NCBI GenBank assembly: GCA_031268885.1
Contig: JAIRWR010000082.1
Coordinates: 1-37,830, forward strand
Direction: 5' to 3'
DNA: 37,830 bases
DNA from: Synergistaceae bacterium
Lineage (GTDB): Bacteria > Synergistota > Synergistia > Synergistales > Synergistaceae
In this document: piece after piece, positions 1 through 37,830 of the stretch
Layout: every line of letters starts with the position of its first letter
Numbering within the stretch: position 1 is the first letter of the stretch
Position numbers and translations under genes: made by a program
Notes under the pieces: model-generated
The model's database searches: none
Seen by the model: the letters and a program-made list of their open reading frames with translations, nothing else
What the model was told of the DNA's origin: nothing

Positions 1-258
1 AAAAAACGAGAGAATTATGTCAATCTTGCGATAAAAAAGATCATAAGCACAATTTTTCGAGCATTTTCCGCACCAACTTACCCCTAACCCCGACATCTTA
101 TCCAACCTGCGGATTTGGGTTCCAAATGTTGTCTATAGCCATCGACCTGTAGGTATCGTATAATTATTATAAGTCTTCTACCAACTTTGACAACATTTCG
201 TAGTGGTGTACTAAAGGGCTATATACATTGATAGAAGGCTTTTCAACTTCTTTAATGT

Positions 259-334
259 GAGAACTTTGAACTCTCCAGAAAAAGATCAATATATAATATT
301 TTTATCTACACCCTGAGAACTTTGAACTCTCCAG
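259..334 (+). repeat. Two direct copies of a 20-bp repeat, period 56 bp
   Basis: GAGAACTTTGAACTCTCCAG occurs at 259-278 and again, identical, at 315-334, separated by 36 bp of unrelated AT-rich sequence. Close variants of its first 15-17 bases occur at 4081-4095 (opposite strand) and 4197-4213. Repeat and spacer lengths are CRISPR-like, but there are only two copies and no cas gene, so a dispersed repeat is the safer reading. Confidence 0.7.
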
Positions 335-408
335 TTGTAAAATATCCGTTCAAAGATACAGCCAATGACGTTCTGTGTGTAATGTAATATGTTTATTGAC
401 ACGAGTTT

Positions 409-445
409 CCCTCCAGGCTAACTTTGGAATGTGAATCCTGGAGGG
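409..445 (+). promoter_or_regulatory. Hairpin masking the ribosome site of the small ORF at 452
   Basis: CCCTCCAGG (409-417) and CCTGGAGGG (437-445) are perfect 9-bp complements around a 19-base loop. The right arm contains GGAGGG, the only Shine-Dalgarno-like sequence for the ATG at 452. In an RNA spanning both arms the ribosome site would be paired with an anti-SD arm. A TTGACA-like hexamer lies at 396-401, but a promoter there would start transcription inside the loop and lose the left arm. A transcription terminator is an alternative, although the downstream T-run is weak. Confidence 0.45.
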
Positions 446-451
446 ATTTTC

Positions 452-610
452 ATGTCTCTCTTTTTTGTCTACTACTACGCTAGCAAATTCCGGATGAACC
501 CGCTAGCGAAACCGATTAGCGCCTGGCGTCAATTATGCAGTCGATCCGGCATCGCGATTGAGTTCATCGCGCGATTGCCGCTCACCACAGGCGAACGCGC
601 TGAGTTTTGA
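452..610 (+). CDS. Small hypothetical protein, 52 aa
   Basis: An ATG at 452 follows GGAGGG with a 6-base gap and opens a 52-codon frame that stops at 608-610, 14 bp before the end of the convergent marR-type gene. The product begins with a short hydrophobic, Tyr-rich stretch (SLFFVYYY) and continues with a mildly basic tail. I do not recognise a family. The good ribosome site argues for a real gene; the short length and isolated setting argue against it. It could also be a fragment of a decayed gene. Confidence 0.35.
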   Translation: MSLFFVYYYASKFRMNPLAKPISAWRQLCSRSGIAIEFIARLPLTTGERAEF

Positions 611-624
611 CGTCAGCAGTCAGA

Positions 625-1407
625 TCATCTAGCGCCGAAGAGATCATCGTCGTGACCGCCATGATGCCGGTCGCAATCGCTAAATCCTCCTAAGCCGTGA
701 AATCCGCGGCCGCCATGATGCCGGCCGTGACCGCCGAACCCTTGTCTGTGCGATGACACAAACTCCTCCATCATCTTTCGGTGTTGTTCAAAGTCGTCGT
801 CGGCGGATTGCTCCTCGTGACCGCCATGATGCCGGCCGCAACCGTCGAACCCTCCGAAGCCGTGAAATCCGTGCCCACCGTGATGCCGGCCGTGACCGCC
901 AAACCCTTGCTTGTGCAATAACATAAACTCCTCCATCATCTTTCGGCGCTGATCAAAGTCGTCGTCGGGGAACTGCTCCTCGTATCGCCTGATAATGCGC
1001 CCAAGATACTCGCTGAACGCGGCAAGTTCTTCCTCATCGAGACAATCGAGGGGTTTTTCCGCTTCGAGCGTGTCAGATCCCACATCGGCGGCGGCTTTCG
1101 AGCCTTCCTCGGTCAGTTTGATCTCCATGACACGTTTGTCTTCTTCCGATGATTCGCGCGTGATATAGCCGCTCTTCTCCAATTTCGCAAGCAACTCCGC
1201 GAGGGACTGTTTGCTCATGCCGGACAAAAATGTCAGCTCGCGCTGGCTGATTTCCGGTTTCAATATGAGCAATGCCAGTATCCGTCCCTGTCCCCTATGA
1301 GGGCTGCGGCTTCTGCCGTCTCCCATAAAATTATGGAACGATGTGCGGTGCATCAATATTTGTAACTGCTGTAACTGTTCGGTGATGATTGTCTTGATTT
1401 CACTCAT
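625..1407 (-). CDS. MarR-family transcriptional regulator with duplicated His/Gly-rich C-terminal tail
   Basis: The N-terminal 145 residues form a MarR-type winged helix. A helix-turn-helix covers about residues 52-80 (SQRELTFLSGMSKQSLAELL), and a wing follows around residues 81-100 with the typical acidic and basic pattern (SSEEDKRVMEIKLTEEG). Residues 148-257 are two tandem 55-residue repeats. Each has a DDDF start, a KMMEEF helix, a GFGGHGRHHGG stretch and a single Cys before RHHGGH. The tail carries many His plus Asp and Cys, so metal binding (Ni, Zn, Cu or Fe) is plausible; that is inference. Ordinary MarR proteins are about 140-160 aa, so the tail is an add-on. The ATG at 1407 has an AAAGGAGG site 10 bases upstream. 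The gene stands alone and its promoter holds two palindromes, suggesting autoregulation. No target gene is divergently placed next to it. Confidence 0.85.
   Translation of the reverse strand: MSEIKTIITEQLQQLQILMHRTSFHNFMGDGRSRSPHRGQGRILALLILKPEISQRELTFLSGMSKQSLAELLAKLEKSGYITRESSEEDKRVMEIKLTEEGSKAAADVGSDTLEAEKPLDCLDEEELAAFSEYLGRIIRRYEEQFPDDDFDQRRKMMEEFMLLHKQGFGGHGRHHGGHGFHGFGGFDGCGRHHGGHEEQSADDDFEQHRKMMEEFVSSHRQGFGGHGRHHGGRGFHGLGGFSDCDRHHGGHDDDLFGAR
637..966 (-). repeat. Tandem 165-bp in-frame duplication inside the MarR-type gene
   Basis: Bases 802-966 (residues 148-202) and 637-801 (residues 203-257) encode the same 55-residue unit with scattered substitutions. The DDDF, RKMMEEF, GFGGHGRHHGG and RHHGGH segments line up at exactly 55-residue spacing. 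The period is a multiple of three, so the frame is kept. Divergence between the copies shows that the duplication is not brand new. Confidence 0.85.
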
Positions 1408-1457
1408 GTTCTTCTCCTCCTTTAAAATAGCGCAGGTAAATTAGTCAAGTTCCAGAC

Positions 1458-1517
1458 AGTCAATTACCTGACTAAAATCAGTATAACACCTTCCCTTATA
1501 TTGTCAAGTACTTGACT
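1458..1517 (-). promoter_or_regulatory. Autoregulated promoter of the MarR-type gene with two operator palindromes
   Basis: On the minus strand TTGACA (1507-1502), a 16-base spacer and TATACT (1485-1480) form a strong sigma-70 promoter facing the gene. A perfect 14-bp palindrome GTCAAGTACTTGAC (1503-1516) overlaps the -35 box. A second site of the same pattern, AGTCAATTACCTGACT (1458-1473), lies just past the -10 box, and a further half-site TTAGTCAAGT is at 1441-1450. MarR-family regulators commonly repress by binding such 14-16-bp palindromes over their own promoter. The assignment of these sites to this regulator is inferred from position. Confidence 0.75.
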
Positions 1518-1605
1518 GAAATTTTCTCGAATAAAACTGATATGTATGACTGATATCATATGGCTGAAAAGGTCGAATTTCTTAAACTTGGAGACAGACA
1601 ACACT

Positions 1606-1633
1606 CACAGGTTTTTTAACTCGTTAACCTGTG
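1606..1633. repeat. Hairpin at the truncation point of the endonuclease gene
   Basis: CACAGGTT (1606-1613) and AACCTGTG (1626-1633) are perfect 8-bp complements. The right arm runs into the 18-bp repeat at 1629-1646. The structure begins where homology to the endonuclease stops, so it may be the end of an inserted and decayed element. A terminator for the minus-strand genes is possible, but there is no clean T-tract. Confidence 0.4.
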
Positions 1634-1646
1634 GTTTAAGGTGCAC
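1629..1646 (+). repeat. 18-bp repeat, left copy
   Basis: CTGTGGTTTAAGGTGCAC here matches CTGTGGTTTGAGGTGTAC at 3868-3885 at 16 of 18 positions and in the same orientation. The two copies bracket the methyltransferase gene, and this copy coincides with the end of the endonuclease remnant. Confidence 0.55.
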
Positions 1647-1767
1647 GCTTTCCTTGATCGATTTTTCCAGCAGATAATTGTTTTTGTTTGGCAGCTTTCC
1701 TGCTTTTCCAAAAATCTTTTACCGCTTTGCGCGCCTTTTTTTCGTAATCTACCAAGTCAATAGCCAT
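1636..1767 (-). pseudogene. 5' remnant of a XhoI/PaeR7I-like type II restriction endonuclease gene
   Basis: An ATG at 1767 lies two bases past the methyltransferase stop and opens a 43-codon frame ending at a TAA (1636-1638). The peptide contains [14 protein letters not shown], then SRKAAKQKQ, then [11 protein letters not shown]. From memory this matches the N-terminus of the XhoI/PaeR7I endonuclease family (a DYE..AR.AV..FW start followed by a GK.DQG.R motif), whose full length is about 240 aa. The frame breaks straight after this motif, exactly where the repeat at 1629-1646 begins. About four-fifths of the protein is missing, so no active nuclease is expected. The tight coupling to the methyltransferase gene is typical of such systems. 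The family call rests on a short stretch. Confidence 0.65.
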
Positions 1768-1769
1768 GG

Positions 1770-3509
1770 TTATTCCTGTCTCACTAAAAGGGAAGATATT
1801 TCTTCCTGGCTCAGGCCGTATAATTTAAAAGTGGATTTGTTGCAAGCATCCAGATCATGAATATTCGCGGCGTGAATTAATTCATTTCTTAGATTCTCTG
1901 ATACGTCCTTCCAGAAGGGTATACGGATACGCCTGATATATTGAGCCTGAAAACGTAAATACCCGCCGCGCATCTTCGTGGAATATGTTTCTATAAAGAG
2001 CTTGCTGACGCTGGATTGCATCACAGCTTGTAGAGCTCGTAGGTTCCATATCTCTGAAATAACGTAATAAATATTGTGATGAGGGTAGAATTTGCCCGAA
2101 TCGTATACGACGTGAGCTTTCCCCTTAATATCCGGTATCAATAATTTTGGTTGATAGGTTAAATCCGACCGTATATGATCGATGGTTCTATACCAGCTTA
2201 GCGGTGTTTTTTGAGCACAATGACGTTTAGTTATTATTTCTTTATGATTCTCCAAATAGTGGGCTAATCTAGGATAATCCTCCAAAGCAACGAGTTTTCC
2301 AATATCAGTAAACGGATTGATTACCCCTTTGCCTCGCCAAACAATCTCTCCCGACTGAATATCGCGAGTTGTTACAAGAGGAAGTTTTCGATCTGGCTCT
2401 ACGTCAAGGGAATCAAAATCTCCAATGAAAACTTTGTCCGCGCCAGTAGCAACACCAATACCAATTTTGCAACCGATATCTTCAATATGAGGTAGTTGAT
2501 TCTCAATTCGACGAATTAGTTTAATTTGACTGGATGTATCTAATAGCCATGGCTCAGAACCATTTACTACCCCTAGTACCTCGTTGACTGAAGAATTAGG
2601 GGGTAATATCTCAGAAGTAATTTCTATTGAGACTTGAGCCAGTATATTCTTGTCTATTTTGGGTCGGTGGACAACGCGCGTTACATTGGCCTTTGTTTTA
2701 GCTATGACTGTGATTGCGGGGTAAGCGCTGACTTCAGAATGAAAGACTTCAGTACCGACCATATCTACGTAAGTTTTTAAATGGAACCCCTTTGAAATGA
2801 ATTCTCTAAGTGATCTACCGTATCGATTTTTCATCCATCGGTCTGAACATATAAAACCAAGTATCCCGCCTGAATTAAGCAAGGACAAAGAACGTTCCAT
2901 AAATGGAACGTACAGATCCGCACGATCATACATCGTTTTGAAAAGAGATCTATATTCAGATAATAATGGTTCTGATATCAACTCTTGCCTAACGTAAGGC
3001 GGATTACCAACAACATAATCAAAAAAAACAACCTGTGGTTCAAGGAGAAAATCCCCTTGAATCAACCACCTATTTGCCAGTTCGTATGCTTCTAAAGACA
3101 CGATACCCATTGATCTTAACTTGGTAATAACCGCCCTATGTGTTGTTTCAAAAGTTGGCCGATGTAATTCCACTGCCCGAATCGCGTCTCCCAATTCCTC
3201 AAGAGAAGACGAATGACTTGTCGTGTTAGCTCGCCAAGAATGAAGTAAACGATCTATGACCGGCAGAAGAAAATCGCCATTCCCGAAAGATGGTTCCAGA
3301 ATACGCTTTGTGTGGAGACAAGCGTTTGAAACATAGCCCACAAGATCAAGGATAAACTCAACAACTTCTACCCGAGTAAAAATCGCGCCCCGTTTTTCCA
3401 CATCGCTAATAGTTGCCATATCTTCAACAGCCTCTAAAAGCGCCGTAGACTTAGGCAATTTTGTAACATCCCAATTGTCGAATAGTGTTTGTTGCCTTAA
3501 GTTCGGCAT
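1770..3509 (-). CDS. Type II DNA adenine-N6 methyltransferase (orphaned, probably XhoI/PaeR7I-type)
   Basis: This 579-aa protein has the class I SAM-dependent layout. A GAIFTR segment sits at 41-46, the SAM-binding motif I appears as [10 protein letters not shown] at 71-80, and the catalytic motif IV is NPPY at 169-172. Together these mark an N6-adenine (or N4-cytosine) gamma-class enzyme of the Eco57I/TaqI type. The C-terminal half (about 330-560) would be the target-recognition domain. A ribosome site (AAAGGAG) precedes the ATG at 3509. The endonuclease remnant begins two bases after its stop, so the pair was once a restriction-modification operon. If that endonuclease was XhoI-like, the site protected would be CTCGAG; this is inference. 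The gene is AT-richer than the core genes, in keeping with horizontal transfer. No promoter was clear upstream. Confidence 0.85.
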
Positions 3510-3867
3510 CCTTGTTCTCCTTTTCTATGCGTGTATCGAAAAGCCGCAACGATACTTAAAAATCACCCTTCAACAGGTTGGATTGTTATGTTGTTTTTTT
3601 GATTATCGTGTTGCTCAACCTCAATTACAGTAACCGTCCGTGCCTGTGTTGTTCAACCTTTTCCGGCGCTAAAGAAACCTTTCAGGGGTTCCAATATAGC
3701 CAACAAAAATCCGAAGGATTGAATGGATTCTACCCCTTAGGCTTGAACGATTATATTATCTTATTCATGGTTCAAGAGATTCGACATTTTCACTCAATGG
3801 GTGAAAGCCTTATTTTGCTTGAATCGGGATTATCACCAGGCTCGTCGGCACTGTCAAGTACCCAAAT

Positions 3868-3885
3868 CTGTGGTTTGAGGTGTAC
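3868..3885 (+). repeat. 18-bp repeat, right copy
   Basis: CTGTGGTTTGAGGTGTAC is the partner of the copy at 1629-1646 (16 of 18 identical, same orientation). It lies about 360 bp upstream of the methyltransferase start. Confidence 0.55.
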
Positions 3886-3943
3886 TGTAACATATTGACA
3901 GCAGTTTAAAGTTGGAATTATAATCTCTCTTACCATAACGATT

Positions 3944-3991
3944 GGGCAGAGTGCGGAAAAGTAAGATTTTTTGCACTCTGTTTTTCTGCCC
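3944..3991 (+). terminator. Terminator-like stem-loop
   Basis: CAGAGTGC (3947-3954) pairs perfectly with GCACTCTG (3973-3980), which is followed at once by TTTTT (3981-3985). An alternative pairing joins GGGCAG (3944-3949) and CTGCCC (3986-3991). The loop of 18 bases is long for a terminator. There is no plus-strand gene just upstream, so it may instead be part of a mobile-element remnant. Confidence 0.35.
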
Positions 3992-4033
3992 TTAAAACAT
4001 ATTTCTGTCCGTGTTTTTTCTTGTCCTTCACCC

Positions 4034-4062
4034 CTGTGCAAAAAGGTTTACTTTTTCGCACA
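4034..4062. repeat. Stem-loop
   Basis: TGTGC plus AAAAAG (4035-4045) pairs with CTTTTT plus GCACA (4051-4062), with one unpaired C at 4057 and a five-base loop. It is an 11-bp imperfect stem. No gene ends close by, so its role is unknown. Confidence 0.4.
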
Positions 4063-4080
4063 AGGTATTTTGGTGCCGAA

Positions 4081-4213
4081 GAGTTCAGAGTTCTCAACAA
4101 GTCCTTGGTATAACTCGATTGATCGATAGTGTGCCACTAAGAATGATTCGACTTGGTGGTTGTTGTGCTTTATGCCATCTTGTCGCTTTCGATTCCGAGA
4201 ACTTCGAACTCTC
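4081..4213. repeat. Inverted pair of GAGAACTT-type repeats
   Basis: GAGTTCAGAGTTCTC (4081-4095) and GAGAACTTCGAACTCTC (4197-4213) are inverted relative to each other; 13 of 15 bases complement. Both resemble the first bases of the 20-bp repeat at 259-278 and 315-334. Together they delimit a 133-bp unit of MITE-like shape, without a target-site duplication that I could confirm. Confidence 0.4.
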
Positions 4214-4342
4214 AAGCCACTGTAAATAACCGGAAAAAAAGAAAGGTGGGATGCCGTAAGTAGAAGACAAAACAGGCGCTCGGAAGCAAGCATCTCGGAT
4301 GGATTTTGGATCATACACATCATGAGGAGGTCATTTGATATT

Positions 4343-6046
4343 ATGTCTAAGAAGAACAATGTTTTGTGGTTGCTGTTGTCGCTGGTTCTCTTCGCGGCGC
4401 TGTCCTCGAGTCTGGCCTTGGCCGACGTAATGACCGCCGGAGGTGTCAAGTCCGCAGCAGTCAAGACCGACGGCATACTTCCAGCCAGGTCCGCAGATGA
4501 CGACGACTCCTACAGGCAGATTCTCTACGACTACGAGGAAGGAAGCGGAAGCCGGTTGTGGGGGCCCGGGATAGACTGGAGAGGGCAGTATTACTACCTT
4601 AAAAAGAACGCGGCCCGGACTGTCTCCTACATTTTCCTGAACTACGGGCCAGACGACAAAACGGATCCGTTCATAACCATCAACGGCAACGTTAGTACGT
4701 TCGATATCGCATCCGACGCCAACAGTTCTTATGTCTATTATAAGCTAGAGGACGAAAACACGATTTACAGGTTGCCGCTGGAAGAAGGCGCCAGCAACCC
4801 GGTACCCAAAACCTTTACTATGGACGGCACAGACTTCCTATTCACATCGTTCACGATGGCGCAAGACCCCAATCAATTTTTGCTGTATTCGAAGGATGAC
4901 GACGATCTGAAAGTCAAGATCGGCCTCTTCTCCTTCGACGACGGAGGGACTGAACCCACCAGCATCTGGACATGCAGATTACCGGCAGAATGGAAAGATA
5001 ACTTCAAGCCTATATCTATTGAAGACCTGGGCTATGGCGTTATCTTCGAAGCATCTACCGGTAATATCTGGTTTTACGCCCAAAGATCATTAGCTACAAG
5101 TGACGGCGGCCGGTTTAACGCGAGGTGGTGGTTTTTCTCCGGTCTCATATCAGGCTCCGGTGAGCTCTCTCCATACATCCCATCGCCCGAAATCCATGGA
5201 GTGGATAATACTACCGGACATCTAAAGCTTCTTAGTATCGAGCGTTATGGACGGATTGTTACTGAATATGACGGAGACAAACCCGACAATATTTTAAGCA
5301 TTAGAGAACTCGATCAGGCATTCGGGCTTCTTAAGAGCGGGGACATAACGACGTGGACCGACGACGATGGAGATGAAAAGTCCATCGGTAATTTTTACAG
5401 CGGCTACAGCAACTCTAACTCGAACACAAACGATTGGTATCAAGTGGGGAGAGACATCGACGGCCAGGGAAATTTCTATTTAGTCTATCAGATAATTTCC
5501 AGCAACGGTTCCGGCAAGTGGAGTCGTTTTGCCCTCTTCTCCCCAGGTCAGTCATCGGCTGTAGGCATAGGAACGCCAGATCCATCGGCCAACAACGTCA
5601 CCTTCAAACCAGACGACGAGGTTGTATTGAAATCCAGCCTGCCGTCCATGCCAACCGGCACAACAATCACCGGAAGCAGATGGGAAGTTTACCAGACAGA
5701 AGTTTATCGGACAAGGACAGCTACGCCCTACTACACCGGAACGAATTACGACGCCAGTAACACCCACACGGTAGATAAAACTCTGCCTGCTGGGAGCTAC
5801 ACATGGCGCGTCGCGTACGATTGGGTCAAGGAAGGGATCGAGACGGTCAATGGCTCGACCAAGTGGTCTCCAGACGCTTCTATATCTGTAGCCGTCAGAA
5901 CCCAGGACACTAACCAGGACGACACTAACACTGACTCAACAAATAACAGTTCTGGAGGCAGCGGCGGCTGCGATACCGGATTCGGACTTCTGACGCTCGC
6001 CGCGGCGGCTTATGCTGTCTCGCGCAAATATCCGCAAGATAGATGA
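4343..6046 (+). CDS. Secreted protein with Synergist-CTERM sorting signal
   Basis: The 567-aa product starts with a signal peptide (charged SKKNN, then a hydrophobic run to about residue 27). The long middle (about 40-420) is rich in aromatic and acidic residues, with short beta-type segments that could form a beta-propeller. About residues 430-520 resemble a fibronectin-III-like beta domain ending in an extraction pattern (GSYTWRVAY). The tail is GGSGGCDTGFGLL with Cys543, a short hydrophobic stretch and a basic end. This fits the Synergist-CTERM sorting-domain family known from Synergistetes, where the tail is thought to be processed for surface attachment. The ATG at 4343 was preferred over the in-frame ATG at 4322 because GAGGAGG (4324-4330) lies between them, 12 bases before the second. 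The precise role is unknown. It is the first of seven plus-strand genes for exported proteins. Confidence 0.8.
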   Translation: MSKKNNVLWLLLSLVLFAALSSSLALADVMTAGGVKSAAVKTDGILPARSADDDDSYRQILYDYEEGSGSRLWGPGIDWRGQYYYLKKNAARTVSYIFLNYGPDDKTDPFITINGNVSTFDIASDANSSYVYYKLEDENTIYRLPLEEGASNPVPKTFTMDGTDFLFTSFTMAQDPNQFLLYSKDDDDLKVKIGLFSFDDGGTEPTSIWTCRLPAEWKDNFKPISIEDLGYGVIFEASTGNIWFYAQRSLATSDGGRFNARWWFFSGLISGSGELSPYIPSPEIHGVDNTTGHLKLLSIERYGRIVTEYDGDKPDNILSIRELDQAFGLLKSGDITTWTDDDGDEKSIGNFYSGYSNSNSNTNDWYQVGRDIDGQGNFYLVYQIISSNGSGKWSRFALFSPGQSSAVGIGTPDPSANNVTFKPDDEVVLKSSLPSMPTGTTITGSRWEVYQTEVYRTRTATPYYTGTNYDASNTHTVDKTLPAGSYTWRVAYDWVKEGIETVNGSTKWSPDASISVAVRTQDTNQDDTNTDSTNNSSGGSGGCDTGFGLLTLAAAAYAVSRKYPQDR

Positions 6047-6163
6047 ACGAGATATATATCTTCACGCGGCGGGTTGACGAAGAAGCTGAGGATAACACTC
6101 TCGCTGACTCGTTCGACTTCAGGACTTCAGGTCCATGATCTTCAAATTGTGGTAAAATGACGT

Positions 6164-6204
6164 GGGGTGAGGGGGAACATGGAGGCGGATATCACCTCAT
6201 CCCC
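6164..6204 (+). terminator. Putative terminator after the Synergist-CTERM gene
   Basis: GGGGTGAGG (6164-6172) can pair with CCTCATCCCC (6195-6204) with one bulged base. It lies about 120 bp past the stop at 6046, in the 278-bp gap before the next gene. The following tract (CCGCCTTTCAT) is a poor T-run, so this is only a candidate. If real, it separates the first gene from the rest of the block. Confidence 0.35.
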
Positions 6205-6324
6205 CCGCCTTTCATACAAAACCCGAAGATGGGAACCAATCGTGAACACAGGCGATGCTGTATGATGACACGAGGTTTTTTGTGATACTTCGCTATCGGA
6301 ATACACAGATTGGAGGATGAGATC

Positions 6325-7455
6325 TTGAAAAGATTTTGTGTCTTTCTCACCGCGTCTTTAGCGTTGTTTATTCTGTTTCACACTGCGGAGCCGTCGTCCG
6401 CTTTCACGCTCAAAGAGCTCGATACCACCGTGCAGAAGTACGCTCAAAAGCTCGCCAGGGCTGATGGCGTTCAGAAGGCGTTCTGCGAAATGGACGGCAG
6501 TGTCATCACTGGCATAGGTTCGAACTCGTACAGCACCGTGAGGTATGTCCAAGGCGATCTCGACGTCGCGCTGGAACTGCGGCCGACCGGAAACCTCATC
6601 ATGCTCTTTACGATAAACCCGGAGTTCAAGCTGCCGGGCAATATCGGCGTCGGTGATCCGATAAGCAGGGTCATGGTCGCGGCGCTCATCCCGGGCGATT
6701 ACTCCCGCGAGGTAAAGGACAGCTCTACCACTCACCATAAGTGGGTACGCGACGGCAAAGTGACCATCATCGCTGAGGTTGGCGGAAAGATCGCTGAAAT
6801 AGCCTACGGCGACACAAACCGGCAGAAAGGCGTCACTGTAAACTGGGACTACGCCCGCTATCTGTCCGACAACAGACCGAGCGCCGGAGCCGAGGACGAG
6901 GGCGATTCCGGCGAGGGCGAAGGCGACGATTGGGATGAAGGCGACGGGGGCGTCGATGATTCCGAAGATAAGTTCTTTTCCAGTCTTTTTACAAATACTA
7001 TTAATTTTCTAGAGGGCGCTAACGAGAAGTTAACGTTATGCACATCAAAGGGCAGAGTGATTACTAATGAGGAGTATCGGGAGAGGACCGACGCGGCAAT
7101 CGAGGCAAGGAGATCTGGCGTAGAGTATCATCAGGGGAGAAAGAGCGCGTCGGTGTGGCGCAAGACCGATTCGGGAAGTAAATTTGTCCTGTTCAGGACG
7201 GAGGATCCAGAACTGGCGTTTTATGGCGGAGTAAAAATCGGCGGCGGCATCTCGGCCGCTCTGGCGCCAGGCATCGTTATCGGCGAATACAAGGTAGAAC
7301 CCGTCTCAAACGGCAAGCTCCATACCTGGACGTCCGGCTCTGTCGTTATCAAAATATCCGAGGTCAAGGGCAAGATCGTAAACATATCAAGCGTCGATAC
7401 AGAGGAGATGGATAAAATCACCGTGAGGAACGAGCTGCTGTCATACCTCAGGTGA
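6325..7455 (+). CDS. Secreted two-repeat protein with acidic linker, function unknown
   Basis: The 376-aa protein has an N-terminal signal peptide (KRF, hydrophobic core, PSSAF at about 21-25). Two related globular halves follow. The first ends IGVGDPISRVM...HKWVRDGKVTIIAEVGGKIAEIAYGD, the second VKIGGGISAAL...LHTWTSGSVVIKISEVKGKIVNISSVD. Between them is a Gly/Asp/Glu linker (about residues 195-217) with almost no hydrophobic residues. The TTG at 6325 is chosen because GGAGG (6312-6316) is 8 bases before it and it places basic residues directly ahead of the hydrophobic core; an in-frame TTG at 6310 overlaps the ribosome site. I do not recognise a named family. The GDPI pattern resembles the start of the C-terminal modules of the two TPR proteins in this block, hinting at a shared fold. 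Confidence 0.75.
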   Translation: MKRFCVFLTASLALFILFHTAEPSSAFTLKELDTTVQKYAQKLARADGVQKAFCEMDGSVITGIGSNSYSTVRYVQGDLDVALELRPTGNLIMLFTINPEFKLPGNIGVGDPISRVMVAALIPGDYSREVKDSSTTHHKWVRDGKVTIIAEVGGKIAEIAYGDTNRQKGVTVNWDYARYLSDNRPSAGAEDEGDSGEGEGDDWDEGDGGVDDSEDKFFSSLFTNTINFLEGANEKLTLCTSKGRVITNEEYRERTDAAIEARRSGVEYHQGRKSASVWRKTDSGSKFVLFRTEDPELAFYGGVKIGGGISAALAPGIVIGEYKVEPVSNGKLHTWTSGSVVIKISEVKGKIVNISSVDTEEMDKITVRNELLSYLR

Positions 7456-7513
7456 CGGTACGCTGGCATCAGGATTCATCAGGCATCACCGGCTCAAACA
7501 AATTATTGGGAAA

Positions 7514-9451
7514 GTGAGTGATGTTTCATTGAAGCGCAAAGTGACGCTCCGTTTTATCATTATTGTCGTAGTTTTACTATCCCTCGCGGCGTTAGCGGTT
7601 GCGATAGCCACGGACGTCATAGTCACCAGCCGTGTATCCAACACCGCGAGCTTTCACGAGCTTCAGGGCATTCAGGGCGCGTACACGACTCAGAGCGTAG
7701 TGCTGCAAAAGAAGGCCAAGAAGGCTGGAGGACATGAAAAGGAGCAGAAGGAGCTCGACCAGATCAGGGGAGAGAAGCTCAAGATCTACCAGACGGTGAC
7801 AGCAGCCGAACGCGCGAGAAATCTCTATATCGAAGCGATGGAGAAGGGCAACGACGCGACGTCTCAGCGAGCGGATCTGGAGGCCCGCATACCCGAAGCC
7901 AGAGCCCTGTTGCCGCGCATACAGGAACTCGCCGCCAGGGATATTGAAATTTCAAAGATCCTGGGGGCCGACGAGGCATTCCTATCAGTCATCAAGACAT
8001 CCTATAAGAGCATGGAGACAGCAATAAACACGCTGCAGATCGAAGAACTCACGGAGGAACAGATCGCGGCCCGCGAGCGCGACATCCAGATTGAGGGCAG
8101 AGGCGCAATCCACACGGCCAGCCTGATATCCGGCCAACTGGACGCGGACGATCTGGAAGAGGAGGAGATAGATATCCTGGAACAGGAGGTCATCGAGCCC
8201 GGCGAGGATAGCGTAAGGGGCCTTGGCGATCTCCTGAGCCAAATGCCGGCCATATTGTTCGGTTCTATCCAGGGCATGAGCGAGGGGATCGGCTTTTTCA
8301 ACGAGGCTCTCGGACGCTACAACTACGATGGCGGGCTTGCGGACATGGCGCGCGACCTCTCCTTCAATCAGGGAGCGTTCAGCCGCAGGAATATGAGCCA
8401 ATTCCAAAAGAGAATCGACTCGATCGGCGCTGGAGTTCATCAGTTCTTAAACGAATACAGCCCGTTCATAGACGGCTTGGGGCGGCGCATCGGACGGGAG
8501 GCGGACGCCGACCCGCTGGGATACGGCAGCAACATAATAATACGTTTTCAGGATTTAGAGGGCCGTTACTACATATTGCGCGAGGATGAAGGACAGCATC
8601 TGCGCGTCGTCGCGGACAAGCTGGCAACCAAATGGAATTCAGAAGAAAACGAGATAAGGACGATGATAATCCTCGATTACGACAACGAGGGTGTTGAAGA
8701 GGCGGTAAAGGCTGTCAACGCGGTGGCCGGTGGCGGATACGAGCGATATGTGAGAGAGTCGCGCATAGTCTATCTCTTCAAGGTGTATTTCCTGCACTCC
8801 AGAAAGGGATACCTGAGGGCCGCCAGTTTTCAAAACGCGGACGGACAGGAGCTATACAGCTATGAACCGATCGACCCATACAACAGCCCTGTCGACATAA
8901 TACGCCGCAACGTGCTCGACTATCGCATACTCGAAACGATAACTGTCGTAAACCCGCCTAAGAATAAGGGAGTGGTGCGGTCTTACTTTGGCGACAAGAG
9001 CGCGAAGCCCAGATCCAAAAAGAATGCCGGTAAAAACGCGGAACAGCTTGCGGACAGCTCGAAGACAGATGCCAGCGACGCGCGGGCTAAGCCGGACAAG
9101 CCGCCAAGCAAACCCAAGGCGTCCAAAAAAGGGTCCATAGAATCGCCGGCGGATGGAGTGGAAGTGCTGGAGTCACTTGGCGCCGACAACGCGACGCTTG
9201 GAGCTATGATCCTCGAACACGATAATTCAGTGAAGAATTTCAACGACGGCAAGTATGCCCTGGCGCTGCGCACATTCGGCAGGGCGGCGAAAATGCACGA
9301 CGGCAACTATCTCGACTCCTACTGGGCGGCATTAGCCGCGCACTACGCGAAGAACAACGGAGCCGTAAAAGAATGGCTCGACAGATGTCTCTCCATCAAG
9401 AGCGATTACCTGCCGGCTCTGGAGATGAAAAAAGCTTTGAAATTGAAGTAA
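7514..9451 (+). CDS. Membrane-anchored coiled-coil protein with C-terminal TPR
   Basis: The 645-aa product begins with a short basic segment, then one transmembrane helix (about residues 12-33). A long charged helical region (about 40-240) looks like a coiled coil. A mixed domain (about 330-480) has no family I can name. A Lys/Pro/Ser-rich linker (about 495-550) leads to a short TPR-like end (about 560-645, SVKNFNDGKYALALRTFGRA). With one N-terminal helix followed by a long polar body, it should sit in the inner membrane with its bulk outside. The GTG at 7514 is weakly supported by a ribosome site; the in-frame TTG at 7529 is an alternative. It lies 58 bp after the previous gene and is probably in the same transcript. 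Confidence 0.7.
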   Translation: MSDVSLKRKVTLRFIIIVVVLLSLAALAVAIATDVIVTSRVSNTASFHELQGIQGAYTTQSVVLQKKAKKAGGHEKEQKELDQIRGEKLKIYQTVTAAERARNLYIEAMEKGNDATSQRADLEARIPEARALLPRIQELAARDIEISKILGADEAFLSVIKTSYKSMETAINTLQIEELTEEQIAARERDIQIEGRGAIHTASLISGQLDADDLEEEEIDILEQEVIEPGEDSVRGLGDLLSQMPAILFGSIQGMSEGIGFFNEALGRYNYDGGLADMARDLSFNQGAFSRRNMSQFQKRIDSIGAGVHQFLNEYSPFIDGLGRRIGREADADPLGYGSNIIIRFQDLEGRYYILREDEGQHLRVVADKLATKWNSEENEIRTMIILDYDNEGVEEAVKAVNAVAGGGYERYVRESRIVYLFKVYFLHSRKGYLRAASFQNADGQELYSYEPIDPYNSPVDIIRRNVLDYRILETITVVNPPKNKGVVRSYFGDKSAKPRSKKNAGKNAEQLADSSKTDASDARAKPDKPPSKPKASKKGSIESPADGVEVLESLGADNATLGAMILEHDNSVKNFNDGKYALALRTFGRAAKMHDGNYLDSYWAALAAHYAKNNGAVKEWLDRCLSIKSDYLPALEMKKALKLK

Positions 9452-9601
9452 TGCCAGGTCGATTTCAAACGAGTATTAATGGAGAGGGGGGAGAGTCAAA
9501 ATAAAGAAAATCGAAACGCGGCATAGCTTCGCGCGCGGCGACGGCGCCGATTGGCATAAGCTGTAACAGTGATCGACTAAGACGAGGGGGGTTATTATTT
9601 A

Positions 9602-10615
9602 ATGAGAAAAACATTGACGGGAATTATTGTGTTATCCATCCTGATCCTTGGAGTAACCGCTGTGTCATGGGCGGATGTGAAGTCCGGTTCAACCGCTCAG
9701 ACTCGCGACATAGTGCTTATGGAAGAAGATGCCGCTCCTGGCAGTTCCACTGGAGAGATACAGGTCCAGGAACTGCACAAGAACGACTTTGTGACCACGA
9801 TAGTCTCTGACAGACCCGACGGAATCTACAACATCGGCGACAATATCATCCTCAGGTTCACCAGCGAAAGAGACGCGTATGTGACCGTCCTGGACTTCAC
9901 CCCGAGCGGGCAGATCGTCGTGCTCTTCCCAAACAAGTGGGTTGCCGACAACCACGTCAAGGCCGGTGAAACAGTGATCATTCCCGCTGAGGGGCAAAAC
10001 TTCTCGCTCAAAGCGGGCGGTCCTGTCGGAGTCGATGTTGTAAAGGCGATAGCGACCAACAACAGAGAACAGGTATACGACGACGCGAACAAGGACTTGG
10101 CCGGTCCTTTCAGCGTTTTAAAGGATCCTAAGGTCGCGACGCGAGACATTCTGCTGCTGGCCGAGGAGCAACCCGCTTCACCGGCGGACGGTACGCCAGC
10201 TCAGCCGCTTGAATGGAGCGTGTCCTCACTGGCTCTCATGACGAAAGACGAAGAGGACAACTCCCCGACAGGTTTCACGGCCGGTTCGAGCGGAGATTGG
10301 CAGGTGAAGATGTGGACGAACAGAAATAATTTTCTGGTGGGCGAGCGCGTGTTCGTGAAGCTGCTCAGCAATAAGGACGGCAGACTGACCTCCCTCCTGA
10401 ACGCCGGAGCGAGTTCGAGCGAGAATAACCTCCTTCCAGAAGATTCCAGCGTAGTTTTCAAAGCCGGAGAAGTTCTGATTCTCCCTCGCGCTGATGATAA
10501 GTGGAAGCTCGTCTCCGCCGAAAAGGCCGGTGTGGACGGAATCAAGGCTGAACTCGCGCTCAATGACGGAACCAAACTCGAAATTGAACTCGGACTGACA
10601 GTAGAACAGGATTGA
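9602..10615 (+). CDS. Exported DUF4384 domain protein
   Basis: The 337-aa protein has a clear signal peptide (RKT, hydrophobic run, VSWA at about 21-24). Residues about 70-165 carry the DUF4384 pattern: GDNIILRFTSERDAYVTVLD, then GQIVVLFPN, then VKAGETVIIPAEG, then a Gly-Val-Asp-Val strand. A second, weaker copy begins near 225 (FLVGERVFVKLLSNKDGRL). DUF4384 is a beta-rich domain often found fused to or beside caspase-fold (metacaspase or CHAT) proteins, so its place upstream of the CHAT gene is meaningful. GAGGGGGG lies 11-12 bases before the ATG at 9602. The next gene starts 4 bases after its stop, which implies co-transcription. Confidence 0.8.
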   Translation: MRKTLTGIIVLSILILGVTAVSWADVKSGSTAQTRDIVLMEEDAAPGSSTGEIQVQELHKNDFVTTIVSDRPDGIYNIGDNIILRFTSERDAYVTVLDFTPSGQIVVLFPNKWVADNHVKAGETVIIPAEGQNFSLKAGGPVGVDVVKAIATNNREQVYDDANKDLAGPFSVLKDPKVATRDILLLAEEQPASPADGTPAQPLEWSVSSLALMTKDEEDNSPTGFTAGSSGDWQVKMWTNRNNFLVGERVFVKLLSNKDGRLTSLLNAGASSSENNLLPEDSSVVFKAGEVLILPRADDKWKLVSAEKAGVDGIKAELALNDGTKLEIELGLTVEQD

Positions 10616-10619
10616 TCAA

Positions 10620-11894
10620 GTGTGGCCGCGGATGAACAGACGGACGATTAAAAGAACGGCTTTAGCCTGCTGCGCCGCCGTATTTGTGGCGTTAGCCGCG
10701 GCTGGGGGGAACGCTTTTGCCGCTGAGAGCCGTTTCGAACGGGCCAGAAACCTGTACGACATACACGAGTACAATGTGGCTCTCGTATTATTCGAAAAAG
10801 TTATAGAAAGCGAGCCGGAAAACGGGGAGGCATTGGATTTCGCCAGTTGGTGCAACCGTTACCTCGGCAACTGGGAGACAGCTAAAAAGGGATTTCAGCA
10901 GGCCGAACAGCTTCTCCCAGGCAAGCTCTCAAAGTGGGTCAAGGTCGGCCTTGGAGAGACATATCTGGGCGCGGGCGCTTACGGCGAATCCATTCTGGCT
11001 TTTGAACAGGCCATAGGACTGGATCCCGACGATGAAGAACTGGTCGTCCGCGCCAGAAAGGGCATAGTCCTCGCGAACGCGAGCCTGATGGATTCCAAGG
11101 CCATGAATACCGCGCTGTCCGATCTGAGCGGAGACGTGGCGGCAGAGGTAAAAGAGGACGCCGACGCGCTGCTTGAGAGACAGTCCGCATCGAACAAACC
11201 CGGCGAAGCAACGGCATCAGAGACCGTGTCATCCGGCAATCTTTCCAACGCTGACGAAAGGCGCGCCGCGGTTTTCGAAGCGGCCGCGGCCTCCAGCGAG
11301 AGAGAGACTGCCGAAACCCCGGACCAACAGGGACCGGCCGAACCCAAAGAGAGAGAGACAGGCTCCTCTCCGGCCAATGATGATCGAAACGCGCCGGGCA
11401 ACGGCGTCGAGCTTGGCTCCGGATCCATCTGGAGCGTGCTCTCTCTCGGAGAACCCATTGAGGGCATACTGTCGGGCCTGAGCGGCCTTGGAATAAGTAT
11501 CCAGAAAGTCGAGGAACCGACGCGTTCGGGAGCATGGATCCACATACTGGGTTTCCCGCCCGGAATGGCGCCTCCGGCAGTCACGAATGGCGACGCGGAT
11601 ACAACGATGTGCGTCATAGAGGAGTTCCAGGGGAGACTGCGCGCCGTGACCATCACGAGTTTCTGGGAGAACCGGAAGAGCTGCATCCGGATGAAAGACG
11701 CCATTTTTAAAGAGACCGCGGCAAAATTGAACGAAAGACTGCGCGTAATAGGCGCGGTCACGGACAGCGGTCTTTTTACGGAAGCTCAGTGGGTGCTCGG
11801 CGAGTCCCCGATCGGGGTTTCGCTGAGCGGGACGGCCGGCCTTGACGGCTCCATCATCGTGGAGACTATCTATATCGATCTCTCCTTGATATGA
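10620..11894 (+). CDS. Exported TPR protein (paralogue A, upstream of the CHAT gene)
   Basis: The 424-aa protein has a signal peptide (basic RRTIKR, then an Ala/Cys/Val-rich core ending NAFA). TPR repeats fill about residues 36-150 (ARNLYDIHEYNVALVLFEKV and following). A low-complexity Ala/Ser/Glu/Pro linker covers about 170-265. A C-terminal module of about 150 residues starts at LGEPIEGILSGL and ends YIDL. The same three-part plan, with similar TPR sequence and C-terminal ending, recurs in the protein at 16473-17801 on the other side of the CHAT gene, so the two are paralogues. The GTG at 10620 follows AGGA by 8 bases and sits 4 bases after the DUF4384 stop; the ATG at 10632 is an alternative start. 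A role as periplasmic scaffold or partner of the CHAT protein is inferred from context only. Confidence 0.75.
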   Translation: MWPRMNRRTIKRTALACCAAVFVALAAAGGNAFAAESRFERARNLYDIHEYNVALVLFEKVIESEPENGEALDFASWCNRYLGNWETAKKGFQQAEQLLPGKLSKWVKVGLGETYLGAGAYGESILAFEQAIGLDPDDEELVVRARKGIVLANASLMDSKAMNTALSDLSGDVAAEVKEDADALLERQSASNKPGEATASETVSSGNLSNADERRAAVFEAAAASSERETAETPDQQGPAEPKERETGSSPANDDRNAPGNGVELGSGSIWSVLSLGEPIEGILSGLSGLGISIQKVEEPTRSGAWIHILGFPPGMAPPAVTNGDADTTMCVIEEFQGRLRAVTITSFWENRKSCIRMKDAIFKETAAKLNERLRVIGAVTDSGLFTEAQWVLGESPIGVSLSGTAGLDGSIIVETIYIDLSLI

Positions 11895-11923
11895 ACGCGC
11901 TCCAAATAATAGCGGCCGTGAAA

Positions 11924-11986
11924 CAGCGGGGACGAAAGGGATAATCAGCGGACTGGTTTTGTGTTATCTGATATTCGTCCCCGCTG
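11924..11986 (+). promoter_or_regulatory. Strong inverted repeat between the TPR gene and the CHAT gene
   Basis: CAGCGGGGACGAA (11924-11936) and TTCGTCCCCGCTG (11974-11986) are perfect 13-bp complements around a 37-base loop that itself holds a smaller ATCAG/CTGAT pairing. The ribosome site of the CHAT gene follows at once, and TCCAT/ATGGA around it can form a small second stem. There is no T-tract for a standard terminator. It could be a processing or stability element setting the ratio of the two products, or a protein-binding site. Confidence 0.5.
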
Positions 11987-12010
11987 GTCCATAAATGGAG
12001 GACGATGAGA

Positions 12011-15000
12011 ATGGCGAAGAAGATCGTATTCATTATTTTGTTATGTGCTCTTTTATTGTTCCAAGACGCCGCGATGGCCGCCGAATCGGGGGACTCGCTG
12101 TTCAATCGCGCGATATCGGCCTACAATGAAAAAAAGCTCATAACCGCGGCGGAAATGTTCGGCAAGGCGGGAGAAGCCTATTCGAAGGAAAAAAAAGACC
12201 TGAAGGCGGCGCAGTGCTTTTACAACCAGGGACTGTGCCTGTCTGGCTCCGCACAGTCCAAACCGGTGACGGAGGCGTTCGAGCGGGCGGCTTCGCTGTA
12301 CAGGAAGGCAAAGAACGCGCCGGGCGAGAGCCAGTCCCTTCTTCAAGCGGCTCAGATATACATAAACGGAATGCAGTGGGATAGGGCACGCGAGCATTAT
12401 GAGAGATGCCTTAAGACAGCGGGAAAGGACATCACGGTTCTGGGTATGGCCTCGGAGGGACTTGGGCGGATCCATCGCGAACAGAACAACCTGGCCGAAG
12501 CGGAAAAATATTTAAAAACAGCCGATACAGCCTACAAGAACAACCCTGGCGGCAGGCTCAGGGTCAGGCTCCAATTGGCTTATATCACGGGTTTGCGGGG
12601 CAGACAGGACGAAGCGCTCTCAATGTACGACTCAGCCATAGAAGAAGCTGCCGCAATGCAAAAGAGACAGGAGACAAGAGACGAGGGCGAACTGATGGCC
12701 TTCTTCGCGCGGAGCGACAAGGGGGAATTTTTGCTTCAGGCCGGAGCTTTCGGGGAGGCCAAGACAGCGCTGGAAGAAGCCCTGGCATTGGGAGAGAGAT
12801 TAGAAGCCTCAATCCCTTCGAATTCGGAGGCGATGCTGGCGCTCAAAACCGATCACGCGCAGTCATTGATGTACCTCGGGAATTTCTCCGGGGCGGCTTC
12901 GGAGTTGAATACCCTTTTGAGCTTTGCGGTGGGTTCCGACAACACCGCGCTTTCAATGAAGGTCAACGCGGCGCTGGGCACTCTCGCGCGCATGAGGGGC
13001 GACTACGAAGGCGCTGCGGCGCTGTTCGAAAATTTCAGGAGTATCGCCGAAAAATCCGGACAGACTCAGAGCTTGGCTCAGGCTCTCATCCAACAGGCGG
13101 CACTCTTCTCCCAGACAGGCGTCTGGAGCGAGGCCGCCGCTTATTATCACGAAGCGTTCATAACGGCGCTCAAGGCTCAAGACATGGACAGTACGCTTCG
13201 CGCCATGCAGGGGATATACGAGAGCGACATAAAAAATGAGCTGGGGCTTGTGGGCAAGGTGGACTACAAGACATCTCAGGGACTACCCTGGAGAGCGGCC
13301 TTCACGGTGCGCCATCTTTATGAGAAAGCGCGGCCAGGATTCGAGGATTTGGGATTTATACAAGCTTGGAGAACAATTGATTCCCAGCGCTCCGATTCCC
13401 CCATTCCAAGCCTTGACGGATTCCGGATGATACGGGAGATAGCAATGAGGAACGCTCCTGAAATCCGTGAATACTATACTGAAACGAAGATTGGCTGGGC
13501 TATCGGGGATGCGATTCTTCGCAGTACATCCTCGCGGCTTCGTTCTGCCCGAAATGCCGAGGAAGCGCTTCGTGAGCTTGCGTCCCGCCAGGATGAGGCT
13601 GTTGACAAAAAATATGTACAGATGGCGTTTCAAACAACTCTGAACCTGCTTCGCTCCCTGGCGGGGGAGGGGATGTTGTCCGCTCTCCCCGAAGAACTCT
13701 ACGTCCAGATAGGCGGGATATTTGTCGAGGGTTCCGAACCCGACGGTTCCGCGGCGTCCGGGCAGGGCGGCATCGGAGAGGATATTCAGACGCTCTCGCG
13801 AATGATAGCTCTGACATCCCCGAAGGCTTCGGAGACGGAGGAGATGCAGAAAGCCCTTCTCGCCGGCAATCCCATTCCGGAGGCGATAAGAACGCGCCTT
13901 CGCAAGACGCTCTTCTCCCGCGCGTCCAGACCGCCCAAGTCGGACGGCGAATTGCTGGATGTGCTCTATCGCATATTGGAGAACACAAACCCGTCTTTGA
14001 AAAAGGATATCGGGCTCCTTGCCGAGGGAGAAGGTTTGATAAACTACACCGCGAATAATTTGAAGTTAGAGCGCGAATCCCTCTCGAAAGAGGCCGCCGC
14101 CCTGCTGCCGCAGACATCCCCGTATCTGTTGCTGTCTATAGACGCTGGCGATGAGATGGTACGCTTTCTCGACGCTTGGGCGAACATGCGCGGCCGCGCT
14201 GTAATCATGAAGGAACTTGGCATATCGCTAACGACTGACGCCGATTGGACAAAATTTCTGCCGAAACTCGGTTCTGCATTCGGACAGGCAGACGAAGTAT
14301 TCAAAAAAACATTCGCCTTAAAGCTGGATGACGCGGCAGCCGCTGCGGAAGGGGCCGCCAGGCTGCGTGATCTCGCTGAAAAACTCGCTTTCATGAAACT
14401 CGTGGACGAGGGGCGTAACATCGCTTCCATCCTGGCATCTGGCGATAACGTCTCGTATGACGATCGGATGTCCATCCTGGAGCTTCAGTCACGAATCCGC
14501 TATGCCATGTCCTCTCCGGAGCGCGCGGAGGAATCCGCGGAAAACGTGCTGTCGATGCTGGGCGCTTCCAGCGCCGATATCTCCGTGGAATCTCAGCCGG
14601 AGATACAGTGGCGGGTCTATGGCATGATGGCTCGTATCGCGGAGGACAGGGGCGATTTTTCCGAGGCTTCCCGACTTTACAACGTTGCTTTATCCAGGAT
14701 CGAAGCCATACATCCCATAGAGGGAACCACCAGCCAGAGCACTGCCGACCGTACGGCGCTCTATGGGGGAGCGATCAGGACGAAGTATGAGATCTGGAGC
14801 GCTGATCCATCCGGTGAAAATGTGGAGAAACTCTGGTTGGCCCTTGAAAACATGAAGAGCCGTCAATGGCGCGAGATGCTGGCCACGACCGGAGGAGAAT
14901 TCTTGAACGCGCTTCCGCCGGAGGACCGCGAGAAGGTCAGGGAACTCGAAATACAGCGGGTAGCCCTCGAAGGGGCGTACAGGAGCGCCAATTTCAGAGG

Positions 15001-16447
15001 ACAACGCGAAGAGGCTCTGCGCATCAACGACGACATAAGAAAGTTGCGCGAACAGCGCCTGGAACTGACAAAAAATAGAACGATCGACGTGGATTCCACG
15101 CCCGGAATCGCCCCGGTGAAGGAGCGTCTGCCCAAGGACTGGGGACTGGCCAATTATTATCTCTCTCCTGAACTGTCGTTTGCCATCGTGCTCACTCGCG
15201 GCGGAGAAGCGGCGGTAACGCCTCTCGACATCGACTACGACTCCCTATTTGGTTATTCTTACTGGATGCGCTATAAGGATAAAAGTGGTATAGGCGAATA
15301 TGACGAGTCCAAATTCCTGTCGCCAGGGCGTCCGCGCGTCACGACATGCGGCCTGTCGCCGGAAGATGTGGCTTCCAAGATCTTTGACCCCGTCGCGTCC
15401 GCGTGCGGGAAATTGAGAAAACTCCTGATAATTCCTCACGACATACTTTATGTGCTCCCGATAGAGGCCCTGCAGCGGAAGGACGGCAAGGGCGCGACAT
15501 TCCTCGTCCACGACTGGACATTGGCGGAGCTGCCAAGCGCGTTTCTCCTGACGCGGGAACGCGCCGAGGCCAAAAACGACCGCGCGTTGATGCTCGTCGC
15601 CAACCCCGCCTATGCAACGCTGTTGAGCAGCATTAAACATCCGGCTTCGCTCAAAATAGCGCTGGAGAACGATCCAAAACTGCGGGAGATAATCAGCGCC
15701 CAAATTGGCGATGAAAACCTCAATGGGGTGATATCAAACAAACTCCCGAGCGAGGAGAGGGACAAGGTCACATCCGCGCTCAAAAAAGCATGGGAGAAGG
15801 AGCTCAGCGAGACTGAGAAAGTGTCGCTGCTCGCTCTGAAGATAAAAAAGGAATTCGGCCCACATCTCACACTCTTGGACAATTCACAATCAGAAGCCAT
15901 AAATGTGGGAAGAATCTGGAAAAAAAACGGGGGCGGCGACCCGGCCATGCTCCTGTCAAGTATGGCCTCAGAGGGTGAGTTCTGGAACAACAATCCGGGA
16001 CAGTATCGTTACGTCCACATCGCTTGTCATGGATATGACAGAGGAACGATTCCGGATCTTCAACCGGGTCTTGCGCTGTCGCCCATCAGAGACCCGTCGA
16101 ACGATTCCTTCCTGCAGATGGGGGAACTGTCAACCGTGAGATGGAATTCCGAGTTAGTCACCCTTTCAGCCTGTGAAACAGGACTTGGCGACCTCTACAT
16201 AGGGGACGGAATGTTTGGTCTGTCCACCGTGTTGCTGGCAGGAGGAGTAAAAGGGGCCATTCTGACGAGGTGGAGAGCCGTCGATGAGAGCGCGCCGATA
16301 TTAATGAATGAGTTTTATTCGAGGCTCTTTGCCGGCAAGCCACCGGCGGATGCGCTCCATGAAGCGCAGATTGCCATGGTCGAGGGAGGCGGGAATCACG
16401 CGCCAAGACACTGGGCCGTGTTCAAATACGTCGGTATACCGTGGTGA
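12011..16447 (+). CDS. Exported TPR-CHAT protein, putative cysteine peptidase
   Basis: The 1478-aa protein begins with a signal peptide (AKKIVFIILLCALLLF, cut near AMAA, residue about 23). Repeated TPR helices occupy about 25-420 and recur near 860-960 (GDFSEASRLYNVALSR). A long helical middle links them. The CHAT (caspase-HetF-associated-with-TPR) domain covers about 1090-1478. Its N-terminal half shows KLLIIPHDILYVLPIEAL (near 1136) and LPSAFLLTRE. The catalytic half has VHIACHGYDRG with His1340 and LSACETGLG with Cys1388, 48 residues apart as in caspase-like dyads. About 110 residues are inserted between the two halves. CHAT domains are clan CD cysteine peptidases; here the signal peptide places the enzyme outside the cytoplasm. 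The ATG at 12011 is preferred over that at 12005, which is only 3 bases from GGAGG. The substrate is unknown. Paralogous TPR genes lie on each side. Confidence 0.88.
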   Translation: MAKKIVFIILLCALLLFQDAAMAAESGDSLFNRAISAYNEKKLITAAEMFGKAGEAYSKEKKDLKAAQCFYNQGLCLSGSAQSKPVTEAFERAASLYRKAKNAPGESQSLLQAAQIYINGMQWDRAREHYERCLKTAGKDITVLGMASEGLGRIHREQNNLAEAEKYLKTADTAYKNNPGGRLRVRLQLAYITGLRGRQDEALSMYDSAIEEAAAMQKRQETRDEGELMAFFARSDKGEFLLQAGAFGEAKTALEEALALGERLEASIPSNSEAMLALKTDHAQSLMYLGNFSGAASELNTLLSFAVGSDNTALSMKVNAALGTLARMRGDYEGAAALFENFRSIAEKSGQTQSLAQALIQQAALFSQTGVWSEAAAYYHEAFITALKAQDMDSTLRAMQGIYESDIKNELGLVGKVDYKTSQGLPWRAAFTVRHLYEKARPGFEDLGFIQAWRTIDSQRSDSPIPSLDGFRMIREIAMRNAPEIREYYTETKIGWAIGDAILRSTSSRLRSARNAEEALRELASRQDEAVDKKYVQMAFQTTLNLLRSLAGEGMLSALPEELYVQIGGIFVEGSEPDGSAASGQGGIGEDIQTLSRMIALTSPKASETEEMQKALLAGNPIPEAIRTRLRKTLFSRASRPPKSDGELLDVLYRILENTNPSLKKDIGLLAEGEGLINYTANNLKLERESLSKEAAALLPQTSPYLLLSIDAGDEMVRFLDAWANMRGRAVIMKELGISLTTDADWTKFLPKLGSAFGQADEVFKKTFALKLDDAAAAAEGAARLRDLAEKLAFMKLVDEGRNIASILASGDNVSYDDRMSILELQSRIRYAMSSPERAEESAENVLSMLGASSADISVESQPEIQWRVYGMMARIAEDRGDFSEASRLYNVALSRIEAIHPIEGTTSQSTADRTALYGGAIRTKYEIWSADPSGENVEKLWLALENMKSRQWREMLATTGGEFLNALPPEDREKVRELEIQRVALEGAYRSANFRGQREEALRINDDIRKLREQRLELTKNRTIDVDSTPGIAPVKERLPKDWGLANYYLSPELSFAIVLTRGGEAAVTPLDIDYDSLFGYSYWMRYKDKSGIGEYDESKFLSPGRPRVTTCGLSPEDVASKIFDPVASACGKLRKLLIIPHDILYVLPIEALQRKDGKGATFLVHDWTLAELPSAFLLTRERAEAKNDRALMLVANPAYATLLSSIKHPASLKIALENDPKLREIISAQIGDENLNGVISNKLPSEERDKVTSALKKAWEKELSETEKVSLLALKIKKEFGPHLTLLDNSQSEAINVGRIWKKNGGGDPAMLLSSMASEGEFWNNNPGQYRYVHIACHGYDRGTIPDLQPGLALSPIRDPSNDSFLQMGELSTVRWNSELVTLSACETGLGDLYIGDGMFGLSTVLLAGGVKGAILTRWRAVDESAPILMNEFYSRLFAGKPPADALHEAQIAMVEGGGNHAPRHWAVFKYVGIPW

Positions 16448-16472
16448 TTTTACCGCGAAGAGGAGCGTTGTG

Positions 16473-17801
16473 ATGAAAAAAATAGTTACCATCTCGATTA
16501 TCGCTGTTTTTTTAATGTTGCACACGATACAAGCGATGGCCTCGTCCATCGAGGAGCTTCATGAACGCGCGAAGAACCTGTATGACGTCGGCGATTACAG
16601 AGCCGCGTTGAACCTGTACGAGAGAATCCTCGACGGCAACGCGGAAGATGGGCTGGCATGGGATCTCTCCGCCTGGTGTCTGAGATACCTTGACGACCGT
16701 GACAACGCGGAGAAAAACTATAAGAGAGCGCTTGAGCTGCTCACCAGTGATGATATAGTCTGGCCGATGATCGGACTGGGGGAGATTTACATGAACGGCC
16801 GGCGTTACGAGGATGCCCTGACGTGTCTGAGGGAGGCCTTGGGCATAGCATCCGGCAATGAGGAAGCCTCCGGGCGCGCGAAACGCGATATCGAAATAGT
16901 CCTGCAGAAAATAGAAGACGAGAGAGCCAACGCCGTATCGGAGAAGCCAGAGATGACAAACTCCAACAGACGCCAGGCGACCGCTCTTCTCTCTCATATC
17001 CAGGCGGCTGAAGCCGAAACCGAGAGGACGCCGGAGTCCCAGCCCACCGCTGAGAAGGCAAGTTCTGGAGAGAAGCCTGACTCGCCGAAGCCGACAAAAC
17101 CCGGCAATCCAAAGGAACCAGCCAAAAAGGAACCAGCCAAAGCCAAAAAGGAACCATCCGAAACTGAGATGAAAAAAGACGGCCCCAAGGCGAAACCCGA
17201 TAAGGCCAAGGTCATCGCTGAACCAAAGGATAATCAGCCCAAACGCGATAGAGTAAATAAGGAACAAAAGGACAAGACGCCGGCACAGACATCGGTCAAG
17301 CACGAAACCGTATACGGCATCACGTTGGATTCACCGATCGACACAGCGCTGAAAGATCTGAAAAAAAATGGTTCCGGCACAACCGGAACACCATTTACCA
17401 AGGACGGAAAGATGTACCACCAGGCGAGAGGCCTGCGCGTGAAACTGCCGCCTCTGATTGAGCGCGGATCGGTGAATAGACACTATTACGCGGTCTCTTA
17501 CGCCGAAAGAGTCCTGTCGGTAAACGTGGAGCTGAACTATGACAAGAGCAGGTCGTACGCGCAACTGAAGGAATCGGCCAAGGCAGAAATATCCGCGCTT
17601 GTCGGCGGAAGGGAGGTAATCGGCGTATGGGCTACGGATCATATCTTCAGTCACGAGATAAACATTGCGCTCTCTAATACATACGCCATATGGATCATAG
17701 TTACGGACAAGGGTAATGGAACCTGCCGCATGGAGATCCAGCACATAGATCTCTTCGGTCTTTCAAATTATTGGTCAAGCAACAGTAGTGTAGCATATTG
17801 A
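16473..17801 (+). CDS. Exported TPR protein (paralogue B, downstream of the CHAT gene)
   Basis: The 442-aa protein has a signal peptide (KKIVTISIIAVFLML, cut near AMAS). TPR repeats follow at about 25-145 (HERAKNLYDVGDYRAALNLY), then a Lys/Pro/Glu-rich linker (about 170-275), then a C-terminal module (about 280-432) starting YGITLDSPIDTALKDL and ending QHIDL. The plan and many positions match the protein at 10620-11894. The ATG at 16473 has AGGAG 8-9 bases upstream and lies 25 bases after the CHAT stop, so the two are almost certainly co-transcribed; a longer in-frame extension upstream overlaps the CHAT gene and has no ribosome site. The basic linker is unusual beside the acidic linker of the protein at 6325. 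The function is not known; partner or substrate of the CHAT protein are reasonable guesses. Confidence 0.75.
   Translation: MKKIVTISIIAVFLMLHTIQAMASSIEELHERAKNLYDVGDYRAALNLYERILDGNAEDGLAWDLSAWCLRYLDDRDNAEKNYKRALELLTSDDIVWPMIGLGEIYMNGRRYEDALTCLREALGIASGNEEASGRAKRDIEIVLQKIEDERANAVSEKPEMTNSNRRQATALLSHIQAAEAETERTPESQPTAEKASSGEKPDSPKPTKPGNPKEPAKKEPAKAKKEPSETEMKKDGPKAKPDKAKVIAEPKDNQPKRDRVNKEQKDKTPAQTSVKHETVYGITLDSPIDTALKDLKKNGSGTTGTPFTKDGKMYHQARGLRVKLPPLIERGSVNRHYYAVSYAERVLSVNVELNYDKSRSYAQLKESAKAEISALVGGREVIGVWATDHIFSHEINIALSNTYAIWIIVTDKGNGTCRMEIQHIDLFGLSNYWSSNSSVAY
17111..17156 (+). repeat. Short tandem repeat coding a Lys-Glu-Pro-Ala-Lys linker
   Basis: AAGGAACCAGCCAA-type units recur about three times, giving alternating KEPAK steps in the linker of TPR paralogue B. 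Such repeats expand and contract by slippage, so linker length may vary between strains. Confidence 0.6.
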
Positions 17802-17814
17802 AGATCAAGCTGGA

Positions 17815-17838
17815 GGCCTCCCATTAAATTGAGAGGCC
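17815..17838 (+). terminator. Putative terminator of the CHAT block
   Basis: GGCCTC (17815-17820) and GAGGCC (17833-17838) pair around a 12-base loop, 14 bases after the stop of TPR paralogue B. The sequence that follows (GTCCTTCTCTC) is pyrimidine-rich but not a pure T-run. Position favours the end of the transcript. Confidence 0.5.
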
Positions 17839-17982
17839 GTCCTTCTCTCGCCGCCAAATCGCTTATTCCGATCCGATATCAACAGGTTACGCAAAACACG
17901 CGATTTGAAGATAAGTCCTTTACATTTTGATCATCCAATAATAAAATTACGCTATCCACTGAAGTGTCTTTGTGCATATAAT

Positions 17983-18056
17983 AGTTTAGACATTGAGATT
18001 GATCCGGCTAAAATGTCTTCATATTAAATAACAGTTTAGACATTGGGATTGATCCA
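17983..18056 (+). promoter_or_regulatory. Two 24-bp direct repeats upstream of the livJ-like gene, period 50 bp
   Basis: AGTTTAGACATTGAGATTGA (from 17983) and AGTTTAGACATTGGGATTGA (from 18033) are near identical and continue as ATCC plus a purine to about 18006 and 18056. The first copy contains TAGACA, 16 bases, then TAAAAT (18009-18014), a possible promoter. The spacing of 50 bp is close to five helical turns, which suits a cooperative regulator or duplicated promoters. The gene starts 36 bases after the second copy. Confidence 0.55.
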
Positions 18057-18091
18057 GTGGAAAAATATTTTATCTGGAGGTGTGTAGATTT

Positions 18092-19243
18092 ATGAAAAAG
18101 ATCGTAGTATTACTCGCTCTCGTTTTCATCACCATCCTCTCTTCCGCGACGTTCGCGGCTGAACCGATCAAGATCGCGTACCTTGCCGGACTGACGGGTG
18201 AATTCGCCCCTTACGGCAGGGCGGAGAGCAACGCCGCCGAAATGGCGGTCAATGAGATCAACAAGGCTGGAGGCGTCCTCGGACGTCCTCTCGAACTCGT
18301 GATTTACGACACGAAGTCCCGCCCGGAAGACGCTGTAAACGCGGTGCGCCGAATGATCGAAAGCGACAAGGTCTGCGTGATAATGGGCGCCAATACCAGC
18401 AGCATCAACCTCGCTACAGCTCCGCTTGTCGAAAGGGGCAAGGTCCCTCAGATCGGAACGGCCACGACCAACCCACTCGTCACAGTCGATGAAAATGGCA
18501 GGGTCCGCCCGTTCTCCTTCCGCATCTGTTTTACAGACCCATACCAGGGAACCATAGCCGCCGAGTTCGCGAAAAACACCTTGGGAAAGGAGAAGGCGGC
18601 TGTACTTCACAACATCGGATCCGACTATGCCCAGGGACTGCGGGAGTATTTCATTGAAAGCTACAGTAAGCTGGGCGGTCAGGTAGTCGTGGACGAAGGC
18701 TACCGTGACGCGGATGTCGATTTCCGCGCGCAGCTCGCGCTGGTTCAGAAGAGCGGCGCGAACGTTCTCTTCCTGCCGGGACTCGGCAGGGATATGGCCC
18801 TTATCATCAAGCAGGCCAGAGAGGTTGGGCTGAACGATCTCGAAATAGTCGGCGGAGACGGCTATGGCGAGTTCATGAACGACATAGCCGGTCAGTCTAT
18901 GATCGGAACCTACTGGATCACCCACACCAACATGGACGATCCCAACATGGCCCCGGTGTTCAAGCGTTATGAGGAGACGTTCAACGAAGAGGCCAAGGAA
19001 TTCGGTAATGTGACGCTGGCCTATGACCTGACGTACTGGGTGGCGGACGCGATAGGACGCGCCGGATCGACCGACGGCACAGCGATAGCGAAGGCGATTG
19101 AAGAGACCAAGGGACTCGAACTCAAACACTTCACGCTCACAATGGATCCCGCTACCCACAACCCGCACAATAAACCGGCCATCATTCTGAAGATCGGCGA
19201 TGACATTCGTTCGCATTACTTCATGACAGTGGAACCGAAGTAG
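18092..19243 (+). CDS. ABC transporter substrate-binding protein, branched-chain amino acid type
   Basis: The 383-aa protein starts with a signal peptide (KKIVVLLALVFITIL, cut near FAA). It then shows the LivJ/LivK-type receptor pattern: IKIAYLAGLTGEFAPYGRAE at the ligand cleft, the NEINKAGGVLGRPLELVIYD loop, and ADVDFRAQLALVQKSGANVLF in the second lobe. Proteins of this family bind leucine, isoleucine or valine, or other amides and amino acids, in the periplasm and hand them to a LivH/LivM permease. The ATG at 18092 was chosen because GGAGG (18076-18080) is 11 bases upstream; a GTG at 18080 overlaps that site. The permease gene livH follows 36 bp later. The exact ligand cannot be read from the sequence. 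Confidence 0.92.
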   Translation: MKKIVVLLALVFITILSSATFAAEPIKIAYLAGLTGEFAPYGRAESNAAEMAVNEINKAGGVLGRPLELVIYDTKSRPEDAVNAVRRMIESDKVCVIMGANTSSINLATAPLVERGKVPQIGTATTNPLVTVDENGRVRPFSFRICFTDPYQGTIAAEFAKNTLGKEKAAVLHNIGSDYAQGLREYFIESYSKLGGQVVVDEGYRDADVDFRAQLALVQKSGANVLFLPGLGRDMALIIKQAREVGLNDLEIVGGDGYGEFMNDIAGQSMIGTYWITHTNMDDPNMAPVFKRYEETFNEEAKEFGNVTLAYDLTYWVADAIGRAGSTDGTAIAKAIEETKGLELKHFTLTMDPATHNPHNKPAIILKIGDDIRSHYFMTVEPK

Positions 19244-19279
19244 ACAGACGTGGTCCGCGTGCATCCTTGAGGTGATGTA

Positions 19280-20161
19280 ATGGATACCTTTTTTCAGCAG
19301 ATCATAAACGGGTTGTCGCTCGGTTCGGTTTACGCGCTGATAGCGGTAGGCTACTCGCTGGTCTACTCCATCCTCCTGTTCTCTAACTTCGCTCATGGCG
19401 GTTTTCTGGTAATAGGCGGCTATATCTGTTATTACTGCCTGGTTAGCGCGCACGTCAACATATGGGTTGCTTCGGCCGGCGCGCTCATCGGCGCCGGAAT
19501 CATTGCCGTCCTTGTGGAACGGCTCGCGTACAGGCCCATACGCGAGCGCACCCCTATCACCCTGTATATGCTGATCGCGTCGATGGGCATGAGCATAGTG
19601 ATTGAGAACGTGTTTGTCGTTACGGTCGGCGGGCGATACAAGGCCCTGCCGGAGGTCATTCCGATGTACCCAGTCAGTGTCTTTGGCCTTGCGACGACGA
19701 GCGCGTTCGACATTCTGTCGCTGGTTACGGCTGTTGTCTTTCTCATTGGGCTGCAGCTCTTCCTGTCTTTGACAAAGTGGGGCCTCGCCATAAGGGCGGC
19801 GTCTTATAACATGCGGGTCACGGCCCTCATGGGGGTAAACGTCAACAGGCTGATAGCGATCGTCTTTTTCGTAGCGGGGATGCTCGCGGCTGTAGGGGGG
19901 ATATTTCTGTCCGCCAGATACACGCTCTTTCCACAGCTCGGCGGCATCACGACAAAGGCCTTCGTCGCGGCCGTAATCGGAGGGCTCGGATCTCTCCCCG
20001 GAGCGGTCGTGGGGAGTCTGATACTCGGACTCGCGGAGATGCTGACGACAGGTTTCCTTTCAAGTCAGTTCCGCGACCTGATCGTCTTCTTCCTGCTGAT
20101 CGCGACACTGATATTACGCCCCTCGGGCCTGTTCGGCAGGTCGGTCGGAGAGAAAGTGTAA
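19280..20161 (+). CDS. livH: Branched-chain amino acid ABC transporter permease LivH
   Basis: The 293-aa protein opens with QQIINGLSLGSVYALIAVGYSLVYSIL, split here only by position, the typical first segment of LivH. It has about eight hydrophobic helices, with the conserved RAASYNMRVTALMGVNVNRL cytoplasmic loop that contacts the ATPases and a GGLGSLPGAVVGSLILGLAE segment near the end. Family members are about 290 aa, so the protein is full length. A GAGGTGA site precedes the ATG. The usual partners livM, livG and livF do not follow; two small membrane-protein genes do. The transporter would have to recruit subunits encoded elsewhere. Confidence 0.92.
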   Translation: MDTFFQQIINGLSLGSVYALIAVGYSLVYSILLFSNFAHGGFLVIGGYICYYCLVSAHVNIWVASAGALIGAGIIAVLVERLAYRPIRERTPITLYMLIASMGMSIVIENVFVVTVGGRYKALPEVIPMYPVSVFGLATTSAFDILSLVTAVVFLIGLQLFLSLTKWGLAIRAASYNMRVTALMGVNVNRLIAIVFFVAGMLAAVGGIFLSARYTLFPQLGGITTKAFVAAVIGGLGSLPGAVVGSLILGLAEMLTTGFLSSQFRDLIVFFLLIATLILRPSGLFGRSVGEKV

Positions 20162-20183
20162 CACAGCTGTGGGAGGACTTCCC

Positions 20184-20255
20184 TTGAGTCGCATCGCAAT
20201 CAATCCGCTAGGTGAAGATCCGCGATTCGGGATAGTCTTCCCTTACACAATTTGA
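20184..20255 (+). CDS. Candidate 23-aa leader peptide after livH
   Basis: GGGAGG (20171-20175 region) is followed by a TTG at 20184 that opens a 23-codon frame ending with TGA at 20253-20255. The ATG of the next ORF is at 20258, only two bases on, an arrangement typical of translational coupling. The peptide is polar (SRIAINPLGEDPRFGIVF) and I recognise no family. It could be a leader that brings ribosomes to the next gene, or the relic of a deleted downstream gene such as livM. Confidence 0.35.
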   Translation: MSRIAINPLGEDPRFGIVFPYTI

Positions 20256-20257
20256 TC

Positions 20258-20482
20258 ATGAATATTCCGGTCGTAAACTTGCAGGCTCTGGTTGCCGTCG
20301 TCTTTTTCGTCGCGGCGGTCTTTGTCGCTCGCGCGGTGGTCAATATTTATAGGGGGAAGTGGCCGGGATCACCGCTGATACTGCTTTACCTGCGCGTACT
20401 GTTGGGTTTTCTCCTGGCTGGAGCGGTTGTGCTGGCCTATTATTCCTTCGCGGGTATAGATATCATCTCCCGCCATCTGTAG
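20258..20482 (+). CDS. Small membrane protein, 74 aa, unknown
   Basis: The product has two hydrophobic segments (about residues 8-27 and 41-63) joined by a short basic loop (RAVVNIYRGKWPG), suggesting a two-helix inner-membrane protein. No ribosome site of its own is obvious; translation could be coupled to the small ORF ending two bases before the ATG. It is followed 12 bp later by a larger membrane-protein gene. I do not recognise the family. Confidence 0.5.
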   Translation: MNIPVVNLQALVAVVFFVAAVFVARAVVNIYRGKWPGSPLILLYLRVLLGFLLAGAVVLAYYSFAGIDIISRHL

Positions 20483-20494
20483 CCACGGAGGAAG

Positions 20495-21244
20495 ATGACC
20501 GCTCTTATCCTCTATATGGCCCTCGTTCTCGCGGCATTTCTTCCGCGTGAGGCAGATGATCTTGGCATCTTTTGCCCCCGGGGGAGCGTCTCTTTCGCGT
20601 CTGCTCTCTTCTCATCGTTAGCGCTCCCCTGGAGCGGCATTCCGATAATCCACCCCGCGGGAGCCGGCTCGTGGTCGTGGTTTCCGTCAATAGTCGCCGC
20701 TGTGCTTGTCTCCCCCGTTATTCCGAGTGAAACCTCTCGCGGGCTTGCGGAAAAGAATTTTTTAACGGCCTCCATCGCTCTCTCCGCCGTATCGATGAGC
20801 CGTGTTATGTATGTGTCGGGCATACCCGGACCGCTCTTTTCCATAGAGGGCCTCTCGATGGCGGCGCGTCTACGCGGATATGAGGGCTTTGGAGCCCCGG
20901 CGATGATTGCTCTGTGCATGATTATGGCCGGGCTCTTCCTCTCGTTTCTCTCGTTTGCCTCCGTCTGCTCCCACAGCGCGGCATTTTCGGTCATGTCATT
21001 CTCATTCTCCGGCTTTTTAACCTTAACCTTCATCCCGCTCAACCTGCCGGGATTCACCTGGGCGACGCCGCGTTGTTACGCTATCCTGACGCCGGTCTCA
21101 GCCTTTGCCATCTCCTGCGCGATTCGCGCCATATTCATGAGACGCGCGGCAAAACGCGGAAACTTGGGAATCCTGGCGGGCCGCGCGAAACTCCTGCCGC
21201 TCGCGCTCACTGCCGCCGGGGCATTTCTACTGTCCAGCCTTTAG
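20495..21244 (+). CDS. Multi-pass membrane protein, unknown
   Basis: The 249-aa product starts at an ATG with GGAGG 3-4 bases upstream. It has roughly six or seven hydrophobic stretches, a basic C-terminal loop (MRRAAKRGN) and a final helix. There are many Ser, Phe and Ala residues. No family is recognised. Its gene overlaps the 3' end of the convergent DUF1850 gene by 38 bp (21207-21244). With the 74-aa ORF upstream it may form a two-gene membrane unit placed where the rest of a liv operon would be expected. Confidence 0.6.
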   Translation: MTALILYMALVLAAFLPREADDLGIFCPRGSVSFASALFSSLALPWSGIPIIHPAGAGSWSWFPSIVAAVLVSPVIPSETSRGLAEKNFLTASIALSAVSMSRVMYVSGIPGPLFSIEGLSMAARLRGYEGFGAPAMIALCMIMAGLFLSFLSFASVCSHSAAFSVMSFSFSGFLTLTFIPLNLPGFTWATPRCYAILTPVSAFAISCAIRAIFMRRAAKRGNLGILAGRAKLLPLALTAAGAFLLSSL

Positions 21245-21734
21245 TGGGAGCTTCGCGGAATTTTCTGACGCTCGACTCTATAAACACCCGCCTGGATGGA
21301 TACTCTCCGAAGGCGTTCACCCTGTCAAACGGCGGCAACTCCCACGTGTTCATGCCTATCTCCGCGTCTCCAACCCTGTACGCGATGCTCGCCGTGGGGC
21401 GTCTGCCACCGCGAACGATCATCCAATCGGAGTTCATGATAAAACTGCCGTGTGGAGGAGCGCTAAACGGCAATCCAGCGTTGTGCGACCTCACACGCTC
21501 CTCCCAGCCCCATATATTCCCGCCCACGATTCTGTACTCGTCAACCACAGGCGTTCGCTCGACGGAGTGTTCGTAAGTCGTCGTAAACGAGGCTCCGTTT
21601 GGCAGGACAGATATATACAGTACTCCATCTCCACTTATGGAAAGGCAATTCACCGGCATCTCAGCCAACAGCAGAACTCCGCAGAGAATCGCCGTCGCGG
21701 CCCTCGCCGCCGATAGAAATCCCATGCCCCTCAC
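21207..21734 (-). CDS. DUF1850 domain protein
   Basis: The 175-aa product has a hydrophobic N-terminus (about residues 8-25) consistent with a signal anchor. It then has the DUF1850 hallmarks: a strand, then TYEHSVERTPVVDEYRI (near 53-69), then GLPFSAPPHG, and a GDAEIGMNTWELPP-type end strand. DUF1850 genes usually sit beside TRAP-TAXI transporter genes, but none is present here. The gene follows the cobyric acid synthase gene by 47 bp in the same direction and may be expressed with it. The start is a GTG at 21734; an in-frame ATG at 21725 is an alternative. Confidence 0.7.
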   Translation of the reverse strand: MRGMGFLSAARAATAILCGVLLLAEMPVNCLSISGDGVLYISVLPNGASFTTTYEHSVERTPVVDEYRIVGGNIWGWEERVRSHNAGLPFSAPPHGSFIMNSDWMIVRGGRRPTASIAYRVGDAEIGMNTWELPPFDRVNAFGEYPSRRVFIESSVRKFREAPTKGWTVEMPRRQ

Positions 21735-21781
21735 AATCGCGCCGACCTGACTTCAGCAGCCTGAGATCATCCGCACAGGAG

Positions 21782-23344
21782 TTAACTCCCGTTCGAACGC
21801 GGGTCAACATCGGCAAGCGCCGAATGAAATCCAATTAAGCCGGCTGTTTCGGCCAGGGCTTTCACGTTCAGTTCAATTCCAACTCTGTCTGCCAGGACAT
21901 CCAACACCCTGTCGATCTCCGCCCCGTAGTTCAGCTCCATGCCAGTCTTGCCGTCCCTGAACGCGGACAGAAACCGGCTCCTGTATCCGTCGCTCGTGAA
22001 GAGTCCGTGAATATAGCAGCCGAGGACTCTTTCGTCCGGGCTCACTGCGCCCTCCGGAACACCGTCGAGCAGCATCATAGGACGCTCCATCCCAGGGCCG
22101 TCCGTTCTGCCGGCATGGATTTCATATCCGCTCACCTCGACCCCGTCACTCGTCATCGACACAAATCGCCTCAACACCTTGGCCGGCGCCATTACGGTGG
22201 AGACGTCCAGAAGCCCGAGTCCGGGCATCACTGCGGGTTCAGGGCTCTCTATGGCGTCCGGATCCGCTACCTCGCGACCCAAGATCTGGAAGCCCCCGCA
22301 TATGCCGAGAACCCTGCCACCCCTTCGGACGTGAGCCAATATGTCCACATCCCAGCCCTGATGTCTTATAAACTCCAGATCCGCGGCTGTCGATTTTGTA
22401 CCCGGCAGTATGACGAGATCGGCGTCGCCTGGTATCGCCTCCCCAGGCCTTATGAAGAACAAGCTTACGTCATCCTCCGCCGCCAGCGGGTCGAAGTCGT
22501 CGAAGTTCGATATTCGCGAGAGAACGAGCACGCATATCCTTATCTTCTTGCCGCCGCCGTCCGGAGAGGAGAACCCCCCTCGCGGTATGCCGAGCGAATC
22601 CTCCGCCGGAAGCCTCGACGCCTCGCCGAACCAGCCCATTACGCCGAAGCATCGCAAGCCGGTATGCGAGCGGATTATATCGAGCGCGGGCTCGAATACT
22701 CCGCGGTCGCCGCGAAACTTGTTGATCACGCAGCCCTTCAGCAGGGCCCTCTCCTCATCTCCCGACAGCGCGTACGCGCCAACTATGGAGGCTATAACGC
22801 CCCCTCGGTCTATGTCGGCGACGAGAACGACCGGAATACCGGCCGCGGTCGCGAATCCCATGTTGGCTATATCCCCATGCCTGAGGTTGACCTCCGAACA
22901 GCTTCCCGCGCCCTCAGCTATGACTATGTCAGCCTCTCCGCACAGCCGTCCGAAACTTTCTATCACAGCCGGCATCAGCGTCCGCCTGTAGTTTAAATAA
23001 TCATCGGCGCTCATGACTCTCTGTGCCCTGCCGCGGATGACTACCTGACTGCCACTGCCGCTCTCCGGTTTGAGCAGCACAGGGTTCATATCGGCCGTAG
23101 GCTCTGCCCGGCAGGCAATCGCCTGCAACGCCTGAGCCCGGCCTATCTCTCCGCCATCGGCCGTGATCGCCGCGTTATTCGACATATTCTGCGGCTTGAA
23201 CGGTCTCACGCGATATCCAAGCCTTGTAAAGTATCTGCATAACCCTGCCACGAGGAGCGACTTGCCGACATCGGACCCAGTTCCTTGAAGCATCAGCGAC
23301 GGAGTTCGAAAAATTTTACCCTCGCCAGGCGCCACCTCGCGCAC
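21782..23344 (-). CDS. cobQ: Cobyric acid synthase (CobQ/CbiP)
   Basis: This glutamine-dependent amidotransferase adds four amide groups to adenosylcobyrinate a,c-diamide in cobalamin synthesis. The N-terminal ATPase half has the P-loop LQGTGSDVGKSLLVAGLCRY, then RPFKPQNMSNNA and VIAEGAGSCSEVNL. The C-terminal class I glutamine amidotransferase half shows LPGTKSTAADL and the nucleophile Cys in LGICGGFQILG, ending with GCYIHGLF. The family is about 490-510 aa. The GTG at 23344 gives 520 aa and starts 5 bases after the kinase stop; an ATG at 23380 would overlap the kinase gene and a GTG at 23335 is also possible. Starts are uncertain for that reason. Other corrin genes are at 35305-37414. Confidence 0.93.
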   Translation of the reverse strand: MREVAPGEGKIFRTPSLMLQGTGSDVGKSLLVAGLCRYFTRLGYRVRPFKPQNMSNNAAITADGGEIGRAQALQAIACRAEPTADMNPVLLKPESGSGSQVVIRGRAQRVMSADDYLNYRRTLMPAVIESFGRLCGEADIVIAEGAGSCSEVNLRHGDIANMGFATAAGIPVVLVADIDRGGVIASIVGAYALSGDEERALLKGCVINKFRGDRGVFEPALDIIRSHTGLRCFGVMGWFGEASRLPAEDSLGIPRGGFSSPDGGGKKIRICVLVLSRISNFDDFDPLAAEDDVSLFFIRPGEAIPGDADLVILPGTKSTAADLEFIRHQGWDVDILAHVRRGGRVLGICGGFQILGREVADPDAIESPEPAVMPGLGLLDVSTVMAPAKVLRRFVSMTSDGVEVSGYEIHAGRTDGPGMERPMMLLDGVPEGAVSPDERVLGCYIHGLFTSDGYRSRFLSAFRDGKTGMELNYGAEIDRVLDVLADRVGIELNVKALAETAGLIGFHSALADVDPRSNGS

Positions 23345-23348
23345 CCCC

Positions 23349-26300
23349 CTATCTCTCAAGCTGGACGCGTATCTGGTCATACTCCAGATTATCCAGCTTT
23401 TTCCTGAGCCACTCCACGAGGTCGTCCCCCGATTCGTATTTATATCGTTCGATTTCGGACAAGGCCTCATCCATTCCCGCTACGTCATAACGTCCGCAGC
23501 ATTCGAGTATCCTTCCCAGCAAGACGCCGTCGGGCGATGCTCTGCGCTCCCTGTCTCCCGTCGAACGCCGGAAACCGGTCTTCTCAAACATGGCGGAGAT
23601 ATCGGCGATCAGCTTTTCGACGGTCTGGATGAATGGGCCGTTTTTAGCGCGCACTCTGTCTATGTCGCCTGCCTTTGCCGCGTCCTCCAGCTCCTGAGCC
23701 GCGTATCCGGCGGCATCGGCGAATATGCCGGCGCATGAGCCCTTTATCCCGTGCACCATAATGGCGTATTCGCTCAAGGACCTCTCATCCACTAGACGAG
23801 CTCTGTCGAGCAGTGCGGGTGTGTTTGCCGCGAAGGAGCGAAGGACATCCAGGTACAGGCTCTCTTCTCCAAAGCGAGATATGCCGGAGGAGATGTCCAG
23901 GCCGTCGATTCGCGGATCTTCTATGGATAGCCGCGGGCTGACGCCGTCATCAGAGCCGGCGTTACTGTCCGGATCGTGTTTTACCGCCGTATCCGTCCCC
24001 TGCCCGACCGCTTCGGGGTGTCTCCCGGAGATCCATCTGTTCAGAAGAGCATCCAGCTTTACCACGTCGATGGGCTTTGATATGTAGCCCTGAAAGCCGT
24101 TTTCCAGGAACATATTTTCATTTCCGACAAGCGCGTTTGCGGTCAGCGCTATGATTGGCACGTCTTTCGCGTATTCCGTCCCGATCTCCTCTCGAATTAT
24201 TCGAACGGTCTCTATACCGTCCATCTCCGGCATCATGTGATCCATGAATATCGCGTCGTACAGGATTTTTCCCTCGCGGATCATCTCCACGGCGCGGCCG
24301 CCGCTCGACGCGGTGTGTATGGTGAGTTCGTACGGCGCCATGAGCCCCTTCGCGACGTCAAGGTTTGTGACTACATCATCTACTATCAAGACCTTGCCGT
24401 AGGGCATCTTTATCCGGGATAGATTTCTGGCGACGTGGCTGTCCATGAGACGGAACGTCTTCAGGTTTCGTGCCGTCTCAATGCCGATCGGTTCAGGATC
24501 CGCTATCTCCTGACGGATTCTGACCGTGAAGACGGATCCCTTTCCGTATTCGCTCTTGACATCTACAGAACCGTCCATCAGACCGACGAGATTCTTGCAG
24601 ATCGACAGCCCAAGCCCGGTCCCCTCTATCTTGCGGTTTGTGTTTGTGTCGAGCTGTCTGTATTCCACAAATATATTTTCGATATCCTCTTCTCTTATGC
24701 CGATGCCGGTATCGCTGACGACGTATTCCATCCAGGCGTAATCGCCGTGCCGCTCGCAGGTCACTCTGAGGCCAACCTTTCCCTTAGATGTATATTTAAA
24801 CGCGTTGGAGAGAATGTTGTTTAATATCTGCTTGATTCGAATCTCGTCCCCAAGCAATTTGACTGGGATATCTTCGCTTATCTGAGGTTCGAACAGAATC
24901 GGCTTCGAGGCTATCCGCACCACGTTTAGATGGATGGTGTCGCTTATGAGATTCGGAAAGTCGTAGATCGCCGGGTTGATCTCGAATTTCCCGGACTCGA
25001 TCTTCGATATGTCTAAAATGTCGTTTATTATGCTGAGAAGCGTCGAGCCTGATTTGAATATGGTCTCTATGTTATCGTGCGTGTTCTTCGGAAGGGAGTT
25101 TTGCAGCTCTATTTCGCTGAGGCCTATCACCGCGTTCAGGGGAGTTCGTATCTCGTGGCTTATGTTGGCAAGAAACGCGCTCTTGGCCTGAGACGCCTCT
25201 TCAGCTCTCCTTGCCTGGAGGTATTCAGTCATATCGTGAAACAGCGCCATACACCCGATCACCTTGTCGTCAGCCCCGATCATCGGGGTGAATCGGACGG
25301 TATAGCTGTGGGAAGCGTCTCCGTGGCCAAAACTGATCGTATTGTCCTGCGATATATTTCTCCCCTCGGTTATCGATCTCGTGAAGTTTTCAGCAAACTC
25401 GGCCGTCTGAGAGGCGCCCAGCAGATCTCCGAGGACTTCTGAGAATATCCTGCCTCTTATCTGATCGAAGCTGGCGATATCCGCTTGTCTCATGAAGGCG
25501 TCGGTACAGTCTATGAATCTTCCGTCCCCGTCGAAGATGAGTATGGCGTCGGGACTGTTATGCATGAGTCTTTCGAGGAATATCTCCTGTTTTGTCTTTT
25601 CGGCGGATAACTCCGATATATTTTTCGCGAAGAGACTTGACAACCACAGGGCAATTACGGCGAAGACGCCTCCTGTTATCGCGACTCGAATTATCGAGAC
25701 AGTGATCGCGTGATTGAGAGGATGCTCCGAGACGCCGGCGGACAACATTCCAATAACTTTGCCGTTGAGGACAAACGGTTTGTTCATCACCCGCAGCTCC
25801 TGTCCATCCGCTAATTTCAACTCTCCGTAGAGGGACTCGTGTCTTTCCAGGACAGCGGCTGCCATATCCGGATTGGACTTTGTGTTTATCATGCGCACGC
25901 CATTTTCGACCAAGGTGCTGTTCACCCGCGTGTCTCCGTAGTAAAGCGACAGTTCGGCTCTGTACATACCTGCCAGATTGTCCAGCAGGTAGCGTTTGTC
26001 CAAGTTAACTCCGATCGCTATGGCGCCTACTATTTCGGAGTCCTTCATCACCGGAACTCCATAGAACAACCCCAGATTTATCGTCGTTCCCCGCTCGATA
26101 GTCAGTACTGCCTGTCTATTCAGGGCCGGAGCGAAGTATCCTCTCTCCGACACGTTGTCGCCTATCATGTTAGGCTCGTGCGGACGGCTTAAAACCACTC
26201 CGTTCGCGTCTGTAACCGTGATCGTATCGAATCCTGATATCTTGAGATATGTCAGCATCATCCTGTTCAAGGTATTGGCGTCTCTTTTTTCGATGAGATA

Positions 26301-26531
26301 TGCCAACTCATTCATTTCGCTGAGCACCGTGCCGAATATCTTCATGCGTCCTATCATCGAATCTATCTCCTTGCCAAGACCATCAGCCGCGGTGCTAACG
26401 ATGTTGTCCATCTCGTCGCGCATCGCTCTGATGAATACCAAACTGCTGACAGCGGAGACTGTCATTATACCGGCAAGTACCAAGAAAAAACTCACAGCGA
26501 AAACCCTGCTGCTTATGCGTAATTTGGTCAA
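23349..26531 (-). CDS. Hybrid sensor histidine kinase (Cache-PAS-HisKA-HATPase-REC-HPt)
   Basis: The 1060-aa protein has transmembrane helices near 10-35 and 283-305 that bracket an extracytoplasmic Cache-type sensor (about 45-270, with GYFAPALNRQ and LGLFYGVPVMKDSEIVGAIA). A PAS domain follows (323-435, NSPDAILIFDGDGRFIDCT). The dimerisation domain holds the phospho-accepting His459 in FLANISHEIRTPLNAVIG. The ATPase shows GTGLGLSICKNL. The receiver has LIVDDVVTNLDVAKGL and phospho-acceptor Asp764 in FMDHMMPEMDG. A C-terminal HPt domain has His927 in VHGIKGSCAG. This makes it a complete phosphorelay kinase lacking only the final regulator. Cache domains often sense small carboxylates or amino acids. 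The TTG start at 26531 follows AGAGGTGA by 8 bases. No response-regulator gene is adjacent. Confidence 0.92.
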   Translation of the reverse strand: MTKLRISSRVFAVSFFLVLAGIMTVSAVSSLVFIRAMRDEMDNIVSTAADGLGKEIDSMIGRMKIFGTVLSEMNELAYLIEKRDANTLNRMMLTYLKISGFDTITVTDANGVVLSRPHEPNMIGDNVSERGYFAPALNRQAVLTIERGTTINLGLFYGVPVMKDSEIVGAIAIGVNLDKRYLLDNLAGMYRAELSLYYGDTRVNSTLVENGVRMINTKSNPDMAAAVLERHESLYGELKLADGQELRVMNKPFVLNGKVIGMLSAGVSEHPLNHAITVSIIRVAITGGVFAVIALWLSSLFAKNISELSAEKTKQEIFLERLMHNSPDAILIFDGDGRFIDCTDAFMRQADIASFDQIRGRIFSEVLGDLLGASQTAEFAENFTRSITEGRNISQDNTISFGHGDASHSYTVRFTPMIGADDKVIGCMALFHDMTEYLQARRAEEASQAKSAFLANISHEIRTPLNAVIGLSEIELQNSLPKNTHDNIETIFKSGSTLLSIINDILDISKIESGKFEINPAIYDFPNLISDTIHLNVVRIASKPILFEPQISEDIPVKLLGDEIRIKQILNNILSNAFKYTSKGKVGLRVTCERHGDYAWMEYVVSDTGIGIREEDIENIFVEYRQLDTNTNRKIEGTGLGLSICKNLVGLMDGSVDVKSEYGKGSVFTVRIRQEIADPEPIGIETARNLKTFRLMDSHVARNLSRIKMPYGKVLIVDDVVTNLDVAKGLMAPYELTIHTASSGGRAVEMIREGKILYDAIFMDHMMPEMDGIETVRIIREEIGTEYAKDVPIIALTANALVGNENMFLENGFQGYISKPIDVVKLDALLNRWISGRHPEAVGQGTDTAVKHDPDSNAGSDDGVSPRLSIEDPRIDGLDISSGISRFGEESLYLDVLRSFAANTPALLDRARLVDERSLSEYAIMVHGIKGSCAGIFADAAGYAAQELEDAAKAGDIDRVRAKNGPFIQTVEKLIADISAMFEKTGFRRSTGDRERRASPDGVLLGRILECCGRYDVAGMDEALSEIERYKYESGDDLVEWLRKKLDNLEYDQIRVQLER

Positions 26532-26862
26532 GTATCTGTCACCTCTTGTTCCAGCCTTGAGCTGAACACGCAGCGTAAACTCGACATAAATACAGCTTTC
26601 TCAATGCCGCGGGTTTGACAAAGTTATCAATAGGCCTTAATAATTCCCCCAGATCGCCGTTATTATCATGAATTGGCCGTGACAGCTCAACTTTGAAGAT
26701 TATAGCGCAAACATCGTTGTTTTTAGAGCCACCGATGAAGACAACGACTAAATAACAAAAACAATGTTTAGCAATTTTAGAATGCAAGTCCACCGGTATT
26801 TTTAAGAAGGTTAATTTAATATCACTGGGGTTTGAGTGGTAAAGACTTAAAAGATGATTCTA
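26532..26862. other. 331-bp intergenic region between galactokinase and kinase genes
   Basis: No gene is evident. On the minus strand a TATAAT hexamer at 26704-26699 faces the kinase gene, with only a weak -35 candidate. It would give a leader of about 160 bases. No clear terminator for the galactokinase gene was found. Confidence 0.4.
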
Positions 26863-28161
26863 TCAAGACATTTTTACTATCTTTATGCCGCCAGGCACGC
26901 GCAACCACAAAATATGACAGGCATCGTCTCCGAACACGCCGCGCATTACAGCGCAATACTCTCCCAACAGTTCTTCCGGCACAAAGGCTTGAATCGTTCC
27001 GGCAAAGCCCCCGCCCTGAAGCCTGCACGCTCCAAGTCCACGCAGAACGGACTGGGAGATGGCGAGTCCCACCGTTATGCCCTGTCTGTCGGGAGTTTTT
27101 ATGGAATACGCGTTCTGGTTGAACTCGAATGACGAATGCCCGCTCTCGGTAATCAGTTTGAGAAAGCGTTGCGTGTCGCCTCTTTCGACCGCGAGAACGG
27201 CCTCGCGCACGCGCCCACACTCCTCGAAAAAGTGTATAGCGCGGGTGATCGCGCGGTCACCCACGTCCTCCCTCACGTTCGCGATTCGCTTCAAAAGATC
27301 GTCATAGCGCACTTCTCGAAGACAGCGTTTGCCTAAGCGCGAGGCGACGCTCTCCATTTCGCTCCTGATCGCGGCGTATTCGTCCGTCAGGTCTGAGTGA
27401 TCTCCCTTGGTGTCCGTGACGACAAGACGCAGACCGCTGGACGGGAGGTCGAGAGAGACCTTCTCAACGACCGGCGCGGACGGGTTTTTCAAGTCGATCG
27501 CCAGCGTTCCTCCGATTGAGCAGGTTATCTGGTCCATCAATCCCGAGGGTTTGCCGAAAAACGCGTTTTCAGCATACTGTCCGATGAGCCCCAGAGTGAC
27601 CGGATCGAAGCGCGATTCGTTGTATTCGGCATTCAAGATCGTGCCGATACAGACCTCAAACGCGGCCGAACTCGACAGCCCGCTGCCCTTCAGAACGTCG
27701 GAGACGGTATAGGCGTCAAATCCGCCGAGTTCTCCCCCCCTCTCCCTAAGACCGGCGGCAACCCCACGTATCATAGCGGACGACCGTCCGTATTCGCCCT
27801 CGTTCGGTTCGAGCCGCGACAGATCCACACTGTCCTCGTATTCAAATCCGCGTGAACGAAGCTTTATGGTCCCGCTGTCCGACTTCGACACGACCGCGAT
27901 GATATCGAGGTTCACCGCGGCGGCCATGACAACGCCGTTGTTGTGGTCTGTGTGATTCCCACACAGCTCTACTCTTCCTGGCACGGAGTAGATGGAGACC
28001 TCGCGCGGCGCGCCGTAGCTCTCGGAGAAGCCGTTGAGCGCGTGGGTGTATCTCTTCCTCTGCCGCGCCGCCGTTCCGTCATCCGTCCCGTATAAGAGAG
28101 AAAAAATAGAATCATATTCGCCGGCTTGGATCTTCTCGGCCAACCGTGACGCCGTTGCCAC
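26863..28161 (-). CDS. Galactokinase-family (GHMP) sugar kinase
   Basis: The 432-aa protein carries the three GHMP motifs. Motif 1 is PGRVELCGNHTDHNNG (61-76), motif 2 is KGSGLSSSAAFEV (158-170) and motif 3 is LQGGGFAGTI near the C-terminus. SGLMDQITCSIGG matches the catalytic-Asp loop of galactokinase. Canonical galactokinases read GEHTDYN in motif 1, where the Glu binds galactose; here that position is Asn69. The protein is also about 40 residues longer than typical GalK, mostly at the N-terminus. So the sugar may be galactose or a related hexose. The start is a GTG at 28161 preceded by GAGGGTGG, and a promoter lies at 28275-28304. No galT or galE neighbours are seen. The kinase fold is certain, the substrate less so. 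Confidence 0.82.
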   Translation of the reverse strand: MATASRLAEKIQAGEYDSIFSLLYGTDDGTAARQRKRYTHALNGFSESYGAPREVSIYSVPGRVELCGNHTDHNNGVVMAAAVNLDIIAVVSKSDSGTIKLRSRGFEYEDSVDLSRLEPNEGEYGRSSAMIRGVAAGLRERGGELGGFDAYTVSDVLKGSGLSSSAAFEVCIGTILNAEYNESRFDPVTLGLIGQYAENAFFGKPSGLMDQITCSIGGTLAIDLKNPSAPVVEKVSLDLPSSGLRLVVTDTKGDHSDLTDEYAAIRSEMESVASRLGKRCLREVRYDDLLKRIANVREDVGDRAITRAIHFFEECGRVREAVLAVERGDTQRFLKLITESGHSSFEFNQNAYSIKTPDRQGITVGLAISQSVLRGLGACRLQGGGFAGTIQAFVPEELLGEYCAVMRGVFGDDACHILWLRVPGGIKIVKMS

Positions 28162-28274
28162 GCAACCACCCTCTAATCACTTCAAATGTTCCATCGCCGC
28201 TCTCTAAAGACACCCCTCCGCAAGCGGTTCAATCCAAATCTCCACTTCAGCCGGCCAAAACATAATCTATGCAT

Positions 28275-28304
28275 AGTATACTCGCAAACTAAAACATTTA
28301 TCAA
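28275..28304 (-). promoter_or_regulatory. Promoter of the galactokinase-family gene
   Basis: On the minus strand TTGATA (28304-28299) and TATACT (28280-28275) are separated by 18 bases. The predicted transcript would have a leader of about 105 bases before the GTG at 28161. Confidence 0.55.
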
Positions 28305-28402
28305 GCGATGAGGAGAGCCGCCGCGCTCCGTAATCGTATCGCGCGACGTGAACCCAGGAGTAAACAACATCTTAAAGCGGTTACGGAAAAATACATATCC
28401 AT

Positions 28403-28432
28403 TTGACTTTAGTTGACCATTCCTGTTATAAT
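28403..28432 (+). promoter_or_regulatory. Promoter of htpG
   Basis: TTGACT (28403-28408), 18 bases, TATAAT (28427-28432) form a good sigma-70 promoter 44 bases upstream of the htpG ATG. No CIRCE-type inverted repeat was seen between promoter and start. Confidence 0.7.
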
Positions 28433-28475
28433 CGCGTGGCATTTTACAGATCACCGTAATAAAAGGAGGAGCAAG

Positions 28476-30383
28476 ATGTCGCAATCCGCGAACAACTTAG
28501 AAAAGCACGAATTTCAGAGCGAGGCGAAACAGGTGTTGGAGCTCATGATCAATTCCGTCTACTCCAACCCCGATATATTCCTGAGAGAGCTCATCTCGAA
28601 CGCGTCAGACGCCATAGACAAACTTCGGATTGAGGGGCTGAGCAACGAGACGATCTCCGGCTTGGCGCGAGACGGAAAGATAACTGTCACAATCGACAGG
28701 GATGCCAGGTCCGTCACGGTGTCGGACAACGGGCTCGGAATGTCCCGCGACGAGCTGATATCCTATCTGGGGACTATAGCTCGCAGTGGCACGAAGGAGT
28801 TCATCAGAGCGATGCGCGACGCTCAGTCTGGCGGAAGCGACCTCATCGGTCAGTTTGGAGTTGGCTTTTACTCATCCTTCATCGTCGCGTCGAAGGTGAC
28901 GGTCAGAACGCGCAGGGCCGGAGACGATGAGTCGTGGGTGTGGGATTCTTCTGGAGACGGAACGTTCACAGTGGAGCCGGGGGATATGAAGACGAACGGA
29001 ACAGATATCATCCTGTGCCTCAAGGAGAGGACAGCCGATGAGGACGATGACACGAAGGACTACCTCTCCGCTTGGACGCTCCGAAACATAATCAAGCAGT
29101 ATTCCGACTTTGTGTCATATCCGATCTGTGTCGTGGAGAAGGGAAAGAACTCCAAGGACGATGGAGAGCCCGTCAACTCAATGAAGGCCTTGTGGACCCG
29201 GCCTGAGAGCGAGGTAACGAGCGAGGAGTATTTTGAGTTCTATCGCCATATCGCTCACGACTGGGAGACGCCCATTGAGCGCATAGTTTACAAGACGGAG
29301 GGGACGAACGAGTTCCACGCCCTGATGTTCATCCCATCACGTCCGCCGATGGATCTGTACTACCGTGAAGGCAAGCACGGCGTACAGCTCTACATACGAA
29401 GGGTGTTCATAATGAACGACTGCCGCGACCTCATTCCAGAATACATGAGATTCATAAAGGGGGTTGTGGACTCCGAGGACTTGCCGCTCAATGTCTCCCG
29501 CGAGATCCTGCAGCAGGACAGGCAGACCTCCATGATAAAACGCAGCCTCACCCGAAAAATTCTGGATTCCCTTAAAAAGATAAAGCAGGAGCGTCCCGAC
29601 GATTACAAGAAATTCTGGATGTCGTTCGGCCCAGTGCTGAAGGAGGGCTTAGTCTCCGACCACAAAAACGGGGAAGCCATAATGAAGCTCTGCCTCTTCA
29701 ACAGCTCGAAGGGGGAGAGGACCACCCTGGATGACTATGTCGCGTCGATGAAGGAGAAGCAGAACAGCATATACTACATCACTGGCTCATCAACGTCTTC
29801 ACTGTTGAATTCGCCCAAGCTAGAATCGTTCAAAAAACGCGGCGTCGAGGTTCTGCTGCTCGGAGACCCGGTCGATGAGCTGTGGGTCACGACGGCGGGA
29901 AAGTTCGGGGACTACCCCTTCATATCCGTCGTCTCCGCCGACGTTGAGATCGAGGGAGACGAGAAGGAGAGCGCGGAGGATAAGGAGGCGGCGAAGAGGA
30001 TCGAGGAGACCGGATTTCTGGCCAGGATCAAGGATGCGTTCTCCCGTCAGGAAGGGATAGCGAAGTCAGTTGAGGATGTGAGGCTCTCGACCCGCCTGGT
30101 GGACTCCCCGGCCACATTCGTTCAGTTGGGCGATCCAGTCTCCGCGCAGATGAGGAACATGTTTAAGACGATGGGACAAGATCTGCCAGAGGAGAAGAGG
30201 GTTTTGGAGCTGAACCCCAACCACCCTCTTATCAGGAAAATTGCTGCCCTGCCAGAGGCCGACAAGGATAAATTCGAGATATGGAGCACGATTCTGTCCG
30301 GCCTTGCCCAGGTATCCGACGGCGAACCAGTCGAAAATGGACGAGTGTTTACTGCGACGCTGACGAAACTTCTTGAGGGGTAG
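28476..30383 (+). CDS. htpG: Chaperone protein HtpG (Hsp90)
   Basis: The 635-aa protein is a full-length bacterial Hsp90, a dimeric ATP-dependent cytosolic chaperone. The N-terminal ATPase has INSVYSNPDIFLRELISNAS (about 25-44), VSDNGLGMSRDEL and LIGQFGVGFYSSFIV. The middle domain has YIRRVFIMNDCRDLIPEYM and LPLNVSREILQQD. The C-terminal dimerisation domain ends near LNPNHPLIRKI. The ATG at 28476 follows AAAAGGAGGAGCAAG; a longer in-frame extension to 28413 overlaps the promoter. It is monocistronic with tRNA-Asn downstream. No transcription terminator is obvious between them. Confidence 0.97.
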   Translation: MSQSANNLEKHEFQSEAKQVLELMINSVYSNPDIFLRELISNASDAIDKLRIEGLSNETISGLARDGKITVTIDRDARSVTVSDNGLGMSRDELISYLGTIARSGTKEFIRAMRDAQSGGSDLIGQFGVGFYSSFIVASKVTVRTRRAGDDESWVWDSSGDGTFTVEPGDMKTNGTDIILCLKERTADEDDDTKDYLSAWTLRNIIKQYSDFVSYPICVVEKGKNSKDDGEPVNSMKALWTRPESEVTSEEYFEFYRHIAHDWETPIERIVYKTEGTNEFHALMFIPSRPPMDLYYREGKHGVQLYIRRVFIMNDCRDLIPEYMRFIKGVVDSEDLPLNVSREILQQDRQTSMIKRSLTRKILDSLKKIKQERPDDYKKFWMSFGPVLKEGLVSDHKNGEAIMKLCLFNSSKGERTTLDDYVASMKEKQNSIYYITGSSTSSLLNSPKLESFKKRGVEVLLLGDPVDELWVTTAGKFGDYPFISVVSADVEIEGDEKESAEDKEAAKRIEETGFLARIKDAFSRQEGIAKSVEDVRLSTRLVDSPATFVQLGDPVSAQMRNMFKTMGQDLPEEKRVLELNPNHPLIRKIAALPEADKDKFEIWSTILSGLAQVSDGEPVENGRVFTATLTKLLEG

Positions 30384-30414
30384 GAGTCTGTTAAAATAGG
30401 ACGGCATATTTATC

Positions 30415-30442
30415 TTGACAGCTCTGGAAAATATGTTAGGAT
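30415..30442 (+). promoter_or_regulatory. Promoter of tRNA-Asn
   Basis: TTGACA (30415-30420), a 16-base spacer and TAGGAT (30437-30442) lie 22 bases upstream of the mature tRNA. The perfect -35 box suggests independent transcription of the tRNA. Confidence 0.6.
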
Positions 30443-30464
30443 ACAGCTCGTTAGGTTGATTTAT

Positions 30465-30540
30465 TCCTCGGTAGCTCAATCGGCAGAGCGGGTGGCTGTT
30501 AACCACTAGGTTCGAGGTTCGAGTCCTCGCCGAGGAGCCA
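30465..30540 (+). tRNA. tRNA-Asn (anticodon GTT)
   Basis: The 76-nt sequence folds as a cloverleaf. The acceptor stem is TCCTCGG (30465-30471) with CCGAGGA (30530-30536), followed by discriminator G and encoded CCA. The D arm contains AGCTCAATCGGCAGAGC. The anticodon stem GGTGG pairs with CCACT (wobble allowed) around the loop CTGTTAA, with GTT at 30498-30500. The T arm has GGTTCGAGTCC. Confidence 0.97.
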
Positions 30541-30559
30541 ATATTTTGAGGGTAGTACG

Positions 30560-30589
30560 CGTCTGTGTCGTTGCGGCACAGACGTTTTT
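30560..30589 (+). terminator. Rho-independent terminator after tRNA-Asn
   Basis: CGTCTGTG (30560-30567) and CACAGACG (30577-30584) form a perfect 8-bp stem with a nine-base loop, followed by TTTTT (30585-30589). Confidence 0.85.
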
Positions 30590-30633
30590 GGTGTGCCCAG
30601 CTATGTAATTGCTTGGCCGTCCGATTGGCAACC

Positions 30634-31503
30634 TCATCTTTGGGCTAAATATCCCAACAGCGACGGGTACATTGGCTTCCAATTGAGCGTGGTCTGTGTA
30701 ATCTCGCTCGACGCTGGGTTATCAGCACCGACGATCTGTCCGAGAAAGCCGAAATGCTCAGCCGCTTTTTCCGCTGAAATCCCGGCGGCCGGCACGTTCA
30801 GCCTCTTGCCTATCGCTTCCGCGACATCGCGAAACGGAACAGCCCCATTACCGACACCTTGATACTTCGCGCCGCTCACGCCTCTTTCAAGCACGAGCAG
30901 ATACAGCTTCGCCAGATCAAGTACGTTGACAGAGTTAATGCGGTTGCTGCCGTCGCCGACGTATGCGGATATACCTCTCTGTCCCGCGATTCCTATAAGA
31001 GCCGCGATGAAACCGTTTGTTAAGGCTTCACCGTAGACGAACCGCGACGGGCGCACGATGCGCGCATCAACGCCGCAATCCGCAAACGGCAGCGCCGCCG
31101 CTTCCGACATACGCGGGAATCTTCCGCTCTCGTCATTCTCGGTGACGACACGGCCATCTTCTCCGTTCGGAACGCCGGAAGTCACGATAAAAGGCTTGTT
31201 TGTACCGACGAGAGCTCCTCCGAGCGCTTCAATCGCTTGTCTGTCGGTTTGCCCCGCCGCGATAAAGTCCGCGAAGTTATGAACGAACGCAAGGTGCATA
31301 ACCGCGTCGGCATTCTCCGCGCCGCGTTTCAAACTATCCAAATCTTCGAGCGAGCCGTAAAACGATGATGCCCCAAGCTCCGCGAGTCTCTGTTTGGACG
31401 TGTCGGAACGCGCAAGTCCCGTAACTTCGTGTCCCGCGCCAATTAACTCCCGAATAACGGCGGAACCGATAAATCCAGTGCCGCCCGTGATAAATACTTT
31501 CAT
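30634..31503 (-). CDS. NAD-dependent epimerase/dehydratase-like SDR protein
   Basis: The 289-aa protein begins with the extended-SDR nucleotide-binding motif MKVFITGGTGFIGSAVIREL (GxxGxxG). A DAVMHLAF segment follows at strand 4, then a C-terminal half with ARIVRPSRFVYGEAL and NRINSVNVLDLAKLYLL. The classical YxxxK catalytic pair is not obvious; RFVYGEAL sits where substrate loops usually lie, so it may be an atypical SDR or an NmrA-like member. The ATG at 31503 is chosen because GGAGG is 9 bases upstream; the ATG at 31509 is too close to it. It is a single gene near the tRNA terminator. The substrate is unknown. Confidence 0.8.
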   Translation of the reverse strand: MKVFITGGTGFIGSAVIRELIGAGHEVTGLARSDTSKQRLAELGASSFYGSLEDLDSLKRGAENADAVMHLAFVHNFADFIAAGQTDRQAIEALGGALVGTNKPFIVTSGVPNGEDGRVVTENDESGRFPRMSEAAALPFADCGVDARIVRPSRFVYGEALTNGFIAALIGIAGQRGISAYVGDGSNRINSVNVLDLAKLYLLVLERGVSGAKYQGVGNGAVPFRDVAEAIGKRLNVPAAGISAEKAAEHFGFLGQIVGADNPASSEITQTTLNWKPMYPSLLGYLAQR

Positions 31504-31576
31504 AATCATTCTCCTCCTTCGTTTATTGCGGCGATAACGGAAAGTGTTGCGTCCTGCCCATTAATACCTTCCTGAA

Positions 31577-31582
31577 ATTATA
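31577..31582 (-). promoter_or_regulatory. Possible -10 box of the SDR gene
   Basis: TATAAT on the minus strand (31582-31577), about 75 bases upstream of the ATG at 31503. No good -35 box sits at the right distance, so it may be weak or activator-dependent. Confidence 0.3.
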
Positions 31583-31663
31583 TATCATCGGCGGGAATTC
31601 AGGTTGATAATAATTATTCGAGTTTTGATTCAGGCTAGTGATGCCGCTGGTTGCGGTGAGGCG

Positions 31664-32599
31664 TCACATCCCCCTGAGCTTCAACTCCCGCGAGAGGCGC
31701 GACAGCGCTTTCACGCCCGCTACAGAGTTGCCTCCCTTGTCCAGGGGCGGGGAGAAGACCGCCAAGCCCATTCTTCCAGGCGCCGCGCATACTATGCCTC
31801 CGCTCACCCCGCTCTTTGCTGGAACTCCAACCTTTACGGCAAATTCACCCGATTCGTCGTACAATCCGCACACGCTCATGAGCCCCGTCACCGTGTACGC
31901 GGTGTCGATCGATATCATCCGCTCCTCGGTGACCGGGTTCAACCCAGCGTTGGCGAGGGTCGATCCCATAACCGCCAGATCGTCGGTTCTGACGTCTATG
32001 CTGCACAGTTTGAAGTATAGGCTCAGGCTCTCCTCGACGCCGAACGGGAGGGTTCCAACACTGTGCATGAAGTATGCCAGCGCCCGGTTGCGATCGGCAG
32101 TCGAGCTCTCGGACATATATACGCGCTCGTTGACCTTCAGTCCGCCGCGGCGGCCAGTCATCCCGGACGCGAACTTCAACAGATCGTCAATGGCCCGCTC
32201 TCCAAGGCGGTCTTCGATCATCCCCGCCAACACGATGGAGCCGGAGTTGATGAATGGGTTCAGGGGAGTGCTAGATGTCATCTCCAGCTTCATTATGGAG
32301 TTAAACGGCTCAGAGCATGGCTCCATCCCAACCCTGGCGAAGACGTAGTCATGCCCGAATATCTCCAGCGCGAATGACAGGGCGACGACCTTCGACATGG
32401 ACTGCATGGAAAAGAGCGAGTCCGAATCGCCGGACGAGAAGACGGATCCGTCAAGGGTGGCGGCGGATAGCGAAAAGAGCGCCGTGTCGGTCTTTGCGAG
32501 TTCGGGTATATATGTGGCCTGTCTGCCTCCGCCGGTCATGGTACGACAGTCTGAAGCCGTTCTGTCCAGTATGCCCTGGAGATTAAGTCCGTCATTCAT
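31664..32599 (-). CDS. glsA: Glutaminase (serine-dependent, GlsA type)
   Basis: This 311-aa enzyme hydrolyses glutamine to glutamate and ammonia. It has the beta-lactamase-like fold with the nucleophile motif SMSK (Ser67, Lys70) inside LFSMQSMSKVVALSFALE. Other family segments are PLNPFINSGSIVLAGMI, STADRNRALAYFMHSVG, and KSGVSGGIVCAAPGRMGLAV near the end. Length matches the family. Its ATG (32599) overlaps the stop region of the symporter gene by 8 bases (ATGAATGA), so translation is coupled. The pair would import and deaminate glutamine, feeding glutamate fermentation or nitrogen supply. Confidence 0.95.
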   Translation of the reverse strand: MNDGLNLQGILDRTASDCRTMTGGGRQATYIPELAKTDTALFSLSAATLDGSVFSSGDSDSLFSMQSMSKVVALSFALEIFGHDYVFARVGMEPCSEPFNSIMKLEMTSSTPLNPFINSGSIVLAGMIEDRLGERAIDDLLKFASGMTGRRGGLKVNERVYMSESSTADRNRALAYFMHSVGTLPFGVEESLSLYFKLCSIDVRTDDLAVMGSTLANAGLNPVTEERMISIDTAYTVTGLMSVCGLYDESGEFAVKVGVPAKSGVSGGIVCAAPGRMGLAVFSPPLDKGGNSVAGVKALSRLSRELKLRGM

Positions 32600-34031
32600 T
32601 TTTCAACGCGCCTCCCTTAGCTCCTTTTAGAAAACTATTCAAAAAGACGGGATCGGCCTTAGGGTCGAGTTCACCCGTACCGCGCCGGTTGTTGTAGTCG
32701 GTGAACACCTTACAGGTTATACCGGATAGCAGCAGGATGGCCACCAGGTTTATCAACGCCATGATCCCGTTGAAGAAATCCGCCATCTCCCACACCAGGG
32801 GCACATCGCCGACGGCCCCGAAGTAGAGCATACAGAGGACTATGATCCGGTATACGGCCATTCCGTTCTTACCGATGTTGGGAAAGAGATAGCCGATGTT
32901 GCTCTCGCCGTAGTAATAATTCGCGAGTATCGAGCTCCACGCGAAGAAGAATATCGCAAACATGATGAGCAGGGTTCCGAAATTACCGATCGACGCCTTG
33001 ACCGCGATCTGGGTCAGTTCTATGCCGGTCTTGCCAGATTCGAGTTCGCCGGACAGCAGTATTATAGCTGCTGTAGCCGTGCAGACAACTATTGTGTCCA
33101 CAAACACCCCCATCATCGCGACGAAGCCCTGGCGCGCGGGATGCGCAACCTCTGCCGTAGCGTTGGCGTTCGGCGTGGAGCCCATTCCGGCCTCGTTTGA
33201 AAACAGTCCTCTGGCTACCCCGTATCTGAACGCGCGCGCTACAGTGTGCCCCAACACGCCGCCAGCCGCCTGCCTTATGCCAAACGCGTTTTCGATTATG
33301 AGCTCAATGACGCTTGGAACCTGAGAGATATTGGTCAGTACGACATAAAGGGCTGTCAGTATATAGACGCTGGCCATGAGAGGGACGATGATCTCGGCGA
33401 CCCTGGCGATCCGCCGCAGTCCGCCGAAGATGACAAGGGCCGTGAGAATTATGACCACCACGGCGACCGCCCGCTTATCGAGCCCGAGCCCCCCATATAC
33501 CCCAGCGGCGATAGAGTTGCACTGGACCGCGTTGAAGATGAAGGCCATGGATATGATGATGCAGACCGAAAAGAGCACGCTCATCCACTTCTGCCCAAGG
33601 CCCTTTTCGATGTAATAGGCGGGACCTCCGCGAAAGGTGCCGTCGCCGTTGTCAACGCGAAAGACCTGGGCTAAAATCGCCTCCGCCATGATGGTCGCCA
33701 TGCCGACCAGAGCTGTTATCCACATCCAGAATATCGCGCCGGGTCCTCCGGAGACGAGCGCCGTAGCGACTCCAGCTAGGTTGCCAGTCCCAACCTGAGC
33801 GGCAAGCCCGGTACAGAGCGCCTGAAAGGAGGTGATGCCGCCATGCTCGCTCTTCTTTCTGCCTCCGAGCGTCACTTTGAACATGTACGTGAAATGTCTG
33901 ATCTGCGGAAAACCCAGACGTATGGTATAATAAATCCCCGTTCCGAGTAGAACCCAAATCATGCCCCATCCCCACAACATACTATTGGATGCCGCAAAAA
34001 AGGACATCAGCAGCTTTTGAATATCTTGCAT
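32592..34031 (-). CDS. Sodium:alanine/glutamine symporter (AGCS family)
   Basis: The 479-aa protein has about eleven transmembrane segments and the AGCS signature in its first third (GLAAQVGTGNLAGVATAL, then GGPGAIFWMW). Further family blocks are FRGGPAYYIEKGLGQKWM, RGLFSNEAGMGSTPNANA and FFFAWSSILANYYYGESNI. AGCS proteins take up alanine, glycine or glutamine with Na+. The coupled glutaminase gene points to glutamine, as in the glsA-glnT arrangement of Bacillus subtilis; that is inference from context. GGAGGGG lies 7 bases before the ATG at 34031. Confidence 0.95.
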   Translation of the reverse strand: MQDIQKLLMSFFAASNSMLWGWGMIWVLLGTGIYYTIRLGFPQIRHFTYMFKVTLGGRKKSEHGGITSFQALCTGLAAQVGTGNLAGVATALVSGGPGAIFWMWITALVGMATIMAEAILAQVFRVDNGDGTFRGGPAYYIEKGLGQKWMSVLFSVCIIISMAFIFNAVQCNSIAAGVYGGLGLDKRAVAVVVIILTALVIFGGLRRIARVAEIIVPLMASVYILTALYVVLTNISQVPSVIELIIENAFGIRQAAGGVLGHTVARAFRYGVARGLFSNEAGMGSTPNANATAEVAHPARQGFVAMMGVFVDTIVVCTATAAIILLSGELESGKTGIELTQIAVKASIGNFGTLLIMFAIFFFAWSSILANYYYGESNIGYLFPNIGKNGMAVYRIIVLCMLYFGAVGDVPLVWEMADFFNGIMALINLVAILLLSGITCKVFTDYNNRRGTGELDPKADPVFLNSFLKGAKGGALKNE

Positions 34032-34349
34032 AAGAACACCCCTCCGTTACTGTCGGAAACAAGCCTGTAAATGGCGTTTACCTGTTTTAATTTAAGTCAA
34101 AAGCGCGTATTTCTAATGTCAATTTATCGTATATTACTTCAAGGGCTTCGACAATGAGATAATGGCCTATATTTATCCGGTCATAAATAGCGCTAATTAC
34201 TGAACTGAACGAGTGGCCGGCGCATTCGAGACACCGTGGATGACTTGTGAGGGATGTGGTTACGGACACGCGCCCGCAATGTTTAATATAAACGTCGCGG
34301 GCGCGTTTTGAAATACGTCGTTTTTTTGCTTTTTTGCCTCCGATGCCGT
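34032..34349. other. 318-bp intergenic region with a GC-rich hairpin
   Basis: No convincing gene is present. Upstream of the symporter it must contain its promoter; a TTGACA lies at 34123-34118 on the minus strand, but no matching -10 box was clear. A perfect 9-bp inverted repeat, CGCGCCCGC (34269-34277) and GCGGGCGCG (34297-34305), lies just past the end of the hydrolase gene. Confidence 0.45.
34269..34305. terminator. Candidate terminator hairpin after the MBL-fold gene
   Basis: A perfect 9-bp, all-GC stem with a 19-base loop lies 45 bp downstream of the minus-strand stop at 34350. A TTTT run follows only on the plus strand, where no gene is being ended, so it would be a factor-dependent or mRNA-stabilising structure on the minus strand. 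Confidence 0.4.
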
Positions 34350-35207
34350 TCAATCCTTGCGGATGAATCTGTATCCTCCCGGATTCTCATTATCTGGAAC
34401 GATGTCCCCGATGCCGGGGTATGCTATGTGGGCTCCCGCGATCGGGATCCCGTTAGACGAGACGTATTCGAGCAACAATCTCCTGACCTTCGCGGCTTCG
34501 ACCGGGTCCGAGTCGTACCTGACCGAAACGCCCGGACGCGGCATCTGTATGGCCATTGCGTGGGTGATGTCGCCCCAGAACAGCATACGTTCACCCTTTG
34601 ACTCGAACATGAATACGGAGTGCCCAGGGGTATGACCGTAAGCCGCGATGGCGAGCACTCCGGGCATAACCTCGGCGCCGTTGTCGAGGGCGCCCGGATC
34701 GATCAGGTTCACGCTGTCGCCGTACTTGCCGAGCGATTCCCTCATGGCGGCCGACCAGTCATACTCAGCTCTGGAGACGCTGACGCGCGCGTTCGGAAAA
34801 GCGGGCGCACTATCCTTTAGTAAACCTCCAATATGGTCGCCATGACTGTGCGTTATCAGCAGTTCTTTCACGTCTTCGGGGCTGACGCCAAGCGACCTCA
34901 TGTTCAGTTCAAGGTTGGCGCCGTAGCCGGTGTCCACCAGAGTTACGCCCGAAGCGGAACGTATCATATACACGGCGACCGCGCTCGGATACTTGCCCGT
35001 CGGGATGAACTTACCTATGTCGGAATCCGACGCCCCAATCAAGATGTCGAGCCCGCCGTCTCTCTGAGCCTCCGAGAGCATACTGACCTCCAGGTCGCCT
35101 ACTCTCACGGTAAAAACGCCGTCCGAAGCACAAGCCGCTGACGCGAGTACAGCGACCAGTGCAAAGGACACAACCGTCACGAACATCATAGCCTCAACTC
35201 TCATCAT
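34350..35207 (-). CDS. Exported metallo-beta-lactamase-fold hydrolase
   Basis: The 285-aa protein has a signal peptide (about residues 1-27, cut near ACAS). The MBL-fold zinc motif HSHGDH is at about 120-125. It is preceded by VTLVDTGYGANLEL and followed by GHTPGHSVFMF (third metal His) and MLFWGDITHA (bridging Asp). This is a complete binuclear metal site of the lactonase or hydrolase type rather than a typical class B lactamase. The location should be periplasmic. The ATG at 35207, with GGGGAGG 5 bases upstream, is used; the adjacent ATG at 35204 has better spacing and is equally likely. It follows cbiA in the same direction with a gap of about 100 bp. Confidence 0.85.
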   Translation of the reverse strand: MMRVEAMMFVTVVSFALVAVLASAACASDGVFTVRVGDLEVSMLSEAQRDGGLDILIGASDSDIGKFIPTGKYPSAVAVYMIRSASGVTLVDTGYGANLELNMRSLGVSPEDVKELLITHSHGDHIGGLLKDSAPAFPNARVSVSRAEYDWSAAMRESLGKYGDSVNLIDPGALDNGAEVMPGVLAIAAYGHTPGHSVFMFESKGERMLFWGDITHAMAIQMPRPGVSVRYDSDPVEAAKVRRLLLEYVSSNGIPIAGAHIAYPGIGDIVPDNENPGGYRFIRKD

Positions 35208-35304
35208 TAAATCCTCCCCTTCGTATGACCTCATTTGGATTCCTGTTATTATAGCTCACAGGAAGATGATTTATCCGTGCCAGATAGGTGGAAACATCCA
35301 GAAA

Positions 35305-36726
35305 TCAGCTGATGTCAGCGGCAATACGCGCGAACTTAACGACGCGGCGCGCGGCGTCGGGGCACGACCAGAAGTTGATGTGCATGTAAGTCGCCAGCAG
35401 GTTTGTGGCTTCTCTGTCGGTGAAACCGTCAGTCCAGACGTCGTTCTCCCTCGACGCCCTCCTCACCGAAAAGACATCTGAGACAGCTCCCCTTGTCTCC
35501 GAGTAATGAAACTCGTGAGCCTTGAATCTTTCTCCTCGCCGGAACATTATGTTGTCCCTCGATACGCTAGCCTCGACATATCCGAAGCGCCGCAGCGCTG
35601 TCGTCATAAAGGCTTCCGCGTCAATTATGCCCGCCATGGGGACACGCCGTCCGTTGTACTCTATGCCGCGCGTCAAGTACATCATCCCCCCGCACTCAGC
35701 ATATATCCTGCCGCGGTGCGCGAACTCGCGCACCGACTCAATGTAACCCGCGTTTTCAGATAAACTGTCCGCAAATTCCTCCGGATACCCGCCTGGAAGT
35801 ATCAACAAGTCAGTCAACGGAGGGATTGAATCATCGCACAGAGGGGATGTAAAAAGAACCTCGCAGCCCAACGCGCGAAGCAACTCCCAGTTCTCAGCGT
35901 AATGGAAACAGAATGCGTTGTCGCGGGCTACCGCGACGCGAGAGGGACGGCCTTCTCGCGGAAGAGGCAGCCGAGTCAGAATATCCGGCTCTAAATAGCG
36001 TCCCTTTGGAACGCGGGCGCGCGAAACGATTTCCTTTATGTTGACGCTCTCCTCCACAAGCGATGCCAGGGAGTCGAGTATTTCACCCGTCTCCCGTCTT
36101 TCGAGAGCCGGAATCAGGCCGAGATGACGGGATGAAAGCGTCAGGCCGCGCAGATTCGGCAGCCATCCGAGCAGCGGAATGCCGGCGAAACGGGCCAGGG
36201 CGTCGGATATGAGGTTCGCATGCGCCTCGCCGGACACCCTGTTAGCTATGACCCCAACTATCTCCGGGGCGAGGGGTTCGAGCGTGGCAAAACCGCGCGC
36301 GACCGCGGCGACGCTCGTGGCGGCAGCTCTCGCGTCCACGAGCAGGATGACCGGAAGCCCAAGCTCCCTTGCCGTCCATGCCGTGGAGTAGACGCCGTCT
36401 GGGCCAAGTCCGTCGTAGAGCCCCATAACCCCCTCTACCACGGCAATATCGGCTCGCGGGCATCCCTGCCGCGCCCTGCATCTTTCAGAGTAAAAAAACG
36501 GGATGAGTTCGGGGTTGGGGAAGCCGTCGAGATTTACGCACTGCCGGCCCGACGCCAGCGTCAGGTAAGTCGGATCAACAAAATCCGGGCCGGTCTTAAA
36601 CGGCTGAACGAAGTGCCCGGACCGACTCAAAGCGGTACAGAGCGCGGCGGCTATCGTTGTCTTTCCGATTCCGCTCGACTGCGCGGCGAGCACGAAGCCG
36701 GGAGTGTCAGAGAATTGCGTGATCAT
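35305..36726 (-). CDS. cbiA: Cobyrinate a,c-diamide synthase (CbiA/CobB)
   Basis: The 473-aa enzyme amidates the a and c side chains of cobyrinate or hydrogenobyrinate using glutamine and ATP. The ATPase half starts with LAAQSSGIGKTTIAAALCTA (P-loop), then KTGPDFVDPTYL and VVEGVMGLYDGLG. The glutaminase half has LILPGGYPEEFAD and the nucleophile Cys in IYAECGGMMYLTRG, then HEFHYSE. Length fits the family. The ATG at 36726 lies inside the 3' end of the C20-methyltransferase gene, overlapping it by 20 bp, so the two are translationally coupled. The absence of cobN/S/T-like genes nearby gives no clue to the aerobic or anaerobic route, but the organism type favours the anaerobic one. Confidence 0.95.
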   Translation of the reverse strand: MITQFSDTPGFVLAAQSSGIGKTTIAAALCTALSRSGHFVQPFKTGPDFVDPTYLTLASGRQCVNLDGFPNPELIPFFYSERCRARQGCPRADIAVVEGVMGLYDGLGPDGVYSTAWTARELGLPVILLVDARAAATSVAAVARGFATLEPLAPEIVGVIANRVSGEAHANLISDALARFAGIPLLGWLPNLRGLTLSSRHLGLIPALERRETGEILDSLASLVEESVNIKEIVSRARVPKGRYLEPDILTRLPLPREGRPSRVAVARDNAFCFHYAENWELLRALGCEVLFTSPLCDDSIPPLTDLLILPGGYPEEFADSLSENAGYIESVREFAHRGRIYAECGGMMYLTRGIEYNGRRVPMAGIIDAEAFMTTALRRFGYVEASVSRDNIMFRRGERFKAHEFHYSETRGAVSDVFSVRRASRENDVWTDGFTDREATNLLATYMHINFWSCPDAARRVVKFARIAADIS

Positions 36727-37414
36727 TCCGCCACAACAGCAGAGTGGATAGGTATTCGTCCGCGTCTTCAAGGGCGGAATCTCCCTCGGATAATCGCTCT
36801 CCCGGGAGCCCTGCCCTGTTCACGCGGATTATGCGCTCCCAGGGGCCCGATAACGAGACAATGTCCCTGAGATCGTCCTTGAGCGCGGATGGTTTGAAGA
36901 TCGCGGCAACGTCGCAATTGACGAGCATCCCCACAACGCGCTCCCTTCCTGCCGTGCCAGGCACTATCGCCAGAATCTCGTCGTCCATGGCGAGAAATTT
37001 CCCAGCGGAAGCGCTTGCGAGCGAATGCGCCGACACGCCCGGAATTATTTCGAGCTCGACGGTTGGCACAAACCGCCTTAAAACCCCGAATAAATACGCC
37101 GCTGTCGAATAGAGCGCCGCGTCGCCGAGAATAGGCATCACCGCGTCTTTCACTCCAGACCACTTGCCTCGGCTCTCGTTGAGTTGATCATATATGATCT
37201 CGTCGCGGGTTTTAGAATCTCTGGTCATGGGGAATACAATCCGCAGCGTCTGCTTGCCATGGATATGTTCCCCGAGTATCGACTCGGCAACGCTGCTTCT
37301 TCCCCTTCCCGAGTGCGGGATGACGATCAGGTCGGCACGATGAATCGCATTCAGTGCCTTGATGGTGACAAGCTCAGGATCTCCGGGCCCTACTCCGGCC
37401 GCTATAAGTTTCAA
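36707..37414 (-). CDS. cbiL: Precorrin-2 / cobalt-factor II C20-methyltransferase
   Basis: The 235-aa protein has the tetrapyrrole methylase start AAGVGPGDPELVTIKAL and the C20-methyltransferase feature SGRGRSSVAESI (about 35-46). Later blocks are VMPILGDAALYSTAAYLFG and ELEIIPGVSAHSLASA. It methylates C20 of precorrin-2 or cobalt-sirohydrochlorin with SAM in corrin synthesis. The start is a TTG at 37414 preceded by AAGGGG at 9 bases. It overlaps cbiA by 20 bp. CobI is the name in aerobic pathways; cbiL is preferred here because Synergistota are anaerobes. Confidence 0.92.
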   Translation of the reverse strand: MKLIAAGVGPGDPELVTIKALNAIHRADLIVIPHSGRGRSSVAESILGEHIHGKQTLRIVFPMTRDSKTRDEIIYDQLNESRGKWSGVKDAVMPILGDAALYSTAAYLFGVLRRFVPTVELEIIPGVSAHSLASASAGKFLAMDDEILAIVPGTAGRERVVGMLVNCDVAAIFKPSALKDDLRDIVSLSGPWERIIRVNRAGLPGERLSEGDSALEDADEYLSTLLLWRNDHAIL

Positions 37415-37559
37415 AGTAACGCGCCCCTTCTATATCTATAAAGCATTCGTCCATCAGGTAGAGCTGCCTTGCCTCGAAGATCATCCTCGTCCGCTCGTCA
37501 GCGCTGAGCTGCTTCAGACGGCCCACCGCCATCTTCATCTCTTCCGGTCTTAGCCGCAA
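37374..37559 (-). pseudogene. Possible 3' fragment of an Rpn/PD-(D/E)XK transposase-like gene
   Basis: A 61-codon frame (TTG start, stops immediately upstream) contains a helical segment KQLSADERTRMIFEARQLYL. This is reminiscent of the C-terminal tails of Rpn-family nuclease/transposase proteins, which are common in Synergistota. The frame runs 41 bp into cbiL, where its sequence is a shadow. No nuclease domain is present, so at best this is a remnant. The likeness is from memory and weak. Confidence 0.25.
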
Positions 37560-37729
37560 TCATCAATCTGTATCTCCTTAGGTCTTCTTCCTCTTTTTGC
37601 CATGCGCACCGACCTCTCCGTCTGACTTGAGGTTATTTTAACATTATTTTGCGGCGAGAGAAGACCATCGCTGATCCGTTCTCATATTATCGAATTTACT
37701 CTGGGAATTTTACGCGCCTCTCCTTTAAC

Positions 37730-37830
37730 TCACTCTGTCCAGTCTTCAAGCCGTAGACCATCTACTCTTGCAAATTCTTTTTTGTTGTTGGTCACTAGAA
37801 TTGCTCCAGACGCTTTAGCATGGGCGGCAA
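37730..37830 (-). CDS. vapC: VapC-like PIN-domain toxin, C-terminal end (runs off the window)
   Basis: The minus-strand frame entering from the right edge encodes 32 residues, AAHAKASGAILVTNNKKEF and then RVDGLRLEDW, ending at TGA 37730-37732. The LVTNN..EF.RV.GL..EDW pattern is the standard end of VapC-type PIN-domain RNases of type II toxin-antitoxin systems. The TNN segment carries the last part of the acidic/metal site region. The rest of the gene, and any vapB antitoxin, would lie outside the window. Confidence 0.8.
   Translation of the reverse strand, partial: AAHAKASGAILVTNNKKEFARVDGLRLEDWTE

Follow-up and report, generated by a model that had tools for sequence, protein, structure and literature searches.

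A predicted extracytoplasmic TPR-CHAT gene core of Synergistota and the repeated motif of its DUF4384 protein

Described CHAT and caspase-fold systems and the Synergistota locus

Csx29, a TPR-CHAT protease, cuts the co-encoded protein Csx30 in a flexible loop (PMC10028731). Known cleavage sites in Craspase vary among orthologues, do not lie after Arg and can depend on position instead of sequence (PMC11106740), and orthocaspases cut after positively charged residues (PMC6426788). Anabaena HetF combines CHAT, TPR and a membrane segment, with the CHAT domain at the N-terminus (residues 1-555), a role in the divisome and in heterocysts, and no DUF4384 partner in the text consulted (PMC8406250). 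DUF4384 is linked to caspase-fold domains in orthocaspases of Alphaproteobacteria and cyanobacteria, where it is fused to a p20 domain (PMC6426788, PMC8283722).

The locus analyzed here lies on a contig of 37,830 nucleotides, referred to as the window (contig C104 of a 2.44 Mb assembly in 136 contigs), and comprises seven consecutive plus-strand ORFs, g1 to g7, between positions 4343 and 17801. Gene starts were picked by signal peptide and upstream context, and alternative upstream starts exist for some of them. The genes, domains and motifs are:

4343..6046 (+): g1, predicted exported protein with a Synerg-CTERM-like tail; adjoins the core, outside the conserved core
6325..7455 (+): g2, predicted exported protein outside the conserved core; related to two genes beside the G171 cassette
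7514..9451 (+): g3, predicted N-terminal membrane anchor, coiled-coil-like extracytoplasmic region and C-terminal TPR-like segment
9602..10615 (+): g4, signal peptide and two DUF4384 domains (Pfam PF14326, 9.5e-31; orthologues; AF2 model)
9698..9727 (+): g4 motif copy 1, residues 33-42, QTRDIVLMEE, in predicted disorder directly after the signal peptide
9827..10063 (+): DUF4384 domain 1 of g4 (87.6 bits)
10136..10168 (+): g4 motif copy 2, residues 179-189, ATRDILLLAEE, in the inter-DUF4384 linker (predicted disorder)
10331..10549 (+): DUF4384 domain 2 of g4, divergent (24.5 bits)
10632..11894 (+): g5, signal peptide, TPRs, linker and C-terminal alpha/beta domain; paralogue of g7
12011..16447 (+): g6, signal peptide, TPR array and C-terminal CHAT peptidase domain; 1478 aa
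15377..16435 (+): CHAT domain of g6, residues 1123-1475 (Pfam PF12770, 1.7e-45)
16028..16030 (+): His1340 codon of the predicted g6 catalytic dyad, motif CHGYDR (invariant in 15/15)
16172..16174 (+): Cys1388 codon of the predicted g6 catalytic dyad, motif LSACETGLGDLY (invariant in 15/15)
16473..17801 (+): g7, signal peptide, TPRs, charged Pro/Lys/Glu linker and C-terminal alpha/beta domain

The sequence-only reading had described a seven-gene plus-strand run with N-terminal export signals, and both the positions and the hydrophobic N-terminal segments are as it claimed. Its TPR-CHAT protein with a His1340/Cys1388 dyad is g6, which matches the CHAT profile at 156 bits against a cut-off of 24 and has the dyad where it had been placed; its DUF4384 gene is g4, in which Pfam recognizes both domains; and its two paralogous TPR genes are g5 and g7, which align at ~22% identity and have TPR and C-terminal domains in common. 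Pfam also finds TPRs in g5, g6 and g7, and in the search of the seven genes no family scored above its cut-off in g1, g2 or g3.

The likeness to Csx29 and Csx30 lies in a TPR array followed by a C-terminal CHAT domain and in a co-encoded partner. Csx29 is indeed the best PDB sequence match of g6 (8d9g), but the match is weak (E 0.009), and unlike Csx29, which works with Cas7-11 and RNA, the cassette proteins carry export signals. No Cas7-11 (gRAMP), csx30/csx31 or sigma gene was recognized in the window, and by Pfam its larger neighboring genes are not CRISPR-related. HetF, in turn, has its CHAT domain first, then the transmembrane segment and TPRs, whereas the CHAT domain of g6 is C-terminal. 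The plasmid-borne TPR-CHAT proteins of Nostoc and Azospirillum also bear signal peptides but have no g3/DUF4384/TPR cassette alongside, and their identity of 24-35% covers the CHAT region only. In the orthocaspases DUF4384 and p20 form one chain, whereas here DUF4384 is a separate protein beside the CHAT protein. A Rhizobium plasmid locus (L120, 3878-8315) encodes an exported DUF4384-TPR-OmpA protein, an exported caspase-fold (C14) protein and a trypsin-like protease. There, as in the window, a signal-peptide-bearing DUF4384 protein adjoins a signal-peptide-bearing clan CD gene, but the window has CHAT in place of C14 (PF00656), and the Rhizobium locus differs further in its OmpA domain, its trypsin-like gene and the absence from its DUF4384 protein of the TRDI motif described below.

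Export was judged heuristically, from hydropathy, signal-peptidase-like sites assessed by eye, and conservation. All seven proteins have a single N-terminal hydrophobic segment (15-residue mean hydropathy 2.3-3.3), the hydropathy scan showed no later transmembrane-like segment in any of them, and a signal-peptide-like N-terminus is present in all 14 CHAT orthologues whose start is intact. The earlier contrast with CHAT peptidases as cytoplasmic enzymes does not hold, because CHAT proteins with signal peptides occur on plasmids of Nostoc and Azospirillum and also, outside the cassette, in other Synergistota such as G071 and G041 (three non-cassette proteins, read by eye). Export as such is therefore ruled out as the novelty of this locus.

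A five-gene core and its distribution

Of 188 Synergistota genomes searched, 19 match CHAT and 16 match DUF4384. The long CHAT protein (~1400-1500 aa) is encoded in 14 genomes, every one of which also has a DUF4384 gene. In 13 of them (G140 has two copies), DUF4384, g3, CHAT and one or more TPR genes are clustered in the same direction at 14 intact loci; the G088 cluster is divided between two contigs, and many of the compared genomes are fragmented MAGs. The order g3-DUF4384-TPR-CHAT-TPR is common to seven loci, the window included, a compact order DUF4384-g3-CHAT-TPR is found in genus g43, the G082 and G048 loci are rearranged, and one G140 copy is without g7. In every intact locus g3, in a long or a short form, adjoins CHAT/DUF4384. 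At one further locus (G083, L081 on C125; MAG 75% complete), g3, DUF4384, g5 and g7 are kept but CHAT is missing from its place between g5 and g7, which is occupied by a terminator-like hairpin (L081, 3574-3700).

By sequence comparison, then, the conserved unit is g3-g7. The proposal of an exported TPR-CHAT/DUF4384 gene unit of Synergistota is thus borne out for these five genes, which recur together with the dyad intact, but not for a seven-gene unit, which is ruled out as g1 and g2 do not accompany the core at other loci. That g1 and g2 are not conserved with the rest is what a chance cluster of unrelated exported genes would predict; for g3-g7 this explanation is contradicted by linkage in 14 intact loci of 13 genomes whose flanks are mostly unrelated, and we give it practically no weight.

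Genes 1 and 2 and the flanking DNA offer several observations of their own. The end of g1 (window 5957-6007) has a weak Synerg-CTERM-like tail (GGCDTGFGLLTLAAAAYAVSRK...) that scores below the NCBIfam cut-off for TIGR04564 (17.6 against 22.5 bits; E 0.003 for the tail alone), and g1 is possibly a surface-sorted protein. Nothing supports a role of CHAT in the C-terminal sorting of g1, since g1 has no counterpart in other cassettes. Genes like g2 were found beside the cassette in G171 only, and a relationship of g2 to the C-terminal domain of g5/g7 was not supported (hhalign probability 1.2%). Related envelope-type genes lie near the cassettes of G171, G147 and G142; the flanks of L067, L068 and L070 hold exported genes related between loci, among them weak FlgT_N-like and TPR proteins, which are a possible accessory module. 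Upstream of g1, a divergent promoter-like pair (window 3829-3924) separates it from a methylase gene, with a perfect TTGACA-18-TATAAT at 3895-3924 (+) and an 11/12 match at 3857-3829 (-). The methylase gene, of Eco57I/TaqI type (1770-3509, -), lies in a stretch of lower G+C (~0.40) near the cassette, which suggests acquired DNA. A MarR-type regulator (625-1407, -) has a long Gly/His-rich tail, perhaps metal-binding, that stems from a 165-bp tandem duplication (86% match). Downstream of the cassette, two 28-nt direct repeats (17978-18055; 93% identity, starts 50 nt apart) lie directly upstream of a branched-chain amino acid binding-protein gene and are possible regulator sites.

The core is thinly spread. 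A profile search of the contigs of the window genome placed CHAT at this one locus and both DUF4384 matches in g4. Three genomes of the same genus have neither CHAT nor DUF4384 matches, and within the family only G171 and G173 besides the window appeared among the matches listed. In the same-genus genomes other genes lie upstream of the liv operons (aldehyde dehydrogenase-like in G003 and prephenate dehydrogenase-like in G002, by sequence reading), leaving no clean empty site for comparison. The CHAT signature NDSF[LA]QMG / LQPGL[AV]LSP was found at 12 loci among ~85,000 species genomes, all of them in Synergistota, and by this signature the core is confined to that phylum; the scan was alignment-based, a single-sequence scan of contigs having given nothing. 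Plasmid CHAT matches, among those listed, are more distant and cover at most about a quarter of the query. In the CHAT tree the window groups with G171 (support 96/95) nested inside sequences of another family, and the two G140 copies sit in different clades, so that the history of the cassette may include transfer, duplication and loss.

This distribution bears on two alternative functions. The first is a general periplasmic quality-control or maturation protease with many exported substrates, the linked genes being chaperone-like helpers. Export signals on all partners and chaperone-like TPR folds would suit it, but a housekeeping role is ill-suited to so patchy a distribution, in which the three other genomes of the genus and most of the family lack the cassette, and we consider it quite unlikely. 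The second is an extracytoplasmic conflict or defense module, directed at a phage, predator or rival, in which CHAT activation would damage the envelope. CHAT domains have been described as effectors in conflict systems (PMC10907252), and the patchy spread, the two copies in G140, the nesting of the CHAT tree across families and the nearby Eco57I-type methylase gene are all consistent with this. However, PADLOC gives only weak, mostly TPR-level matches on the seven genes, no toxin-like domain was recognized in the cassette proteins and no defense genes were noticed beside other cassettes; a defense role thus seems to us a shade more improbable still.

The candidate protease, its DUF4384 neighbor and the TPR proteins

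The architecture of g6 marks it as a putative TPR-CHAT cysteine endopeptidase, its peptidase activity being presumed from the CHAT domain and the dyad. The dyad is invariant in all 15 orthologues, and the loss from most orthologues that would have spoken against the early proposal was not seen. In close pairs dN/dS is ~0.06-0.27 for CHAT, DUF4384 and g3, and by this measure all three are under purifying selection.

An alignment of 17 DUF4384 proteins revealed two occurrences of the motif ATRDI(V/L)L with acidic residues after it. Arg35, in the first copy, does not vary (17/17), and 16 of the 17 proteins retain Arg181, in the second. In the AF2 model of g4 (pLDDT 74; all AF2 models are of single proteins) pLDDT falls below 50 only in two runs, residues 19-55 and 173-199, each of which holds one motif, and mean conservation is 90% in the motif columns against 46% in other disordered columns and 65% in the whole protein. 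The DNA pattern TRDI[VLIM][LF]x[DE] gave ten matches in six whole cassette-bearing genomes, all in DUF4384 genes by position, while a reversed-pattern control gave none in the same genomes. It should be noted that this pattern is one reading of the motif: it caught only one of the two copies in the window and had no match in G171, where the motif is present; it misses variants, and the scan bounds rather than proves uniqueness. Within these limits, the twice-repeated motif is restricted to DUF4384 proteins in the six scanned genomes, and it may be what the protease recognizes. The remainder of the g4 model consists of tandem beta-rich domains whose top fold matches are RbmA and arrestins, with whole-chain TM-scores (by query length) of only ~0.18-0.25, for which reason no homologue is claimed.

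Of the partner proteins, g3 carries a conserved ELQGIQGA(D) segment in its coiled-coil-like region and, in the long form, a TPR-like segment at the C-terminal end, as read from sequence. The g7 model has pLDDT 81, with >90 in the C-terminal domain; the fold search of this domain of g5/g7 returned TPR matches throughout the list. By fold comparison the TPR regions of g5/g7 resemble peptide-binding TPRs such as those of CHIP and SycD, and their residues R32, N35, Y37, W68 and R71 are invariant. This resemblance and invariance, together with the acidic run that follows the motif and the presence of DUF4384 without CHAT at the G083 locus, favor another function for the motifs, namely that they are docking tags, an acidic, hydrophobic peptide that would bind a TPR groove in g5/g7 or in the CHAT protein and so assemble the complex, the protease acting on other envelope or external proteins. 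The number of motif copies (two), on the other hand, does not track how many TPR proteins there are (one or two), and we regard this possibility as somewhat unlikely.

A proposed extracytoplasmic complex and its significance

We now put forward a tentative mechanism, to which we assign a probability of about 0.4, in which g3-g7 form a membrane-tethered extracytoplasmic complex around the TPR-CHAT endopeptidase, with g4 as its partner and probably cleaved. What we infer, rather than read from sequence, is that a complex forms, that the motif serves for recognition, that cleavage takes place and whatever would follow downstream. Specifically, g3 would anchor the assembly in the inner membrane, facing the periplasm, and g5, g7 and the TPR array of g6 would provide scaffold and recognition surfaces. 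The tandem DUF4384 protein g4 would be the dedicated partner of the g6 protease, its two disordered segments presenting the ATRDI(V/L)L and acidic residues for binding in the active site of CHAT or in a TPR groove. By analogy, we consider it most likely that the activated CHAT enzyme would cleave g4 at or beside the ATRDI motifs, perhaps near Arg35 and Arg181. The choice of g4 as the partner, and of these positions as potential sites, derives from the cutting of Csx30 by Csx29 and from the preference of orthocaspases for positively charged residues. The Rhizobium pairing of DUF4384 with an exported caspase-fold gene is also in favor of the mechanism, while the G083 locus, where the other cassette genes persist without CHAT, speaks against it, though in an incomplete MAG. 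Since known Craspase sites are neither after Arg nor conserved, however, the conserved Arg motif might just as well serve for docking, and the data do not separate motif cleavage from motif docking.

A more elaborate form of the proposed complex would be a periplasmic counterpart of Csx29-Csx30, in which an envelope or external signal would lead to cutting of the DUF4384 partner at its two ATRDI motifs and to release of the beta-sandwich-like domains as signal or effector. We think this full sequence of events unlikely.

Exported CHAT proteins, and an exported DUF4384 protein beside an exported caspase-fold gene, also occur elsewhere, the latter at the Rhizobium locus. Hence what is new, and what makes the cassette distinct, is its own gene set and the duplicated motif of the DUF4384 protein in predicted disorder. 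In keeping with the early suggestion of an undescribed system, no description was found in the open-access papers searched. CHAT proteases with a known substrate are few, and a phylum-specific, predicted exported CHAT protein with a partner that carries a near-invariant repeated motif is a testable candidate pair outside CRISPR. The cassette also offers a first handle on the function of DUF4384.
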